Origin: Streptomyces sp. MMBL 11-1
GTDB lineage: Bacteria; Actinomycetota; Actinomycetes; Streptomycetales; Streptomycetaceae
Length of the DNA: 64,000 nucleotides
Direction of reading: 5' to 3'
NCBI RefSeq assembly: GCF_028622875.1
Contig: NZ_CP117709.1
Coordinates: forward strand, 2,294,001-2,358,000
Positions 1 to 64,000 of this stretch are shown one piece after another. The notes beneath the pieces are model-generated. The model had not been told where the DNA came from and did no database searches. It was given only the letters and a program-made list of their open reading frames with translations. Position 1 is the stretch's first letter, and each line of letters starts with the position of its first letter. The translations under genes were made by a program, and so were the position numbers.

Positions 1-149
1 CGCTGCGGGCGTGGAAGCTTCCATCGTAGTGCCGTATACACGGACACAGCGCGAGGGTCCTTCGCCAGTGTGAGCGGAACGGGTGCCCGTTCTACCCATG
101 GTGACGTTACGTCGGAGGGATGCGTTCCCGCGATACCAAACCCTATGCG
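1..149. other. Intergenic region at the left edge, no gene
   Basis: No convincing ORF on either strand. It holds two short perfect palindromes: TGGAAGCTTCCA at 12-23 and GAACGGG-TG-CCCGTTC at 77-92. As the neighbouring genes run leftward, this is probably the upstream region of a minus-strand gene lying beyond the window. In Streptomyces the cell-shape gene mreB is often next to ndk (from memory), but nothing of it is visible here. Confidence 0.5.
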
Positions 150-181
150 GAGGGGCGACCGAATTACTTCGGTCGCCCCTC
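150..181 (-). terminator. Hairpin terminator downstream of ndk
   Basis: A 14-bp perfect stem (150-163 with 168-181) closes a 4-nt TTAC loop, 28 bp beyond the ndk stop codon. There is no long U-tract, as is usual for Streptomyces. The symmetry would let it act in both directions. Confidence 0.8.
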
Positions 182-208
182 GCGTACAGCGCTGTTTGGC
201 CGATCGGG

Positions 209-622
209 TCAGGAGAGTCCCGGGAAGAAAAGCTTCAGTTCCCGCTCCGCGGACTCCTCGGAGTCCGAGGCGTGGATGAGGTTCTCCCGGGTGATCGTGC
301 CGAAGTCACCGCGGATGGACCCGGGCGCGGCGGCGATCGGGTCGGTGGGGCCGGCCAGGGCGCGGACGCCCTCGATGACCCGCTCGCCCTCGGCCACCAG
401 GGCGACGACGGGGCCGGACTTCATGAACTCCATGAGCGGCTCGTAGAACGGGCGGCCCTGGTGCTCGCCGTAGTGCTGCTCCAGCGTCTCGTGGTCCAGC
501 GTGCGCAGCTCCAGCGCGGTGATCCGCCAGTCGGCCTTGCGCTCGATGCGGCCGACGATCTCGCCGATCAGGCCACGGCGGACCGCGTCGGGCTTGAGCA
601 GGACGAGAGTGCGCTGAGTCAT
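209..622 (-). CDS. ndk: Nucleoside diphosphate kinase
   Basis: Cytosolic enzyme that moves the gamma phosphate from ATP to other (d)NDPs through a phospho-histidine and so balances nucleotide pools. The 137 residues match the usual family length. Visible hallmarks are the N-terminal strand TLVLLKPDAV with Lys10, and the active-site segment NLIHASDS with His117 as the phosphorylated residue. ATG start with AAGGAG six bases upstream. The gene is monocistronic by appearance: a strong hairpin follows it and about 190 bp separate it from the gene upstream. Identification is secure. Confidence 0.97.
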   Translation of the reverse strand: MTQRTLVLLKPDAVRRGLIGEIVGRIERKADWRITALELRTLDHETLEQHYGEHQGRPFYEPLMEFMKSGPVVALVAEGERVIEGVRALAGPTDPIAAAPGSIRGDFGTITRENLIHASDSEESAERELKLFFPGLS

Positions 623-719
623 GTACGGCTCCTTGCAAGGCCAGGCATACGGGTGCGGTGAGGGCGAGATTACAGGGGTCCGGAGGCGGGTCCGCGCCCG
701 GGTTCACCCAGGGTCACCT

Positions 720-745
720 TCGGGCCCCGGATTTCCGGGGCCCGG
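720..745 (-). terminator. Hairpin terminator between DUF4233 gene and ndk
   Basis: An 11-bp perfect stem, CGGGCCCCGGA at 721-731 pairing with 734-744 around a TT centre. It lies about 65 bp beyond the DUF4233 stop and before ndk, so it probably ends the valS-side folC transcript. Confidence 0.6.
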
Positions 746-810
746 GGGCAAGCGTGCCGGGCGGGCCCGGCACGATCCGGACCTCCGGACAGGAGGCCCG
801 GCCGAGGGGC

Positions 811-1164
811 TCAGGCCGTGGCCTCTCCGGCTTCCTGCTGGGCCGCCCAGTGGGCCTTGGCCTCGTCGACCTTGCGGCCGTAATGGACCGAGGCCCACCA
901 CAGGCCGCCGAAGGCCAGGCCCAGGACGAACATCATCGGGACCACGAACCCGCTCAGGACCAGTGCGGCCTGGAGCGCCCAGCCCAGCTGGACGCCGCCG
1001 GGCCGGGTGATCATTCCGCACAGCAGCACGGACAGGGCCATGCCGATGCCGCACACCGTCCAGACCAGGGCCATGGAGGCGTCGTCCAGCTTCATCGCGA
1101 CGAGACCGGCGAAGCCGATCACGAAGAACTCGCCGATCAGCGTCGAGGCGCAGAGCGTCCGCAT
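811..1164 (-). CDS. DUF4233 small membrane protein
   Basis: A 117-residue integral membrane protein. Hydrophobic stretches at about residues 8-26, 31-52 and 64-90 suggest three to four membrane segments, and the C-terminus is charged (HYGRKVDEAKAHW). The N-terminal block TLIGEFFVIGFAGLVA is characteristic of the actinobacterial DUF4233 family, which is regularly found right after folC. Here it follows folC by 8 bp, so the two are almost certainly co-transcribed. The function is unknown; conservation of the folC link hints at a folate-related or envelope role but proves neither. RBS AGAAGG overlaps the folC stop region. Confidence 0.85.
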   Translation of the reverse strand: MRTLCASTLIGEFFVIGFAGLVAMKLDDASMALVWTVCGIGMALSVLLCGMITRPGGVQLGWALQAALVLSGFVVPMMFVLGLAFGGLWWASVHYGRKVDEAKAHWAAQQEAGEATA

Positions 1165-1172
1165 CCTTCTGT

Positions 1173-2696
1173 TCAGCCCCTTCCCAGCAGCAGCCGGGCT
1201 TCGCCGACCGTGATCACGGATCCGGTCACCAGCACTCCGGCGCCCGCGTACTCGTCTTCCTCCTCGGCCAGCGTGATCGCCGCCTCCAGCGCGTCGTCGA
1301 GCCGCGGCTCGACCTGGACCCGGTCGTCGCCGAAGACCTCGACGGCGATCGCGGCCAGCTCGTCCACGTCCATCGCGCGGGCGGTGGAGTTCTGCGTGAC
1401 GACGATCTCGGCGAAGATCGGCTCGAAGGCCTCCAGGAGCCCGCGGGTGTCCTTGTCGCCACTCGTGCCGACCACGCCGATCAGCCGGGAGAAGCTGAAC
1501 GCCTCGGAGATGCCGTCCGCCGCCGCCTTGGCCCCCGCCGGGTTGTGCGCGGCGTCCAGCACAACGGTCGGGCTGGAGCGCACGACCTCCAGGCGGCCGG
1601 GCGAGAGCACCGAGGCGAACGCCTTGCGGATCGCGTCGATGTCGAGGGAGCGGGCCTGCTCGGCGCCGATGCCGAAGAACGCCTCGACGGCGGAGAGCGC
1701 GACGGCCGCGTTGTGCGCCTGGTGGGCCCCGTAGAGCGGGAGGAAGATGTCCGTGTACTCGCCACCGAGGCCACGCAGCGTCAGGAGCTGTCCGCCCACC
1801 GCGATCTCGCGGGAGGTGACACCGAACTCCATGCCCTCGCGGGCCACGGTGGCGTCGACCTCGACGGCCTTCTTGAGCATCACCTGCGCGGCGTCCACCG
1901 GCTGCTGCGCCAGGATGACCGTGGCGCCCTGCTTGATGACCCCGGCCTTCTCGCCGGCGATCTCGGCCGGAGTGGTGCCGAGCCGGTCTGTGTGGTCGAG
2001 CGAGATCGGGGTGACGACGGCGACCGTGGAGTCGATGACGTTGGTGGCGTCCCAGGTGCCGCCCATGCCGACCTCGACGACCGCCACGTCGACGGGCGCG
2101 TCGGCGAAGGCCGCGTACGCCATGCCGGTGAGGACCTCGAAGAAGGAGAGCCGGTAGGGCTGCTGGGCGTCGACCATCTCGACGTACGGCTTGACGTCCT
2201 CGTACGTCTCGATGAAGCGCTCGGGCGTGATCGGGGAGCCGTCCAGGCTGATCCGCTCGGTGATCGACTGGACGTGCGGGGAGGTGTAGCGGCCGGTGCG
2301 CAGCTCGAAGGCGTTGAGCAGGGCCTCGATCATGCGGGCCGTGCTGGTCTTGCCGTTGGTACCGGTGATGTGGATGGAGGGGTAGGCGCGCTGCGGCTCG
2401 CCGAGGACGTCCATCAGCGCGGCGATGCGCGTGACGGACGGCTCCAGCTTGGTCTCGCCCCAGCGTCCGGCGAGCTCCTGCTCCACCGCGCGCAGCGCCC
2501 GGTCGGTCTCGGGGTCGGCCGGGCGGGCCGGGACCGCTTCGCCCTGGGGCTGACCCGAGTGGGCGCGCAGTGTGCGGCTCCCGGCCTCGATCACCGCCAG
2601 GTCGGGGTCGCGCTGGGTCGCCTCGTCGACGATCTCCTCGAAGGTGTCGTCGGGATCGGGCGCGTCGTGCCGGTCTGAAGGGCGGGGCTCACTCAC
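1173..2696 (-). CDS. folC: Bifunctional folylpolyglutamate/dihydrofolate synthase
   Basis: ATP-dependent Mur-ligase-fold enzyme that joins glutamate to dihydropteroate and to reduced folates. The 507 residues include about 60 residues of acidic, poorly conserved N-terminal extension. The P-loop GTNGKTS lies at residues 112-118, followed by the folate-loop signature SPHVQSITERI near 139-149. The C-terminal part carries VLDAAHNPAG, the nucleotide/glutamate-binding ligase motif. It is transcribed with the DUF4233 gene. The gap to valS upstream (2697-2832) holds a terminator, so valS and folC are probably separate transcripts with some read-through. Confidence 0.95.
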   Translation of the reverse strand: MSEPRPSDRHDAPDPDDTFEEIVDEATQRDPDLAVIEAGSRTLRAHSGQPQGEAVPARPADPETDRALRAVEQELAGRWGETKLEPSVTRIAALMDVLGEPQRAYPSIHITGTNGKTSTARMIEALLNAFELRTGRYTSPHVQSITERISLDGSPITPERFIETYEDVKPYVEMVDAQQPYRLSFFEVLTGMAYAAFADAPVDVAVVEVGMGGTWDATNVIDSTVAVVTPISLDHTDRLGTTPAEIAGEKAGVIKQGATVILAQQPVDAAQVMLKKAVEVDATVAREGMEFGVTSREIAVGGQLLTLRGLGGEYTDIFLPLYGAHQAHNAAVALSAVEAFFGIGAEQARSLDIDAIRKAFASVLSPGRLEVVRSSPTVVLDAAHNPAGAKAAADGISEAFSFSRLIGVVGTSGDKDTRGLLEAFEPIFAEIVVTQNSTARAMDVDELAAIAVEVFGDDRVQVEPRLDDALEAAITLAEEEDEYAGAGVLVTGSVITVGEARLLLGRG

Positions 2697-2777
2697 GCGC
2701 CCAGTCTACGGATGGGCGCCGACAACGCGCGCAGCGCCCGGCGGAGTGGGGCCGGGCGGGCCACGGAGGGCGTACGG

Positions 2778-2821
2778 CGAAGCCCCCGCTCCCCCGGTCG
2801 GTCGGGGGTGCGGGGGCTTCG
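2778..2821 (-). terminator. Terminator of valS
   Basis: CGAAGCCCCCGC, one mismatch, then CCCCC pairs with GGGGG and GCGGGGGCTTCG around the loop GGTCGGTC. It starts about 12 bp after the valS stop, the expected place for an intrinsic terminator. Confidence 0.8.
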
Positions 2822-2832
2822 GCCTCAGGACA

Positions 2833-5454
2833 TCAGCTCTGCGGGAGGGCCGCCAGCTGGGCGCCGATCCGCTCGATGTCGGCCTCGGCCTTGGAGAGCC
2901 GGCCACGGATCTTGTCGACCACGTTGTCCGGGGCCTTGGCGAGGAAGGCCTCGTTGCCGAGCTTGCCCTCCGCCTGGGCCTTCTCCTTCCGCGCGGCCTC
3001 CAGGTCCTTCGTGAGGCGCTTGCGCTCGGCCGGCACGTCGATGGTGCCGGACAGGTCCAGGGCGACAGTGGCCCCGGCGACCGGGAGGGAGGCGGTGGCG
3101 CTGAAGCCCGTTCCGGCCGCTTCCAGACGCAGCAGCTGGCGGATGGCCGCCTCGTGCGGGACGAGCGAGGTACCGACGAGGGTCAGCTCGGCGGGGACCT
3201 TCTGCCCGGGCTTGAGCCCCTGGTCGCCCTTGAAGCGGCGGACCTCGGTGACGACCTGCTGGACCAGCTCGATCTCCTTCTCGGCCGCCTCGTCGCGGAA
3301 GCCGGAGTCGGCGGGCCAGTCGGCGACGACCACGGACTCGCCGCCGGTCAGCGTGGTCCACAGCGTCTCCGTGACGAACGGGACGATCGGGTGGAGCAGG
3401 CGCAGGGTGACGTCGAGGACCTCGCCGAGGACCCGGCCGGAGACCTTGGCCTGCTCGCCGCCCGCGAAGAACGTCGTCTTGGACAGCTCGACGTACCAGT
3501 CGAAGACCTCGTCCCACGCGAAGTGGTACAGCGCGTCGGAGACCTTGGCGAACTGGAAGTCGTCGTAGTACCGGTCGACGTCGGCGACGGTCTGGTTGAG
3601 GCGCGACAGGATCCAGCGGTCGGTGGCCGTCATCGCGGAGGGGTCCGGGAGCGGTCCCTCGATCGTCGCACCGTTCATCAGGGCGAAACGGGTGGCGTTC
3701 CAGATCTTGTTGGCGAAGTTGCGGGAGGCCTTGACCCAGTCCTCGCCGATCGGGACGTCGGCGCCCGGGTTGGCGCCGTTGGCCAGGGTGAACCGGACGG
3801 CGTCGGAGCCGTAGGCGTCCATCCACTCGATCGGGTCGACCGCGTTCGGGTTGGACTTCGACATCTTCTTGCCGAACTCGTCGCGGACCAGGCCGGTGAG
3901 GGCGACCGTCTTGAAGGGCACCTCGCCGTCCATCGCGTACAGGCCGAACATCATCATCCGGACGACCCAGAAGAAGATGATGTCGTGGCCGGTGAGCAGG
4001 ACGTCCGTGGAGTAGAACTTCTGCAGGTCCGGCGTCTGTTCCGGCCAGCCGAGCGTGGAGAAGGGCCACAGGCCCGAGGAGAACCAGGTGTCCAGGACGT
4101 CCTCGTCCTGGGTCCAGCCCTCGCCGGTGGGCGCCTCGTCGTCGGGGCCGACACAGACGACCTCGCCGTTCGGCCCGTACCAGACGGGGATGCGGTGGCC
4201 CCACCAGAGCTGGCGCGAGATCGTCCAGTCGTGGAGGTTGTCGACCCAGTCGAAGTACCGCTTCTCCATGTCCTTGGGGTGCAGGGTGACCCGCTCGTCG
4301 CGGACCGCGTCACCGGCGGCCTTGGCGAGCGTCTCGACCTTGACCCACCACTGGAGGGAGAGCCTCGGCTCGACGGTGGTCTTGCAGCGGGAGCAGTGCC
4401 CGACGGAGTGGACGTACGGGCGCTTCTCCGCGACGACACGCCCCTGTTCGCGCAGCGCGGCGACGATGGCCGAGCGGGCCTCGAAGCGGTCGAGCCCCTG
4501 GAAGGGACCGGGCACGGTGATGACACCGCGCTCGTCCATGACCGTGAGGGACTCCAGGTCGTGGCGCTGGCCGATCGCGAAGTCGTTCGGGTCGTGCGCC
4601 GGGGTCACCTTGACGGCGCCGGTGCCGAACTCCGGGTCGACGTGGGTGTCGGCGACGACCGGGATGGTGCGGTCGGTGAGCGGCAGCTTGACGCGCTTGC
4701 CGATGAGGTGGGCGTAGCGCTCGTCGTCGGGGTGGACGGCGACGGCGGTGTCGCCGAGCATCGTCTCGACCCGGGTGGTGGCGACGACCAGGGTCTCGTC
4801 GCCCTCGCCGTACTTCAGGGAGACGAGCTCGCCGTCGTCCTCCTGGTAGTCCACCTCGATGTCCGAGATGGCGGTGAGGCAGCGCGGGCACCAGTTGATG
4901 ATGCGCTCGGCGCGGTAGATGAGACCGTCGTCGTAGAGGTCCTTGAAGATCTTCTGGACGGCGCGGGAGAGGCCCTCGTCCATGGTGAACCGTTCGCGCG
5001 ACCAGTCGAGGCCCGCGCCCAGGCGGCGCAGCTGGCCGAGGATCCGGCCGCCGTACTCTTCCTTCCACTGCCAGACCCGCTCGACGAAGGCGTCGCGCCC
5101 GATGTCGTGGCGGGACTTGCCCTCCTCGCCGAGCTGCTGCTCGACCTTGTTCTGCGTGGCGATGCCCGCGTGGTCCATGCCGGGCAGCCACAGCGTCTCG
5201 AAGCCCTGCATCCGCTTGCGGCGGGTGAGGGCGTCCATCAGCGTGACCTGGAAAGCGTGTCCCAGGTGCAGGGCGCCGGTGACGTTGGGCGGGGGGATGA
5301 CGATGGTGTACGGGGGCTTCTGGCTCTTGGCGTCCGCCTCGAAGTAACCGCGCTCCACCCAGCGCTCGTACAGCTTCCCCTCTACGTCGGCCGGCGTGTA
5401 CGTGGTCGGCAGTTCGGGGTTGCTGGCTGGCTGCTGCGATGAGTTCTCGGTCAC
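2833..5454 (-). CDS. valS: Valyl-tRNA synthetase
   Basis: Class I aminoacyl-tRNA synthetase that charges tRNA-Val. An in-frame ATG lies at 5487, but the GTG at 5454 (protein VTENSSQQ...) is preferred because family alignment begins just after it; this gives 873 residues, the usual size. The HIGH-type motif HLGH is at about residues 63-66 and KMSKS at about 530-534. The CP1 editing domain is seen in [20 protein letters not shown] (about 226-244). A C-terminal coiled coil rich in Lys, Glu and Ala contacts the tRNA. I looked for a T-box leader upstream and found none. Confidence 0.96.
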
Positions 5455-5569
5455 GGGGGACAGTTTAGGGCCGTCACAGGTCTGCACTGAAACGGATTGG
5501 TTCAGTAACGGTGTCCGACCCGATCCCCCATGTCAGGACGGCTTCCGTCAGGATGTTCGCAACGCATAA

Positions 5570-5729
5570 GGTCCGGCCGGCACGTGGAGGGCGGGAGAAG
5601 GAGCGGGGCTGGGTGCGTGCAGCTGCAAGGCGGAGGATTGAGTCAACGCGGAGCGTTGGTGATTGACGACAACGCCGCAGATGCGCGTGCCCAGCCCCGC
5701 GACGCCGCCCTCCACGTGTCGGTCGGGCC
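5570..5729 (+). ncRNA. 160-nt hairpin, candidate structured leader RNA or sRNA
   Basis: Read on the plus strand the segment folds almost end to end. Helix 1 pairs 5570-5594 with 5705-5729 (25 bp). After an internal loop (5595-5602/5701-5704), helix 2 pairs 5603-5621 with 5682-5700. Then come 5623-5626/5677-5680, 5629-5632/5673-5676 and an apical CAACGC-GGA-GCGTTG hairpin (5644-5658). Six to seven pairs are G-U when read on the plus strand, and none is A-C, as expected if the plus-strand RNA is what matters. It ends 10 nt before the SD (5739-5745) of the downstream gene. It could be a cis-acting leader, an independent sRNA, or a palindromic mobile remnant; no target-site duplication is seen. 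Confidence 0.55.
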
Positions 5730-5753
5730 GAGAATTCTGGAGGGGACACCGCA

Positions 5754-6758
5754 ATGAGCTACAACCAGCCGGGCCCGTACGGCGGGCAGCCGCCGCAGGG
5801 CCAGCCCGGACCGTACGGACAGCAGCCGGGCCCGTACGGCGCCCCGCCGCCCCAGGGCCCCCCGCAGGGCCAGCCCGGCTACGGCTACCCGCAGCAGGCC
5901 CCCCAGGGAGTCCCCCCGCAGCAGCCGAACCCGTACGGGCAGCCGCAGCAGCCGCAGCAGGGCTACGGCTACCCGCAGGCCCAGCAGCCGGGCCCCTACG
6001 GCCAGCAGCCGCCGGCGCCTCCGTACGGCGGGCAGCCGGGGTACGACGGACAGCCGCAGCAGCCGAAGAAGAAGACCGGCCTGATCGTCGGCGTGGCCGT
6101 GGTGGCCCTCGCGGTCATCGCGGGCGGGGTGTACTTCCTGACCTCCGGCGGCGGCAGCGGTGACGTGGCGGACTCCACGAAGGGGTACAAGCTGACGCCT
6201 GCCGCTTCGGTGGACGACTACAAGCAGGACCCGTCCAAGAAGAAGCCCGAGTCGGCGATGACCGGCACGAAGAAGGCCGAGGCCGAGGCGATGGGGATCA
6301 AGAACCCTCACACGGTCGCGGCCCAGTACGTGAGCGGTGATCTCAAGACCAACCCGCTCCTCGCGAAGATGCTCATGCTGCAGGGCGCCTGGGGCGAGAT
6401 CGAGGACCCGGAGAAGGCCATCGACGGCTCCTTCAAGAACGCCGAGAAGGAGGTGGCGGCGAGCGAGAACAGCGAGGGGTCGCTGGTGGGCAGCCCGAAG
6501 TCCGCCTCTCCGGACGGCTTCGAGGGCGCGCTGATGAAGTGCCAGGACGTCAAGGTCATCAATGACAAGGCGGACGGCACGGCGCAGAAGGGGCCCAAGG
6601 AGATGACCATGCCGGTCTGCATCTGGGCCGACTACAGCACGATGGGCGTGGTGATCGGCCTCGACGTCGGCGGTGCCATGACCAACAAGCCGATGACACA
6701 GGACGAGACAGCCGCGCTCACCGCCAAGCTCTACAACACCTCCCGCACCAAGATCTGA
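5754..6758 (+). CDS. Pro/Gln/Tyr-rich single-pass membrane protein
   Basis: A 334-residue protein of unknown function. Residues 1-102 are a low-complexity tail of GPYG, QPPQ and GYPQ units. A KKK stop-transfer cluster and one membrane helix (about 105-127, [19 protein letters not shown]) follow. The remaining 200 residues would lie outside the cell and contain two cysteines (in MKCQDV and PVCIWAD) that could form a disulfide. This architecture (disordered Pro-rich cytoplasmic tail, one helix, small extracytoplasmic domain) is common in Streptomyces, but I do not recognise a named domain. SD GGAGGGG at 5739-5745. A 160-nt structured element lies directly upstream and may control it. A strong terminator follows. 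Confidence 0.85.
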
Positions 6759-6766
6759 CCGCTCAA

Positions 6767-6813
6767 CGCCGAAGGGGCGCCCGCCGGTTCATCCGGTGGG
6801 CGCCCCTTCGGCG
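6767..6813. terminator. Bidirectional terminator between membrane-protein gene and clpX
   Basis: A perfect 16-bp stem, CGCCGAAGGGGCGCCC at 6767-6782 pairing with 6798-6813, with a 15-nt loop that itself contains a GCCGG/CCGGT pairing. It serves two convergent genes whose stops lie 9 and 19 bp away. Confidence 0.88.
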
Positions 6814-6831
6814 TGGCCAGGTCGTCTGCGG

Positions 6832-8130
6832 TTACGCGGACTTCTCGTGCCGGCCGCCGTCGTTCTTGCCGATCGTGCGCGGCTCGCGCGGGACCAGCGT
6901 CGGGTTGACGTTGTTGCGGACGACGTCCGGGGTGATGACGACGCGGGCGACGTCCTTGCGGGACGGGACCTCGTACATCACGGACTGGAGGACTTCCTCC
7001 ATGATCGCCCGCAGGCCGCGGGCGCCGGTCTGGCGCAAGATCGCCTGGTCCGCGATGGCCTCCAGCGCTTCGCGCTCGAACTCCAGCTCCACACCGTCGA
7101 GTTCGAACAGTCGCTCGTACTGCTTGACCAGGGCGTTGCGCGGCTCGATGAGGATCTGGAGCAGCGCCTCGCGGTCCAGGTTGTGGACCGAGGTCAGCAC
7201 GGGGAGACGGCCGATGAACTCGGGGATCATCCCGAACTTCACCAGGTCCTCCGGCATGACCTCCTGGAACTGGTCGCTCGCCTGGATCTCCAGCTTGGAG
7301 CGGATCGTGGCGCCGAAGCCGATGCCCTTGGCGCCGGCCCGGGACTCGATGATCTTCTCCAGGCCCGAGAACGCGCCGCCCACGATGAACAGGACGTTCG
7401 TCGTGTCGATCTGGATGAACTCCTGGTGCGGGTGCTTGCGTCCGCCCTGCGGCGGTACGGAGGCGGTGGTGCCCTCCAGGATCTTCAGGAGGGCCTGCTG
7501 CACGCCCTCGCCGGAGACATCGCGGGTGATCGACGGGTTCTCGCTCTTGCGGGCGACCTTGTCGATCTCGTCGATGTAGATGATCCCGGTCTCGGCCTTC
7601 TTGACGTCGTAGTCGGCCGCCTGGATCAGCTTGAGCAGGATGTTCTCGACGTCCTCGCCCACATAGCCGGCCTCCGTCAGCGCCGTCGCGTCCGCGATGG
7701 CGAACGGGACGTTGAGCATGCGGGCCAGCGTCTGCGCGAGCAGCGTCTTGCCGGAACCCGTGGGGCCCAGCAGGAGGATGTTCGACTTGGCGAGCTCGAT
7801 CGCGTCCTCACGATGGGCGCCGCCGCCGTTCTCCCCGGCCTGGACCCGCTTGTAGTGGTTGTACACCGCGACCGAGAGGGCCTTCTTCGCGGGCTCCTGC
7901 CCGACGACGTACCCCTCCAGGAACTCGTAGATCTCGCGAGGCTTGGGAAGCTCCTCCCAGCGCACCTCACTCGTCTCCGCGAGCTCCTCCTCGATGATCT
8001 CGTTGCAGAGATCGATGCACTCGTCGCAGATGTACACACCGGGTCCCGCGATGAGCTTCTTCACCTGCTTCTGGCTCTTTCCGCAGAACGAGCACTTGAG
8101 CAGGTCTCCGCCGTCACCGATGCGTGCCAC
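6832..8130 (-). CDS. clpX: ClpX, AAA+ unfoldase of the Clp protease
   Basis: Hexameric ATPase that recognises substrates, unfolds them and feeds them to ClpP. The start is the GTG at 8130 ([13 protein letters not shown]), giving 432 residues; upstream in-frame codons are not family sequence. The N-terminal zinc-binding domain has Cys13, Cys16, Cys35 and Cys38. Walker A GPTGSGKT is at 122-129, the pore loop GYVG at 155-158 and Walker B IIYIDEID at 183-190. The ClpP-contacting loop follows later. It sits downstream of clpP1-clpP2, separated by about 150 bp and a large hairpin, so it probably has its own promoter. Confidence 0.97.
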
Positions 8131-8221
8131 GAGGTGAATCCCCTTCGCCTGGGAGACGCCTGGTTCAGCGGCTCCTGGTGCCTCTATCCGACGGTACCTT
8201 GCCTGGGCCCCCGTTCGGGCC

Positions 8222-8275
8222 CCCCTTGGCACGGTTCGCACGGCCCGAGCCGTGCGAACGGGAGGTGCCAAGGGG
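8222..8275 (-). terminator. Large hairpin between clpP2 and clpX
   Basis: Outer stem CCCCTTGGCAC (8222-8232) pairs with GTGCCAAGGGG (8265-8275). Inner stem TTCGCACGGC (8235-8244) pairs with GCCGTGCGAA (8249-8258). It begins about 12 bp beyond the clpP2 stop and probably ends the clpP1-clpP2 transcript before clpX. Confidence 0.75.
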
Positions 8276-8286
8276 AAAGACCGACG

Positions 8287-9060
8287 TCAGACCGATGCGC
8301 CCGCGGTGGTCTTGCGGGTGGAAACGATCTGGTCGACCAGACCGTACGCCAAGGCGTCCTCGGCCGTGAGGATCTTGTCGCGCTCGATGTCCTCGCTGAT
8401 CTTCTCCAGCGGGGTCGTCGAGTGCCGGGCCAGCATCTCCTCCAGCTGCGTGCGCATGCGGAGGATCTCGTTGGCCGCGATCTCCAGGTCGGAGAGCTGC
8501 TCGCGGCCCGTCTGCGAGGACGGCTGGTGGATGAGCACACGGGCGTGCGGGAGCGCCATGCGCTTGCCCGGGGTGCCCGCGGCCAGCAGGACGGCGGCGG
8601 CGGAGGCCGCCTGGCCCATGCAGACCGTCTGGATGTCCGGCTTCACGAACTGCATCGTGTCGTAGATCGCGGTGAGCGCGGTGAACGAGCCGCCGGGGCT
8701 GTTGATGTAGATCGAGATGTCGCGGTCGGGGTCCATCGACTCCAGGCACAGCAGCTGCGCCATGACGTCGTTGGCCGAGGCGTCGTCGATCTGGACGCCC
8801 AGGAAGATCACGCGCTCCTCGAAGAGCTTCGCGTACGGGTCGTACTCACGCACACCCTGCGAGGTGCGCTCCACGAAGCGCGGGACGACATAGCGGTTGT
8901 CCACCTGCGGGCCGGTGTAGAGGCCGCTCGCGGAGGCGCCGGAGAAGTTGTTCATGTGGGTGTTCACCATCCTGGTGGCGTTCTGTGGGCTGGAGGTCTC
9001 GGCGTACGAGAGGCGTGCGGGAGGCAGTGCGTCCGGTCCGGTGGGAACCGGATCAGGCAC
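8287..9060 (-). CDS. clpP2: ClpP2, proteolytic subunit of the Clp protease
   Basis: Serine-protease subunit that forms mixed Clp barrels with ClpP1 in actinobacteria. With the first GTG at 9060 it has 257 residues and overlaps the clpP1 stop by 8 nt, suggesting translational coupling. The first 35-50 residues are not family sequence, so starts at ATG 8970 or 8955 (MNNFSG...) are also possible, giving the usual 220-odd residues. In the long numbering the nucleophile is Ser153 (GQAASAAA), the base His178 (VLIHQP) and the Asp lies in the IERDKIL segment. The NSPGG oxyanion-side loop is present. Confidence 0.93.
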
Positions 9061-9670
9061 CGGTGCCGCCGCCGCCCGGGATGCCCGACGCGACCGTGAT
9101 GATCTCGTCGATGAGGCCGTAGTCCTTGGCCTCCTCCGCCGTGTACCAGCGGTCGCGGTCGCCGTCGCGGATGATCGTCTCGACGGTCTGGCCGGAGTGG
9201 TGGGCGGTGATCTCCGCCATCCGCGTCTTGGTGCGGAGCAGGTACTTGGCCTGGATCTTGATGTCCGAGGCCGTGCCGCCGATGCCGGCCGAACCCTGGT
9301 GCATGAGGATGTCGGTGTTCGGGAGCGCGAAGCGCTTGCCCGCGGCGCCGCCGGTGAGCAGGAACTGGCCCATGGAGGCGGCCATGCCCATGCCGATGGT
9401 GACGACGTCGTTCGGGATGTACTGCATGGTGTCGTAGACCGCCATGCCGGCCGTCACCGAACCGCCGGGGCTGTTGATGTAGAGGTAGATGTCCTTGTCG
9501 GGCTCCGCGGCAAGGAGGAGAAGCTGTGCGGTGATCTTGTTGGCGATGTCATCGTCGACCTGCTGACCGAGGAAGATGATGCGCTCGCCGAGCAGTCGGC
9601 TGTAGACCTGGTCACCGAGGCCTCCACCGAGGGACGGCTCTCCGGCGGCGTAGGGCATCAGATTCGTCAC
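9053..9670 (-). CDS. clpP1: ClpP1, proteolytic subunit of the Clp protease
   Basis: First gene of the clpP1-clpP2 operon, 205 residues, GTG start at 9670. The catalytic triad is complete: Ser99 (GMAASMGQ), His124 (ILMHQG) and Asp173 (DRDRWY). The oxyanion-side motif [11 protein letters not shown] is at about 66-75. In streptomycetes ClpP1 is needed for normal differentiation and, with ClpX or ClpC, degrades ssrA-tagged and regulatory proteins (known for the family). A ClgR-like motif lies about 140 bp upstream. The gene's C-terminus overlaps the start of clpP2. Confidence 0.97.
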
Positions 9671-9805
9671 GTATCCACCTGCTCGTCTCTGACGGCTCCG
9701 GCCGTCTCAGCGTCTTCGTACCGGGCGGGTGAAGTCACTGCCCCACCCTTCCTCTTCATGGACCCTAACGCGCAGGTGGGACAACGCCATCCCGCTTCCG
9801 CAACT

Positions 9806-9822
9806 GTTCGCTGGGAGCGCAA
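9806..9822 (-). promoter_or_regulatory. Candidate ClgR-binding site upstream of clpP1
   Basis: GTTCGCT at 9806-9812, then GGGA, then GCG, forms an imperfect inverted motif about 136 bp before the clpP1 start. ClgR in Streptomyces activates clpP1-clpP2 through sites of the type GTTCGCY-spacer-GCG (recalled). The spacer here appears one base off my recollection of the consensus, so the assignment is by similarity and position. Confidence 0.55.
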
Positions 9823-9878
9823 GGTCCGCAGTGGGCACAAGGGTTCCGGGGCTCGCACAGCGATACGGCGCGATACGG

Positions 9879-9917
9879 CGACGGGCCCCGGACGCGTGGA
9901 GCGTCCGGGGCCCGTCG
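9879..9917 (-). terminator. Terminator of tig
   Basis: A perfect 17-bp stem, CGACGGGCCCCGGACGC at 9879-9895 pairing with 9901-9917, with a GTGGA loop. It begins 41 bp beyond the trigger-factor stop and isolates tig from the clpP1 promoter region. Confidence 0.88.
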
Positions 9918-9958
9918 GGCCGGCCGGCCCGGAGGCCGTCCTGGGATCGGGGCGAGGC

Positions 9959-11359
9959 TCAGGCCTCGTTCTTCTCCTCGGCCTTGTCCTCCGCCTTGTC
10001 CTCGGTGACGGCCTCGGCGGCCGCCTCCGTGGTCTCGGCGGCCTCTTCCTCGTCCTCCAGGTCGACGACCTCACCGTTGGTGTCGACGACCTTGGCGGCC
10101 TCGACGACGACAGCGAGCGCCTTGCCGCGGGCGACCTCGCCGACGAGCATCGGCACCTGGCCACCCTCGACGACGGCCTGGGCGAACTGGTCGGGGCTCA
10201 TGCCGGAGGACTGCGCGCGCCGCATGAGGTGCTCGGTGAGCTCCTCCTGGTTGACGTTCAGCTTCTCCTTGTTGACGAGCTCGTCCAGGATGAACTGGGT
10301 CTTGATGCCCTTGATGGCCTGCTCGGAGGTCTCGTTCTCGAACTCCTCCAGGGTCTTGCCCTGGATCTCCAGGTACTTCTCCAGGTCGAGACCCATCTGG
10401 CCGAGCTGGTGGTGCTCCAGGTTGTGCTTGCGGGTCTGGACTTCGTCCGCGAGCAGCTTCTCCGGGATCGGGACCTCGGCGAGCTTCAGCAGCTCCTCCA
10501 GGACGCGCTCCTGGGCCTGGGTGGCCTGGTCGTACTGCTTGGTGGTCTCCAGGCGCTTGCGGCTGTCGGCCTTCAGCTCCTCCAGCGTGTCGAACTCGCT
10601 GGCCATCTGGGCGAAGTCGTCGTCCAGCTCGGGGAGCTCACGGGCGGCGACGGCGGTGACCTTGACGGTGACCTCCGCGGCCTTGCCCTCGGCGGAGCCG
10701 CCCTTCAGCTCGGAGGTGAAGGTGGCCTCGCCACCGGCCTCCAGGCCGGTCACGGCCTCGTCGATGCCGTCGAGGAGCTCGCCGGAACCGATGGTGTACG
10801 AGACACCGTCGGCCACGCCGTCCTCCAGGACCTCGCCGTCGACCTTGGCCTGCAGGTCGATCGTGACGACGTCACCGTCGGCGGCGGCGCGCTCGACCGG
10901 GTTGGTGGCGGCGAAGCGCTCGCGGAGCTGCTCCACGGCCTTCTCGACCTCTTCGTCGGTGACCTCAAGGGCGTCGACGGTGACCTCGATGCCGGAGTAG
11001 TCCGGGATCTCGATCTCGGGGCGTACGTCAACCTCGGCGGTGAAGGAGAGCAGTTCGCCGTCCTTCAGCTCGGTGATGTCGACCTCGGGCTGGCCGAGGA
11101 CGTTCAGCTCACCCTCGTTGACCGCCTCGGTGTAGAACTTCGGGAGGGCGTCGTTGACGGCCTCCTCCAGCACCGCACCGCGGCCGAACCGCTGGTCGAT
11201 GACCCGGGCGGGGATCTTGCCCTTGCGGAAGCCCTTCACCGTGACCTGCTGGTTGATCTTCTTGTACGCCGCGTCGAGGCTGTCCTTGAGCTCCTCGAAG
11301 GGCACCTCAATGCTGAGCCGAACCCGAGTCGGGTTCAGGGTCTCCACGGCGCTCTTCAC
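9959..11359 (-). CDS. tig: Trigger factor, ribosome-associated chaperone
   Basis: Binds nascent chains at the ribosomal exit and has peptidyl-prolyl isomerase activity. GTG start at 11359 ([16 protein letters not shown]) with AAGGAG eight bases upstream, giving 466 residues. The ribosome-binding domain includes the signature loop [11 protein letters not shown] at about residues 43-53. The FKBP-like domain (about 155-240) and the helical C-terminal arms follow. The tail after about residue 430 is very Glu/Ala/Lys-rich, as in other actinobacteria. Its position upstream of the clpP operon is the classic tig-clpP-clpX order. Confidence 0.96.
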
Positions 11360-11509
11360 GGTTCGGTCTCCTTGGTGGCTGACTTCTTGGGGTTCTGCTG
11401 GGCCGCCGAGTGGCGGCTTCGCGGACCGAGCCCGGTACATCAGACACACGGGCACGCAGTTTGCATAGTAACGGCAAGGGGGATGACTCCCACAATGCGA
11501 TCTTGCTGG

Positions 11510-11586
11510 TGGTCGGGGTGGCCGGATTCGAACCGACGACCTTCCGCTCCCAAAGCGGACGCGCTACCAAGCTGCGCCACACCCCG
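11510..11586 (-). tRNA. tRNA-Pro (anticodon TGG)
   Basis: The minus strand gives a complete cloverleaf: acceptor CGGGGTG/CACCCCG, D-stem with CAGCTTGGTAG, anticodon loop CTTTGGGA with TGG, and the T-loop GGTTCGAATCC. The CCA end is encoded. There are 77 nt including CCA. Confidence 0.96.
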
Positions 11587-11729
11587 TCGGTGCGACACGT
11601 AGGGTACATGCACAGGAGCCGTGGTTCCGCCGCTTCAGGAATGGCCGGCGCAACGGGTGTGCGGGCACCGCCGACGACCCGCTACGATGCTCTTCGTGCC
11701 GCGGTCCACGGACCTGCGGTGCGACGCTT

Positions 11730-11803
11730 GCGGGCGTAGCTCAATGGTAGAGCCCTAGTCTTCCAAACTAGCTACGCGGGTTCGATTCCCGTCGCCCGCT
11801 CCA
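11730..11803 (+). tRNA. tRNA-Gly (anticodon TCC)
   Basis: Acceptor GCGGGCG/CGCCCGC, D-arm TAGCTCAATGGTAGA, anticodon loop CTTCCAA with TCC, T-arm GCGGGTTCGATTCCCGT, and encoded CCA. There are 74 nt including CCA. It is divergent from the tRNA-Pro gene, 143 bp away. Confidence 0.97.
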
Positions 11804-11864
11804 CGCAGTCGAGGGCCGGGCCGGAGGATGATCCTCCGGCCCGGCCCTCGTGCGTCGCGGTGCT

Positions 11865-12059
11865 TCAGAAGCTGATCTGGTTGATGGTGTCGGCTATCGA
11901 GTTCATGAACCTGTTGATCGACGGCGCCATGCCGGTCGATGCCAGGAAGAAGCCGAAGAGCACGGCGACGATCGCGGGACCGGCCTTGATGGAGCCACCA
12001 CGGATCATTACCACCAGGATGACCGCGAACAGCAGCACCATAGACAGTGAAATAGCCAC
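11865..12059 (-). CDS. Small two-helix membrane protein
   Basis: A 64-residue protein with two hydrophobic segments (about 3-20 and 27-44) separated by the basic turn RGGSIK. I recall near-identical small proteins as conserved hypotheticals across Streptomyces, some next to plasmid-transfer-type genes, but no function is established. The ORF ends just beyond the tRNA-Gly gene on the opposite strand. Length, amphipathic layout and the clean start support a real gene. Confidence 0.75.
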   Translation of the reverse strand: MAISLSMVLLFAVILVVMIRGGSIKAGPAIVAVLFGFFLASTGMAPSINRFMNSIADTINQISF

Positions 12060-12580
12060 GTCTGATCACACCCTCGGTCGGTCCGCCTTGCCGGCCCGGA
12101 AGCGTGCACCACCGCGCGCCCCGTCGCCCCCATCGTGCCACCAACTCCCCGGTGGTTGCTGCCGGGTGACGGAGCGGACTGGCGGGATCCCGCCATCCTT
12201 CACGGATCGGCGCCGCCGCGGCCCCAGGTGCGGGACGGCGCCCGCCCCGCGCCACGCCCGGGCAGCCGGCGGGGAGCGGGCGGGAGGCACACGGAAAACG
12301 CGCGTCCTCGCACTTCCTGTGTGTCGGCTGTGAAATCCCTGCGGCCGAATATCTGCCGTGTCGATCGTTTCCGCATCCCCACACTTCATTCACAGTCAAT
12401 TGACCGTGTGGATGCGACGTAATTCACTCCGGTCAACTCCCTGTCGATATGCCCCATTTAAGCGGGATCAAGGGCGTCATAGCGGGCAGTGTTCGACGGT
12501 TTCACATTCGAATGAAGGGGAACACGCGATATCTATCGGCAGTTTTACGCGAGGCAATCGACCGGTCTAAGGTGCCTTAG
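12060..12580. other. 520-bp intergenic region with palindrome at the acyltransferase start
   Basis: No credible gene. From about 12360 the sequence becomes AT-richer and promoter-like. At 12566-12581 there is a perfect inverted repeat, TCTAAGG-TG-CCTTAGA, that covers the likely SD (AAGGTG) and touches the ATG of the downstream gene. Such a position would suit an operator or an RNA switch controlling translation. Confidence 0.5.
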
Positions 12581-13765
12581 ATGTTCCAAGCTCCGAGCGT
12601 ATTTCAGAGGGCCCCGCTCCCCCCGGCGACCCGGGAGCCGGAGTCCGGACGCGCGCAGACACTCACCGCCGCCGCGCCCCGTCCCGCCCCCGGGCCCAGC
12701 GCCGAGGCGGCCCCCGCTCCGGTGCCCTCGGCGGCGAAGAAGCGCGATCCCTACTTCGACAATGTGAAGTATCTGGCCATCGTTCTCGTCGCGGTGGCGC
12801 ACGCCTGGGAACCCGTGATGGACGGCAGCCGCGCCACCCGGGCGCTGTACATGATCGTGTACGCGTTCCACATGCCGGCCTTCATCCTCATCTCCGGCTA
12901 TTTCTCCCGCTCGTTCGACATGACGCCGTCCAAGGTGAAGCGGCTGATCACCTCGGTCGCGGTGCCGTACGTGCTGTTCGAGACGGCCTATTCACTCTTC
13001 AAGCGGTACGCGGGCGATGCGCCCGACATGGCGATCAGCCTGATCGACCCGTTCTACCTGACCTGGTTCCTGATCGCCCTGTTCATCTGGCGGGTGACCA
13101 CGCCGATCTGGCGCACGCTGCGCCATCCGCTGCTGGTGGCGCTCGCCATCGCCGTGCTCGCCTCCGTCTCCCCCGAGATCGGCGATGACCTCGACCTCCA
13201 GCGGGTGCTGCAGTTCCTGCCGTTCTTCGTGCTCGGCCTGCTGATGAAGCCCGAGCACTTCCAGCTGGTCAGGCGGCGCGAGGTGCGGCTGCTGTCCCTG
13301 CCGCTGGTCGCCGGCGCGCTGGTGTTCGCGTACTGGATCGCCCCGCACATGCAGCTCGGCTGGCTCTACCGCGCCAACAGCGCACAGGAGATGGACGCGC
13401 CGTGGTGGTCCGGCGCGGTGATGACGCTCGCGATGTTCGGCTGCGCCCTGGCGCTGACGGTCGGCTTCCTGGCCTGGGTGCCCGGCAGGGCGCGGTGGTT
13501 CACGGCGCTCGGCGCGGGAACGATCTGTGGCTATCTGCTGCACGGCTTCCTGGTCAAGGGGGCCGAGTACGCGGGCCTGTTCGACCGCTACACCTGGCTC
13601 TCGGACCCGGTCGGGCTGGTCGTCGTCTCACTCACGGCGGCGGTGGCCGTGACGCTCATGTGCTCCCCGCCGGTCGGACGCGCCCTGAAGTGGGCCACCG
13701 AGCCGGACATGGCATGGGCGTTCCGGACAGCCCCCGCCGACCGGAAGAACCCCGCCGGCCGCTGA
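12581..13765 (+). CDS. Acyltransferase family 3 membrane protein
   Basis: A 394-residue polytopic protein of the acyltransferase-3 (OafA/YrhL, fucose 4-O-acetylase-like) family, which transfers acyl groups to sugars, peptidoglycan or other envelope molecules. After about 55 Pro/Ala-rich residues the catalytic domain begins with the hallmark RDPYFDNVKYLAIVLVAVAH, whose His and Arg are typical of the active site. About ten membrane helices follow. It stands alone with a long upstream region, so its acceptor cannot be inferred. Start ATG 12581 with AAGGTG six bases upstream. Confidence 0.85.
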   Translation: MFQAPSVFQRAPLPPATREPESGRAQTLTAAAPRPAPGPSAEAAPAPVPSAAKKRDPYFDNVKYLAIVLVAVAHAWEPVMDGSRATRALYMIVYAFHMPAFILISGYFSRSFDMTPSKVKRLITSVAVPYVLFETAYSLFKRYAGDAPDMAISLIDPFYLTWFLIALFIWRVTTPIWRTLRHPLLVALAIAVLASVSPEIGDDLDLQRVLQFLPFFVLGLLMKPEHFQLVRRREVRLLSLPLVAGALVFAYWIAPHMQLGWLYRANSAQEMDAPWWSGAVMTLAMFGCALALTVGFLAWVPGRARWFTALGAGTICGYLLHGFLVKGAEYAGLFDRYTWLSDPVGLVVVSLTAAVAVTLMCSPPVGRALKWATEPDMAWAFRTAPADRKNPAGR

Positions 13766-13835
13766 GCCTCCGGCGGGCGGGCCGGTCGTTCACGGACCGG
13801 TCGGAGTCCTCCCACCACCCTTCTCGCCCCTTCCC

Positions 13836-13872
13836 CTGATCCACCCGTCGGCCCGGCCGGCGGGTGGATCAG
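13836..13872. terminator. Bidirectional terminator, acyltransferase / HD gene
   Basis: CTGATCCACCCG (13836-13847) pairs with CGGGTGGATCAG (13861-13872) around a GC-rich loop. It overlaps the stop codon of the convergent HD gene. Confidence 0.75.
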
Positions 13873-14369
13873 CGCGTCTCCGGGTTGGCCGGATTCTTTC
13901 GGTCCGAGGGTGATTCGCCGTCGACCAGCCCCAGCAGCTCGCGTACCTGCGCATACTTCGCCGTCAGCCGGGTACGGGTCGCCGCGTCCAGAACCGCGAG
14001 GCGAGCGGGATCCGCGTTGTGGGCGAGGTCCGCCTCCTTGATGAGCAGCGCGCCCGGGGTGGCCAGGATCCGCGCCGCGTACGAGGACAGCTCCTCGCCC
14101 GGCCGTCTGGTCACGGCCAGGACCATGTCCTTCACCTCCTGCGGCAGGGCGGCGGCGGCCAGCCACCCGGCCGGGAGCGCGGCGTCCTCGATCGCGTCGT
14201 GCAGCCAGGCCGCCGCGATCTGCCCGTCGTCGCCGCCGCGCACCCGTACCCCCCTCGCCACCGCCGCCAGGTGTTCCACGTACGGGCGGCCCGCCTTGTC
14301 GGTCTGCCGCGCATGGGCCTCCCGGGCGATGGCCTCCACCTCCGGGACGCTCAGATCGTGTCCGGTCAT
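13869..14369 (-). CDS. HD-domain phosphohydrolase, (p)ppGpp-hydrolase-like
   Basis: A 166-residue single-domain protein. The start is taken at ATG 14369 (MTGHDLSVPEVEAIAREAH), since the sequence further upstream is Arg/Gly-rich shadow. The metal-binding His is in YVEHLAAVA, the HD doublet in AAWLHDAIED, and the last Asp in EADLAHNADP. This matches the small-alarmone-hydrolase-like HD proteins of actinobacteria. Substrate is not shown by the sequence; nucleotide pyrophosphates are likely. It is divergent from the antiporter. Confidence 0.85.
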   Translation of the reverse strand: MTGHDLSVPEVEAIAREAHARQTDKAGRPYVEHLAAVARGVRVRGGDDGQIAAAWLHDAIEDAALPAGWLAAAALPQEVKDMVLAVTRRPGEELSSYAARILATPGALLIKEADLAHNADPARLAVLDAATRTRLTAKYAQVRELLGLVDGESPSDRKNPANPETR

Positions 14370-14662
14370 GGGCCCGACCCTACGGCCGCGCCCGGGACCG
14401 CACCCGGGGCCGCGGGCCGCCGGCGGTGTCGCGCGGACCCCGCGCCGAACCCGCCCGAGCCGTCCGGCTGTTGACCCGGCGCGTTCACGGCGTCCACGGC
14501 GGAGAACAAACAGACAAAACCTGACAAGTCCCCGGAGGCATAGTTGCAACGTCAATCGTTCGGTAAACTAATTACTGATGGATTCTTAATGCTCCCTTGA
14601 CCAGCTCTTGACCCCGACCCCGAAGGATCAGGCTCATCGGACACGCAGACACCCTCCTCGCC

Positions 14663-15847
14663 ATGGGCGGCGCCTTCCTGGCCGCTGCCGTCCTCGCCCG
14701 CCTCGGCGGCCGCATCGGGCTGCCGACGATCCCCCTGTTCATCCTGGCCGGGATCCTCCTGGGCCCGCACACCCCCGGCTACACGCTCCTGAAGAACCCG
14801 CACGACCTGGAGATGCTCTCCGCGCTGGGACTCGTCCTCCTGCTCTTCTATCTGGGGCTCGAGTTCCACATGGACGACCTCAGGACGGGCGGCCGGAAGA
14901 TGGCCATCGCGGGTGGGACCTATCTCGCCCTGAACGTCGGCGCCGGTCTCGCCTTCGGCTTCGCGCTGGGCTGGGGCACGGCTGAGGCGCTGGTCCTCGC
15001 CGGTGTCCTCGGCATCTCCTCGTCCGCGATCGTCACCAAGATCCTGGTGGACCTCGGGCGCATCGGGAATCCGGAGACCCGGCCGATCCTCGGCATCATC
15101 GTCGTCGAGGACATCTTCCTCGCCCTGTACCTCGCCGCGCTCCAGCCGATCCTGTCCGGTGCGGACAGTCTCTCGGCCGCGCTGATCGACGGCGGCAAGG
15201 CCTTCGGCTTCCTCCTGCTGCTCGCCCTGGCGGCCCGGTTCGGCACGAAGCTCATCGGCAAGCTCATGAACACCAAGGACGACGAACTGCTCGTCATCTC
15301 CTTCCTGGGCGTCGCCGTCTTCGTCGCCGGTGTCTCCGAGATGTTCGGCGTCGCCGACGCGATCGGCGCGTTCATGGTCGGTCTGATGCTCGGCTCCACC
15401 TCGTCCGCCGACCGCATCCTCAAGCTGGTCCACCCGCTGCGCGACGCGTTCGGCGCGATCTTCTTCTTCGCCTTCGGCCTCTCCATCGACCCGGGCGACC
15501 TCCCGAGCGTGCTGTGGCCGGTGCTGGCCGCCGTGGTGCTGACGCTCGCCATGAACATCGCGGCCGGGCTCGCGGCGGCGAAGGTGTACTCCTTCGGCGC
15601 CCAGGCCACGTCCAACATCGCCACCACCCTGGTCGCCCGCGGTGAGTTCGCGCTCATCCTGGCCACGATGGCGGCGGCGGCCGGACTGGACGAGCGGCTC
15701 TCGCCGTTCATCGCCGGTTACGTCCTCCTGCTCGCCGTACTCGCGCCACTGGCCGCCGGACGCTCCCACTGGCTGACCCGCGTCCTGCCGGGCGGCCGTG
15801 AGAAGGACGGCGACCAGGATCAGGAACAGCTACCGGTGTCCGTCTGA
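14663..15847 (+). CDS. Monovalent cation:proton antiporter, CPA2 (KefB-like)
   Basis: A 394-residue membrane protein with about 12 helices. It shows the CPA2 core, including GLVLLLFYLGLEF and the SSSAIVTKILVDL / VVEDIFLALYL ion-site helices. The C-terminus is short with no TrkA-N domain. The first ATG (14663) has no ribosome-binding site and trims the first helix. A GAAGGA at 14622-14627 stands 8 nt before an in-frame ATC (14636), which would add nine residues (..GHADTLLA) that fit the family; no ATG, GTG or TTG start is available there. The TrkA-C partner usually encoded next to such antiporters is not seen. Confidence 0.85.
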   Translation: MGGAFLAAAVLARLGGRIGLPTIPLFILAGILLGPHTPGYTLLKNPHDLEMLSALGLVLLLFYLGLEFHMDDLRTGGRKMAIAGGTYLALNVGAGLAFGFALGWGTAEALVLAGVLGISSSAIVTKILVDLGRIGNPETRPILGIIVVEDIFLALYLAALQPILSGADSLSAALIDGGKAFGFLLLLALAARFGTKLIGKLMNTKDDELLVISFLGVAVFVAGVSEMFGVADAIGAFMVGLMLGSTSSADRILKLVHPLRDAFGAIFFFAFGLSIDPGDLPSVLWPVLAAVVLTLAMNIAAGLAAAKVYSFGAQATSNIATTLVARGEFALILATMAAAAGLDERLSPFIAGYVLLLAVLAPLAAGRSHWLTRVLPGGREKDGDQDQEQLPVSV

Positions 15848-15857
15848 GCGGCACCGA

Positions 15858-15914
15858 ACGGCCAGGAGGCTCCCCCGGTACCCGGCCCCCGGGTGGCCGG
15901 CGCCTCCTGGCCGT
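15858..15914. terminator. Bidirectional terminator, antiporter / SpoIIE gene
   Basis: ACGGCCAGGAGGC (15858-15870) pairs perfectly with GCCTCCTGGCCGT (15902-15914) across a GC-rich loop that can fold again. It lies between two convergent genes. Confidence 0.8.
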
Positions 15915-15931
15915 GAAGACGTCCGGGCCGC

Positions 15932-17095
15932 TCAGGCCCGACGGGAGAGCAGCAGCAGGGCCCGGTCGTCGTTGACGTCCTTGGCGCAGGCCTCGATCAG
16001 ATGCCAGGCCGCGCCCTCGAAACCGGTGGAGACATAGCGGTCGGCCTCGCCCGTCAGCCGGTCGATGCCGTCGGCCATGTCCCGGTCGGAGGCCTCCACC
16101 AGACCATCGGTGAACAGCATCAGTACGTCGCCGGGCGCGAGCGATCCCTTCACCGCGTCGAACTCGGCCCCGTCGTAGACGCCGAGCAGAGGGCCCTCCC
16201 CGGACTTCTCCTCCCACTGGCCGGTGCCCGCGTGCAGCTGGAGGGCGGGCGGATGGCCTGCGGAGAAGATCTCGTAGTCGCCCGATTCCAGGTCCAGCAC
16301 CAGGTGGATCGAGGTGGCGAAGCCCTCGTCCCAGTCCTGGCGCAGCAGATAGCCGTTGGCGGCGGGCAGGAAGGCGTGCGGGGGCAGCGAGCCGAGCAGC
16401 CCGCCGAAGGCGCCGGACAGCAGCAGGGCCCGGGAGCCCGCGTCCATGCCCTTGCCGGACACGTCGGTGAGGACGGCCTCCAGGGTGCGGCCCCCGTGGG
16501 TGCGGGCCGCGACGACGAAGTCCCCGGAGAACGACTGGCCGCCGGCCGGGCGCAGGGCCATCTCGCGGTGCCAGCCCTGGGGCAGCCGGGGCAGCGCGCT
16601 CTGGACCCGGATGCGTTCGCGCAGGTCGAAGAGCATCGTGCCGCCGCGCCGCCAGGGCACGCCGACCCGGGCCCGGAACTGGGCCAGGACCAGCCCGAAG
16701 AATCCGCAGGCGGCGACCACGAGCACGGTGCCCGGGGTGACCCGGGCGGGGCCCTCCAGGTACGGGCCGAGGGTGAGTGCCTCGACGATCAGCGCGCCGG
16801 CGGCCGTCGCGTAGAGGCCCAGCAGGCTGGCGGGGCGCAGCAGGAGGCCGCCCGCCACGATGGGCAGGGCGAGGGCGGCCGGGTCGATCCAGAGCGGGCT
16901 CACGACGGTGGCGAGGGTGATGGCCGGGATCGTCAGCAGCAGCCCGACGAGGGCGATCCAGTCGGAGCCGTCGCCGCGGAAGTAGTCGACCCCGGATTTG
17001 CGCAGGCCGATGCGGGCCCGGTGCAGCTTTCTCCGCCACCGGGCCCCGAAGTCGTCTGCTCCTCCGCTACGGGCCACTGTCGGGACCTTATCCAC
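15932..17095 (-). CDS. Membrane-anchored SpoIIE-type PP2C phosphatase
   Basis: A 387-residue protein starting at GTG 17095, chosen because GGAGG lies seven bases upstream. After a basic segment, residues about 45-145 form four or five membrane helices. The C-terminal PP2C/SpoIIE domain carries the metal-binding LTDVSGKGMDA and the FTDGLVEA and NDDRALLLL motifs. Such phosphatases usually dephosphorylate anti-sigma-factor antagonists in partner-switching pathways (family knowledge). No anti-sigma kinase or antagonist gene is adjacent, so the partner must be elsewhere. Confidence 0.92.
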   Translation of the reverse strand: MDKVPTVARSGGADDFGARWRRKLHRARIGLRKSGVDYFRGDGSDWIALVGLLLTIPAITLATVVSPLWIDPAALALPIVAGGLLLRPASLLGLYATAAGALIVEALTLGPYLEGPARVTPGTVLVVAACGFFGLVLAQFRARVGVPWRRGGTMLFDLRERIRVQSALPRLPQGWHREMALRPAGGQSFSGDFVVAARTHGGRTLEAVLTDVSGKGMDAGSRALLLSGAFGGLLGSLPPHAFLPAANGYLLRQDWDEGFATSIHLVLDLESGDYEIFSAGHPPALQLHAGTGQWEEKSGEGPLLGVYDGAEFDAVKGSLAPGDVLMLFTDGLVEASDRDMADGIDRLTGEADRYVSTGFEGAAWHLIEACAKDVNDDRALLLLSRRA

Positions 17096-17294
17096 CCGAA
17101 CGCCTCCGGTGCAGGGGGACCCCGGTGACAATGCGCTCGAAATGGGGTCCTCGGCGCGGCGGGAACCGGTTTCTTCTGGCATATGACAGGGATGCGCGGG
17201 GCCGGGGGTGGTGCGAAGACCGCTCGGCGCCCGACCGCGGACGGGCACCGGGGGCGGCCGGGGCCCGGTCTCCGGAGGGTCCCGTGGCCGGCCG

Positions 17295-17346
17295 GGGCGT
17301 CAGTCGCCGGAGGGTCCCGGGGGCGTCAGTCGCCGGAGGGTCCCGG
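17295..17346. repeat. 26-bp exact tandem duplication at the nei 3' end
   Basis: A 26-bp unit beginning GGGCGTCAGTCGCC occurs twice back to back (17295-17320, 17321-17346). The second copy contains the nei stop codon and its last residues; the first lies just past it. A further CCGGAGGGTCCC occurs upstream near 17270. Confidence 0.85.
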
Positions 17347-18150
17347 GGGCTGGCACCGGGGGCACCAGAAGAGGTTGCGGGAGACCAGGTCCGCCGTGCG
17401 GATCTCCGTACGGCAGATGTGGCAGGGGAGGTTCGCGCGGCGGTAGACGTAGACCTCGCCGCCGTGGTCGTCCTTGCGGGGCGGGCGGCCCATGGCCTCG
17501 GGGAGGTGTTCGGGGCGGACGGTGTCGATCCGGTTGTTCCGCACGCCTTCGCGCATCAGCTCCACCAGGTCCGCCCAGATCGTGTCCCACTCGGCGCGGG
17601 TGAGGTCCCTGCCCGTGCGGTACGGGTCGATGCCGTGCCGGAAGAGGACCTCGGCGCGGTACACGTTGCCGACGCCCGCGATGACCTTCTGGTCCATCAG
17701 CAGGGCGGCGACGGTGGTCCGGCTGCGGGAGACCCGCTGCCAGGCGCGCTCCCCGTCCTCGTCGCCGCGCAGCGGGTCCGGGCCCAGGCGCTGGTGTATC
17801 GCGCGCTTCTCGGGCTCGGTGATCAGGGCGCAGGTGGTGGGGCCGCGCAGGTCCGCGTGGTGGGCGGCGTTGACCAGGCGGAGGCGGACGGTGTCGGTGG
17901 GCGGCGGGGGCGGGGCGGTGCCGAAGCCGAGCTTGCCGAAGAGGCCGAGGTGGATGTGGACCCAGCCGGTGTCGCCGAAGCCGAGGAAGAGGTGCTTGCC
18001 GTGGGCGTCGGCGGCGGTGAGGGTCCGCCCGTCGAGCAGGGCCGCGCTGTCGGAGAACCTGCCCTGCGGGCTGCTCACCCGTACCGGCGCGCCCGCGAAC
18101 CGTTCGGCGTGGTCGTCGGCGAGGCGGCGGATGGTGTGTCCCTCGGGCAC
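17326..18150 (-). CDS. nei: Fpg/Nei-family DNA glycosylase-AP lyase
   Basis: Base-excision-repair enzyme removing oxidised pyrimidines. GTG start at 18150 gives 274 residues beginning VPEGH; after Met removal the catalytic Pro and the following Glu are N-terminal as required. The conserved Lys lies in DAHGKHLFLGF. The helix-two-turns-helix is MDQKVIAGVGNVYRAEVLF. The C-terminal zinc finger has CHIC and CPRC pairs. EGHTIRR fits the endonuclease VIII branch more than Fpg. It lies downstream of rpiB, with a hairpin between them. Confidence 0.92.
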   Translation of the reverse strand: MPEGHTIRRLADDHAERFAGAPVRVSSPQGRFSDSAALLDGRTLTAADAHGKHLFLGFGDTGWVHIHLGLFGKLGFGTAPPPPPTDTVRLRLVNAAHHADLRGPTTCALITEPEKRAIHQRLGPDPLRGDEDGERAWQRVSRSRTTVAALLMDQKVIAGVGNVYRAEVLFRHGIDPYRTGRDLTRAEWDTIWADLVELMREGVRNNRIDTVRPEHLPEAMGRPPRKDDHGGEVYVYRRANLPCHICRTEIRTADLVSRNLFWCPRCQPPGPSGD

Positions 18151-18181
18151 GGCGGGGCTCCTGGGAAGGGTCGGGGCATGG

Positions 18182-18214
18182 CCGTGCCGCCGGGTCCGGG
18201 ACCGGGCGGCACGG
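18182..18214 (-). terminator. Terminator between rpiB and nei
   Basis: CCGTGCCGCC (18182-18191) pairs with GGCGGCACGG (18205-18214). It begins just beyond the rpiB stop. Confidence 0.65.
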
Positions 18215-18230
18215 GAGGGACGGGGGCGGG

Positions 18231-18719
<489 letters not shown>

Positions 18720-18944
18720 GGTGCGAAGTGTGGCACGAACTTCGCGGGGCGGCCGTCAGCGGGGTCGGGGCCTCCCGCCGCGTTCGCCGCGGTCATCGCC
18801 GGTCGGGCAACGATCAGGCGAACAATCCGAAAGAGGGGGTTCCGCTTCCGTCTCCGTCCGGGCTTGAATACGTGGCCTTGTCTTCGCGCCACCCCACGGC
18901 GGAGCAGGGCATCCCCCCACGCACCACACGTAAGGATTTCCCCC

Positions 18945-20387
18945 ATGACGTCGCAGACGACGCCGGCGAAGCCGGCGAAGCCGGGCCAGGAGCCCGGTGC
19001 GCCGGACCGGCCGGACTCGTCGGGCGGGCTTCAGGCAGGTCTGAAGAACCGCCATCTCTCGATGATCGCGATCGGCGGCGTGATCGGCGCCGGGCTCTTC
19101 GTGGGTTCCAGCGCGGGCATCGCGGCCGCGGGCCCGGCGATTCTGCTGTCGTACGCGATGGTCGGTCTGATGGTCGTCCTCGTGATGCGGATGCTCGGCG
19201 AGATGGCCGCCGCCCGGCCGAGCTCCGGCTCCTTCTCCGCCTACGCCGACCGGGCGCTCGGCCGTTGGGCCGGTTTCTCCATCGGCTGGCTCTACTGGTT
19301 CTTCTGGGTCGTGGTGCTCGCCGTCGAGGCGACGGCGGGCGCGAAGATCCTGGAGAGCTGGATCCCGGGGGTGCCCCAGTGGGCCTGGGCGCTGATCGTG
19401 ATGGTCGTGCTGACCGCCACCAACCTGGTCTCGGTGGGCAGTTACGGCGAGTTCGAGTTCTGGTTCGCCGGGATCAAGGTCGTGGCGATCGGCGCGTTCG
19501 TGGTCATCGGCCTCCTCGCGGTCTTCGGGTTCCTGCCCGGGTCGGACCACGCGGGATCGGGTCTGGCGCATCTGACGGACAGCGGCGGGTTCTTCCCCGA
19601 GGGTCCGGGCGCGATCCTGACCGGTGTGCTGATGGTCGTCTTCTCGTTCATGGGCAGTGAGATCGTGACGCTGGCCGCCGGCGAGTCGTCGGACCCGCAG
19701 CGGGCCGTCTCGAAGGCCACCAACAGCGTGATCTGGCGTATCACCGTCTTCTACCTCGGCTCGATCTTCGTGGTGCTGACGCTGCTGCCGTGGAACGACC
19801 CGTCGATCGTCGAGAAGGGCAGCTACGTCGCCGCCCTCGACGTGATCGGGATTCCGCACGCCGGGCAGGTCATGGACTTCATCGTGCTGACCGCCGTGCT
19901 GTCCTGCCTCAACTCCGGCCTCTACACCGCCTCCCGGATGGCGTTCTCGCTCGGCGAGCGGGGCGACGCGCCGAAGGCCTTCGCCGAGGTCGACAAGCGC
20001 GGTGTGCCGCGGGCGGCGATCCTGTCCTCGGTCGTCTTCGGCTTCGTGGCGGTGTTCTTCAACTACCAGTGGCCCGACACGGTGTTCCAGTTCCTGCTCA
20101 ACTCCTCCGGCGCGGTCGCGCTCTTCGTGTGGCTGGTCATCTGCTTCACCCAGCTGCGGATGCGCGGGATCATCCTGCGTGAGAACCCCGGCAAGCTGGT
20201 CGTACGGATGTGGCTCTTCCCGTACCTCACCTGGGCGACGATCGCGATGATCTCCTTCGTCCTGGTCTACATGCTGACCGACGACGCCGCCCGTGAGCAG
20301 GTCGTGCTGTCGTTGCTGGTCGCCGCCCTCGTGGTGGGCATCTCGCTGTTCCGGGAGACGCGCGGCCGCAAGACCGCCGCCGGGTGA
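18945..20387 (+). CDS. Amino-acid permease (AAT/GabP-like), copy 1
   Basis: A 480-residue secondary transporter of the APC superfamily, start ATG 18945 with AAGGAT upstream. About 35 polar residues precede helix 1, which has the substrate-binding signature GGVIGAGLFVGSSAGI. Twelve helices follow. The EFEFWFAGIKV segment typical of AAT-family GABA, aromatic or proline/asparagine permeases is present. Closely similar in sequence to the genes at 22727 and 24409. The substrate cannot be told from sequence. Probably monocistronic. Confidence 0.9.
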   Translation: MTSQTTPAKPAKPGQEPGAPDRPDSSGGLQAGLKNRHLSMIAIGGVIGAGLFVGSSAGIAAAGPAILLSYAMVGLMVVLVMRMLGEMAAARPSSGSFSAYADRALGRWAGFSIGWLYWFFWVVVLAVEATAGAKILESWIPGVPQWAWALIVMVVLTATNLVSVGSYGEFEFWFAGIKVVAIGAFVVIGLLAVFGFLPGSDHAGSGLAHLTDSGGFFPEGPGAILTGVLMVVFSFMGSEIVTLAAGESSDPQRAVSKATNSVIWRITVFYLGSIFVVLTLLPWNDPSIVEKGSYVAALDVIGIPHAGQVMDFIVLTAVLSCLNSGLYTASRMAFSLGERGDAPKAFAEVDKRGVPRAAILSSVVFGFVAVFFNYQWPDTVFQFLLNSSGAVALFVWLVICFTQLRMRGIILRENPGKLVVRMWLFPYLTWATIAMISFVLVYMLTDDAAREQVVLSLLVAALVVGISLFRETRGRKTAAG

Positions 20388-20485
20388 TCCGCATCGGTCC
20401 GACCGCTACCTGACAGAGGGTGTCAGGTATTCCGGGGAGGCTTTTGTTCGCACCGCCGAAACGCGAGCGAAGGAGAGCTACCCCC

Positions 20486-21787
20486 ATGTCGTCCCGGCCC
20501 ACAGGATCCGCACCCGCCACCTTCCAGACCGGCTTCCCGATCCGGCCCGCCCGGCTGGTCGAGGCCGCCACCCCCGACGACGTGCGGGAGGCCGTGGCGT
20601 ACGCCGCCGCGCGCGGGCTCCCCGTCGCCGCGCACGCCACCGGGCACGGGCTGCCCGGTGCGGTCGAGGGGGGTGTCCTCGTCTCCACCCGCGGCCTGGA
20701 CTCCGTCGCCGTGGACCCGGTCCGCCGCACCGCCCGGATCGGCGCGGGCGCGACCTGGGGCGCGGTGGCCGCCGCGGCGATCCCGCACGGGCTGGCCCCG
20801 CTCAACGGCTCGTCGCCCTCGGTGGGCGCGGTCTCGTACACGCTGGGCGGCGGACTGGGCATCCTGGCGCGTGAGTTCGGGTACGCCGCCGACCATGTGC
20901 GGGCGCTGGAGGTGGTGACCGCCGACGGGGTTCCGCGCCGGGTCACGCCGGAGCGCGAGCCGGAGCTGTTCTGGGGGCTGCGCGGCGGCGGGCACCGGCT
21001 GGCGGTGGTGACCTCTCTGGAGATCGGCCTGGTGCCGGTGGAGCGGCTGTACGGGGGCTCGATCGCGTTCGCCGGGGAGCGGGCGGCCGAGGTGGTGGGC
21101 CGCTATCGGGAGTGGACCCGGACCGTGCCGGATTCCCTGACGTCGTCGCTGGCGGCACTCGTCCACCCGGACCTGCCGCAGCTGCCCGAGGAGTCGCGCG
21201 GGCGGTACGTCGTCTCGGTGCGGGTCGCCTTCACGGGGGACGCGGCCGAGGGCGAGCGGCTGGTGGCCCCGCTGCGGGCGAGCGGTCCGGTGCTCGCGGA
21301 CTCGTTGCGGGAGATGCCGTACGCCGAGAGCCCCACCATCCACAGCGACCCGCCGTTCCCCCACGCGTACTACGGGGAGGGGCTGGTGCTGCGTGAGCTG
21401 GACGCGGGGCGGGCGGCCCGGGTGCTGGAGCTGACCGGGCCGAAGGCCCCGATGATGACGGTGGTGCAGCTCAACCATCTCGGTGGGGCTCTGGCCGGGC
21501 GGCCGGACACGGCCGGCGCGGTGCCCTACCGGGACGCGGGCTTCCTCCTGCGGCTGCTGTCGCCGCTGGACGGTACGGACGTGGCGGCGGTGCGGTCGCT
21601 GTACGGGGAGGTGGCCGGGGTGCTGGGGCCGCTCGTTCAGGGGCGGTCCCTGAACTTCTCCTTCGGCGGCGGGGACCGTACCGCCGGTTTCCATGAGCCG
21701 GAAACGGCGAAGAGGCTCGCCGGTCTGGTCTCCCAGTACGATCCGGCGGGCCTCTTCGGCGGCCCCTACGAGGGCGGGGAAGGGTGA
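20486..21787 (+). CDS. FAD-dependent oxidoreductase, VAO/BBE family
   Basis: A 433-residue flavoprotein starting at ATG 20486 (AAGGAG about 10 bases upstream). The FAD-binding PCMH domain includes AHATGHGLPGAVEGG; the His in the GHG part is the usual site of covalent 8-alpha-histidyl FAD attachment. A second nucleotide-contacting block is SVGAVSYTLGGGLGILAREFG. The C-terminal substrate domain is present, ending with a short berberine-bridge-enzyme-like tail (LNFSFGGGD). Substrate unknown. No signal peptide is seen. The gene lies 98 bp after a permease, so the two may be co-transcribed. Confidence 0.88.
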   Translation: MSSRPTGSAPATFQTGFPIRPARLVEAATPDDVREAVAYAAARGLPVAAHATGHGLPGAVEGGVLVSTRGLDSVAVDPVRRTARIGAGATWGAVAAAAIPHGLAPLNGSSPSVGAVSYTLGGGLGILAREFGYAADHVRALEVVTADGVPRRVTPEREPELFWGLRGGGHRLAVVTSLEIGLVPVERLYGGSIAFAGERAAEVVGRYREWTRTVPDSLTSSLAALVHPDLPQLPEESRGRYVVSVRVAFTGDAAEGERLVAPLRASGPVLADSLREMPYAESPTIHSDPPFPHAYYGEGLVLRELDAGRAARVLELTGPKAPMMTVVQLNHLGGALAGRPDTAGAVPYRDAGFLLRLLSPLDGTDVAAVRSLYGEVAGVLGPLVQGRSLNFSFGGGDRTAGFHEPETAKRLAGLVSQYDPAGLFGGPYEGGEG

Positions 21788-21788
21788 G

Positions 21789-22382
21789 TCAGCCCCGGCG
21801 GCCGAGGACCTTCCAGGCGGCGGGCAGCGCGCCCATGGCCAGCGCCGCCTTGAGGGCGTCACCGATCAGGAAGGGGACGAGTCCGGCGGCGACGGCGGCG
21901 CTCAGCGACATCCCGGTGGACAGCGCCAGGTAGGGCACGCCGATGGCGTAGATGATCGCGGAGCCGAGGACCATCGTGCCCGCGGTGCGCAGCACGGAGC
22001 GGTCGCCGCCGCGCCGGGCGAGGGCGCCGACGACGGTGGCGGCCAGGAGCATGCCGAAGACGTAGCCCAGGGACGGTATCGACCAGCCGGAGGAGGCCTC
22101 GGCGAACCACGGCACACCGGCCATGCCGACGAGCGCGTACAGCGCGAGGGAGAGGAAGCCGCGACGGGCGCCCAGCGCGGTGCCGATGAGGAGCGCGGCG
22201 AAGGTCTGGCCGGTGACCGGGACCGGGGAGCCGGGGACCGGGAGGGCGATCTGGGCCGCGATGCCGGTCAGGGCGGCGCCGCCCAGGACGAGGGCCGCGT
22301 CCACGGCGTAGCGGTGCCGGGCTGCGGGCAGCAGGTCGGCGAGGACCGCTCCGGAGCGGACGGGGGCGGCAGCAGTGCTCAT
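21789..22382 (-). CDS. bioY: BioY, biotin uptake S-component
   Basis: A 197-residue membrane protein of the ECF-type biotin transporter family. It has six helices, the PVPVTGQTFAALLIGTALGARRG motif (shared by BioY proteins and involved in biotin binding), and the ending VPFLIGDALKAALA. No ECF ATPase or T component (BioM/BioN) is adjacent. BioY can work alone or with shared energising modules (family knowledge). It is tail-to-tail with the FAD oxidoreductase, with one base between. An 18-bp palindrome lies 75 bp upstream. Confidence 0.92.
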   Translation of the reverse strand: MSTAAAPVRSGAVLADLLPAARHRYAVDAALVLGGAALTGIAAQIALPVPGSPVPVTGQTFAALLIGTALGARRGFLSLALYALVGMAGVPWFAEASSGWSIPSLGYVFGMLLAATVVGALARRGGDRSVLRTAGTMVLGSAIIYAIGVPYLALSTGMSLSAAVAAGLVPFLIGDALKAALAMGALPAAWKVLGRRG

Positions 22383-22456
22383 CGGGACTCCGCGGGTGAG
22401 GGCAGGTGGGCCGGGACGGCCCCCGCCGGGCAGGGTGGGGTCGGGCTCCAGCCGAC

Positions 22457-22474
22457 GTTAGCCCACGGGTTAAC
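22457..22474 (-). promoter_or_regulatory. Palindromic candidate operator of bioY
   Basis: GTTAGCCCACGGGTTAAC is a near-perfect inverted repeat (one mismatch) in a locally AT-richer stretch 75 bp before the bioY ATG. It is a plausible site for a biotin-responsive repressor, but I cannot match it securely to a published BioQ or BirA consensus. Confidence 0.4.
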
Positions 22475-22726
22475 GCTCGATCACCATCAGCCGCCCACAA
22501 AGCGGCGGTTGATGGCTTGGTGGGATTCGCACAAAGTCCGTGCCGCAACCACTCTCGCGCGTGACACGCGTCACGGAGGTGGGGGCGGTGCCGGCGCATT
22601 TTGGCGGGGAGGGCGGCGATCGGCGAGACTGTAGCTTCCCCATAAACGATCCAGGTCGCTCCGGTCGCTCCCCGAACGACCCGCTACGACGACCCGACCC
22701 GCTGCTCCGAGAGTGACCCCTCCCCC

Positions 22727-24286
22727 ATGCACGAGGCTCCTCCCCCCACCCCGGCTCCCGCTCCCCCGCCCTCCGCCGTTCCGGCCGAGCCGCTGTCGCA
22801 CGGGCTCAAGCAGCGCCATCTGACGATGCTGGGACTCGGCGGGGTGATCGGGGCGGGGCTGTTCGTGGGCTCTGGCGCCGGGATCGCGGTGGCGGGGCCC
22901 GCCATCGTCGTCTCGTATCTGATCGCGGGGGCGCTCGCGATGCTGGTGATGCGGATGCTGGGCGAGATGTCAGCCGCGATGCCCGCCTCCGGTTCGTTCT
23001 CCGTGCACGCCGAGCGGGCGCTCGGGCGGTGGGCCGGGTTCAGCGTCGGCTGGCTGTACTGGTTCCTGCTGGTGGTGGTCCTCGCCGTGGAGGCGACGGC
23101 GGCCGCGCAGATCGCCCACGGCTGGGTGCCGGGCGTCGAACCGTGGGCGTGGGTGCTGCTGTTCATGGTGGTCTTCACCGCGGCGAACCTGACGGCGGTG
23201 AAGAACTTCGGCGAGTTCGAGTTCTGGTTCGCCTCCTTGAAGGTCGGCGCGATCGTGGTCTTCCTGGTGCTCGGGGTGCTGGCCGTCCTCGGATGGCTCC
23301 CGGACACCGATCCGGTCGGGATGGCCAACCTGACCGGCCAGGGCGGCTTCCTGCCGAACGGGTGGGGCGGGGTCGTCTCCGGGGTGCTGACCGTGGTCTT
23401 CGCCTTCGGCGGCCTTGAGGTCGTCACCATCGCCGCCGCCGAGACGGACGACCCGGCGCGCGCGGTGGGGCGTGCGGTGCGCAGCGCGGTGGTGCGCATC
23501 CTCTTCTTCTACGTCGGCTCGATGCTGGTGATCGTGACCGTGCTGCCGTGGACCGCGCAGCAGGCGGGGCTGAGCCCGTACGTGAAGGTGCTGGACGCGA
23601 TCGGGGTGCCGTCGGCCGGGCAGATCATGAACATCGTGGTGTTCGTGGCGCTGCTCTCCGCGCTCAACGCCAATCTGTACGGCTCCTCCCGCATGATCTT
23701 CTCGCTGGCGGAGCGCGGGGAGGCCCCGCGCGGACTGCTGAAGGTCTCGGGCGGCGGCTCCCGGGTCACGGCGGGCGGCGACACGGCGGGCGCGGCAGAC
23801 GGCGACACGGCAGACGGCGACACGGCGGACGGTGACGCGGCGGACGGTGACGCGGCGGAAACGGCGGGCGGGGCGGGCGGGGTGCCCCGGCGGGCGGTGC
23901 TGGCCTCGGTGGCCTTCGGCTTCGTCTCCGTCCTGCTCAACCTGCTGTGGCCGGACACCGTGTTCCTCTACATGCTCAACTCGGTCGGCGCGGTACTGCT
24001 GTTCGTATGGGCGCTGATCGCCGCCTCCCAGCTGCGGCTGCGCGCCAGGCTGGAGCAGGAGGCTCCCGAGGCGCTGTCGCTGCGGATGTGGTGGTTCCCG
24101 TATCTGACCTGGGTGACGCTGGCCGGGCTGTTCGGGGTGCTGGTGCTGATGCTGACCGACGCGGCGGCACGCCCGCAGGTGCTGTGGTCGGCCGGAGCGA
24201 CGGCACTGGTGCTGCTGGTGGCGGTGGGACGGCAGTGGCGGGAGCGGCGGGAGCAGCGCAGCGGCCCGGCCGTTACCGACCGGTAG
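22727..24286 (+). CDS. Amino-acid permease (AAT/GabP-like), copy 2, with repeat insertion
   Basis: A 519-residue member of the same AAT-like group as copies 1 and 3, with GVIGAGLFVGSGAGI in helix 1 and EFEFWFASLKVG. The loop between helices 8 and 9 (residues about 343-385) is about 40 residues longer than in its paralogues. It is filled with ADGDT/ADGDA pentapeptide repeats. The reading frame stays open and helix 9 (RRAVLASVAFGF) resumes normally, so the gene looks functional. The insertion lies on the predicted cytoplasmic side. The start ATG 22727 has no clear SD but aligns with the others. Confidence 0.9.
   Translation: MHEAPPPTPAPAPPPSAVPAEPLSHGLKQRHLTMLGLGGVIGAGLFVGSGAGIAVAGPAIVVSYLIAGALAMLVMRMLGEMSAAMPASGSFSVHAERALGRWAGFSVGWLYWFLLVVVLAVEATAAAQIAHGWVPGVEPWAWVLLFMVVFTAANLTAVKNFGEFEFWFASLKVGAIVVFLVLGVLAVLGWLPDTDPVGMANLTGQGGFLPNGWGGVVSGVLTVVFAFGGLEVVTIAAAETDDPARAVGRAVRSAVVRILFFYVGSMLVIVTVLPWTAQQAGLSPYVKVLDAIGVPSAGQIMNIVVFVALLSALNANLYGSSRMIFSLAERGEAPRGLLKVSGGGSRVTAGGDTAGAADGDTADGDTADGDAADGDAAETAGGAGGVPRRAVLASVAFGFVSVLLNLLWPDTVFLYMLNSVGAVLLFVWALIAASQLRLRARLEQEAPEALSLRMWWFPYLTWVTLAGLFGVLVLMLTDAAARPQVLWSAGATALVLLVAVGRQWRERREQRSGPAVTDR
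23795..23854 (+). repeat. Four 15-bp in-frame repeats inside permease copy 2
   Basis: Units GCAGACGGCGACACG (two exact copies) and GCGGACGGTGACGCG (two exact copies) follow each other without gaps and encode ADGDT, ADGDT, ADGDA, ADGDA (residues 357-376). The pairwise pattern suggests slippage and then duplication. Confidence 0.9.
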
Positions 24287-24408
24287 GCGAATGTGCACCT
24301 TGTGTGAGCCTGGTGACCGTATAGCGGACACCTGTTCCGTGTGAGCGGTACGGATGTTCAGACTGTGGGTTCATCCCCCTTGTCTCAGCTATCGAACAGA
24401 GCCTGTCC

Positions 24409-25932
24409 ATGCCTCGGACCTCCGCGTCGCCCCCCACCGCTGACTCCGCGGCCCCCGCCGGCCCATCGGCGGACTCCGCGCTCACCCACGGCCTCAAACA
24501 GCGCCACCTGTCGATGATCGCCCTCGGCGGGGTGATCGGCGCCGGGCTCTTCGTCGGCTCGGGCGCCGGGATCGCCGCGGCGGGGCCCTCGATCATCGTC
24601 GCGTACGCCATCTCCGGGCTGCTCGTCATGATGGTGATGCGCATGCTCGGCGAGATGTCGGCCGCCAATCCGGCGTCCGGTTCCTTCTCCGTGCACGCCG
24701 AGCGGGCGATCGGGCCGTGGGCCGGGTTCACCGCCGGCTGGTCCTTCTGGTTCCTGCTCTGCGTCGCCGTGGGCCTGGAGGGCATCGGGGCCGCGCAGAT
24801 CGTCAGCGGCTGGCTGCCCGGGACGCCGGAGTGGGCGTGGGTCGCCCTGTTCATGGTGATCTTCCTCGGGACGAACCTGGCCGCCGTGAAGAACTTCGGC
24901 GAGTTCGAGTTCTGGTTCGCCGCGCTCAAGGTCATCGCGATCACGCTGTTCCTGGTGCTCGGCCTGCTGGCGATCCTCGGCGTGCTGCCCGACACGGACG
25001 CTCCCGGCCTCTCCAACCTCACCGGGGACGGCGGTTTCCTCCCCCAGGGCATGGACGGGTTCATCATCGGACTCCTCGCCTCCGTCTTCGCGTACGGCGG
25101 TCTGGAGACCGTCACCATCGCGGCGGCCGAGTCGGAGAACCCCGTGCGGGGCGTCGCGAAGGCGGTCCGTACGGCGATGTGGCGCATCGCGGTGTTCTAC
25201 ATCGGCTCGATGGCGGTCATCGTCACGCTGGTCCCCTGGGACGACCCGAAGGTCGCCGAGGTCGGCCCGTTCTACGCGATGCTCGACCACCTCGGCATCG
25301 GGTCGGCCGCGCAGATCATGAACGTGGTCATCCTCATCGCCCTGCTCTCCGCGATGAACGCCAACATCTACGGCGCGTCCCGCATGGCCCGTTCGCTGGT
25401 CGCCCGGGGGCAGGGCCCGGCCGTGCTCGGGAGGATCACCTCCGGGGTGCCGCGCAACGCCGTGCTGTTCTCCTCGGTCTTCGGGTTCGCGTGCGTGCTG
25501 CTCAGTTACTGGCGTCCGGACGACGTCTTCCCGTGGCTGCTGAACATGATCGGCGCGGTGATCCTGGTGGTGTGGATCTTCATCGCGGCCTCCCAGCTGA
25601 TCCTGCGCGGCCGTACCGAGCGGGAGGCGCCCGAGAAGCTGGTCGTGCGGATGTGGTTCTTCCCCGTCGGCACGATCGTCGCCCTGGTGGCCATGGCGGG
25701 CATCTTCCTGCTGATGCTGCGCCAGCCGGACACCCGGGACCAGCTGCTGGCCACGGGTGCGCTGACCGTGGTGCTGATCGGCATCGGCCTCGTACGTCAG
25801 CGGCGGCGGGGCGACGCCGACGGGAGCGGTGTCAGCGGGAGCGGTGTCAGCGGCGGGAACGACGACAGCGGGAGCGGTGTCAGCGGCGGGAACGGTGACG
25901 GCTCGGCCGAGATCCCGGCGCAGCGGAAGTAG
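24409..25932 (+). CDS. Amino-acid permease (AAT/GabP-like), copy 3
   Basis: A 507-residue APC-superfamily permease starting at ATG 24409. It carries GGVIGAGLFVGSGAGI in helix 1 and EFEFWFAALKVIAIT. The core aligns with the two upstream copies; it is closest to copy 2 in the N-terminal half. The C-terminal tail after about residue 468 is a run of GSGVSG and SGGN/DD units (low complexity, hydrophilic). Separated from copy 2 by 122 bp with a promoter-like AT-richer stretch, so it may be independently transcribed. Substrate unknown. Confidence 0.9.
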   Translation: MPRTSASPPTADSAAPAGPSADSALTHGLKQRHLSMIALGGVIGAGLFVGSGAGIAAAGPSIIVAYAISGLLVMMVMRMLGEMSAANPASGSFSVHAERAIGPWAGFTAGWSFWFLLCVAVGLEGIGAAQIVSGWLPGTPEWAWVALFMVIFLGTNLAAVKNFGEFEFWFAALKVIAITLFLVLGLLAILGVLPDTDAPGLSNLTGDGGFLPQGMDGFIIGLLASVFAYGGLETVTIAAAESENPVRGVAKAVRTAMWRIAVFYIGSMAVIVTLVPWDDPKVAEVGPFYAMLDHLGIGSAAQIMNVVILIALLSAMNANIYGASRMARSLVARGQGPAVLGRITSGVPRNAVLFSSVFGFACVLLSYWRPDDVFPWLLNMIGAVILVVWIFIAASQLILRGRTEREAPEKLVVRMWFFPVGTIVALVAMAGIFLLMLRQPDTRDQLLATGALTVVLIGIGLVRQRRRGDADGSGVSGSGVSGGNDDSGSGVSGGNGDGSAEIPAQRK

Positions 25933-26027
25933 CACCGGCTCCCGCACGGCTCGCGGCATCGGTTCCCGCGCGGCTCGTTGCACCGGTTCCCGCACGGCGC
26001 GCTGCACCGGTTCCCGCACGGCCTCTA
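25932..26027 (+). repeat. Four 24-bp tandem repeats after permease copy 3
   Basis: Four imperfect 24-bp units of the form GCACCGGTTCCCGCACGG plus six variable bases run at 25932-25955, 25956-25979, 25980-26003 and 26004-26027. They begin at the last base of the permease stop codon. No gene is seen up to the next start at 26213. Confidence 0.85.
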
Positions 26028-26212
26028 CGAACGCCGGACTCCTCCTCGTACGATCGGGGCGGAGCCCGGCGTTTCGGCGTCCGGCGTTCCGGTGTGTGGT
26101 TCCGGCGCTGCGTGCACCCGTGACCAACAGGACATCGCAGGGCCGGGCACCGTACGCCGGGCCGTCATCCGCCCTCGCTTCCGTGGTGGCTCCACCCACC
26201 CGAGGAGCCGTC

Positions 26213-27280
26213 ATGTCCGTTGCGCCCAGGCGTCGTTCGATCCTCCTGGCGACCGCCGCCGTCACCGCCGCGGCCACCGCCCCGGCCGTCGCCGCCCCGG
26301 CGGGCCGGCACCCCCACCGCCCGTCGGGCCCCCTGGTCATCGGGCATCGCGGCGCGGCGGGCTGGCGGCCCGAGCACACCGCCGACGCGTACACCTATGC
26401 CGTACGGGCCGGGGCCGACTGGATCGAGCCGGACCTCGTGCCGACGAAGGACCATGTTCTGGTCGTGCGGCACGAGAACGAGATCGGCGGGACGACGGAC
26501 GTCGCCGACCGGCCCGGGTTCGCGGACCGCCGCACCACGAAGACCGTCGACGGCAAGGCGGTGACCGGCTGGTTCACCGAGGACTTCACGCTGCGCGAGC
26601 TGAGGACGCTGCGCACGGTGGAACGGCTTCCGCTGGTCCGGGACCGCAACACGGTCTTCGACGGGCGCGGCTCGGTGATGACCTTCCAGGAAGTGGTCGA
26701 CCTGGCCCGGCGGCTGTCCCGGGAGTCGGGCCGGCGGATCGCGGTGTTCCCCGAGACGAAGCACCCGACGTACTTCCGCTCGATCGGGCTGCCGCTGGAG
26801 GAGGAGCTGATCCGGGTGATCCGCCGGAACCGGCTGACCGGCCGGGACTGCGTCGTCCAGTCCTTCGAGCCCGCGAGCCTGCGCCGGGTGGCCGCGGCCC
26901 GCCTCGGGCTCCCGCTGTGGCAGGCGCTGGGCACGAGCGGCGGCCCGTACGGGCACGGGGTTTCCTACCGGGACATGATGACCCCGGCCGGGCTGCGCGA
27001 GATCGCCTCGTACGCGGAGTGGATCGGCCCGGACAAGTCCTCGCTCGTTCCGCCGAGCACGCTGCTGGCGGACGCCCACGCGGCGGGCCTGAAGGTCGGC
27101 GCGTACACCTTCCGGGCGGAGAACCAGTACCTCCCGGCCGCGTACCGCCGGGGCAGTGCGCCCACCGCCTTCGGCGACGCGTTCGCCGAGTACGCCTTCC
27201 ACTACGGGCAGGGCGTGGACGCGGTGGTGACGGACTTCCCGGACCTCGCGGCGCAGGCGAGGGACGACCTGCGGGGGTGA
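26213..27280 (+). CDS. Tat-exported glycerophosphodiester phosphodiesterase
   Basis: Hydrolyses glycerophosphodiesters to glycerol 3-phosphate and an alcohol, in the GlpQ group. The 355 residues start with a twin-arginine-type signal (PRRRSILLATAAV, AVAAPA cleavage zone near residue 28). The catalytic TIM barrel opens with VIGHRGAAGWRPEHT (general-base His and Arg-Glu) and has EPDLVPTKDHVLVVRHE, which supplies the metal ligands. FPETKHPTYF and VQSFEPASLR are further conserved blocks. SD GAGGA before ATG 26213. Likely scavenges phosphate or glycerol outside the membrane. Confidence 0.9.
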   Translation: MSVAPRRRSILLATAAVTAAATAPAVAAPAGRHPHRPSGPLVIGHRGAAGWRPEHTADAYTYAVRAGADWIEPDLVPTKDHVLVVRHENEIGGTTDVADRPGFADRRTTKTVDGKAVTGWFTEDFTLRELRTLRTVERLPLVRDRNTVFDGRGSVMTFQEVVDLARRLSRESGRRIAVFPETKHPTYFRSIGLPLEEELIRVIRRNRLTGRDCVVQSFEPASLRRVAAARLGLPLWQALGTSGGPYGHGVSYRDMMTPAGLREIASYAEWIGPDKSSLVPPSTLLADAHAAGLKVGAYTFRAENQYLPAAYRRGSAPTAFGDAFAEYAFHYGQGVDAVVTDFPDLAAQARDDLRG

Positions 27281-27384
27281 CTCCCGCCGTGCGGGGGCGG
27301 GTTGCCCGGCGGTCCGCGTGTGGGCCGCCGGACCCCTGGGAGAACCCCGACGCGTGGGTGAGCGGCCTGCGCCGCGCCTTCCGC

Positions 27385-27422
27385 GGCCGAGGCCCTGGAC
27401 CACCTGGTCCAGGGCCTCGGCC
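27385..27422 (-). terminator. Terminator of dps
   Basis: An 18-bp perfect stem (27385-27402 with 27405-27422) around a CC centre, five bases beyond the dps stop. It can also serve the convergent phosphodiesterase gene. Confidence 0.85.
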
Positions 27423-27427
27423 TCTCC

Positions 27428-28099
27428 TCAGCGCGTGGTGCGCCTGCTCGCCGTGGTCTTCTTGGCCGCCTTCTTGGCGGTCTTCTTCGCCGGGGCGGGC
27501 AGCGCCGTCTTCTTGGCGGGGGTGCGCTTGGCGGAGGCCCGCTTCGGGGACGCGGCCTCGGCCGCCGCTTCCTCGGTGTCGGCGCCGGCGTTCGACAGCG
27601 TGCCGGAGCTGGACTCCAGGTGGGCCCGGACGAACCACTGGAACTGCTCCAGGCCGCGCAGGTGCTCGATGAGCAGGTCCTCGGTGACGGGGTCGATCTC
27701 GCCGGCCTTCTCGACCGCCTCACGGTGGTCCTCGATGACCCCCGTGTAGACGAGGTCCAGGGCACCGAGGTGGGCGATGGCGTCGGCGCGGCCGACGCTG
27801 TAATCGTCCCAGGTGCGCTCCCTGACCAGGGCGCCCGGCGTGCCGTTCGGCTCGCCTCCGAGGGCGGAGATGCGCTCGGCGGCGGCGTCGGCCATGTCCC
27901 GTACGGCGGCGGTCTGCGGGTCGAGCATCTCGTGGACGGCGATGAAGTGCGGCCCGACGACGTTCCAGTGGATGTGCTTGAGCGTGAGCGCGAGGTCGTT
28001 GAGCGCGTGCAGGCGCGTCGTCAGGAGGTCGATGACCTGTCGGCCCTCGTCGACGCCGAGGCCGGGAACGGTGTAGCGGGGGGTGCGTGCGGGGGGCAT
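27428..28099 (-). CDS. dps: Dps-family DNA-binding ferritin with basic C-terminal tail
   Basis: A 223-residue Dps protein: a dodecameric iron-storing, DNA-protecting cage. The ferroxidase site is visible as His44 (HIHWNVVGP), His56 and Asp60 (AVHEMLD). The four-helix core ends near residue 165. A tail of about 55 residues, rich in Lys, Ala, Thr and Pro (KRTPAKKTALPAPAKKTAKK), resembles histone H1 or HU tails and should bind DNA. Comparable C-terminal tails occur in streptomycete DpsA. Dps, transketolase and SodF together form a stress-flavoured neighbourhood. Confidence 0.93.
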   Translation of the reverse strand: MPPARTPRYTVPGLGVDEGRQVIDLLTTRLHALNDLALTLKHIHWNVVGPHFIAVHEMLDPQTAAVRDMADAAAERISALGGEPNGTPGALVRERTWDDYSVGRADAIAHLGALDLVYTGVIEDHREAVEKAGEIDPVTEDLLIEHLRGLEQFQWFVRAHLESSSGTLSNAGADTEEAAAEAASPKRASAKRTPAKKTALPAPAKKTAKKAAKKTTASRRTTR

Positions 28100-28165
28100 G
28101 GGACTCCTCTGTGGGGGTGAACAGCGGTGATGGTCGAGGGTGGTGGTTATGGGGGGGGAGGTCGC

Positions 28166-30385
28166 CTAGCCGACGTCCCCTGTGCCGCCTTCGACCGGGG
28201 CGGCGCCGGGGCGCTCCCCGCCGGGCCGGACGGGTCCGGCCGCCGCGCGGATGCTCTCCCGTGCGGCGTCGGCGACGGCGCGGGGCGTGATGCCGAACTC
28301 CTCGTACAGACGCTCGTAGGCGGCGGACGCGCCGAAGTGCTCCAGGCTCACCATGCGGCCCGCGTCCCCCACCACGTCACGCCAGCCCTGGGCGACGGCC
28401 GCCTCGACGCTGACCCGGGCCCGGACCTCGGGCGGCAGGACCGCGTCCTGGTAGGCGTACGGCTGCTCGGCGAACCACTCGCGGCAGGGCAGGGAGACCA
28501 CCCGCGCGTCGTGCCCTTCGGCGGCCAGCAACTCCCGTGCCTTCAGAGCGATGTGGACCTCCGACCCGGTCGCGACGAGGATGACGTCGGGCGTCCCGCC
28601 CCGGCTGTCGGCGAGTACGTAGCCGCCCCGGGCGGCCCCCTCGGCGGGGGCGTGGGCGCCGTCCCCCCGCTCCAGGACGGGCAGCGGCTGCCGGGTCAGG
28701 GCGAGGCCGGCGGGCCGGTCGTGGTGCTCCAGGACGGTGCGCCAGCACACGGCCGTCTCGTTCGCGTCGGCGGGCCGTACGACGTCGAGGCCGGGGATCG
28801 CGCGGAGGGCGGCGAGCTGCTCGACGGGCTGGTGGGTGGGGCCGTCCTCGCCCAGGCCGATGGAGTCATGGGTCCAGACGTAGGTGACCGGGAGCTTCAT
28901 CAGGGCGGCGAGCCGGACGGCCGGGCGCATGTAGTCGCTGAAGATCAGGAACGTACCGCCGTAGGGGCGGGTGAGGCTCTGGAGCGCGACGCCGTTGAGG
29001 ATCGCGCCCATGGCGTGCTCGCGGATGCCGAAGTGGAGCGTACGGCCGTAGGGGTCGCCGGGGAACTCGCCGGTCTGCTTGGACTCCGGGACGAAGGACG
29101 GCTCGCCCTCCATGGTGGTGTTGTTGCTCCCCGCGAGGTCGGCCGAACCGCCCCACAGCTCGGGCAGCACGGGCGCCAGCGCGGTGAGCACGTCGCCGGA
29201 CGCCTTGCGGGTGGCGATGCCCTTGGGGTCGGCGTCGAAGACGGGGAGCCTGTCGGCCCAGCCCTCGGGGAGCTTCCGCTCCCGCAGCCGGTCGAGGAGT
29301 GCGGCGCGCTCGGGGTGGGCGGAGCGCCACTCCTGATAGCCGGGCTCCCAGGCGCGATGGGCCTCGGCGCCGCGCTCGACGACCGCGCGGGCGTGCTTCA
29401 GCACGTCGTCCTCGACGGCGAAGTCGGCGTCCGGGTCGAAGCCGAGCAGCTTCTTGGTGGCGGCGACCTCGTCGTCGCCGAGCGCGGAGCCGTGCGCCTT
29501 GCCGGTGTTCTGCTTGGTGGGCGCGGGCCAGCCGATGATCGTGCGCAGCAGGATCAGGGAGGGCCGGCCACGCTCGCTCTTGGCGGCTTCGACGGCGGCG
29601 AGCAGGGCGTCGACGTCCTCGACGTAGTCGCCGGTCCGGGTGAAGTCGACCGTGTGGACGTCCCAGCCGTAGGCGGCGTAGCGGGCGGTGACGTCCTCGC
29701 TGAAGGAGATGTCGGTGTCGTCCTCGATGGAGATGTGGTTGGAGTCGTAGAAGACGATCAGGTTCCCCAGCTCCTGGTGTCCCGCCAGGGAGCTGGCCTC
29801 GGACGTCACGCCCTCCATCAGGTCGCCGTCGGAGGCGACGACGTACACGTGGTGGTCGAAGGGGCTCGTGCCGGCCGGCGCGTCGGGGTCGAGGAGACCG
29901 CGCTCCCGGCGGGCCGCCATGGCCATGCCGACGGCGGAGGCCAGCCCCTGCCCCAGCGGCCCGGTGGTGATCTCGACGCCCCTGGTGTGCCGGTACTCCG
30001 GGTGGCCGGGGGTGGTGGAGCCCCAGGTGCGCAGCGCCTTCAGGTCCGCGAGCTCCATGCCGTAGCCGCTCAGGTACAGCTGGATGTAGAGGGTGAGGCT
30101 GGAGTGCCCGCAGGACAGCACGAAGCGGTCCCGGCCGAGCCACTGGTCGTCGGCCGGGTCGTGCCGCATCACCTGCTGGAACAGCAGGTACGCCAGCGGG
30201 GCCAGGCTCATCGCGGTGCCCGGGTGACCGTGGCCCGCCTTCTGCACGGCGTCGGCGGCCAGCACGCGCACGGTGTCGACGGCGCGGACGTCGAGCGGCC
30301 CCCAGCCCGCCGCCTCCGCGAGGGGCGGGGCCAGGCGCGGATCGCGACCGTCGTTCGGGCCGTTCGGCGTTTCGGCGGGTGCCAT
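28166..30385 (-). CDS. tkt: Transketolase
   Basis: Thiamine-diphosphate enzyme moving two-carbon units in the pentose phosphate pathway. Start ATG 30385 with AGGAGG upstream gives 739 residues, somewhat longer than the usual 660-700 because of an N-terminal extension and a Gly/Pro-rich tail (GPVRPGGERPGAAP). Hallmarks: KAGHGHPGTAMSLAPLAYLL, the TPP/Mg motif GDGDLMEGVTSEA followed by FYDSNHISIEDDTD, and GIREHAMGAILNG in the pyrimidine domain. The gap to dps is only 66 bp, so they may form an operon. Streptomycetes often carry more than one transketolase; this could be the secondary copy. Confidence 0.94.
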   Translation of the reverse strand: MAPAETPNGPNDGRDPRLAPPLAEAAGWGPLDVRAVDTVRVLAADAVQKAGHGHPGTAMSLAPLAYLLFQQVMRHDPADDQWLGRDRFVLSCGHSSLTLYIQLYLSGYGMELADLKALRTWGSTTPGHPEYRHTRGVEITTGPLGQGLASAVGMAMAARRERGLLDPDAPAGTSPFDHHVYVVASDGDLMEGVTSEASSLAGHQELGNLIVFYDSNHISIEDDTDISFSEDVTARYAAYGWDVHTVDFTRTGDYVEDVDALLAAVEAAKSERGRPSLILLRTIIGWPAPTKQNTGKAHGSALGDDEVAATKKLLGFDPDADFAVEDDVLKHARAVVERGAEAHRAWEPGYQEWRSAHPERAALLDRLRERKLPEGWADRLPVFDADPKGIATRKASGDVLTALAPVLPELWGGSADLAGSNNTTMEGEPSFVPESKQTGEFPGDPYGRTLHFGIREHAMGAILNGVALQSLTRPYGGTFLIFSDYMRPAVRLAALMKLPVTYVWTHDSIGLGEDGPTHQPVEQLAALRAIPGLDVVRPADANETAVCWRTVLEHHDRPAGLALTRQPLPVLERGDGAHAPAEGAARGGYVLADSRGGTPDVILVATGSEVHIALKARELLAAEGHDARVVSLPCREWFAEQPYAYQDAVLPPEVRARVSVEAAVAQGWRDVVGDAGRMVSLEHFGASAAYERLYEEFGITPRAVADAARESIRAAAGPVRPGGERPGAAPVEGGTGDVG

Positions 30386-30594
30386 CAAGTCCTCCTGATC
30401 AGCGGGGCGGGCGGGCAGCGGGCGGCGCGACCGTGGTCCCGGCCCCGGGCCGCCCGGCTGCCTGGCCGGGTCCCCCGGAACGACGGGACCAAACGCGCGA
30501 CGGCGTACGCAGCACGGAACAAGGAGCAAATCACCTTTGTCGCGCAAAGGGGAGGAATGGAAGGGAGAGGAAAGGGTGGTGCCGTTGGTCCTAG

Positions 30595-30764
30595 GCCCTG
30601 TCGTCACACTGCCGTCGTCGCCCGCAGGGCGGCCGCGCGGCCGCCGGTGCGGGCGATCACAAGGCGCCGGAATGGTCTTGCAGCGGAGCTACCAGGGCAT
30701 TTCGGCAACGCCGCGAGCGTGCGTGCCGGGCGTCGCGCGGCAGACGGCAGTGTGACGACAGGAC
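30595..30764. mobile_element. 170-bp MITE-like element with terminal inverted repeats
   Basis: Both ends carry the same inverted sequence of about 22 bp (left GCCCTGTCGTCACACTGCCG, right end with one mismatch at position 2). A CTAG occurs immediately outside each end (30591-30594, 30765-30768), consistent with a target duplication. The inside has no ORF but contains a strong hairpin: GCCCGCA/TGCGGGC (30620-30654) enclosing an 18-bp perfect palindrome. This is the layout of a non-autonomous element; CTGTCGTC-type ends resemble IS5-group elements of streptomycetes (recalled). It lies between transketolase and sodF. Confidence 0.75.
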
Positions 30765-30814
30765 CTAGGCCGAAGGGCTGATCATTTCGGAGCACTCCTG
30801 CTGTTAGCCTGCTG

Positions 30815-30831
30815 TTGCACATAGGTTGCAA
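30815..30831 (+). promoter_or_regulatory. Nur (nickel-dependent Fur-family) box upstream of sodF
   Basis: TTGCAC-N5-TTGCAA fits the Nur consensus tTGCaa-N5-ttGCAA with one mismatch. It is centred about 50 bp before the sodF ATG, in the promoter zone. In Streptomyces coelicolor Ni-bound Nur represses sodF and so favours the nickel enzyme SodN (established). Confidence 0.8.
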
Positions 30832-30873
30832 TAACAACTGGACGGCATTCCCAGCAGTCGGAGGGCTCGCATC

Positions 30874-31515
30874 ATGGCCACGTACACGCTCCCGGAACTC
30901 CCGTACGACTACGCGGCGCTCGAACCGGTCATCAATCCGCAGATCATCGAGCTGCACCACGACAAGCACCACGCCGCGTACGTCAAGGGTGCGAACGACA
31001 CCCTGGAGCAGCTGGAAGAGGCCCGCGACAAAGAGGCCTGGGGCGCGATCAACGGCCTCCAGAAGAACCTCGCGTTTCATCTCTCCGGCCACATCCTGCA
31101 CTCGATCTACTGGCACAACATGACCGGCGACGGTGGCGGCGAACCCCTCGCGGCGGACGGCGTGGGCGACCTCGCCGATGCGATCACCGAGTCCTTCGGC
31201 TCCTTCGCGGGCTTCAAGTCCCAGCTGACGAAGGCCGCGGCCACCACCCAGGGTTCCGGCTGGGGCGTGCTCGCGTACGAGCCCGTGAGCGGCAAGCTGA
31301 TCGTCGAGCAGGTCTACGACCACCAGGGCAACGTCGGCCAGGGCTCGGTCCCGGTCCTCGTGTTCGACGCCTGGGAGCACGCCTTCTACCTGCAGTACAA
31401 GAACCAGAAGGTGGACTTCATCGAGGCGATGTGGCGCGTCGTCAACTGGCAGGACGTGGCGAAGCGTTACGCCGCCGCCAAGGAGCGCGCGGACGTGCTG
31501 CTGCTCGCCCCCTGA
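30874..31515 (+). CDS. sodF: Iron (Fe/Mn-family) superoxide dismutase SodF
   Basis: Dismutates superoxide in the cytosol. The 213 residues have all family ligands: His28 (ELHHDKHH), the His in LHSIYWHNM, and Asp/His in [13 protein letters not shown]. The N-terminal [12 protein letters not shown] block is typical. SD GGAGG 8 bases before ATG 30874. A Nur box overlaps the probable promoter, which supports the SodF assignment over a manganese enzyme. The MITE-like element ends 110 bp upstream of the start. The nickel enzyme SodN is not in this window. Confidence 0.96.
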
Positions 31516-31599
31516 CCGGGCGCCGGCCCGCCGCCCCGCCACCACAGACGTCCTGCCTCGTGATCGTCTTCTCCACCTTCACCCGGCAGGCGGATGAAC

Positions 31600-31638
31600 G
31601 GAGAGCCCCCGCGAGGACGTGACTCGCGGGGGCTCTCC
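31600..31638 (+). terminator. Terminator of sodF
   Basis: A 16-bp perfect stem, GGAGAGCCCCCGCGAG at 31600-31615 pairing with 31623-31638, loop GACGTGA, 85 bp beyond the sodF stop. Confidence 0.85.
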
Positions 31639-31681
31639 CATGACCACCGTCAGCCCCTTGACCCATTAACCCCTTACCTCA

Positions 31682-31708
31682 TTAGCTCATTAGCTCATGT
31701 GCTAAATA
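31682..31708 (+). promoter_or_regulatory. Promoter/operator of the ArsR-type gene
   Basis: TTAGC-N6-GCTAA (31690-31705) is an exact inverted repeat. Another TTAGC lies just before it (31682-31686). The right half overlaps TAAATA (31703-31708), a good -10 element spaced for transcription to begin at the ATG at 31716. This suggests an autoregulated, leaderless gene. Confidence 0.5.
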
Positions 31709-31715
31709 TATGTTC

Positions 31716-32057
31716 ATGGATTCACCTGCCGAAGCCGAAGAGGAGGCGAGCGCCTTCCGCGCGCTCGCCGATCCCACCCGCCGCCAGATCCTGGAGGACC
31801 TGCGGGGCGGTGAGCTGGCCGCCGGGGAGATCGCGAGCCGGTTCCCGATCAGCGCCCCGTCCATCTCGCGCCACCTGGGCGTACTCAAGGGGGCCGGGCT
31901 CGTCACGGAGCGCCGGGACGCCAACCGCATCCTCTACTCCCTCGCCGAGGAACGGCTCGCCCTGTGCGTGGGGCGCTTCCTCAGCGCCGTGTGTCCCGAG
32001 CAGATCGTGCTCCGCACCACCAAGTGGCGCTCAGCTCCGGAAGGCGACGCCTCGTGA
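31716..32057 (+). CDS. ArsR-family winged-helix transcriptional regulator
   Basis: A 113-residue regulator (a second ATG, 31710, would add two residues). The HTH spans FRALADPTRRQILEDL, ELAAGEIASRFPISAPSISRHLGVLKGAGLV and the wing ERRDANRILYSL. There is no CVC metal motif in helix 3; the subgroup (SdpR-like) is usually not metal-sensing. No SD is seen and the start falls at the predicted transcription start, so it may be leaderless. Its stop overlaps the GTG of the next gene (GTGA), so the two are translationally coupled. An inverted repeat lies over the -10. Confidence 0.88.
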   Translation: MDSPAEAEEEASAFRALADPTRRQILEDLRGGELAAGEIASRFPISAPSISRHLGVLKGAGLVTERRDANRILYSLAEERLALCVGRFLSAVCPEQIVLRTTKWRSAPEGDAS

Positions 32058-32803
32058 TCCGGACCCGGCTCTCCAGCATCATCGAACGCCGCCTCCTGGT
32101 GAACTACCGGGTCGACCGGCACGTCGCGGCGGCCCTGCTCCCCGCGCCGCTGCGGCCCCAACTGGTGCGCGGTCAGGCGGTGGCCGGGATCTGCCTGCTG
32201 CGGCTCGGCGGCGTACGCCCCGCCTGGGCCCCCGCCGCGACCGGGCTGACCAGCGAGAACGCGGCGCACCGCATCGCCGTCGAGTGGGACGGGCCGGACG
32301 GCGTCGAGCGTGGCGTCTACATCCCGCGCCGTGACACCGCCTCCCGCCTCAACGCCTTCGCGGGCGGGCGGATCTACCCGGGCGAGCACGGCCGCGCGGA
32401 CTTCACGGTCCGGGAGGACACCGGCTCCGTACGGGTGGCCCTCGCGACCCGGGACGGCGAGGTGGAGGTGGACGCGACCGTGGAGCCCGCCGAGGAGCTG
32501 CGCGGCAGCGGGCTGTTCACGGACCTGGCGGAGGCGTCGGAGTTCTTCCGCCTCGGCAGCCGGGGCCTCTCCCCCAGCGCCGGCGGGGTCCACCTGGACG
32601 TCCTTGAACTGTCCACGGACGCCTGGAAGGTGACGGCGGGCCGGCCCCTTTCCGTACGCTCCTCGTTCTTCGAGGACCCGGACCGCTTCCCGCCGGGCAG
32701 CGCGGTGCTGGACAGCGCGCTGGTGATGCGGGGCGTGGCGGCGGACTGGTCGCAGGGGGAGCCGTTCCGGCTGGGGTGCGGGGCGGGGACGCCGGCGGTG
32801 TAG
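32054..32803 (+). CDS. DUF2071 family protein coupled to the ArsR regulator
   Basis: A 249-residue protein beginning at GTG 32054, overlapping the regulator's stop by 4 nt. It has the DUF2071 (YqjF-like, acetoacetate-decarboxylase-related fold) layout: an N-terminal NYRVDRHVAAALLPAPLRPQ, a central YIPRRDTASRLNAFAGG, and a C-terminal substrate-pocket half. No catalytic activity has been assigned to most members. Coupling to an ArsR-type sensor suggests that the regulator senses the ligand this protein acts on. That is inference. Confidence 0.8.
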   Translation: MIRTRLSSIIERRLLVNYRVDRHVAAALLPAPLRPQLVRGQAVAGICLLRLGGVRPAWAPAATGLTSENAAHRIAVEWDGPDGVERGVYIPRRDTASRLNAFAGGRIYPGEHGRADFTVREDTGSVRVALATRDGEVEVDATVEPAEELRGSGLFTDLAEASEFFRLGSRGLSPSAGGVHLDVLELSTDAWKVTAGRPLSVRSSFFEDPDRFPPGSAVLDSALVMRGVAADWSQGEPFRLGCGAGTPAV

Positions 32804-32864
32804 GGGGTTACGGGGTCGTCGGACCACGGGCCCGGCGGCGCGCGGCGCGCACCGCGCCAGAGCC

Positions 32865-33605
32865 TCAGAGCGCTCGCCGGGCCAGGGCCCCAGGGCCGCA
32901 CCGGGCCGGGAACAGGACGGCGGGCGGGACAAGTTCGTCGGAGCGAACGCCGTCGACGCGCAGGCTCGCGTCAGGGCTGACGCCCGCCTCCGGCGGGTGG
33001 AGAAGGATTACACGTTCGAGCGCGACGACACGATCGGCGCGGTGGAGCTCCGCCGCCTGGCACCCGTCCGGGAAGCGACCCGCGAGAGTCCCGAAAACCG
33101 CGATGCCGTCTCCCTCGGCGATGACCTCCTGGGCATCGAACCGCCAGTGCCCGGCAGCGTCGGCGAGCAGCCGCTTGCCCTCGCGCCCGCGTGCGGCAAG
33201 GAGGCTGGAGCCGCCTCTGAGGTGGTCCGCGAGGGCGCAGCAGATCGGGGCGGCCTCGGCGTACGGGGTCGCCACCCGGGTGTACTGGTCCCGGACGGCG
33301 AACGCCAGGGCGTCGTCGAGCAGCCCCAGGGCGGTCGCCCCGGCCGCCGGGTGCCCGTGGCGGACGACGGCGAGGAGGAGAGGAGCAGCGGCGACGGCGG
33401 CGGGAAACACCGCCCCGCTGTGATCGTGCCCGAGTCCGCCGCCCGCCAGGAGCGAGCCGGCGTCGGCGGCCCGGACGAGGCCCGCCGCCGTGGCGAGGGC
33501 GCGCAGGCCGGTCGCGGCGCGGGCGGGCTCGTACAGGCCGGCGGGGCCCGGCAGGCTTCCCCAGTCCACCGCCTCGATCGCCTCCAGCAGTTCCAGCACC
33601 GCCAT
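32865..33605 (-). CDS. Hypothetical protein, Ala/Leu-rich, repeat-like helical
   Basis: A 246-residue protein I do not recognise by name. The first 130 residues are regular amphipathic helices with HEAT-like spacing. They contain GHDHSGAVFPAAVAAAPLLL, which recalls orphan HEAT-like immunity or scaffold proteins of Streptomyces. It has no signal peptide or membrane helix. The start ATG 33605 lacks a strong SD. It is divergent from the CatB-type gene. Codon bias (GC-rich third positions) supports a real gene. Confidence 0.65.
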   Translation of the reverse strand: MAVLELLEAIEAVDWGSLPGPAGLYEPARAATGLRALATAAGLVRAADAGSLLAGGGLGHDHSGAVFPAAVAAAPLLLAVVRHGHPAAGATALGLLDDALAFAVRDQYTRVATPYAEAAPICCALADHLRGGSSLLAARGREGKRLLADAAGHWRFDAQEVIAEGDGIAVFGTLAGRFPDGCQAAELHRADRVVALERVILLHPPEAGVSPDASLRVDGVRSDELVPPAVLFPARCGPGALARRAL

Positions 33606-33742
33606 ATCGTCCCACCTCGGCCGGCCGGGAAAATACCCGCGCCCCGCTGGGCCCGGATGCCACGATGATCTACGCCCGCCCCTACCTTCCCCCTATCCCC
33701 CTGCCCTTCCCTCTCCCCCTCTCCCTCCCCGGAAGCGACCCC

Positions 33743-34402
33743 ATGACTTCGGCCCCCGCGCCCGTCCCTGCCGACCCCACCGTCCTGCACCCGATGCCCG
33801 GCCAGCCGCGCGTGGTGCAGCTGAAGCCCCTGGTCACCTCACCGCTGATCGAGGCCGGGGACTACTCGTACTACGACGACCCCGAGCACGCCACGGAGTT
33901 CGAGACCCGCAACGTGCTCTACCACTACGGGCCGGAGCGCCTGGTGATCGGAAAGTTCTGCGCGTTCGGCACCGGGGTGCGGTTCATCATGAACGGCTCC
34001 AACCACCGCATGGACGGGCCGTCCACGTTCCCGTTCCCGACCTTGGGCGGCTCCTGGTCCGACCACTTCGACCTGCTGACGGGCCTGCCCAACCGGGGCG
34101 ACACCGTGATCGGCAACGACGTCTGGATCGGCTACGAGGCCGTGATCATGCCGGGTGTCCGCGTCGGGCACGGCGCGATCATCAGCTCGCGTTCCGTGGT
34201 GGTCTCGGACGTCCCGGACTACGGCATCGTCGGCGGCAACCCGGCCCGCCTGATCCGCACCCGGTACGAGGAGGCGGACGTCGCGCGCCTGTTGGCGGTG
34301 GCCTGGTGGGACTGGCCTGCGGACCACCTGACGCACCATATCCGTACGGTGATGTCGGGCACGGTGGCGGAGCTGGAGGCGGCGGCGCCGCGGGGCGCGT
34401 AA
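33743..34402 (+). CDS. CatB/Vat-type hexapeptide acetyltransferase
   Basis: A 219-residue trimeric left-handed beta-helix enzyme of the xenobiotic acetyltransferase group, to which chloramphenicol (CatB) and streptogramin A (Vat) acetyltransferases belong. The catalytic His lies in MNGSNHRMDG. The hexapeptide repeats include TVIGNDVWIGYEAVIMPGV. The C-terminal block is VSDVPDYGIVGGNPARLIR. Start ATG 33743 with GGAAG upstream. Chromosomal homologues without a resistance phenotype are common in Streptomyces, so the substrate is open. Confidence 0.88.
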   Translation: MTSAPAPVPADPTVLHPMPGQPRVVQLKPLVTSPLIEAGDYSYYDDPEHATEFETRNVLYHYGPERLVIGKFCAFGTGVRFIMNGSNHRMDGPSTFPFPTLGGSWSDHFDLLTGLPNRGDTVIGNDVWIGYEAVIMPGVRVGHGAIISSRSVVVSDVPDYGIVGGNPARLIRTRYEEADVARLLAVAWWDWPADHLTHHIRTVMSGTVAELEAAAPRGA

Positions 34403-34668
34403 GGGCGGAGCGGGTGGCCTCGAGTCCCCGGCCCTCGGCAACCGGTCAGCGCGTGCAGGTGCCCGGCTCGCTACGCATCGCGGAGTGGGAGACCAACACC
34501 TGGTTGCTGGGGGCAGAGGACGAGGACCAGCAGTCGTTCGGCACCTCCGCACAAAGGCCGCCTGCCCGGCCGGAGCACCGAAAACCGCCCGGCCGGGACC
34601 AGGACGCCCACCCGGCACCATCGCCACGGCTGCCGACTACGGTCGCGTGCTGCCGATCCGGGTCTCTG
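34403..34668. other. Intergenic stretch, no gene recognised
   Basis: Open reading in one plus frame continues past the acetyltransferase stop but has no start codon or SD and no recognisable protein. It may be decayed coding DNA. No hairpin of note is seen. Confidence 0.35.
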
Positions 34669-35367
34669 TCAAGCCTGCCGGATGGCGGTCACGAGCAGTG
34701 TGTCCGCGCTGCGCGGCGCGTCGGTGGTCGAGGGCAGTCTGTCGATGCAGATTCGGGTGAACCCGGCCTCGTCCAGCACCTTCGTCCAGACCTGCTCCTG
34801 AAGTACCCAGCGGCGCATCGTGGTCGGCTCACCGCCAGGGGTCCTTGCCGGGACGTCAGCGGGCGAAACGTCCGCTGACGCAGGTGCGCCGCCGAGGTAG
34901 TGGGCGAGCGTGGAGAACACCAGCCGGCCGCCGGGACGCAGTGCGGCGGCCACGGACGGCAGAAGTTCGTGCGGGTCGGTGAAGTCGACTGCGCCGAAGA
35001 CGCTGTACAGCACGTCGTACGAGTCGGGCGCCGCCTGCGCGTGCTCCACGACATCGGACCCGATGATGCGCAGGCGCGGCGCGAGGTGGCCGAACAGATC
35101 GGTGGCCATGGCGTACTGCGCGGGTGAGGCATCGACGGCATCAACTCGGGCGGGGGAATGATGGGTCGCGAGGTGGGCGGCCTGCTTGGCAGCGCCTGCG
35201 CCGAGGTCTCCGACGACCTTGTCCGTCAGGTCGCCCAGCAGCTCGGGGCCGGGGCCGCCGTCTTGACTCCAGATCCAGTGGAAGGTGTCAGGGACGGCGC
35301 GGTTGTGCTCGGCGTGGTTGCGGCCGTAGTGGTGCCAGAGGTCTGTGGTGGTGGTCACCCGCATCAT
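34669..35367 (-). CDS. SAM-dependent methyltransferase
   Basis: A 232-residue class I methyltransferase. Motif I is KVVGDLGAGAAKQAAHLA (the first Gly-rich loop, about residues 50-67). The acidic ribose-binding residue is in VDAVDASPAQ. Motif IV is YDVLYSVFGAVDF and motif V/VI is ALRPGGRLVFSTLAHY. Substrate unknown; the TTTDLWHHYG start is typical of actinobacterial small-molecule methyltransferases of unknown role. It stands alone between unrelated genes. Start ATG 35367 with a weak CCAGG upstream; GTG 35358 is an alternative. Confidence 0.85.
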   Translation of the reverse strand: MMRVTTTTDLWHHYGRNHAEHNRAVPDTFHWIWSQDGGPGPELLGDLTDKVVGDLGAGAAKQAAHLATHHSPARVDAVDASPAQYAMATDLFGHLAPRLRIIGSDVVEHAQAAPDSYDVLYSVFGAVDFTDPHELLPSVAAALRPGGRLVFSTLAHYLGGAPASADVSPADVPARTPGGEPTTMRRWVLQEQVWTKVLDEAGFTRICIDRLPSTTDAPRSADTLLVTAIRQA

Positions 35368-35480
35368 CCTGGCGGGCTCCGCCCGCCGCCGTGTCAGCTC
35401 CGGCGAATCTCACCCACGCGTGAGCCGGGCCCCGGCCAGAGGAGGCGCGGGGCCCGGCTTGGCGTGCAGCCCGGTGTGAG

Positions 35481-35945
35481 TCAGTGCGAGTCGTTGCCGG
35501 GGTGGCACGGGCCGCAGTCGGCGGCGTCCGCCCACAGCGGCTGGTCGACCTCCCAGCCGTCAGTCGCGATCAGGTCCGCCGTCCGCAGCACGGAGCCGTC
35601 GTTCTTGAAGGCGACGTCCGGAACGTGGTGCAGGAAGTGTCCGCCGTTGAAGCGTTCGCACAGCGTGGCGTAGGCCACGGTGTCCAGGATGATCGTGTGG
35701 ACACCGATGTCGACGATCTTGCTGGGGGCGAGTCCCAGCGCCTGGCCCTGGTGGTTCATCGCGGTCAGGAGGTAGGCGTAGCCCTGTCCGAGGACCCGGG
35801 CCGCCATGATCGAGTCGTAGGGGTAATCGCGCATGAGGAGTCCGACCTGCTTGTCCCACAGGTCGGCCGGCACGACGTCCCGCGCAGAGCGGATCGGGCC
35901 GGTCGTCGGGTCGATGGCCAGAGGGGTTGCGACAGCCGTTGCCAT
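35481..35945 (-). CDS. Glycine-rich-domain-like (GRDP/DUF1399-type) small protein
   Basis: A 154-residue protein starting at ATG 35945 (GGAGG six bases upstream). The middle, LAPSKIVDIGVHTIILDT through FLHHVPDV, resembles the glycine-rich-domain family motif (P..lVD..wHthIl.T..Y...C...f..HH.P), but the usual WH is VH here. The C-terminus ends in DAADCGPCHPGNDSH, a short Cys/His-rich tail that homologues also appear to carry. It is transcribed divergently from an XRE-TPR regulator across a 183-bp intergenic region with a palindrome. The function is unknown. Confidence 0.65.
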   Translation of the reverse strand: MATAVATPLAIDPTTGPIRSARDVVPADLWDKQVGLLMRDYPYDSIMAARVLGQGYAYLLTAMNHQGQALGLAPSKIVDIGVHTIILDTVAYATLCERFNGGHFLHHVPDVAFKNDGSVLRTADLIATDGWEVDQPLWADAADCGPCHPGNDSH

Positions 35946-36044
35946 GATGCCTCCGAGGACGAGGCCCCGCGGTCGGGGGCGCTGCACCCAGGACACCGCG
36001 CCGACTCGCCCGGTGGAGGTCAACGGTCCTGTTGTGCCAGGGCT

Positions 36045-36059
36045 TTGCACGTTGTGCAA
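36045..36059. promoter_or_regulatory. Palindrome in the divergent GRDP-like / XRE-TPR promoter region
   Basis: TTGCAC-GTT-GTGCAA is a perfect 6-bp inverted repeat, and a related GTTGTGC lies just before it (36031-36037). It stands between the two divergent starts and is a candidate site for the XRE regulator. Confidence 0.45.
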
Positions 36060-36128
36060 GCGGGCTCGACGGGCCCGTGTGACGACCGTACGGTGAGGGC
36101 CCCGGTCGTGCGGCGTGGGAGGGGACCT

Positions 36129-37418
36129 GTGCCTGTTGACCTTTGGAACAGCCCCATGGTGCGCGAGTTGGCGGCGCAGCGGCGCCCCGGCGCGCTCATC
36201 CGTCTCGGCCGCGAACACCGTGCCTGGACTCTCGCCGCCCTCGGGGACCGGATCGGCTGCTCAGCCGCCACGGTGTCCCGGTTGGAGCGTCGCAACAGGG
36301 TGGCCGATCTGGCCCTGGTGCACCGCGCAGCACTGGAAGTCGGGGTCCCCCGACACGTCTTGGTGCATTCCCTGGCGCCACCCGCCCTGACCGCGTCGGC
36401 GGCCACTAGAGTGACGGCCAGTCCGTACGCCGAGGAGGACCCGATGCGCCGCCGCACGCTGATCACCGCCACGGCGGCTGCCGGACCGGCCGCCCTGCTG
36501 CTGGGGTTGGACGAGGCCTTGGCCGACACTCCCGGCCCGACCGGCGGCGGTTCGCTCGACACCCGGCTGGCCACCGCCCGCGAGTTGTACGACAAGGGGG
36601 CGCACGGCCGTCTCCTCACCGCGCTGCCCGGCCTCATCGGTGACGGCCACGCCGCCGCGTCGTCGCGCCGGGCACTCGATCAGGCCCGGCTCTCGTCCGT
36701 CTACAGTCTGACCGCCTCGGTGCTGAGCAAGCTCGGCTCGTACGAGCAGGCCCGGCTCACCGCGGACCGCGCCGGCACCTGGGCCGAGGTATCCGGCTCA
36801 CCGCTCGCGTCCGCAGCCGCAGCCCGAGAACTGGCGATCGTGCTGCGCCACCAGGACCGCTCCGAGGAGGCCCAGCGCCTCATGAGGGCGGCGGCCACCG
36901 GAGTGGAGGCCACGGGCCTGCGTACCGACGCTTCGGCGTCCGCGTACGCGCAGATGCTCTGCACTCTGGCGTACACCGCCGCTCGTGGAGGGCACCGGAC
37001 AGATGCGCTGGCAATGACCGAGGAAGCCCGCCGTGCCGCCCGCCGGCTGCCACCGCACCCCCCGTCCGGCCGTCTGTTTCCCATCACCCCCGCAGCCGTT
37101 GACCTGTACGCCGTCGGCGTCCACTGGGCGCTCGGCGACGCGGGGGCCGCACTGGAGGCCGGGAAGGACCTGCGACCCGAACAGTTCCCGACAGCTGAGC
37201 GGAAGGCGCGGTTGGGCACCGACATGGCGCGGGCCTGGTGGGCATGGCAGCGCCCCGCGCAGACCGCCCATGCGCTGCTCACCGCGTACCGCTCCAGCCC
37301 GGGAGAAGTCCGAGACCGGCCCGCCATCCGCCGCATCGTTGCCGAGCTCGCCGAGCGGCACCGGCGCACCACCGGGGTCCGGGAATTGCAGGCCGCCGTG
37401 GTTCTGCGGTCGCTCTAG
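36129..37418 (+). CDS. XRE-family regulator with TPR-like sensor half
   Basis: A 429-residue protein, GTG start at 36129 (GGAGGGG upstream). The N-terminal HTH is ALIRLGREHRAWTLAALGDRIGCSAATVSRLER (about residues 20-55). Helical TPR-like repeats fill about 135-410, as in peptide- or ligand-sensing XRE-TPR proteins. Between them (about 104-130) is MRRRTLITATAAAGPAALLLG, which looks like a twin-arginine signal yet lies inside a DNA-binding protein; the same feature recurs in streptomycete XRE-TPR proteins. Probably autoregulates and controls the divergent small gene. Confidence 0.82.
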   Translation: MPVDLWNSPMVRELAAQRRPGALIRLGREHRAWTLAALGDRIGCSAATVSRLERRNRVADLALVHRAALEVGVPRHVLVHSLAPPALTASAATRVTASPYAEEDPMRRRTLITATAAAGPAALLLGLDEALADTPGPTGGGSLDTRLATARELYDKGAHGRLLTALPGLIGDGHAAASSRRALDQARLSSVYSLTASVLSKLGSYEQARLTADRAGTWAEVSGSPLASAAAARELAIVLRHQDRSEEAQRLMRAAATGVEATGLRTDASASAYAQMLCTLAYTAARGGHRTDALAMTEEARRAARRLPPHPPSGRLFPITPAAVDLYAVGVHWALGDAGAALEAGKDLRPEQFPTAERKARLGTDMARAWWAWQRPAQTAHALLTAYRSSPGEVRDRPAIRRIVAELAERHRRTTGVRELQAAVVLRSL

Positions 37419-37482
37419 CAGGCTGGCTGCATGTGGGCAAAAAGTCACCCTGCGGACGCTCACGCGAGGGGTATGCGTACCG

Positions 37483-38070
37483 CTAGGGCGTGAACCAGGA
37501 GCGGCCCTGGGCCCAGGTGGTCACCCACCCCGCGAAGCCGGGCACGCCCGGCATCAGGGAGGCGTCCGACCGGGTGCCGAAAGGTATCGCGCCGTTCTCG
37601 TCGATCAGCCAGACATGACCGCGCTGCGGGCCAGTGACGATCAGGTGCCAGTACATGCCGCAGCCGTCGGTGCCCAGCACCAGTGAGCCGTGGCCGAACA
37701 CGGGCTCCACCCGGTCGTCGAACTCTCGCTCCGACAGCGCCGTCTCATCCCCGTCCGCTTCCCACAACCATGCCTCCGTGAGCGGAAAAGGCTCGGCAAG
37801 CCGGCGTTCGGGGCGGTCCGAGCCCCAGTCCGAGGGCGTCTTCGCGAAGGGCAGGAGACCGTAGTAGGGCGGACCCGCGCGCAGCCCGTCGCAGATTTCC
37901 GCCACAAAGGTGCGGTACGGCTCCGGGAGCACGATGCCGTGCTCGGTCTCGAAGGACCGCACCGCATCGGGGCCGGCCGGTGGCACCGCATCGGGCCGGG
38001 ACGCGAAGATCTCGCGGAGGGCCGCCGCTTCGGCCGGGTCGCAGGCTTCCGTGTTCATGCCGGTCATCAT
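37483..38070 (-). CDS. SMI1/KNR4 (SUKH) family protein
   Basis: A 195-residue soluble protein with the SUKH-type order: AVRSFETEHGIVLPEPYRTFVAEICDG near the N-terminus, then YYGLLPFA, FGHGSLVLGTDGCGMYWHLIVTG, and a final WLIDENGAIPF. SUKH proteins are widespread immunity proteins against polymorphic toxins (family knowledge). No toxin gene is adjacent, so this is an orphan immunity-type or housekeeping member. Start ATG 38070; ATG 38058 is an alternative. Confidence 0.8.
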   Translation of the reverse strand: MMTGMNTEACDPAEAAALREIFASRPDAVPPAGPDAVRSFETEHGIVLPEPYRTFVAEICDGLRAGPPYYGLLPFAKTPSDWGSDRPERRLAEPFPLTEAWLWEADGDETALSEREFDDRVEPVFGHGSLVLGTDGCGMYWHLIVTGPQRGHVWLIDENGAIPFGTRSDASLMPGVPGFAGWVTTWAQGRSWFTP

Positions 38071-38214
38071 GCAAGATCCGCAAGCGACTGCCCAGCACCC
38101 CGAACACAGACCGCGAGGTTATGGGCATGGCTGAGATCCGGCCCCTGCATCGATACCGGATCGCGGGAGGTGGCTGCCCGCCGGGGCGCTGCCCCCGTCT
38201 CCGCGCTGTTCCCG

Positions 38215-38322
38215 TCAGCCGCCGAAGGTACCGGCCTTCACTCCGTCGATGAACAAGGCCCAGTGCTCCGGGCCGTAGAACTGGAGCCCGGGGGCGGGAC
38301 CCTTACTGTCCCGTGAAGACAC
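38215..38322 (-). pseudogene. Truncated DUF397 gene
   Basis: The last 35 codons (VSSRDSKGPAPGLQFYGPEHW...) match the C-terminal half of DUF397 proteins, where VRDSK...W..F...V..G is conserved. The N-terminal WRKSSYS half expected upstream is missing; the in-frame sequence before it is unrelated. DUF397 genes normally pair with XRE (DUF5753) regulators in streptomycetes. This copy looks like a remnant. Confidence 0.55.
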
Positions 38323-38456
38323 CCCTGCGCCACCCACCTGCGTCACGTTCACTTTCGTCCGAGGTGGACGCTCCGGTACGGCGGCTGGGGTCGCCACCGT
38401 AGGGCCCGGGTCCCGGATGTCAGCAGGAGAGCAACCGGCCGGCACCAGCACCTCCC

Positions 38457-38495
38457 GGAGGCCACGGGCGGAGCTTCGTACCGCCCGTGGCCTCC
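38457..38495. terminator. Perfect 15-bp hairpin
   Basis: GGAGGCCACGGGCGG (38457-38471) pairs with 38481-38495 around the loop AGCTTCGTA. It lies between the DUF397 remnant and another fragment, so which transcript it ends is unclear. Confidence 0.55.
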
Positions 38496-38520
38496 GAGAA
38501 GAGAACCGAAAGGTCCTGCC

Positions 38521-38814
38521 CGTGCTGCAATGCGCCGCCGTCACCGGCGTACCGTTCGCCGAGGCGCTCCTGGCGCTCGCCACCATGGAAGGCGGCCCCG
38601 AGCACCCGCCCGATGTCCTCGCCCAGGACGACTACCTCCTCCGCGACCTGACCACTCGCGCGGCACCTCGTGCGCGTACTTCGACCACCATCCCGGCCCG
38701 CGCTCCTTCTCGGTGAGCGACCCGCTCGGCGACCTCGTCACCCTGCACATCCACGGCGAGATCCAGCGGCTCGGCACAGACGACGACAACGCCATTGACC
38801 GCGACAGCTCCTGA
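38521..38814 (+). pseudogene. Possible frameshifted gene fragment, unknown family
   Basis: Two plausible coding pieces lie end to end in different plus frames. The first holds VTGVPFAEALLALATMEGG...DDYLLRDLT to about 38660. The second holds SCAYFDHHPGPRSFSVSDPLGD through to the stop at 38814. A one-base loss near 38655-38665 would join them. I do not recognise the protein. Confidence 0.3.
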
Positions 38815-38959
38815 CGTGACCACGGATTCGACGCCGCACTCGGCCACCGCCGTCCAGGCTGAATCGCTCCCGAGCAGCTTGGTCAACCTCAACTCCGGCC
38901 GGACGCGCGGTAGCGGCGGCGGGCCCGGCGGGCTACCGGCTACGGGCTGACGGCGGGCC

Positions 38960-39646
38960 CTACGGCTGGGAGGACCCCGGCAGCCGGGTCCAGAAGTGGT
39001 CGACGATGTTCTCGATGTAGCGGCGCCCGTCCTCGCCGGATGCCGTGGCGCCGCCGGCCCGGCTCAAGGTGGCCGCCATGAGGCCCTGGTACTCCTGGTG
39101 CATGGCGGCCAGGGGGCTCTTCAGATCGCGGCGCTCCATGGAGACGAGCCGTGCGATGTCGCGGATGTGCGCCTGCCAGCGCGTGGAGACCGCCTCGGCG
39201 AGGAGACGGGCGAGCTCCTCCTCCAGCCGGGTGATGGCGATGAAATCGCGCGGGGGCAGGCTGAGGACCTCACCGAGCTTGGCGGACTGCCGTTTGTCGC
39301 CGGCCCACAGACCGGCTTCCTCCATGGACAGGTATGCGTCGAGGGTGAGGCCGGTGGCGCGCGCGACCTCCTCGGCCGAGACGCCGCGCGCGATGCGGTG
39401 TTCGAGCAAGGTGCGGGGATGGCCCATGAGTTCGGCGGGCTGACACCACAAAGCGCCCGCCAGAGCCGTGAACTCCGTCGCATCCGGCACATGGGTTCCG
39501 CGCTCCCATGCGATCACATGCTCGGGACCGACGTGTGACGTGCCGAAGGACGCGCGCATGCCGTAGGCGACATGACCGGGTGCCATCCCGAGTTTCTCGC
39601 GCAAGGCGCGCGCTGCCCGCGCGTTGAAGGGGAGTGGTGGGTGCAC
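38960..39646 (-). CDS. XRE-like DNA-binding regulator
   Basis: A 228-residue protein with an N-terminal helix-turn-helix-like region (ALREKLGMAPGHVAYGM...VIAWERG) followed by LCT-type TALAGALWCQPAELMG. A second HTH-like segment is RIARGVSAEEVARATGLTLDAYLSMEE. The C-terminal half is helical with no known domain. It is divergent from the NCS2 permease, with 275 bp between the starts, and is a candidate regulator of it. Related proteins are common in Streptomyces, and some lie beside permease genes (recalled). Confidence 0.78.
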   Translation of the reverse strand: MHPPLPFNARAARALREKLGMAPGHVAYGMRASFGTSHVGPEHVIAWERGTHVPDATEFTALAGALWCQPAELMGHPRTLLEHRIARGVSAEEVARATGLTLDAYLSMEEAGLWAGDKRQSAKLGEVLSLPPRDFIAITRLEEELARLLAEAVSTRWQAHIRDIARLVSMERRDLKSPLAAMHQEYQGLMAATLSRAGGATASGEDGRRYIENIVDHFWTRLPGSSQP

Positions 39647-39785
39647 ATACGGAGCGTAGGGGAGCTGTCACCGGCACTTCCATACCCACTGTCGGCTGCC
39701 TGCCGGTTTGGCGGAAAGGTCACCCCTGATTCCGTAGGAAGCCACAGGGCGAAAAGGGGGCCAAGTAGACGCTCTACGCGGGTAG

Positions 39786-39813
39786 TTGCCATTCCGCTGT
39801 TGGCGCGTATGAT
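39786..39813 (+). promoter_or_regulatory. Probable housekeeping promoter of the NCS2 permease
   Basis: TTGCCA (39786-39791), 16-bp spacer, TATGAT (39808-39813). This predicts a start near 39820 and a 5' leader of about 100 nt before the permease ATG. Confidence 0.55.
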
Positions 39814-39921
39814 CCGCTCGCACGGTGCCGCATGTGTGTTCGCACAGCGCCTGCCACTCACTTCGGGCAGCACCGGCGAAACCCCCCTTCCCCATCATTC
39901 GCAGGCTCAGGAGACTCCGTC

Positions 39922-41370
39922 ATGCACCCCAGTACGACCAGCCCGCCTACCGACGCGAAGCCCAACGGGTCGGGGGGCGCCGTCGACCGGTTCTTCCGCA
40001 TCAGCGAACGCGGTTCGACCTACCTCCAGGAGATACGCGGCGGATTCGCCACGTTCTTCACGATGGCGTACATCCTTGTGCTCAACCCGATCATTCTCGG
40101 CGGGGCGGAGGACAAGTTCGGAAAGCAGCTGGACAACGTGCAGTTGGTCACCGCCACCGCCCTGGTCGCCGCGGTGATGACGCTGATCATGGGTGTGGGC
40201 GGCAATCTGCCGCTGGCCCTGGCGGCGGGTCTGGGCATCAACGCCGTCGTCGCCTACCAGATCGCTCCCCTGATGAGCTGGGACGACGCGATGGGCCTCA
40301 TCGTGCTGGAAGGGCTGCTGATCTGCGTTCTGGTGGTGACCGGGCTGCGCGAGGCGATCATGCACGCCATTCCGCAGCCCCTCAAACAGGCCATCAGCGT
40401 CGGCATCGGTCTGTTCATCGCCTTCATCGGCTTCGTGGACGCCGGGTTCGTCACCCGCATCCCCGACGCCGCCAACTCCACCGTGCCCGTCCAGCTCGGC
40501 ACCGGCACGCTCACCGGCTGGCCGATGCTCGTCTTCTGCCTCGGCGTGCTCCTGACGATCGTGCTGGTCGCCCGGAAGGTCAAGGGCGCGATCCTCATCA
40601 GCATCGTCCTCATGACCGTCGTCGCCATCGTCATCAACGAGGTCGCCCGTATCAAGTCCTGGGGCCTGACCTCGCCCTCGATGCCCGAAAACCCGGTCGC
40701 CGCACCCGACTTCGGGCTGCTGGGCCAGTTCGACCTGTTCGGATCGTTCGGCCAGGTCAGCGTGTTGACGGTCGTCCTGCTCGTCTTCACCCTCATCCTG
40801 TCCGACTTCTTCGACACGATGGGCACGGTCGTGGGCGTCACGGCGGAGGCCGGGCTCCTCGACGAGCGGGGTCAGGTGCCCGGACTCGGCCGCGTCCTGC
40901 TCATCGACGGTGCGGCAGCCGTCGCCGGTGGCGCCGCGTCCTCGTCGTCGGCCACCACCTACATCGAGTCGGCGGCGGGTGTCGGCGAAGGGGCCCGCAC
41001 CGGCTTCGCCAACATGGTCACCGGCGGCCTGTTCGCGCTCGCCCTCTTCCTCACGCCCGTCCTGACGATCGTGCCTCTCCAGGCGGCGGCGCCCGCCCTC
41101 GTCGTGGTCGGGTTCCTGATGATGACCCAGGTCAAGCACATCGACTGGGACCGCTACGACGTCGCCATCCCGGCCTTCCTCACCATCGTCGTCATGCCGT
41201 TCACCTACTCCATCACCAACGGCATCGGCGCCGGCTTCGTCTCCTACGTGGTGATCAAGGCCTGCCTGGGCAAGGCACGCGAAGTCCACTGGCTGCTGTG
41301 GGGCACCGCCGCGCTCTTCCTGGTCTACTTCGTCATCGACCCGCTGGAGCAGATCCTCGGTCTCAAGTAG
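39922..41370 (+). CDS. NCS2 purine/nucleobase permease (AzgA-like)
   Basis: A 482-residue membrane protein, start ATG 39922 with AGGAG. The opening FFRISERGSTYLQEIRGGFATFFTMAYILVLNP is the AzgA (adenine-guanine-hypoxanthine) branch signature. Twelve to fourteen helices follow, with the conserved motif FFDTMGTVVGV (about residue 296-306) and the pore segment ASSSSATTYIESAAGVGEGARTG. It imports purine bases with protons (family). Divergent XRE regulator upstream; strong housekeeping-type promoter. Confidence 0.92.
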   Translation: MHPSTTSPPTDAKPNGSGGAVDRFFRISERGSTYLQEIRGGFATFFTMAYILVLNPIILGGAEDKFGKQLDNVQLVTATALVAAVMTLIMGVGGNLPLALAAGLGINAVVAYQIAPLMSWDDAMGLIVLEGLLICVLVVTGLREAIMHAIPQPLKQAISVGIGLFIAFIGFVDAGFVTRIPDAANSTVPVQLGTGTLTGWPMLVFCLGVLLTIVLVARKVKGAILISIVLMTVVAIVINEVARIKSWGLTSPSMPENPVAAPDFGLLGQFDLFGSFGQVSVLTVVLLVFTLILSDFFDTMGTVVGVTAEAGLLDERGQVPGLGRVLLIDGAAAVAGGAASSSSATTYIESAAGVGEGARTGFANMVTGGLFALALFLTPVLTIVPLQAAAPALVVVGFLMMTQVKHIDWDRYDVAIPAFLTIVVMPFTYSITNGIGAGFVSYVVIKACLGKAREVHWLLWGTAALFLVYFVIDPLEQILGLK

Positions 41371-41401
41371 CGGGACCCTGGGCCCTGCTTCACCGGTCGA
41401 A

Positions 41402-41453
41402 GGCCCCCGGGGGCAGTGACTCCCGGGGCCCTCGGCCCCTGGAGCCCAGGGGC
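41402..41453. terminator. Hairpins downstream of the NCS2 permease
   Basis: GCCCCTGG-AGC-CCAGGGGC (41435-41453) is a perfect 8-bp stem. A second hairpin, GGCCCC/GGGGCC, lies at 41402-41430. They occupy the gap between the convergent permease and VOC genes. Related GGCTCCCGG/CAGTGRCTCCCGG words repeat through this gap. Confidence 0.6.
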
Positions 41454-41478
41454 TCCCGGAAGTCAGGGGCTCTTGGGG

Positions 41479-41826
41479 TCAGTGGCTCCCGGCGTCGGAG
41501 AGGCAGAACTCGTTGCCCTCCGGGTCCCTGAGCACCGTCCAGGACATCCCCTCCATCGACTGCTCGCCGACGACGGTCGCGCCCAGCTTCGCCAGGCGCT
41601 CCACGTCGGCCGAGCGGTCGGGCGACGCGAAGTCGACGTGCACCCGGTTCTTGGCGGCCTTGGGCTCGGGCACCCGCTGGAAGCCGAGGACCAGCGGGGT
41701 CGCCGCGAGGACGACGAACGCGTCGTAATCCTGCGTCTCCTGGACCCCCAGCGCCTCGGCCCACCAGGCGGCCAGGGTCTGGGGGTCGGCACAGTCGATC
41801 GTGATCATTTCCGGTGAGATCCGCAT
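41479..41826 (-). CDS. VOC-superfamily (glyoxalase-like) protein
   Basis: A 115-residue single-module protein starting at ATG 41826. It has two beta-alpha-beta units: ITIDCADPQTLAAWWAEALG and later RVHVDFASPDRSADVERLAKLGATV, ending in WTVLRDPEGNEFCLS. The final Asp-Pro-Glu-Gly-Asn-Glu-Phe motif is typical of the glyoxalase/bleomycin-resistance fold. Many such Streptomyces proteins have no known substrate. Metal ligands (His/Glu) are only partly obvious. Confidence 0.85.
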   Translation of the reverse strand: MRISPEMITIDCADPQTLAAWWAEALGVQETQDYDAFVVLAATPLVLGFQRVPEPKAAKNRVHVDFASPDRSADVERLAKLGATVVGEQSMEGMSWTVLRDPEGNEFCLSDAGSH

Positions 41827-41851
41827 GCCCTTCACCGTACGGCGCACCACT

Positions 41852-41886
41852 GACAACGGGCCGGATTGTCCGACCGGCCCGTTGTC
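41852..41886. terminator. Hairpin between VOC and DsbA-like genes
   Basis: GACAACGGGCCGG (41852-41864) pairs perfectly with CCGGCCCGTTGTC (41874-41886), loop ATTGTCCGA. It is 150 bp beyond the DsbA-like stop; the GC-rich spacer (41900-42030) contains imperfect CCACGGTCC repeats. Confidence 0.6.
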
Positions 41887-42034
41887 GGCTGTCCTCGTCA
41901 GACCGGCACGATCTCCAGCCGGATACGCGCGGCCACCGGCTCGCGCGGACCCGCGCCGCCACGGTCCCCTGCCGCCGCGGTCCCCCGCGGCCACGGTCCT
42001 GTGCGGACGCGCGCGGATACCGCGTCGACCGGCG

Positions 42035-42685
42035 TCAGTCGAAGATCGGGCCCTGCGTCCGGGTCCGCTTGATCTCGTAGAAGCCCGGGATGGAGGCGAC
42101 CAGCAGCGTGCCGTCCCAGAGCTTCGCCGCCTCCTCGCCCTTGGGGGCGGGGGTGACGACCGGGCCGAAGAAGGCGATCTGCTCGCCGTCCGCGCCGGGA
42201 ACGGCGATGACCGGGGTGCCGACGTCCTGGCCGACCTTGTCGATGCCTTCCTTGTGGGAGGCGCGCAGCTCGGTGTCGTACCGGTCGGAGTCGGCGTGGT
42301 CCGCCAGGCCGGCGGGCAGGCCGACGTCCTCCAGCGCGGCGGCCATGGCCTCGCGGGTGGGGCCCTCGCCGTTGTTGTGGAAGCGGGTGCCGAGCGCGGT
42401 GTAGAGGGGGCCGAGGACCGCGTCGCCGTGCTCCTGCTGGGCGGCGATGACGACCCGGGCCGGGCCCCACGCCTGCTTCTCCAGCATCTCGCGGTACTCC
42501 TCGGGCAGCTCGTCCAGCTTGTTCTCGTTCAGGACGGCCAGGCTCATCACGTGCCAGCGGACCTCGACGTCACGAACCTTCTCCACTTCCAGCATCCAGC
42601 GCGAGGTCATCCACGCCCAGGGGCAGAGCGGGTCGAACCAGAAGTCGACCGGGGTCTTGCCGTTGGCCGGAGTGTTCTCGGGCAT
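42035..42685 (-). CDS. DsbA-family, mycothiol-dependent reductase-like protein
   Basis: A 216-residue thioredoxin-fold protein starting at ATG 42685 (GAGGAG upstream). It closely resembles the actinobacterial Rv2466c type: VDFWFDPLCPWAWMTSRWMLEVEKVR, then MSLAVLNENKLDELPEEYREML, then VGTPVIAV with the cis-Pro. Rv2466c has a CPWC redox site; here it reads CPWA, a single cysteine, suggesting a monothiol (mycothiol-linked) mechanism. No signal peptide, so cytosolic. It is divergent from pepN-1 with 145 bp between. Confidence 0.88.
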   Translation of the reverse strand: MPENTPANGKTPVDFWFDPLCPWAWMTSRWMLEVEKVRDVEVRWHVMSLAVLNENKLDELPEEYREMLEKQAWGPARVVIAAQQEHGDAVLGPLYTALGTRFHNNGEGPTREAMAAALEDVGLPAGLADHADSDRYDTELRASHKEGIDKVGQDVGTPVIAVPGADGEQIAFFGPVVTPAPKGEEAAKLWDGTLLVASIPGFYEIKRTRTQGPIFD

Positions 42686-42830
42686 GTCTCTCCTCAGAAG
42701 TGCGTGTTCCACCTGCGGGCGAGAACGCCCCCGGAGAGGCTCCCATTCCCTGGATGAAGCCGCGCGCAGACGCGTGCAAGGATCAATGGGTTCGAACACG
42801 ACACATGACGCGCGTCACGAAGGAGTGCCC

Positions 42831-45437
42831 GTGCCCGGTGAAAACCTGTCCCGCGACGAGGCCCAGAAGAGGGCCGAGCTGCTGACCGTCGACGGATACG
42901 AGGTCGAGCTCGACCTGCGGTCCGCCGTCGGCGAGCCCGAGGGGGCCGACGGGGGCGACGGGGGGTCCGGCCCCCGGACCTTCCGTTCGCTGACCACGAT
43001 CCGGTTCCGCTCAGCCCGCGCGGGCGCCTCGACCTTCGCCGACCTGGTGGCCCCGGGTGTGGACGCGGTCACGCTGAACGGGACGGCACTCGACCCGGCC
43101 GTCGTGTTCGACGGGACGCGGGTGGCGCTGGACGGGCTCGTCGAGGGCGAGAACACGCTCGTGGTCGACGCCCGCTGCGCGTACAGCAGGACCGGCGAGG
43201 GCATGCACCGCTTCGTCGACCCGGAGGACGGCGAGGTCTACCTCTACACGCAGTACGAGCCCGCCGACGCCCGCCGCGTCTTCGCCAACTTCGAGCAGCC
43301 CGACCTCAAGGCCCCCTACCGCTTCCGGGTGACCGCCCCCGCCGACTGGCGGGTCTGGTCCAACGGGGCCGAGGAGTCGCAGAAGGACGGGGTGTGGACC
43401 TTCGCCGAGACGAAGCCGATCTCCACGTACATCACGGCCGTCGTCGCCGGCCCGTACCACTACGTGAGTGACCACTACAGCCGTACGTTCGACGACGGCA
43501 CCACGCTGGAGATCCCGCTCGGCGCGATGTGCCGCAAGGGGCTCGCCAAGCACTTCGACGCGGACGACGTCTTCCTGGTCACCAAGCAGGGCCTCGACTT
43601 CTTCCACGACCACTTCGACTACCCGTACCCCTTCGGCAAGTACGACCAGGCGTTCGTGCCCGAGTACAACCTCGGAGCCATGGAGAACCCGGGCATGGTC
43701 ACCTTCCGCGAGGAGTACATCTACCGCGGCAAGGTCACCTCGGCGGCCTACGAGCGGCGTGCCAACGTCATCCTGCACGAGATGGCGCACATGTGGTTCG
43801 GCGACCTGGTCACCATGGAGTGGTGGGACGACCTGTGGCTGAAGGAGTCCTTCGCGGACTTCATGGGCTCCTTCTCGATGGTCGAGGCGACCCGCTTCAC
43901 CAACGGCTGGATCACCTTCGCCAACAACCGCAAGGCGTGGGCCTACCGCGCCGACCAGCTGCCCTCCACGCACCCCATCACGGCGGACATCCGTGACCTG
44001 GAGGACGCCAAGCTGAACTTCGACGGGATCACGTACGCCAAGGGCGCCTCCGTGCTCAAGCAGCTGGTGGCGTACGTGGGGCGCGACGCGTTCCTCGAAG
44101 GCGCCCGGCGCTACTTCAAGAGCCACGCCTACGGCAACACGCGCCTGGGCGACCTGCTGTCGGTGCTGGCCGAGACGTCCGGCCGCGACATGACGGCCTG
44201 GTCGCGCTCCTGGCTCCAGACGGCGGGCGTCAACGTGCTCACCCCCGTGCCGGCGTACGACGCGGACGGGAGGCTGGCCGAGCTGGCCGTCGTCCAGGAG
44301 GCCGCCGCCTCGCACCCGGAGCTGCGCCCGCACCGCGTCGCGGTCGGCCTGTACCGGCGTACGCCGGAGGGCGAGCTGACGCGTTACGCGCGCGCCGAGG
44401 TGGACGTGGCCGGTGAACGGAGTGTGGTGGAGGCCCTGGCCGGCGCCGAGCGGCCCGATCTGATCCTGGTCAACGACGACGACCTCACGTACTGCAAGGT
44501 CCGCTTCGACGAGGGCTCGCTGGCGACGCTGCGCGACCACCTGGGCGAGATCACGGACCCGCTGGCCCGCGCCCTGTGCTGGTCGGCCCTGTGGAACCTG
44601 ACCCGGGACGCGCTGATGCCGGCCCGCGACTTCGTCGCGCTGGTGCTGGCGCACGCCGGGCGCGAGAGCGACATCGGCGTCCTCCAGATGCTGCACTCCT
44701 GGGCGCAGTCGGCGCTGGTCAACTACGCCGCCCCCGGCTGGCGCGAGGAGGGTGGCCGGGCGCTGGCCGACGGCGCGCTGCGCGAGCTGCGGGCCGCCGA
44801 GCCGGGCAGCCAGCACCAGCTGACCTGGGCCCGCTTCTTCGCGGCGGTCGCCTCGTCCGAGGCGGACTTCCAGCTGCTGGGCGGGCTGCTGGAGGGCACG
44901 GCCCGGATCGACGGTCTCGACGTCGACCAGGAGCTGCGCTGGTCCTTCCTCTCCCCGCTGGCCTCGCACGGGGTGGCGAACGAGGCTGCGATCGACGCCG
45001 AACTCGCCCGCGACGACACGGCCTCCGGCAAGCGCCACCACGTACGCTGCCTGGCCTCCCGTCCCTCGGAGGCGGTCAAGGCGCAGGCGTGGGCGGCGGT
45101 CGTGGAGTCGGACAAGCTGTCCAACGCGCTGGTCGAGGCGACGATCACCGGATTCGGGCAGCCCTCCCAGCGGGAGCTGCTCTCCCCGTACGCGAGCCGC
45201 TACTTCGAGGTGATCGAGCGGATCTGGGCGGAGCGGTCCATCCAGATCGGCATGCACGTGGTGCGGGGCATGTTCCCCGGACTCCAGGACAGTCCCGCGA
45301 CCCTCGCGGCGACCGACACGTGGCTGGGCGAGCACGAGGACGCCGCCCCGGCGCTGCGGCGACTGGTGCTGGAGGCCCGGGACGATCTCGCGCGGGCGCT
45401 GCGCGGCCAGGAGTGCGACCGGGCCGCCGGGGCCTGA
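42831..45437 (+). CDS. pepN: Aminopeptidase N, copy 1
   Basis: M1-family zinc aminopeptidase, 868 residues, GTG start at 42831 (AAGGAG five bases upstream). The substrate N-terminus motif LGAMEN is at about residue 283-288. The zinc site is HEMAHMWFGDLVTMEWWDDLWLKE (HExxH-x18-E, about 320-343). An Ala/Leu-rich ERAP1-like C-terminal domain follows. The N-terminal block after ..LTVDGYEVELDL is usual. Close paralogue of the gene at 52478. It trims peptides left by the Clp and other proteases (inference from family role). Confidence 0.95.
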   Translation: MPGENLSRDEAQKRAELLTVDGYEVELDLRSAVGEPEGADGGDGGSGPRTFRSLTTIRFRSARAGASTFADLVAPGVDAVTLNGTALDPAVVFDGTRVALDGLVEGENTLVVDARCAYSRTGEGMHRFVDPEDGEVYLYTQYEPADARRVFANFEQPDLKAPYRFRVTAPADWRVWSNGAEESQKDGVWTFAETKPISTYITAVVAGPYHYVSDHYSRTFDDGTTLEIPLGAMCRKGLAKHFDADDVFLVTKQGLDFFHDHFDYPYPFGKYDQAFVPEYNLGAMENPGMVTFREEYIYRGKVTSAAYERRANVILHEMAHMWFGDLVTMEWWDDLWLKESFADFMGSFSMVEATRFTNGWITFANNRKAWAYRADQLPSTHPITADIRDLEDAKLNFDGITYAKGASVLKQLVAYVGRDAFLEGARRYFKSHAYGNTRLGDLLSVLAETSGRDMTAWSRSWLQTAGVNVLTPVPAYDADGRLAELAVVQEAAASHPELRPHRVAVGLYRRTPEGELTRYARAEVDVAGERSVVEALAGAERPDLILVNDDDLTYCKVRFDEGSLATLRDHLGEITDPLARALCWSALWNLTRDALMPARDFVALVLAHAGRESDIGVLQMLHSWAQSALVNYAAPGWREEGGRALADGALRELRAAEPGSQHQLTWARFFAAVASSEADFQLLGGLLEGTARIDGLDVDQELRWSFLSPLASHGVANEAAIDAELARDDTASGKRHHVRCLASRPSEAVKAQAWAAVVESDKLSNALVEATITGFGQPSQRELLSPYASRYFEVIERIWAERSIQIGMHVVRGMFPGLQDSPATLAATDTWLGEHEDAAPALRRLVLEARDDLARALRGQECDRAAGA

Positions 45438-45449
45438 GCGGGTACGCAT

Positions 45450-45520
45450 GAGGGGGCGCTCGGGTGAGGCGTGCGTGCGGCGTGAAAGCAGCGCTCGTAC
45501 ACCTGCCCGAGGCGCCCCTC
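45450..45520 (+). terminator. Long imperfect hairpin after pepN-1
   Basis: The strand beginning GAGGGGGCGCTCGGG (45450) pairs with the one ending GGCGCCCCTC (45520) through about 16 bp with two single-base bulges. It starts 12 bp after the stop. Confidence 0.5.
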
Positions 45521-45649
45521 CCCCGATTCCCGGCGCGACGGCCCTTTTCGGTTGTCGAACGTCCGTGCTTGAGGACGGCGTTGTCCGGGATTGTCGACGG
45601 GCGTGTAACAGGGGTTAGGGCGCCCTCCACGGGCGGGAAACCCCGGGAC

Positions 45650-46714
45650 ATGACCCAGAACACCCCGCTCTCACCCCGTCTCCCCCGCCTCCCCCTCCAC
45701 TCCGGGGACGTGACACTCCGTGTCCTGTCCGCCGCCCAGTTGCGGGCGCGGGGCGTGTCCGCGGCGCAGACGTCCGCGCAGTGCCTGCCCGGCGGCCCCT
45801 GGCAGCACCTGCTGCCGGGGGTCTGTCTGCTGCACCCGGGCCCGCCCACCGGCCGGGAGCGGCTGCTCGGAGCGCTGCTCTACGCGGGGCGTCCGCCGGC
45901 CTCCGCGCGGCGCGCTCCGGCGGGCCCTCCGGACGCGGGGTTCGGCGAGGCGATGGTCACCGGGGTGGCCGCGCTCGCGCTGTACGGCTTCGCCGCGGCC
46001 GGGGACGTGGAGGCGCTGCACCGGATCGACGTGCTGGTGCCGCGCACCCGGCGGTTGCGGTCCACCCGGTTCGTGGAGGTGCTGCGGACCGCCTCGATGC
46101 CGAGCCCGGTGCGGGTGGGCGAGGTGCCCGTCGCACCGGTGGAACGGGCCCTGGCGGACGCGGTCGCGGGCACGGCCGACGCGGCCGCCGTCCGGCGGTT
46201 GCTGACCGAGGCGGTGCGCGACGGGCACTGCGAACCGGCCGCCGTGGTACGGGAGCTGAGCGAGGCGAAGCTGCTGGGGCGGCCCGCCGTGGTGGGCGCG
46301 GTCGACGCGCTGCTGGCGGAGGGGCGGGCGGCGGCGGAGGCCCGGCTGTACGCGATGGTGCGCGAGCACGGGCTGCCGGAGCCGCTGTGGAACGTGGAAC
46401 TGCGCCTGCCGGGCGGGCCCTGCCTCGGCGGGTTCGACGCCTACTGGCCGGATCACGCCGTGGCGGTGGAGCTGGACGTCCGGGCGCCCCGGTACGGCGT
46501 GCCGGGGCGGAGGGGCCGGGCGGAGGAGGACCCGCAGTGGTCCGCGTACACCGCGAAGCGGGAGCGTCTGGAGCGGCTCGGGGTCACGGTCGTCCGCCTC
46601 GCACCGGGGAAGCTGCGCGAGGCGCCGGACCAGCAGGCGACGGTGGTGCGGACGGCGCTGATGGCGGCGGCCGACCGGGAGCCGGCCGCGTACGTGATGG
46701 TGCTGCCGCGCTGA
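45650..46714 (+). CDS. AbiEi-like / DUF559-type protein
   Basis: A 354-residue soluble protein. The N-terminal two-thirds have the layout of AbiEi antitoxin-domain proteins (PGGPWQHLLPGVCLLHPG, later VPRTRRLRSTRFVEVLRT and VEPALADAVAG-like blocks). The C-terminal 90 residues (GFDAYWPDHAVAVELDV ... RLERLGVTVVRLAPGKLRE) look like the DUF559/Vsr-like endonuclease fold, with only part of the catalytic set evident. No AbiEii toxin gene is adjacent. Such solitary proteins are common in Streptomyces; the role is unknown. Start ATG 45650 is weakly supported. Confidence 0.7.
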   Translation: MTQNTPLSPRLPRLPLHSGDVTLRVLSAAQLRARGVSAAQTSAQCLPGGPWQHLLPGVCLLHPGPPTGRERLLGALLYAGRPPASARRAPAGPPDAGFGEAMVTGVAALALYGFAAAGDVEALHRIDVLVPRTRRLRSTRFVEVLRTASMPSPVRVGEVPVAPVERALADAVAGTADAAAVRRLLTEAVRDGHCEPAAVVRELSEAKLLGRPAVVGAVDALLAEGRAAAEARLYAMVREHGLPEPLWNVELRLPGGPCLGGFDAYWPDHAVAVELDVRAPRYGVPGRRGRAEEDPQWSAYTAKRERLERLGVTVVRLAPGKLREAPDQQATVVRTALMAAADREPAAYVMVLPR

Positions 46715-46779
46715 GCGGGCGGGGCGGGGCGGATCGCGCACGCGGGCCTACGGCGAGCGGGCCCACGGCGAGCGGCCCG

Positions 46780-46863
46780 GCGGATGGCGGAGGACGGCCC
46801 GACGGGTGGCGGAGGGCGGAGGACGGCCCGACGGGTGGCGGATGGCGGAGGACGGCCCGGCGG
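46780..46863 (+). repeat. 29-bp tandem repeats (2.9 units) after the AbiEi-like gene
   Basis: Units at 46780-46808, 46809-46837 and 46838-46863 share GCGGAKGGCGGAGGACGGCC. The unit length is 29 bp, with few mismatches. A second cluster of three 11-bp GGACGTCGCCC words lies near 46908-46935. Neither is coding. Confidence 0.85.
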
Positions 46864-47120
46864 CACTCACTGGTCCGGACCACGCACCGCAGGTCTGGAC
46901 CGCTGGACGTCGCCCGGACGTCGCCCGGACGTCACCAGACGCCACGAGCGCACTGTTTGACCCCGTTCATCCCTCGTGGCACATCGCGCCCCGTGGCGGA
47001 TCTATGCCATGTCCCCAACTCGTCTCCGTCAACTCTCCACAAACCCCTGTCATTTACGACAGGGTAAGCGGTCATCCGGTACCGCATTCCGGACTCTCTC
47101 TTTCCATAACAGGGACACAG
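46864..47120 (+). promoter_or_regulatory. Upstream region of the S8 protease with a palindrome
   Basis: No gene. CCCTGTC-ATTTAC-GACAGGG (47045-47064) is a perfect 7-bp inverted repeat, 57 bp before the protease ATG, in an AT-richer promoter-like stretch. It may be an operator. Confidence 0.4.
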
Positions 47121-50100
47121 ATGACCAAGGAATCCCCCAGTTCCATACCCGGGGCAAGACGCGCCGCCCGTATCGCGGCCGCGGCCGGACTGGCGGCCGC
47201 ACTGGCCGCCTCCGGCGCCGCACCGGCCTTCGCCACCGACGACCCGGCTCCGGCGCCCGTCAAGCCCGCCGCCACGAGCGACCGGGGCGACAAGCTCGGC
47301 AAGGCCGACGCCGACGTCCTGGCGAAGGCCGAGGCCAAGGGCGAGAAGAACGTCACCATGATGGTCGCCACCACCCCGGGGGCGACCGAGCAGGTCAGCA
47401 AGCAGCTGGACGCCGTCGAGGGCTCCGTGCTCGGCCAGACCTACGACAAGCTCGGCTACGTCCGGGCGACGGTTCCGACGAAGAGCGCCGAGGCCACCAT
47501 CACGGCGGCCTCCAAGCTCTCCTCCGTCCTCGGCATCGATCTCAAGCAGGAGATCAAGCTGGACGACCCGACGCCCGCGGGCGACCGGGCGGCCAAGGCC
47601 AAGCAGCCGAAGGCCACGGGTAGTTACCCGGCGCCGGGCAAGAAGACCCCGGCGAAGAACCCGTACAACCCGTCCCACGAGACGGGTGCGGTGAAGTTCG
47701 TCGAGAAGAACCCGAAGGCCGACGGCCGCGGGATCACCATCGGCGTCCTGGACTCCGGCGTGGACCTCGGTCACCCGGCCCTGAAGAAGACCACCACCGG
47801 CGAGCGCAAGATCGTCGACTGGGTGACCGCGACCGACCCGGTGAGCGACGGCGACGGCACCTGGCTGCGGATGTCCCAGTCGGTCTCGGGCCCGACGTTC
47901 ACGTCCGGCGGGAAGACCTATGCGGCGCCGACGGGCAACTACAAGTTCGCCACGTTCGCCGAGTCGGCCACCACCGGCGGCGACATGCAGGGCGACCTGA
48001 ACCGCGACGGTGACACCACCGACGTCTGGGGCGTGCTGTACGACCCGGTCACCGGCACCACGCGGGTCGACCTGAACGAGAACGCGGACTTCTCCGACGA
48101 CAAGGTCCTCAAGCCGTACAAGGAGAAGTTCCAGGTCTCCTACTTCGGTGAGGACGACCCGCGCACCCCGGTCGTCGAGCGCATCCCGTTCGTCGTCGAG
48201 AACCGCAAGAACGTCGTCTACAACGCCGCGGGCGCCAAGGCCGACTACGTCAACATCGGTGTCATCGAGGGCTCGCACGGCACGCACGTCGCGGGCATCA
48301 CCGCGGCCAACGGGCTGTTCGGCGGCGAGATGAACGGTGCCGCTCCCGGTGCCAAGATCGTCTCCTCGCGTGCCTGCACCTGGTCCGGCGGCTGCACCAA
48401 CATCGCGCTGACCGAGGGCATGATCGACCTCGTCGTCAACCGCGGTGTCGACATCGTCAACATGTCGATCGGCGGCCTGCCGCCGCTGAACGACGGCAAC
48501 AACGCGCGCGCCGAGCTGTACAAGCGGCTCGTCGACATCTACGGCGTCCAGCTGGTCATCTCGGCCGGCAACAGCGGACCCGGGCTCAACACCATCGGCG
48601 ACCCGTCGCTCGCCGACCACGTGATCTCGGTCGGCGCGTCGATCTCCAAGGAGACGTGGGCGGCCAACTACGGCTCCAACGTCACCAAGAAGTACGACAT
48701 GCTGCCCTTCTCCTCGCGCGGTCCGCGTGAGGACGGCGGCTTCACGCCGATCATCTCGGCGCCGGGCGCGTCCATCAACACCACCCAGACCTGGTCGCCG
48801 GGCGGTCCGGTCAAGGAGGCGGGTTACGACCTGCCCGCCGGCTACTCCATGCTCCAGGGCACCTCGATGGCCTCGCCGCAGGCGGCGGGCGCGGCAGCGC
48901 TGCTGCTGTCGGCCGCGAAGCAGAAGAACATCGAGCTTCCCCCGGCCGACCTGCGCTCGGCGCTGACCAGCACCGCGAGCCACATCAAGGACGTGCCCGC
49001 GCACGTCCAGGGCTCCGGTCTGATCAACATCGTCAAGGCGTGGAAGCAGATCGCCAAGCAGGGCAAGCCCGCGCACGAGTTCTCGGTGAAGGCCCCGGTC
49101 GACACCGCGATCGACTTCGCGCTCAAGGACCCGGGCTTCGGCACCGGCCTCTACGACCGCGAGGGCGGCCTGAAGGTCGGCGAGTCCAAGGTCTACGACG
49201 TCGTCGTCACCCGCACCACGGGCCCGGACCGCGACGTCCAGCACAAGCTGTCCTGGAAGAACAACGACGGCACCTTCGAGCTCAGCAGCCCCCGGTACGT
49301 CACGCTGCCGCTCGACACGCCGGTCAAGCTCAAGGTCAGGGCGAAGGCGAAGACCGCCGGAGTCCACAGCGCCATCCTGCGGGTCGACGACAAGAAGACC
49401 TCCGGCGTCGACCACCAGATCATGACCACGGTCGTCATCGCCCACGAGCTGCAGCAGCCCGGTTACGCCTACAAGGCGTCCGGCTCGGTCCAGCGCAACG
49501 GCACGACGTCGTACTTCGTCAACGTGCCGGAGGGCGCGAAGACCCTTGAGGTCGCCCTCAGCGCCCTGCGCTCGGGCAGCCAGACCCGGTTCGTCGCCCT
49601 GCACCCGTACGGGACGCCGGTCGACCCGACCTCCACGATCAACTGCTACCCGAACTACGAGAACCCGGCCAACACCTGCCGCCCGGACGCGCGTTCCTAC
49701 AAGGACCCGCAGCCCGGCGTGTGGGAGATCGAGGTCGAGTCGCGTCGTACGTCGCCGCTGCTGGACAACCCGTACAAGCTGGATGTCTCGCTGCTCGGCG
49801 TGACCTTCGACCCGGCGGTGCGGACCATCGCCGAGGCGAAGATCGGCGCTCCCGCCGCGGTGGACTGGAAGGTCACCAACGGCGCCGCCGCTCTCCAGGG
49901 CAAGCTCCAGGGCGGCTCGCTGGGCTCGGCCAAGGTGGCCAAGCCGTCGATCTCGACGGGCGAGACCCGTGAGACCACGGTCACCATCGGCGCGGGTGTC
50001 GAGAAGCTCGACTTCGCCATCGGCGGCACGTCGGACGCCAACGCCGACCTCGACCTGTACGTCTTCCGGGGCGCCACGCAGGTCGGCAGCGCGACCAGCG

Positions 50101-50423
50101 CCGGCTCCGAAGAGGCGGTCAGCCTGGTGAAGCCCGCCGCGGGCACGTACACGGTCGTCGTCGACGGCTACTCGGTCCCGGCCGGGACCACCACGTACGA
50201 CTACCGCGACGTCTTCTACTCGGCCGCGCTCGGCACGATCAAGGTCGACTCCGCCAAGGCCGTGAACCTGGCCAACGGTGCGTCGGCCCAGGTCGGCGCC
50301 GAGGTCGTCGTCGCCGGAGCGGCTCCCGAGGGCCGTCAGTTCTTCGGCGAGGTCCAGCTGGTCAACAACCGCGGCACCGCCGCGGGCACCGGCAGCGTCG
50401 TGATCGAGAAGGTCACGCCGTAG
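47121..50423 (+). CDS. Secreted S8-family (subtilisin-like) serine protease
   Basis: A 1100-residue exported protease. It has a signal peptide (RRAARIAAAAGLAAALAASG, AFA-T cleavage near residue 40) and a long propeptide-like region (about 45-190). The catalytic triad lies in VLDSGVDLGHP (Asp), EGSHGTHVAGI (His) and GTSMASPQAAG (Ser, near residue 580), with the oxyanion-hole Asn in SAGNSGPG. Between Asp and His there is an insertion of about 150 residues. The C-terminal 480 residues form beta-rich, pre-peptidase-type domains. The ending has no LPXTG sorting signal, so it is released. Confidence 0.93.
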   Translation: MTKESPSSIPGARRAARIAAAAGLAAALAASGAAPAFATDDPAPAPVKPAATSDRGDKLGKADADVLAKAEAKGEKNVTMMVATTPGATEQVSKQLDAVEGSVLGQTYDKLGYVRATVPTKSAEATITAASKLSSVLGIDLKQEIKLDDPTPAGDRAAKAKQPKATGSYPAPGKKTPAKNPYNPSHETGAVKFVEKNPKADGRGITIGVLDSGVDLGHPALKKTTTGERKIVDWVTATDPVSDGDGTWLRMSQSVSGPTFTSGGKTYAAPTGNYKFATFAESATTGGDMQGDLNRDGDTTDVWGVLYDPVTGTTRVDLNENADFSDDKVLKPYKEKFQVSYFGEDDPRTPVVERIPFVVENRKNVVYNAAGAKADYVNIGVIEGSHGTHVAGITAANGLFGGEMNGAAPGAKIVSSRACTWSGGCTNIALTEGMIDLVVNRGVDIVNMSIGGLPPLNDGNNARAELYKRLVDIYGVQLVISAGNSGPGLNTIGDPSLADHVISVGASISKETWAANYGSNVTKKYDMLPFSSRGPREDGGFTPIISAPGASINTTQTWSPGGPVKEAGYDLPAGYSMLQGTSMASPQAAGAAALLLSAAKQKNIELPPADLRSALTSTASHIKDVPAHVQGSGLINIVKAWKQIAKQGKPAHEFSVKAPVDTAIDFALKDPGFGTGLYDREGGLKVGESKVYDVVVTRTTGPDRDVQHKLSWKNNDGTFELSSPRYVTLPLDTPVKLKVRAKAKTAGVHSAILRVDDKKTSGVDHQIMTTVVIAHELQQPGYAYKASGSVQRNGTTSYFVNVPEGAKTLEVALSALRSGSQTRFVALHPYGTPVDPTSTINCYPNYENPANTCRPDARSYKDPQPGVWEIEVESRRTSPLLDNPYKLDVSLLGVTFDPAVRTIAEAKIGAPAAVDWKVTNGAAALQGKLQGGSLGSAKVAKPSISTGETRETTVTIGAGVEKLDFAIGGTSDANADLDLYVFRGATQVGSATSAGSEEAVSLVKPAAGTYTVVVDGYSVPAGTTTYDYRDVFYSAALGTIKVDSAKAVNLANGASAQVGAEVVVAGAAPEGRQFFGEVQLVNNRGTAAGTGSVVIEKVTP

Positions 50424-50443
50424 CGAATCCCACGGGTCCGTGA

Positions 50444-51739
<1,296 letters not shown>

Positions 51740-51760
51740 GGCGCGGCGTCACGCGTACGG

Positions 51761-51797
51761 GAAGGGGCGGCCACCGGTGACCGGTGGCCGCCCCTTC
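51761..51797. terminator. Bidirectional terminator, asd / mazF
   Basis: GAAGGGGCGGCCACCGG pairs perfectly over 17 bp with 51781-51797 around a TGA triloop. Confidence 0.88.
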
Positions 51798-51809
51798 GCC
51801 TGCGTGGGG

Positions 51810-52157
51810 TCAGAGCGCGAGATGGCGGCGGAGGGCCGCGTCGATCTCGGCCATGCGCTGGCGGGGGACCTCACCGATTCGCTTCAGTACCCGATCGGGG
51901 AAGACGGCCCGGATCTGTTCGCACTGGACCTTGGAGTTCTGCGGAAGTTGGCTCTCTTTCGCTGCGAGAAGCACCTGAAAGCTGAGGACTCTTGAGGTGT
52001 TCGAGGTCAGGGGCACCACGGCGACGACGCCCCTGCCGGTCAGCTCGACCGACCGGTTGGCGGCGTTGTTGGAAACGATCACTGCAGGGCGCACCTTGTT
52101 GGCTTCGCTCCCCCGCGCGGGCTCCAGGTCCACGAGGTGGATGTCGCCCCTACGCAT
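51810..52157 (-). CDS. mazF: MazF/PemK-type toxin
   Basis: A 115-residue endoribonuclease-type toxin, ATG start at 52157. The fold begins MRRGDIHLVDLEPARGSEANKVRPAVIVSNN, with the conserved RGDI, GSE and RP(A)VIVSN motifs of MazF. VVPLTSN follows. It overlaps the end of the antitoxin gene by 8 nt, the usual arrangement. Overproduced free toxin should cleave mRNA and arrest growth. Confidence 0.9.
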   Translation of the reverse strand: MRRGDIHLVDLEPARGSEANKVRPAVIVSNNAANRSVELTGRGVVAVVPLTSNTSRVLSFQVLLAAKESQLPQNSKVQCEQIRAVFPDRVLKRIGEVPRQRMAEIDAALRRHLAL

Positions 52158-52374
52158 CGGTGAGCCCATCGGCCACGGTGCGGTCCCAGAGAGCGGCGTC
52201 CTCGCTCGCGTCCCACTCCTGGAACGCCTCTGTGTACTCGGCTTCCAGACCCGCGGTACGCAACAGCTCGATGGCGGCGTGTATGACGGCGGACCGGGAA
52301 TCCGCGTCGGTCTTCCTCGCGTACTCGTCGACGAAGGCGACATCCTCCTGCGGCAGACTCACACTGATCTTCAT
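52150..52374 (-). CDS. mazE: Ribbon-helix-helix antitoxin (MazE-like)
   Basis: A 74-residue protein beginning MKISVSLPQEDVAFVDEYARK, a classic MetJ/Arc-type ribbon-helix-helix DNA-binding strand and helix, followed by SRSAVIHAAIELLR. The acidic C-terminus (AFQEWDASEDAALWD) would bind and neutralise the toxin. It lies upstream of, and overlaps, mazF. Antitoxin and complex should repress their own promoter, and inverted repeats are visible just upstream. Confidence 0.85.
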   Translation of the reverse strand: MKISVSLPQEDVAFVDEYARKTDADSRSAVIHAAIELLRTAGLEAEYTEAFQEWDASEDAALWDRTVADGLTDA

Positions 52375-52383
52375 ACCACCGAT

Positions 52384-52415
52384 GCTACCGGGGTAGGAAC
52401 ATGGGTGCTACCCAT
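52384..52415 (-). promoter_or_regulatory. Candidate operator of the toxin-antitoxin pair
   Basis: CTACC-GG-GGTAG (52385-52396) is followed by the palindrome ATGGGT-GCT-ACCCAT (52401-52415). GCTACC recurs in the same orientation 24 bp apart. They lie just upstream of the antitoxin start and also near the pepN-2 promoter. Confidence 0.5.
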
Positions 52416-52477
52416 CGTCGGGCCGGGCCGGACATGGAAGGATGATCCGAAACGTCACCATCGAAGGAGATGACCGC

Positions 52478-55054
52478 GTGCCTGGCACGAATCTGACCCG
52501 CGAAGAGGCACAGGAGCGGGCGCGCCTGCTGACCGTGGACGCGTACGAGATCGATCTCGACCTCTCCGGAGCGCAGGAGGGCGGCACCTACCGGTCCGTG
52601 ACCACCGTGCGCTTCGACTGCGCGGAGGCGGGGGCCCAGTCGTTCATCGACCTGGTCGCCCCGGCCGTCCACGATGTGGTGCTGAACGGCAAGGACCTGG
52701 ACGTGGCCGCCGTGTTCCGCGACGCGCGGATCGCCCTGCCGCATCTGCGTGAGGGCGCCAACGAGCTGAAGGTCGTCGCCGACTGCGCGTACACCAACAC
52801 CGGTGAGGGCCTGCACCGGTTCGTGGACCCGGTCGACGAACAGGCTTATCTGTACACACAGTTCGAGGTCCCGGACGCGCGCCGCGTCTTCGCCTCGTTC
52901 GAGCAGCCCGACCTGAAGGCGACCTTCGCGTTCACCGTGAAGGCCCCGTCCGGCTGGACGGTCATCTCGAACTCCCCGACGCCGGAGCCCGCGGGCGACG
53001 TCTGGACCTTCGAGCCGACGCCGCGCATCTCCACGTACATCACGGCGCTCATCGTGGGCCCGTACCACGCGGTGCACAGCAGCTACGAGAAGGACGGCCA
53101 GTCCGTCCCGCTCGGCATCTACTGCCGCCCCTCGCTCGCGGAGTACCTGGACGCGGACGACATCTTCGCCGTCACCCGGCAGGGCTTCGAGTGGTTCCAG
53201 GAGAAGTTCGACTACGCGTACCCGTTCGCCAAGTACGACCAGCTCTTCGTCCCGGAGTTCAACGCGGGCGCGATGGAGAACGCGGGCGCGGTCACCATCC
53301 GCGACCAGTACGTCTTCCGCTCCAAGGTGACGGACGCGGCGTACGAGGTGCGGGCCGAGACCATCCTGCACGAGCTGGCCCACATGTGGTTCGGCGACCT
53401 CGTGACGATGGAGTGGTGGAACGACCTCTGGCTGAACGAGTCGTTCGCCACCTACACCTCGATCGCCTGCCAGGCGGACGCCGCGGGATCGAAGTGGCCG
53501 CACTCCTGGACCACGTTCGCCAACTCCATGAAGACCTGGGCGTACCGGCAGGACCAGCTGCCCTCCACGCACCCGATCATGGCGGACATCCAGGACCTGG
53601 ACGACGTCCTCGTCAACTTCGACGGGATCACGTACGCCAAGGGCGCCTCGGTGCTCAAGCAGCTCGTGGCGTACGTCGGCAAGGACGCGTTCTTCCAGGG
53701 CGTGCAGGCGTACTTCAAGGCGCACGCCTTCGGCAACACCCGCCTCTCCGACCTGCTGGGCGCCCTGGAGAAGACCTCCGGCCGCGACCTGAAGACCTGG
53801 TCGAAGGCGTGGCTGGAGACGGCGGGCATCAACATCCTGCGCCCGGAGATCGAGACCGACGCCGACGGTCACGTCACCTCGTTCACCGTGCTCCAGGAGG
53901 CGCCCGCGCTGCCCGCCGGTGCGAAGGGCGAGCCGACGCTGCGCCCGCACCGCATCGCCATCGGCTGTTACGACCTCGACGCGGACGGCAAGCTCGTGCG
54001 CACCGACCGGATCGAGCTGGACGTCGACGGCGAGCGCACCGACGTGCCCGCCCTGGTGGGCAAGGCCCGCCCGGCGGTCGTCCTGCTCAACGACGACGAC
54101 CTCTCGTACGCGAAGGTGCGCCTCGACGCCGAGTCGCTGCGGGTCGTCACCGAGCACCTGGGCGACTTCACCGAGTCGCTGCCGCGCGCCTTGAGCTGGG
54201 CCTCGGCCTGGGACATGACGCGCGACGGCGAGCTGGCGACCCGCGACTACCTCGCGCTGGTGCTCTCCGGCATCGGCAAGGAGTCGGACATCGGCGTCGT
54301 GCAGTCGCTGCACCGCCAGGTGAAGCTGGCACTCGACCTGTACGCGGCGCCGGAGACCCGTGAGGGCGCGCTCAACCAGTGGACCGACGCGACGCTGGCG
54401 CACCTGCGCGCGGCGGAGCCGGGCAGCGACCACCAGCTCGCCTGGGCCCGTGCCTTCGCGGCGACGGCCCGCAACCCGCAGCAGCTGGACCTGCTCCAGT
54501 CGCTGCTGGACGGCACGGAGACCATCGAGGGCCTGGCCGTCGACACCGAGCTGCGGTGGGCGTTCGTGCAGCGGCTGGCGGCCACCGGGCTGCTGGACGA
54601 GGAGGAGATCGCCGCCGAGTACGAGCGCGACAGGACAGCGGCGGGCGAGCGCCACGCGGCCTCCGCGCGGGCGGCCATGCCGTCGGAGGAGGCCAAGGCC
54701 GAGGCGTGGGCCTCGGTCGTGGAGTCCGACAAGCTGCCCAACTCGCTCCAGGAAGCGGTCATCAGCGGCTTCGTCCAGACGGACCAGCGCGAGCTGCTGG
54801 CCCCGTACACGGAGAAGTTCTTCGCCGCGGTGAAGGACGTCTGGGACTCGCGCAGCCACGAGATGGCCCAGCAGATCGCGGTGGGCCTCTACCCGGCGCT
54901 CCAGGTCTCCCAGAAGACGCTGGACGCCACGGACGCCTGGCTGGCCTCGGCGGAGCCGAGCGCGGCCCTGCGCCGGCTGATGTCGGAGTCGCGGTCCGGT
55001 GTGGAGCGCGCGCTGAAGGCGCAGGCGGCGGACGCGGCGGCGGCCACGGCCTGA
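52478..55054 (+). CDS. pepN: Aminopeptidase N, copy 2
   Basis: M1 zinc aminopeptidase of 858 residues, GTG start at 52478 (AAGGAG eight bases upstream). The motifs are AGAMEN and HELAHMWFGDLVTMEWWNDLWLNE (HExxH-x18-E). It is collinear with copy 1 throughout and shares its opening ...EEAQxRAxLLTVDxYE. It therefore arose by duplication, with about 7 kb of unrelated genes (AbiEi-like, S8 protease, asd, mazEF) now between the copies. It shares no obvious promoter element with copy 1. Confidence 0.95.
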   Translation: MPGTNLTREEAQERARLLTVDAYEIDLDLSGAQEGGTYRSVTTVRFDCAEAGAQSFIDLVAPAVHDVVLNGKDLDVAAVFRDARIALPHLREGANELKVVADCAYTNTGEGLHRFVDPVDEQAYLYTQFEVPDARRVFASFEQPDLKATFAFTVKAPSGWTVISNSPTPEPAGDVWTFEPTPRISTYITALIVGPYHAVHSSYEKDGQSVPLGIYCRPSLAEYLDADDIFAVTRQGFEWFQEKFDYAYPFAKYDQLFVPEFNAGAMENAGAVTIRDQYVFRSKVTDAAYEVRAETILHELAHMWFGDLVTMEWWNDLWLNESFATYTSIACQADAAGSKWPHSWTTFANSMKTWAYRQDQLPSTHPIMADIQDLDDVLVNFDGITYAKGASVLKQLVAYVGKDAFFQGVQAYFKAHAFGNTRLSDLLGALEKTSGRDLKTWSKAWLETAGINILRPEIETDADGHVTSFTVLQEAPALPAGAKGEPTLRPHRIAIGCYDLDADGKLVRTDRIELDVDGERTDVPALVGKARPAVVLLNDDDLSYAKVRLDAESLRVVTEHLGDFTESLPRALSWASAWDMTRDGELATRDYLALVLSGIGKESDIGVVQSLHRQVKLALDLYAAPETREGALNQWTDATLAHLRAAEPGSDHQLAWARAFAATARNPQQLDLLQSLLDGTETIEGLAVDTELRWAFVQRLAATGLLDEEEIAAEYERDRTAAGERHAASARAAMPSEEAKAEAWASVVESDKLPNSLQEAVISGFVQTDQRELLAPYTEKFFAAVKDVWDSRSHEMAQQIAVGLYPALQVSQKTLDATDAWLASAEPSAALRRLMSESRSGVERALKAQAADAAAATA

Positions 55055-55073
55055 CCTTTCGCACAGGACCACG

Positions 55074-55111
55074 AGGGGCGCCCTCTTCGCCGCGGCGGAG
55101 GGGGCGCCCCT
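55074..55111 (+). terminator. Terminator of pepN-2
   Basis: AGGGGCGCCC (55074-55083) pairs with GGGCGCCCCT (55102-55111); the CGCCGCGGCG in the loop can fold again. It begins 20 bp after the stop. Confidence 0.75.
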
Positions 55112-55267
55112 TCGGTTCCGGCGGCCCGTCACTCCGGTCGCGGCGCCAGGGCGAGCGGCCGGTCCTCACGCGTTCGGGGGCCGTCCGCGCGCGGCGGGGG
55201 CTCCCGTGGCCTACGGTCCGAAGGGTCGTCGCAGGAAACTTCGGCCGCAGGCCACGGGAGGGTCCGG

Positions 55268-55801
55268 ATGCCCGGCTTCGCCTCCGTACCGGTCGCGCTG
55301 GCGCTCTGCGCGGGACTGCTGGCGGGCCCCGCCGCCCCGGTGGCCGCCCGGCCGGACTGCCGGGCGGGCCCGGCGGGCTGCTACGGCCTTTACACGTACG
55401 GCTACAGCCTGGGGCTGCATCCGTTCACCGGCGCGGACGACGTCCGGAAGCAGCTGACCGACCACTTCTGGCTGTTCCCGGTGAGCGGCGGCTGCGCGGG
55501 GCGGATCCGGGCGGGGGCACGGTGCGAGCTGCTGGGCGGCAATCCTGTCGAGGTGGAGTACATCGGGGACGCCTTCTTCCAGATCAACACGCTGCCGGGG
55601 CACCAGCTGGGCCGGGACATGCACATCCGCTTCGCCTTCTCGCGGACCCTCGGCTTCCACTCCCTGACGGTCCGGGCCTGGCAGGACCGGCCCACCGACT
55701 GCACGGGCGAGGCCTTCTGCAACGGGGTGAACCGGGTGTTCGCGTGGGGGACCTGGCAGGTGCTGGCGAAGACGCTGCGCTTCACGGCGTACGCCGCCTG
55801 A
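55268..55801 (+). CDS. Small secreted hypothetical protein
   Basis: A 177-residue protein with a signal peptide (VALALCAGLLAGPAAPVAA, cleavage near residue 27). The mature part has cysteines in PDCRAGPAGCYG, GGCAGRIRAGARCELLG and PTDCTGEAFC; pairing would suit a disulfide-stabilised extracellular domain. I do not recognise the family. No neighbour points to a role; the upstream pepN-2 terminator and 156-bp gap suggest its own promoter. SD GGGAGGG before ATG 55268. Confidence 0.72.
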   Translation: MPGFASVPVALALCAGLLAGPAAPVAARPDCRAGPAGCYGLYTYGYSLGLHPFTGADDVRKQLTDHFWLFPVSGGCAGRIRAGARCELLGGNPVEVEYIGDAFFQINTLPGHQLGRDMHIRFAFSRTLGFHSLTVRAWQDRPTDCTGEAFCNGVNRVFAWGTWQVLAKTLRFTAYAA

Positions 55802-55896
55802 GCCGCCCGGACCGGTTGGAAACCGCCCGGCGGGCGGGCGCGGGAGCGCAGCCGTCCGCCGGGCGGGAGCTCAAGGGGTGCCGCGGGGTTACGCGC

Positions 55897-57051
55897 TCAC
55901 GCGCCGGACTCCTCGTAACGGCGGGTGAGCTCGGCCGCGCCCGACTCCGTGAGCGTGCCGTGCAGCCGCATCCGGGCCACCCCGCCGTCGGGGAAGGCGT
56001 CGAGGCGGACGTGGGTGACGACGGCCTGGGCGCGCAGCACGAAGCGGTGGAGGGTGTCGGGCTGGAGGCGGGTGCGCGGGAGGATCTCGAACCATTCGCC
56101 GGTGTCGCCGTTGCGGCCCTGGAGGGCGATCCAGCCGGCGGAGTTGCCCTTGAGGTAGGCGGTGTCGATCTCTATCGCGCGGACCGCGCCCTGGGCGGGG
56201 AGGCGGAAGCGGACCCAGTCGTTGGTGCCGCGGACCCGGCGGCGGCGGTTCTCCCAGCCGTCGTCCATCTTGCGGGAGGTGCCCGGCAGGATGATCTGGG
56301 TGGGCGAGGAGTAGAAGCGGTCGGAGGCGTCCTCGTACGTACCGCCGTTGAGAACCGAGATCAGGTCGACGGTGCCGAGCGCGGCGAGCCAGGCCGGGTC
56401 CGGGACGACCTCGCCGTGCACGCGGAGGCGGGCGATGCCGCCGTCGGGGTGCTGGCAGAGGCGCAGGTGGGTGTAGCGGCGGCCGCCGGTGATCTCGAAG
56501 GCGTTGGCGGCGTGGCCGCGCACGGGGGTGGGCGGGAGGATCTCCTCCCACTTCACGTCGTCGGCGAGCAGCTGCTCGGGGCTCGGGGCGCCTTCGACGG
56601 AGGTGGCCTGCACCGATACGCGCTGCGGGTAGTTGCCGCGGAAGTGGGCGGTGTCGACGATCAGGCCGCGGACGATTCCGGCGGCGCCGAGGCGGACGAT
56701 GGCCCAGTCGTGGTCCTCGGGGGCGGGGAAGGGGGTCCCGGCGTCCGCTCCCCTGCGGCGGCGGGTCTCCCAGCCGTCCATGATCTTGCCCTTGTGCCCG
56801 AAGTGCTCGGGGTCGAAGACGGCGCGCTCGCGGATCAGGAGGTTCTCGCGCTCGGCGAAGAACTCGTCGTTGGCGGCGATCACGCCCGCGCCCAGGCGGC
56901 GGTCGGCGAGGTCGACCAGCTCGGTGAAGGGGAGGTCCCCGGCTTCGCGGTAGTCGGCGTAGGGGTCGCCGCCGCCGTAGGGCGCGGCGTCGTTGGCGTG
57001 GGGGTCGGTGTCGGGGTCCTGGAATGTGGTCTCGCTCGCGTCGAAGGTCAT
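55897..57051 (-). CDS. alc: Allantoicase
   Basis: Hydrolyses allantoate to ureidoglycolate and urea in purine breakdown. The 384 residues comprise two similar jelly-roll halves, each with a DGWE-type block (MDGWETRRRR and MDDGWENRRRR) and a VDTAHFRGNYP / IDTAYLKGNSAGW pair, typical of the family. ATG start at 57051, AGGAG upstream. The genes for allantoinase and AllR that often accompany it are not adjacent. A LysR regulator lies just upstream on the same strand. It may supply nitrogen together with the purine permease at 39.9 kb (inference). Confidence 0.93.
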   Translation of the reverse strand: MTFDASETTFQDPDTDPHANDAAPYGGGDPYADYREAGDLPFTELVDLADRRLGAGVIAANDEFFAERENLLIRERAVFDPEHFGHKGKIMDGWETRRRRGADAGTPFPAPEDHDWAIVRLGAAGIVRGLIVDTAHFRGNYPQRVSVQATSVEGAPSPEQLLADDVKWEEILPPTPVRGHAANAFEITGGRRYTHLRLCQHPDGGIARLRVHGEVVPDPAWLAALGTVDLISVLNGGTYEDASDRFYSSPTQIILPGTSRKMDDGWENRRRRVRGTNDWVRFRLPAQGAVRAIEIDTAYLKGNSAGWIALQGRNGDTGEWFEILPRTRLQPDTLHRFVLRAQAVVTHVRLDAFPDGGVARMRLHGTLTESGAAELTRRYEESGA

Positions 57052-57090
57052 GGCTCCTACCTTCGCGCCACCGGACCCGTCAGGTCCATC

Positions 57091-57113
57091 GAAAGTTTTC
57101 GCAGATATCTTTC
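57091..57113 (-). promoter_or_regulatory. Candidate LysR-type site before alc
   Basis: GAAAG-N13-CTTTC (57091-57113), with AGATATCT inside, lies in the 65-bp gap between the LysR gene and alc. Its spacing is close to LysR-type boxes. It could also be a promoter element of alc. Confidence 0.3.
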
Positions 57114-57116
57114 AGC

Positions 57117-58025
57117 TCAGCTGAATGATCTGGCCACGTCGGTGAGTGCCGCGAGGACCCGGGCCACCGCCGGTCCGCTCGAAGCGCCGTGCCGGACCGC
57201 CGCCACCACGTGGCGGCGCGGCCGGTCCGCCTCCAGCACCCGCATCACCACGCCCTCGCGACGCTCCCGGGCGGCCATCCGGGGGACCAGCGCGACGCCC
57301 ATGCCCGCCTCGACCAGGGCGAGGATCGCGGTCCACCCGGCGGCGCTGTGGGCCTGCTCGGGGACGAAGCCCGCCGCCTCGCAGGCGGCGGTGGTGATCT
57401 CGGACCAGGGTCCGGAGCCGCCGAAGATCCAGCGGTCGGCGGCCAGGTCGGCGAGGCGCAGGGCGGGGGCGCCGGCCAGCGGGTGGTCGGCGGGGAGCGC
57501 CACGTCCAGCGGGTCGGCGAGCAGCGGGAAGAGGCTGAAGCGGGGGTCCCGGGCGGTGGGGGCGTGGGCGGCCAGCGACAGGGCCAGGTCCACCTCGCCC
57601 GCGGTGAGCAGCTCGTAGGCCTGGGCGGCCTCGGCCTCCCGTACGCGTACGTCGGGCCCCGGGCGGTCCCCGGCGCGCAGCAGCCGGACGGCGGGGACGA
57701 CGAGGGCGGGCACGGCGGTGGAGAACGCGGCGACCCTGACCTCACCCGCCTCGCCCTGCAGATAGCCGGTCAGTTCGGCCTCCGCCCGCTCCAACTGGGC
57801 GAAGACGGCCTCCGCGTGGCGCAGGACGAGGTGGGCGGCGTCGGTGAGGCGGACCCGGCGGCCCTGGGCCTCCAGGAGGTCCACGCCGAGCTGCTTGGCC
57901 AGGTTGGTGAGCTGCTGGGAGACCGCCGAGGGGGTCATCAGGAGCGCTTCGGCGGCTGCCGTCACCGTGCCCCGGTCGCGCAGGGTGCGCAGGATGCGGA
58001 GCTTCTTGACGTCCCACTCGGTCAT
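57117..58025 (-). CDS. LysR-family transcriptional regulator
   Basis: A 302-residue LysR regulator. The winged HTH is LRILRTLRDRGTVTAAAEALLMTPSAVSQQLTNLAKQLG (about residues 8-46). The co-inducer-binding domain follows from about 90 and ends with a short tail. It lies 65 bp upstream of the allantoicase gene in the same orientation, so the two are probably co-transcribed or jointly controlled; the ligand is unknown. Start ATG 58025 lacks a strong SD. Confidence 0.9.
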   Translation of the reverse strand: MTEWDVKKLRILRTLRDRGTVTAAAEALLMTPSAVSQQLTNLAKQLGVDLLEAQGRRVRLTDAAHLVLRHAEAVFAQLERAEAELTGYLQGEAGEVRVAAFSTAVPALVVPAVRLLRAGDRPGPDVRVREAEAAQAYELLTAGEVDLALSLAAHAPTARDPRFSLFPLLADPLDVALPADHPLAGAPALRLADLAADRWIFGGSGPWSEITTAACEAAGFVPEQAHSAAGWTAILALVEAGMGVALVPRMAARERREGVVMRVLEADRPRRHVVAAVRHGASSGPAVARVLAALTDVARSFS

Positions 58026-58167
58026 GGGCGCAACCTACCGGCCCGGCGCGGGCCGTGCTCCTGCCCCGGGCCGTACGCCCGTCGATGTCCGGGGCCGGAC
58101 GCGCAGATGCGCCGCGCGGTGGTTCCCACCGGCGGCGCACCCTTCGCGCATGGCGTACGTGTGCGGG

Positions 58168-58389
58168 TCAGACCTGCTTCTTGGACTTGTCCAGGACCAT
58201 GACCAGGCCCGTGATCACCACGAACAGGGCGATGGGCGCGACGACGTAGAGACCGATGGTCTCGATCGCGCTCAGGCGCGGAGCGGGGTCGTCACCGTCG
58301 TCGGGCGTGAGCGCGAGCGCCGGGCTCGACATGAGCAGCATCATCAGCGTCGTCCCGGCCGCAACGACGCCGGCGCGCATAGCGTTCAT
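58168..58389 (-). CDS. Small exported/membrane protein
   Basis: A 73-residue protein starting at ATG 58389 (GTG 58398 would add three residues). It has a signal-like N-terminus (GVVAAGTTLMMLLMSSPALA), then the linker LTPDDGDDPAPRLS, a membrane helix (IGLYVVAPIALFVVITGLVMVL) and a charged DKSKKQV end. Similar small proteins are conserved hypotheticals in Streptomyces (recalled). It is too short to appear convincing by length alone, but its layout and the clean stop support it. Confidence 0.7.
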   Translation of the reverse strand: MNAMRAGVVAAGTTLMMLLMSSPALALTPDDGDDPAPRLSAIETIGLYVVAPIALFVVITGLVMVLDKSKKQV

Positions 58390-58457
58390 CTTTTCCACGG
58401 TGCCAACGTAGCGAACGCCTGGGGGCGGCGCTCGCCCGGGGGTGCCGTACGGGGCCT

Positions 58458-60704
58458 TCAGGTCCGCAGGACGTCCATCAGCGCGTGCAGCCGGGGTGAG
58501 ACGGTGATCTCCTCCAGGGTGACCGGACGGCCCTCGGCGTCGGCGACCGGGAGGCGCCAGTTGGGGTACTGGTCCCAGGTGCCGGGGAGGTTCTGCGGGC
58601 GGCGGTCGCCCACGGTGTCGGGGAGCCAGACGCCGGTCATCCGGGCGGGGGTGCGCCGCAGGAAGCGGTGGACGGCGCGGACGGCGGCCTCCTCGTCGCC
58701 GTCGCCCTCGGGGAGCATCCGCAGCCGGGCCAGGAGGGCGAGCCACTCGGCGGTGTCGGTGGCGTCCTCGGTCAGCTCCTCCTCCAGGGAGCGGGTGAGC
58801 AGGCCGAGGCGGTGGCGCAGCGTCACATGGTCGCCGGTCAGCCGGGCGGCGGTGGACGGCAGGTCGTGGGTGGTGGCGGTGGCCAGGCAGCCCCGGCGCC
58901 ATTTCTCCGGGGCGAGCGGGCGTCCGTCGCCGTCCCAGTCGCGCTCGAACCAGAGCACCGAGGTGCCGAGCACGCCGCGCCGGGCGAGCGCCTCGCGGAC
59001 GCCGGGCTCGACGGTGCCGAGGTCCTCGCCGACGACGACGGCCCCGGCCCGGTGGGCCTCCAGCACGAGGACGGCGAGCATCGCCTCGGCGTCGTACGCG
59101 ACGTACGTGCCGTCGGTGGGAGGGCGCCCCTCGGGCACCCACCAGAGCCGGAACAGGCCCATCACATGGTCGATGCGCAGGGCCCCGGCGTGGGCCAGCA
59201 GCCCGCGCAGCAGGCCCCGGTAGGCGGCGTGACCGGTGGCGGCGAGGACGTCGGGGCGCCAGGGCGGCAGGCCCCAGTCCTGGCCGCGCGCGTTGAAGGC
59301 GTCGGGGGGCGCGCCGACGGACATGCCGTGGGCGAAGGCCTCTTGCCGGGCCCAGGTGTCGGCGCCGGCCGGGTGTACGCCGACGGCGAGGTCGTGGACG
59401 ATCCCGACGCCCATCCCGGCGTCCTCGGCGGCCCGCTGGGCTTCGGCGAGCTGGGTGGCGGTCAGCCAGGCGAGGCGGCAGTGGAAGTCGACCCGGTCCA
59501 GCAGCTCGGTGCGGGCGCGGGCGGTCCCCGGGGAGCGGGGGTCGCGCAGGGCCTCGGGCCAGGCGTGCCAGTCGGGGCCGTGCACCTCGGCGAGCGCGCA
59601 CCACAGGGCGTGGTCCTCCAGCGCCTGCCCCTGCTCGGCCAGGAAGTCGCAGTAGGCGGCGCGGCGGCCGGGGGTGAGCGGCACCGCGACGACCAGCTCC
59701 AGGGCCTGCCGCTTCAGCTCCCAGACGGCGTCCCGGTCGATCAGCGCGCCCTTGTTCAGCACGGCCTCGCTGAGGGCCGCGGCGTCCTGCCGGAGGTCGT
59801 CCAGGGCGGCCCGGTCGCGGACGAGGCCGTATTCGGGGATCGACTCGACGCGCAGGTGCACCGGGTCGGGGAAGCGGCGCGAGGAGGGGCGGTACGGGGA
59901 CGGGTCGGTGGGGCGTCCGGGGACGGCCGCGTGCAACGGGTTGACCTGGACGAACCCGGAGCCGACGGTCCGCCCGGACCAGGCGGCGAGGTCCGCCAGG
60001 TCGCCGAGGTCGCCCATGCCCCAGGATCGGGCGGAGAGCAGGGAGTAGAGCTGGACCAGGAAGCCGTGGGACCGCTCGGGCGGCTGCGGGACGCGGGCCG
60101 GGGCGACGACGAGGGTGGCCGTGGCACGGAGGTGGTCCGGCGTACGGACGTGGAGGCGGTGGACGCCGGGGGGCGGCGGAGTCCACCAGGTGGGGACGGC
60201 GGCCGGAGCGTTGGGCTTCCCGTCGGCGCGCTGCGGGTGCGGCGCGGACGCGGTGGCGGCACTCCCCCGGGGCGGCACGGGCGCGGCGGCTCCCGGGGGC
60301 GTCCCCGCCGTCACCGGTGTCGCGGAGGCGCCCGGAGGCGTCGTGGACGCGGCGGGAGCCGCCGCGCGGGTCCGCATGCTCAGCGGCGCGGACGGGCGGC
60401 CCGAGGGGTCTCCCGGGGCCTCGGCCGGTTCCGGCTCGACCGTGACGGTCGAGCCGGGCGGCAGCCCGGACAGGGCGGGCGGCAGGGGCTCGCCGGCCCA
60501 GACCACCACGGTCGGCGGCAGCAGGCGTGAGCGGGACTCCGCGGCGACGAGGCACTTCCGTACGTCCGCCGGAGTGCCGGCGTCGACGCCCAGCGCGGCG
60601 AGCACGGCGATGACCGTGTCGTCGGGGACGGACACCGTGACATCCGGCGACGGGGAGTAGGAGGTGGCGACACCGTGCAGTGCGGCGAGCCGGGACAAGC
60701 CCAT
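58458..60704 (-). CDS. malQ: 4-alpha-glucanotransferase (amylomaltase)
   Basis: GH77 enzyme that disproportionates maltodextrins, releasing glucose, in maltose or glycogen use. 748 residues, larger than bacterial MalQ of about 500, because of an N-terminal actinobacterial extension of about 220 residues. GH77 motifs seen are RSWGMGDLGDLADLA, RIDHVMGLFRLWWVP (catalytic nucleophile Asp near 485), and GEDLGTVEP (acid/base Glu near 555). ATG 60704 abuts the TGA of the upstream repeat ORF (TGAATG), so translation is coupled. Confidence 0.95.
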   Translation of the reverse strand: MGLSRLAALHGVATSYSPSPDVTVSVPDDTVIAVLAALGVDAGTPADVRKCLVAAESRSRLLPPTVVVWAGEPLPPALSGLPPGSTVTVEPEPAEAPGDPSGRPSAPLSMRTRAAAPAASTTPPGASATPVTAGTPPGAAAPVPPRGSAATASAPHPQRADGKPNAPAAVPTWWTPPPPGVHRLHVRTPDHLRATATLVVAPARVPQPPERSHGFLVQLYSLLSARSWGMGDLGDLADLAAWSGRTVGSGFVQVNPLHAAVPGRPTDPSPYRPSSRRFPDPVHLRVESIPEYGLVRDRAALDDLRQDAAALSEAVLNKGALIDRDAVWELKRQALELVVAVPLTPGRRAAYCDFLAEQGQALEDHALWCALAEVHGPDWHAWPEALRDPRSPGTARARTELLDRVDFHCRLAWLTATQLAEAQRAAEDAGMGVGIVHDLAVGVHPAGADTWARQEAFAHGMSVGAPPDAFNARGQDWGLPPWRPDVLAATGHAAYRGLLRGLLAHAGALRIDHVMGLFRLWWVPEGRPPTDGTYVAYDAEAMLAVLVLEAHRAGAVVVGEDLGTVEPGVREALARRGVLGTSVLWFERDWDGDGRPLAPEKWRRGCLATATTHDLPSTAARLTGDHVTLRHRLGLLTRSLEEELTEDATDTAEWLALLARLRMLPEGDGDEEAAVRAVHRFLRRTPARMTGVWLPDTVGDRRPQNLPGTWDQYPNWRLPVADAEGRPVTLEEITVSPRLHALMDVLRT

Positions 60705-61016
60705 TCAGACTCCTGGGAACTCCATGCCCCCTGCGGTGCCGGGGGCGGTCGGCTCGCTGGTCAGAGGGGCGACGGCGGCGAGCGGCGGCTCGCTCGTGAG
60801 GGGGGTGGCATCGGCGAGCGGCGGCTCGCTGGTCAGCGGCGCGGAATCGGCGAACGAGGATTCACCGAGCAGGAGGGAGACATCGGCGAGCGGCGGCCCG
60901 CTGATCAGGTGGGCGACCTCGGCGAGGGGAAGTTCGCTGGTCAGGGGTGCGGATGCGGACTGCGTGGGTACCTGTTTGGAGAGGGCGGAGAGCAGAAGCT
61001 GCGCGGCAGCGGGCAT
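60705..61016 (-). CDS. Small protein of six 12-residue repeats, coupled to malQ
   Basis: A 103-residue protein with an excellent SD (AGGAGG, ATG at 61016), and its stop codon touches the malQ start. Residues 23-94 are six tandem 12-mers of the form xPLTSEPPLADx (23-34, 35-46, 47-58, 59-70, 71-82, 83-94); copies 1, 4, 5 and 6 are closest. The N-terminus (PAAAQLLLSALSKQVP) may be a short helix or leader. There are no Cys or charged catalytic residues, and I do not recognise the family. It might be a secreted or processed peptide, a structural repeat, or simply a translational leader for malQ. Confidence 0.7.
   Translation of the reverse strand: MPAAAQLLLSALSKQVPTQSASAPLTSELPLAEVAHLISGPPLADVSLLLGESSFADSAPLTSEPPLADATPLTSEPPLAAVAPLTSEPTAPGTAGGMEFPGV
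60735..60950 (-). repeat. Six 36-bp repeats coding the 12-residue units
   Basis: 36-bp units with shared core AGCGGCGGCTCGCT (plus-strand reading) follow each other without gaps. The outer units have diverged more than units 4 and 5. The period is an exact multiple of three, so the frame is kept. Confidence 0.85.
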
Positions 61017-61369
61017 GGTGGCCTCCTGGCCATGGAGAACAGGACACAGCAGACCTACCCAAGCCTCGCCGTGGCAGACGTGGACGTGATGCAGGCGTTA
61101 TGACAACGAGCCCAACGTGCTCTGGGTCACATCTCGTTCCCCCGGACGGCAGGAATAGGCCGTTTTCAGCCACTCCCGGCCGCCACACGAGCCCCACAGG
61201 GCTCGAAGGCATCGCTATTCCCGGCAAATGCGGCGGAACGGCCATGCGCATTGACACCCTCGCGCCCGGGTGGTGGGCTCGGACCCCGTCGGGGCCACCG
61301 CCCGCGGTCCGAGGCGTTCGGCACGGCGGTCCATCGCCGGCGGTTGGTCGTTACGAAGGAGAGCGCGAC
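61017..61369. other. Divergent promoter region, malQ operon / GH84 gene
   Basis: No gene. It contains the small hairpin CGAGCCC-CACA-GGGCTCG at 61188-61205 and AT-richer stretches near 61085-61110 and 61150-61170 that could hold the two divergent promoters. Confidence 0.45.
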
Positions 61370-64000
61370 GTGCGGATCGGGCGCAGAAGGCAGGCGACGG
61401 CCGTGGCGGCCGCCGTGATCGGCGGACTCCTCGGGTCCGTCTCCGTCGCTCCGGCCGCGACAGCCGCTCCCGCCGATCCGGGCAGGCCCGTCGCCGGAGC
61501 CGCCGACCGCGCCGACAGCGCGCGGACCCCGTCCGTGTGGCCCCGCCCGCAGAGCATGAAGGCCACCGGGCCCGCCGTGGAGCTGGGCACCGAGGCCACC
61601 CTCGTCGCCGCGCCGGACGCCGACCCGTACGCCGTCGGGCAGACGCGCTCACTGCTGCGCGGGGCGGGCGTCCGGACCCTGCACGAGAGCCTGCCGGGCG
61701 GCGGGCCCGTGGTCCGGATCGGCGGCAGCGGAGCCGGCGAGGCACTGCGGGCGCTGCGCGCTCCCGACCGGGCCGATCTGCCCTCGGGCGGTTACCGGAT
61801 CGCGGTCGGCCAGGTCTCCGGACGCGCCACCGTCGCGGTGGACGGGCTCGGCGCGGACGGCCTCTTCCACGCCGTCCAGACCCTGCGCCAGCTGATCGTC
61901 GACGGCTCGGTGGCCGGCGTGACGGTACGGGACTGGCCGGGAACCGCCGTACGCGGCATGGCCGAGGGGTTCTACGGAGAGCCGTGGACCCGCGAGGAGC
62001 GGCTCGCCCAGATCTCCTTCATGGGCCGCACCAAGCAGAACCGCTACCTCTACGCGGCGGGCGACGACCCCTACCGGCTGGCGCGCTGGCGCGAGCCGTA
62101 CCCGGCCGACAGGCGGGACGACTTCCGGGCGCTGGCCGAGCGGGCGCGCGCCGAGCACGTCACGCTCGGCTGGGCGGTCTCTCCCGGTCAGGCGATGTGC
62201 ATGGCCTCGGACCAGGACCTCCGGGCGCTGACGAAGAAGACCGACGCCATGTGGGCGCTGGGCATCCGGGTCTTCCAGCTCCAGTTCCAGGACGTCAGCT
62301 ACAGCGAGTGGCACTGCGACCTGGACGGGGAGACCTTCGGCAGCGGCCCGAAGGCGGCGGCCCACGCCCAGGCCCGGGTCGCGAACGCCCTCGCCCGGCA
62401 TCTGGAGGAACGGCACCCGGACGCCGCCCCGCTGTCGGTGCTGCCGACGGAGTTCTACCAGGACGGGGCCACCGACTACCGCACCGCGCTGGCGGCCGAG
62501 CTGGACGACCGGGTGCAGGTGGCCTGGACCGGTGTCGGGGTGGTGCCGAAGAAGATCACCGGCGGTGAACTGGCCGGGGCCCGCACCGCGTTCCGCCATC
62601 CGCTGGTGACGATGGACAACTACCCGGTCAACGACTACGCCCAGGACCGCATCTTCCTCGGCCCGTACACCGGCCGGGACCCGGCGGTGGCGAGCGGGTC
62701 GGCGGCGCTGCTGGCCAACGCGATGGAGCAGGCGTCCGCCTCGCGGATCCCGCTGTTCACCGCCGCCGACTTCGCCTGGAACCCGAGGGGGTACCGCCCG
62801 GACGAGTCGTGGCGGGCGGCCATCGAGGATCTGGCGGGCGGGGACGCGGGCGCCCGGGAGGCGCTGCTGGCGCTGGCCGGGAACAGCGCGGGCTCGGTGC
62901 TCGGCGCCCAGGAGTCGGCCTACCTCAAGCCCCTGTTCGACGCGTTCTGGAGCTCCCGCGCCGACGCCTCCCGCCGCGACCGGGCGGCGGCGGAGCTGCG
63001 GGCCGCCTTCTCCGTGATGCGCGGGGCCCCCGAGCGGCTGAAGACCCCCGCGGAGGGCCGGCTGACCGACGAGGTGCGCCCCTGGACGGAGCAGCTGGCC
63101 CGCTACGGCCGGGCCGGTGAGCTGGCGGTGGACCTGCTCCAGGCCCAGGCCGCCGGCGACGGTGCCGCCGCCTGGCGCGTCCAACTGGCCCTGGAGCCGC
63201 TGCGCGAGGAGATCGGGGCGAGCCGGGCCACGGTCGGCGAGGGCGTGCTGGACCCGTTCCTGGACAAGGTGGCGAAGGTGTCCGCCGGGTGGAACGGCAC
63301 CGACCGCGCGTCGGGCCGGGTCGCGAAGGACGCGCACAGCTATACGGTCCGGCTGGCCGGGCCGCGCCCGGTGGAGGCCGTCACGGCGCTCGCCGAGCCC
63401 GGGGCCGCGCTCACCGACGCGGTCGTGGAGGCCCACGTGCCGGGTGAGGGGTGGCGGGCCCTCGGGAAGCTCTCGCCGAGCGGGTGGACCCAGACCGCCG
63501 CGAAGGGGCTGCGCGCGGACGCCGTACGGGTCACCGTGCCGGAGGCCGCCCGGACCTCCCCGCCCTCCTACCTGAGTCCCACCCTGCCCCCCGCCCCCGC
63601 CGTCGTGGCGGGGTCCCCGCAGGTGCGCGCCCTGGTGCCGTGGTTCGGCGACGAGCCCGCCGCCACGCTCGACCTGAAGCACGGCGAGACGGACGCGGAG
63701 ATCGGCGGCGAGCCCCAGCGGGTCGCGGCGCGGCTGGCCGGGCGGCGCCCGGTCGAGGTGAAGGGCAAGCTCACCGCGAAGGCCCCCGAGGGCATCGAGG
63801 TGCGGGTCCCGAAGCAGACGACCGTGCCGCGCGGGTCACGTACGGAGGTGCCCGTGGACATCACCGTCCCGGCGGACACCCCGGCGGGCGAGTACGAGGT
63901 TCCGCTGACCTTCGGCGGCCAGGAGTCCACGCTGACCGTGCGGGCCTTCCCGCGTACGGCGGGCCCGGATCTGGCGCGTACGGCGAAGGCCTCGTCGTCC
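61370..64000 (+). CDS. Secreted GH84-type beta-N-acetylglucosaminidase, 3' truncated by window edge
   Basis: Starts at GTG 61370 (AAGGAG eight bases upstream) and stays open for 877 codons to the window edge. It has a signal peptide (RRRQATAVAAAVIGGLLGSVSVAPAATAAPA). The GH20b/GH84 N-terminal domain runs to about 185, with the catalytic barrel opening at RGMAEGFYGEPWTREERL. The catalytic segment reads FQLQFQDVSYSEWHC, where most GH84 enzymes have an Asp-Asp pair. A C-terminal NPCBM/Fn3-like region follows from about 640. Substrates would be chitin, peptidoglycan or O-GlcNAc-like glycans. The protein continues beyond the window. Confidence 0.85.
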   Translation, partial: MRIGRRRQATAVAAAVIGGLLGSVSVAPAATAAPADPGRPVAGAADRADSARTPSVWPRPQSMKATGPAVELGTEATLVAAPDADPYAVGQTRSLLRGAGVRTLHESLPGGGPVVRIGGSGAGEALRALRAPDRADLPSGGYRIAVGQVSGRATVAVDGLGADGLFHAVQTLRQLIVDGSVAGVTVRDWPGTAVRGMAEGFYGEPWTREERLAQISFMGRTKQNRYLYAAGDDPYRLARWREPYPADRRDDFRALAERARAEHVTLGWAVSPGQAMCMASDQDLRALTKKTDAMWALGIRVFQLQFQDVSYSEWHCDLDGETFGSGPKAAAHAQARVANALARHLEERHPDAAPLSVLPTEFYQDGATDYRTALAAELDDRVQVAWTGVGVVPKKITGGELAGARTAFRHPLVTMDNYPVNDYAQDRIFLGPYTGRDPAVASGSAALLANAMEQASASRIPLFTAADFAWNPRGYRPDESWRAAIEDLAGGDAGAREALLALAGNSAGSVLGAQESAYLKPLFDAFWSSRADASRRDRAAAELRAAFSVMRGAPERLKTPAEGRLTDEVRPWTEQLARYGRAGELAVDLLQAQAAGDGAAAWRVQLALEPLREEIGASRATVGEGVLDPFLDKVAKVSAGWNGTDRASGRVAKDAHSYTVRLAGPRPVEAVTALAEPGAALTDAVVEAHVPGEGWRALGKLSPSGWTQTAAKGLRADAVRVTVPEAARTSPPSYLSPTLPPAPAVVAGSPQVRALVPWFGDEPAATLDLKHGETDAEIGGEPQRVAARLAGRRPVEVKGKLTAKAPEGIEVRVPKQTTVPRGSRTEVPVDITVPADTPAGEYEVPLTFGGQESTLTVRAFPRTAGPDLARTAKASSS

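Follow-up and report, generated by a model that had tools for sequence, protein, structure and literature searches.

MITEs are regarded as worn copies of an insertion sequence (IS), defined by its ends: the ends of a MITE are normally those of a single autonomous IS, and long terminal inverted repeats, target duplications and the absence of genes are its usual traits. Within the IS5 family, subgroups generate either 2-bp TA or 3-bp TNA duplications. The Correia/NEMIS, RUP, ERIC and RU elements are hairpin MITEs that are conserved in sequence within a genus or family, and we know of no comparable core with variable arms, present in two phyla, among them. Hairpins also serve as substrates in the IS200/IS605 ends and the REP/REPIN sequences, whose orientation runs along replication; passages of the same source describe IS608-type elements as inserting into the lagging-strand template and report insertion biased relative to replication for other transposons (PMC5371812).

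The element considered here is a 160-nt hairpin in Streptomyces sp. MMBL 11-1. The family to which it belongs resembles IS5-family MITEs in being small, non-coding, bounded by terminal inverted repeats, flanked by a short target duplication, multi-copy and recently amplified, but differs from them in that its ends vary between lineages, no IS sharing those ends has been found and a structured core is common to two phyla. With the Correia/NEMIS, RUP, ERIC and RU elements it has in common a fold that runs from end to end, a location between genes and possible co-transcription with its neighbours. Hairpin structure and replication-linked orientation are shared with IS200/IS605 and REP/REPIN, but the flanks seen here fit TA duplications and, in the favoured orientation, the lagging template is the less stable of the two strands; judged by the G057 family described below, and assuming that the stable plus strand is the active one, the element does not fit the IS200/IS605 or REP type. 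Like the Rfam families, the element has a covarying plus-strand fold; unlike them, it scored no match to Rfam 15 at gathering thresholds, either over the hairpin or in 14 further loci, in agreement with the first-pass annotation of this DNA, which had recognised no riboswitch or T-box. At E values up to 5 only two sub-threshold miRNA matches were returned over the hairpin (29.8 and 27.2 bits, cut-off 89). A literature search of titles and abstract starts returned no paper describing these elements, and the matches listed by a text search for the core letters were unrelated eukaryotic work.

The window analysed is the whole 64,000-nucleotide stretch. The features discussed are as follows, with remarks in brackets:

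2833..5454, minus strand: valS, encoding valyl-tRNA synthetase, a neighbour only
5567..5569, no strand: left flank TAA, perhaps left over from a 3-bp target duplication (GAG at 5730-5732, on the right, does not match it)
5570..5729, plus strand: the whole element, 160 nt, non-coding, with G...C termini (fold, genome searches)
5570..5594, plus strand: left outer arm of helix P1, lineage-variable in sequence with pairing kept (fold, fetched loci)
5603..5621, plus strand: 5' strand of helix P2, 19 bp, strongly covarying (fold, core alignment)
5627..5637, plus strand: core motif AAGGCGGAGGA (pattern scan, alignment, model R1)
5642..5664, plus strand: apical stem-loop, CAACGC/GCGTTG in the window copy (fetched loci, alignment)
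5665..5675, plus strand: core motif GACGACAACGC (pattern scan, alignment, model R1)
5682..5700, plus strand: 3' strand of helix P2 (fold, core alignment)
5705..5729, plus strand: right outer arm of helix P1 (fold, fetched loci)
5754..6758, plus strand: gene for a Pro/Gln-rich protein without a Pfam family, a neighbour only (start present in relatives that lack the hairpin)
30594..30765, plus strand: second family member in the window, 172 nt (model R1 31.3 bits, E 7.5e-8; fold z -8.5)

Positions 5560-5740 have a plus-strand folding energy of -123.3 kcal/mol, compared with -77.5 +/- 3.95 for shuffled sequences (z -11.6, with 0 of 200 as good), and the extended hairpin of the first-pass annotation is thus real. 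The minus strand of the same region gives a weaker fold (-94.5, z -6.2), and with DNA parameters too the plus-strand hairpin is the more stable (-66.1 vs -53.6). Folding also reproduced the helices as first described: an outer P1 of 25 bp, a P2 of 19 bp and an inner part made up of two 4-bp helices and an apical stem with a GGA triloop. P1 and P2 are uninterrupted and hold six G-U pairs, three per helix, and the minimum-energy fold has two further G-U pairs in the apical stem, which in other copies reads CATGGC/GCCATG or CGACGC/GCGTCG. The absence of A-C pairs, which had been read as a sign of selection on a plus-strand RNA, stands for the two long helices in that nothing interrupts them, but a folding program never outputs A-C as a pair and only this lack of interruptions is informative.

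What the first-pass annotation had not observed is that the hairpin sequence is repeated, both in its own genome and elsewhere. A DNA search of the own genome found four further places with 82-86% identity, and a covariance model found 19 copies, including 5570-5729 and 30594-30765, the latter flanked by C-TA (30591-30593) and TA-G (30766-30768). This second element lies some 0.8 kb before a match to the Rfam sodF sRNA (RF02790; window 31548-31638, 102 bits); the window also holds tRNA genes at 11513-11586 (minus strand) and 11730-11800 (plus strand). Within the window's genus, 146 of the 199 genomes matched the locus query, in some cases through the conserved valS flank alone. Under strict filters, model R1 had matches in 25 of 198 genera of the window's phylum (33 of 296 genomes), and it gave between 1 and 61 matches in every one of 21 genomes, Clostridia included, that had been chosen for holding a locus. 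Matching plasmid records number 24, all from Streptomyces, and no annotated gene underlies the 20 plasmid matches listed, two of these records being without annotation. There was no blastn match among 50,697 phage records. Core hairpins were also seen on three IMG/VR contigs classed as viral (L215, L216 and L217), and such contigs are a possible route between hosts.

In genome G057 a sister element is present 53 times, and 39 of these copies have an identical 158-nt interior. Length is closely kept in the window type as well (157-161 nt in 23 of 24 copies). A longer Streptomyces form of about 184-193 nt has extra left-arm sequence (L022, L025 and L026, for example), and the own genome contains a recently amplified subfamily (L317-L324, L326 and L327) with ends CTAAGGGCTGTCCCG... 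in which the inner loop GAGGA/GACGA is now paired (GGGACGTCC/GGACGTTCC) and AA and CAA are unchanged. In L004 and L059 the arm or loop of the element seems to be interrupted by the insertion of a different GC-rich hairpin repeat, some 40 nt long.

The insertion target is most clearly seen in G057, where the flanks read CTAG/CTAG in 36 copies, TTAG/CTAG in four and CTAG/CTAA in three, so that among these listed classes TA is present on both sides in 43 of 53 copies. Judged by their sequence, the latter two classes are best explained by duplication of a TA within the target around an element that runs from G to C. At least four copies have unequal TAs (TCAG/CTAG, CCAG/CTAG, CTGG/CTAA and CTAG/CAAG) and four more have indels or truncations. 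Five G057 elements (L055, L220, L235, L238 and L253) abut apparent ends of other MITE-like repeats, and CTAG duplications of older insertions may be hot spots. A clostridial genome, G487 (Clostridiaceae strain 1XD21-72), yielded measurements for 18 of the 19 copies fetched. A length of exactly 160 nt was obtained for 14 of the 18, nine are identical and C-TA...TA-G surrounds 13; three came out at 122 nt, apparently because the script had settled on TA sites inside the element. No similarity is evident between the arms of the G057 and G487 elements. For the window type, a scoring that favours equal flanks and G...C ends, and considers lengths of 150-167 nt only, found identical 3-nt flanks in six of 24 copies (TAA three times, TTA twice, CAA once) and none in the other 18, the window copy (TAA vs GAG) included. 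A dinucleotide flank scan did not single out TA (TA 60, AG 71, CT 67 of 109), because positions within the arms also qualify. Dispersed copies at unrelated sites, empty orthologous sites and, in G057 and G487, a target duplication were all found; in the features tested the element behaves as a MITE, the exception being an autonomous relative, and it is distinct from the MITEs known to us in its strand-specific structured core, present in two phyla whilst the arms vary.

That core emerged from a scan of named genomes for AAGGCGGAGGA followed, after 22-52 nt, by GACGACAACGC. The pattern occurs in at least 119 stretches; by their titles, the 80 listed comprise 60 from Actinomycetota and 20 from Bacillota, chiefly Clostridia. 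Most of the folds printed for these loci agree in architecture; in some an arm is truncated or another sequence has taken its place. Arm sequences are lineage-specific yet still pair, and the core, that is AAGGCGGAGGA, the apical stem and GACGACAACGC, occurs in Actinomycetota and Clostridia alike. Of 64 non-redundant cores, 56 were aligned, all less than 80% identical, and eight (L004, L106, L113, L136, L137, L159, L168 and L171) were omitted, an arm having apparently been replaced by insertion or truncation. Both 11-mers are invariant by construction, being the search pattern, and the covarying helices lie outside them. Across 25 pairs, 88.2% of cells pair (61.2% in shuffles), 410 cells differ on both sides of the pair (151 in shuffles) and covariation is scored at 0.668, compared with 0.197 +/- 0.013 after shuffling; sliding the structure reduces this score to 0.13-0.18. 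The number of pairs with a double change (20 of 25, vs 19.6 in shuffles) is a measure that does not discriminate. A covariance test, of the kind proposed in the first-pass annotation, thus supports selection for a folded plus strand.

A strand asymmetry accompanies the covariation. G-U outnumbers A-C in the plus strand by 145 to 17 core cells, which are not independent events and come from a structure derived from the same alignment with RNA energies, giving a slight lean towards G-U; counted by pair column and type the figures are 28 to 11, and individual sequences show a G-U excess in 49 of 56 and an A-C excess in one. For the outer 22 bp, 59 elements picked by Watson-Crick pairs alone gave 74:17, and the 30 of them with dissimilar arms gave 39 to 13; a selection rule favouring G-T gave 75:15. 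When G-T and A-C were treated alike, the outer arms gave 86:33, or 50:28 for dissimilar arms (p 0.017), and this weakening of the outer-arm asymmetry under a neutral control makes the main reading slightly less likely. An excess of G-U is expected if the plus strand must fold, and not from a dead palindrome or a double-stranded binding site. Covariation and G-U excess together thus suggest that selection acts on the plus strand in its folded, single-stranded form, as does the fact that the fold, the approximate length and the plus-strand core are common to Actinomycetota and Clostridia whilst the terminal sequence is not. The recurrence of the core with differing arms suggests that it is the fold rather than the sequence that is read. 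On present sequence evidence the folded strand is most likely RNA. The first-pass annotation had set a mobile palindrome, revealed by dispersed copies with target duplications, against a selected RNA: such copies exist, although the window copy lacks a clean duplication, and with a covarying, strand-asymmetric fold both descriptions are true.

Orientation was analysed in two genomes. In G057 (dnaA at 3.839 Mb), 27 plus and two minus copies lie to the left and six plus and 18 minus copies to the right (p 3e-7), so that 45 of 53 follow replication; in the own genome (dnaA at about 3.836 Mb), the corresponding figures are 9+/2- and 2+/6- (p 0.024; 15 of 19). The favoured orientation, that of the 45 G057 copies, makes the plus strand the leading-strand template. 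A codon model of the flanks, which in a self-test of 230 was right in 216, undecided in 11 and wrong in three, finds a gene 3' end next to most G057 copies (convergent on the right flank in 36 vs 6, with 11 undecided, and on the left flank in 28 vs 10, with 15 undecided). At the clearly convergent sites, where gene direction is neutral, the replication rule is obeyed in 18 of 19. Among the first 100 of 114 listed G057 end sites are four derivatives that have lost the core but retain both ends, all in the minority orientation (p 0.001 as four events, or about 0.04 as two, three of them having the same deletion and perhaps only two events being represented). We infer orientation-dependent loss of hairpins whose stable strand is on the lagging template; insertion itself may instead be biased, as reported for other transposons (PMC5371812). 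The core-less derivatives may still be mobile. In the own genome, L340 (6880600-6881050) is a 53-nt palindrome of the two ends alone, possibly a core-less remnant.

The transposase that would mobilise the element was sought in several ways. Limited searches of two genomes and six plasmid neighbourhoods revealed no longer or autonomous element with the same ends. In G057, no site with the first 13 end bases has a different interior, in a search blind to C at position 21. Beside eight single end sites and one end-only palindrome of the own genome, 10 ORFs were scanned, none with a transposase family in Pfam: three matched an ABC transporter, GlgE and a ketoacyl synthase, and seven, some possibly false frames, matched nothing. 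Six plasmid neighbourhoods of one end type, of which three contain the core, showed no annotated transposase within 2.5 kb in the five with annotation, and inverted-repeat scans of the fetched loci and of 13 DUF4096 loci yielded no partner. A pair of sequences in L151 was considered as partner ends and rejected, the pair being instead the ends of two other MITE-like repeats (Oscillibacter, L151 835-1887; ends GGCCTTGTTTGA, CTA/TA flanks), one copy of which directly adjoins a core hairpin. The nearest likeness is L265, an IS5-like element in G057 with a DUF4096 domain and 20-bp ends carrying GAGGATGTCTC next to TAA. Since its ends and target are similar in style to those of our element, and IS5 subgroups make duplications of the lengths given above, our guess by analogy is that an IS5-family transposase may mobilise it. 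The core travels with different ends, and perhaps with duplications that differ in length, which suggests a module more durable than its transposase.

How else might these observations be explained? The first-pass annotation proposed a cis-regulatory leader or sRNA belonging to the valS/Pro-Gln-rich gene locus, and the setting is indeed suggestive: the very stable hairpin is on the same strand as the gene at 5754 and, as had been noted, stops just short of its SD-like GGAGGGG. Yet of 11 relatives, chosen because in them the match broke off at the left flank, 10 have the gene and its upstream sequence with a bare site and the remaining one keeps a single arm; among the loci read, only G000 and G066 are occupied, and the sister copies in G057 are chiefly found at the 3' ends of genes. 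The constant link to a single gene family expected of a T-box, riboswitch or leader was not found, copies being present at other sites. Regulation of the downstream gene is thereby refuted as a conserved function, and a locus-specific role is very improbable, although an accidental effect on the gene in this strain is possible. An ordinary MITE, with a functionless fold whose arms are kept complementary by palindrome repair (template switching) and a core that is merely ancient, would account for the long terminal inverted repeats, the target duplications and the lack of genes, and the G057 derivatives that retain both ends, three with the same deletion, suggest that the core may be dispensable for movement. 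Arm repair fails, however, to explain strand-asymmetric internal loops common to two phyla (the 11-mers being the search pattern) or the 145:17 excess of G-U over A-C, and a C to T mutation bias of the lagging template would be expected to produce the reverse imbalance in G057. We consider this explanation improbable, if less so than a leader.

The more serious rival is a DNA transposon that is read by structure, its transposase binding at the core and recognising a cruciform or hairpin that replication exposes, with no role for RNA. A folded single DNA strand would leave identical covariation and G-T marks, G-T wobbles being tolerated in DNA. The common fold, length and core with differing end sequences, the orientation that follows replication in two genomes, the greater stability of the plus strand as a DNA hairpin and the failure to find an end-sharing transposase would all fit. 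Against this, the plus strand is the leading-strand template in most G057 copies, the opposite of the IS608-type arrangement, and the flanks are consistent with duplication of TA, an outcome that single-strand HUH transposition does not produce. Recognition of DNA structure thus seems to us unlikely, though the likeliest of these alternatives.

The reading that we favour, and think probable, is that of a small, non-autonomous, MITE-like element that is moved in trans and whose plus strand is selected as a folded strand, most likely as RNA. The non-coding element, about 160 nt long and folded from end to end, inserts into short targets rich in T and A. In the two families with recent copies (G057 and G487) the target is C-TA-G and TA is duplicated; the window type possibly makes TAA-like 3-bp duplications. 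Mobilisation would be by a transposase acting in trans, with the IS5 family as a guess at its identity. Read-through from neighbouring genes would produce the RNA, to which a protein would bind, whether the mobilising transposase itself or an RNA-binding protein of the host, and this binding would keep the element mobile or tolerable.

A broader proposal, which we offer tentatively and as more doubtful than the reading above, is that these are genome parasites of two phyla recognised as a folded strand of about 160 nt, in which the core, as RNA or exposed strand, binds the machinery and the ends are free to drift or to be exchanged for those of different DDE transposases. In these elements the ends are the changeable part; what recurs from Streptomyces to Clostridia is the fold, a length close to 160 nt and a core of about 50 nt that is strand-specific. 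If the proposal is true, the element would be a bacterial SINE-like or RNA-assisted DNA transposon and not an ordinary MITE. Their replication-linked orientation, together with the four core-deletion derivatives seen, all in the disfavoured orientation, also makes these elements natural reporters of hairpin instability on the lagging strand. If the core is RNA, it would be a widespread structured RNA absent from Rfam 15, and recognition of a transposon by its fold would become testable.
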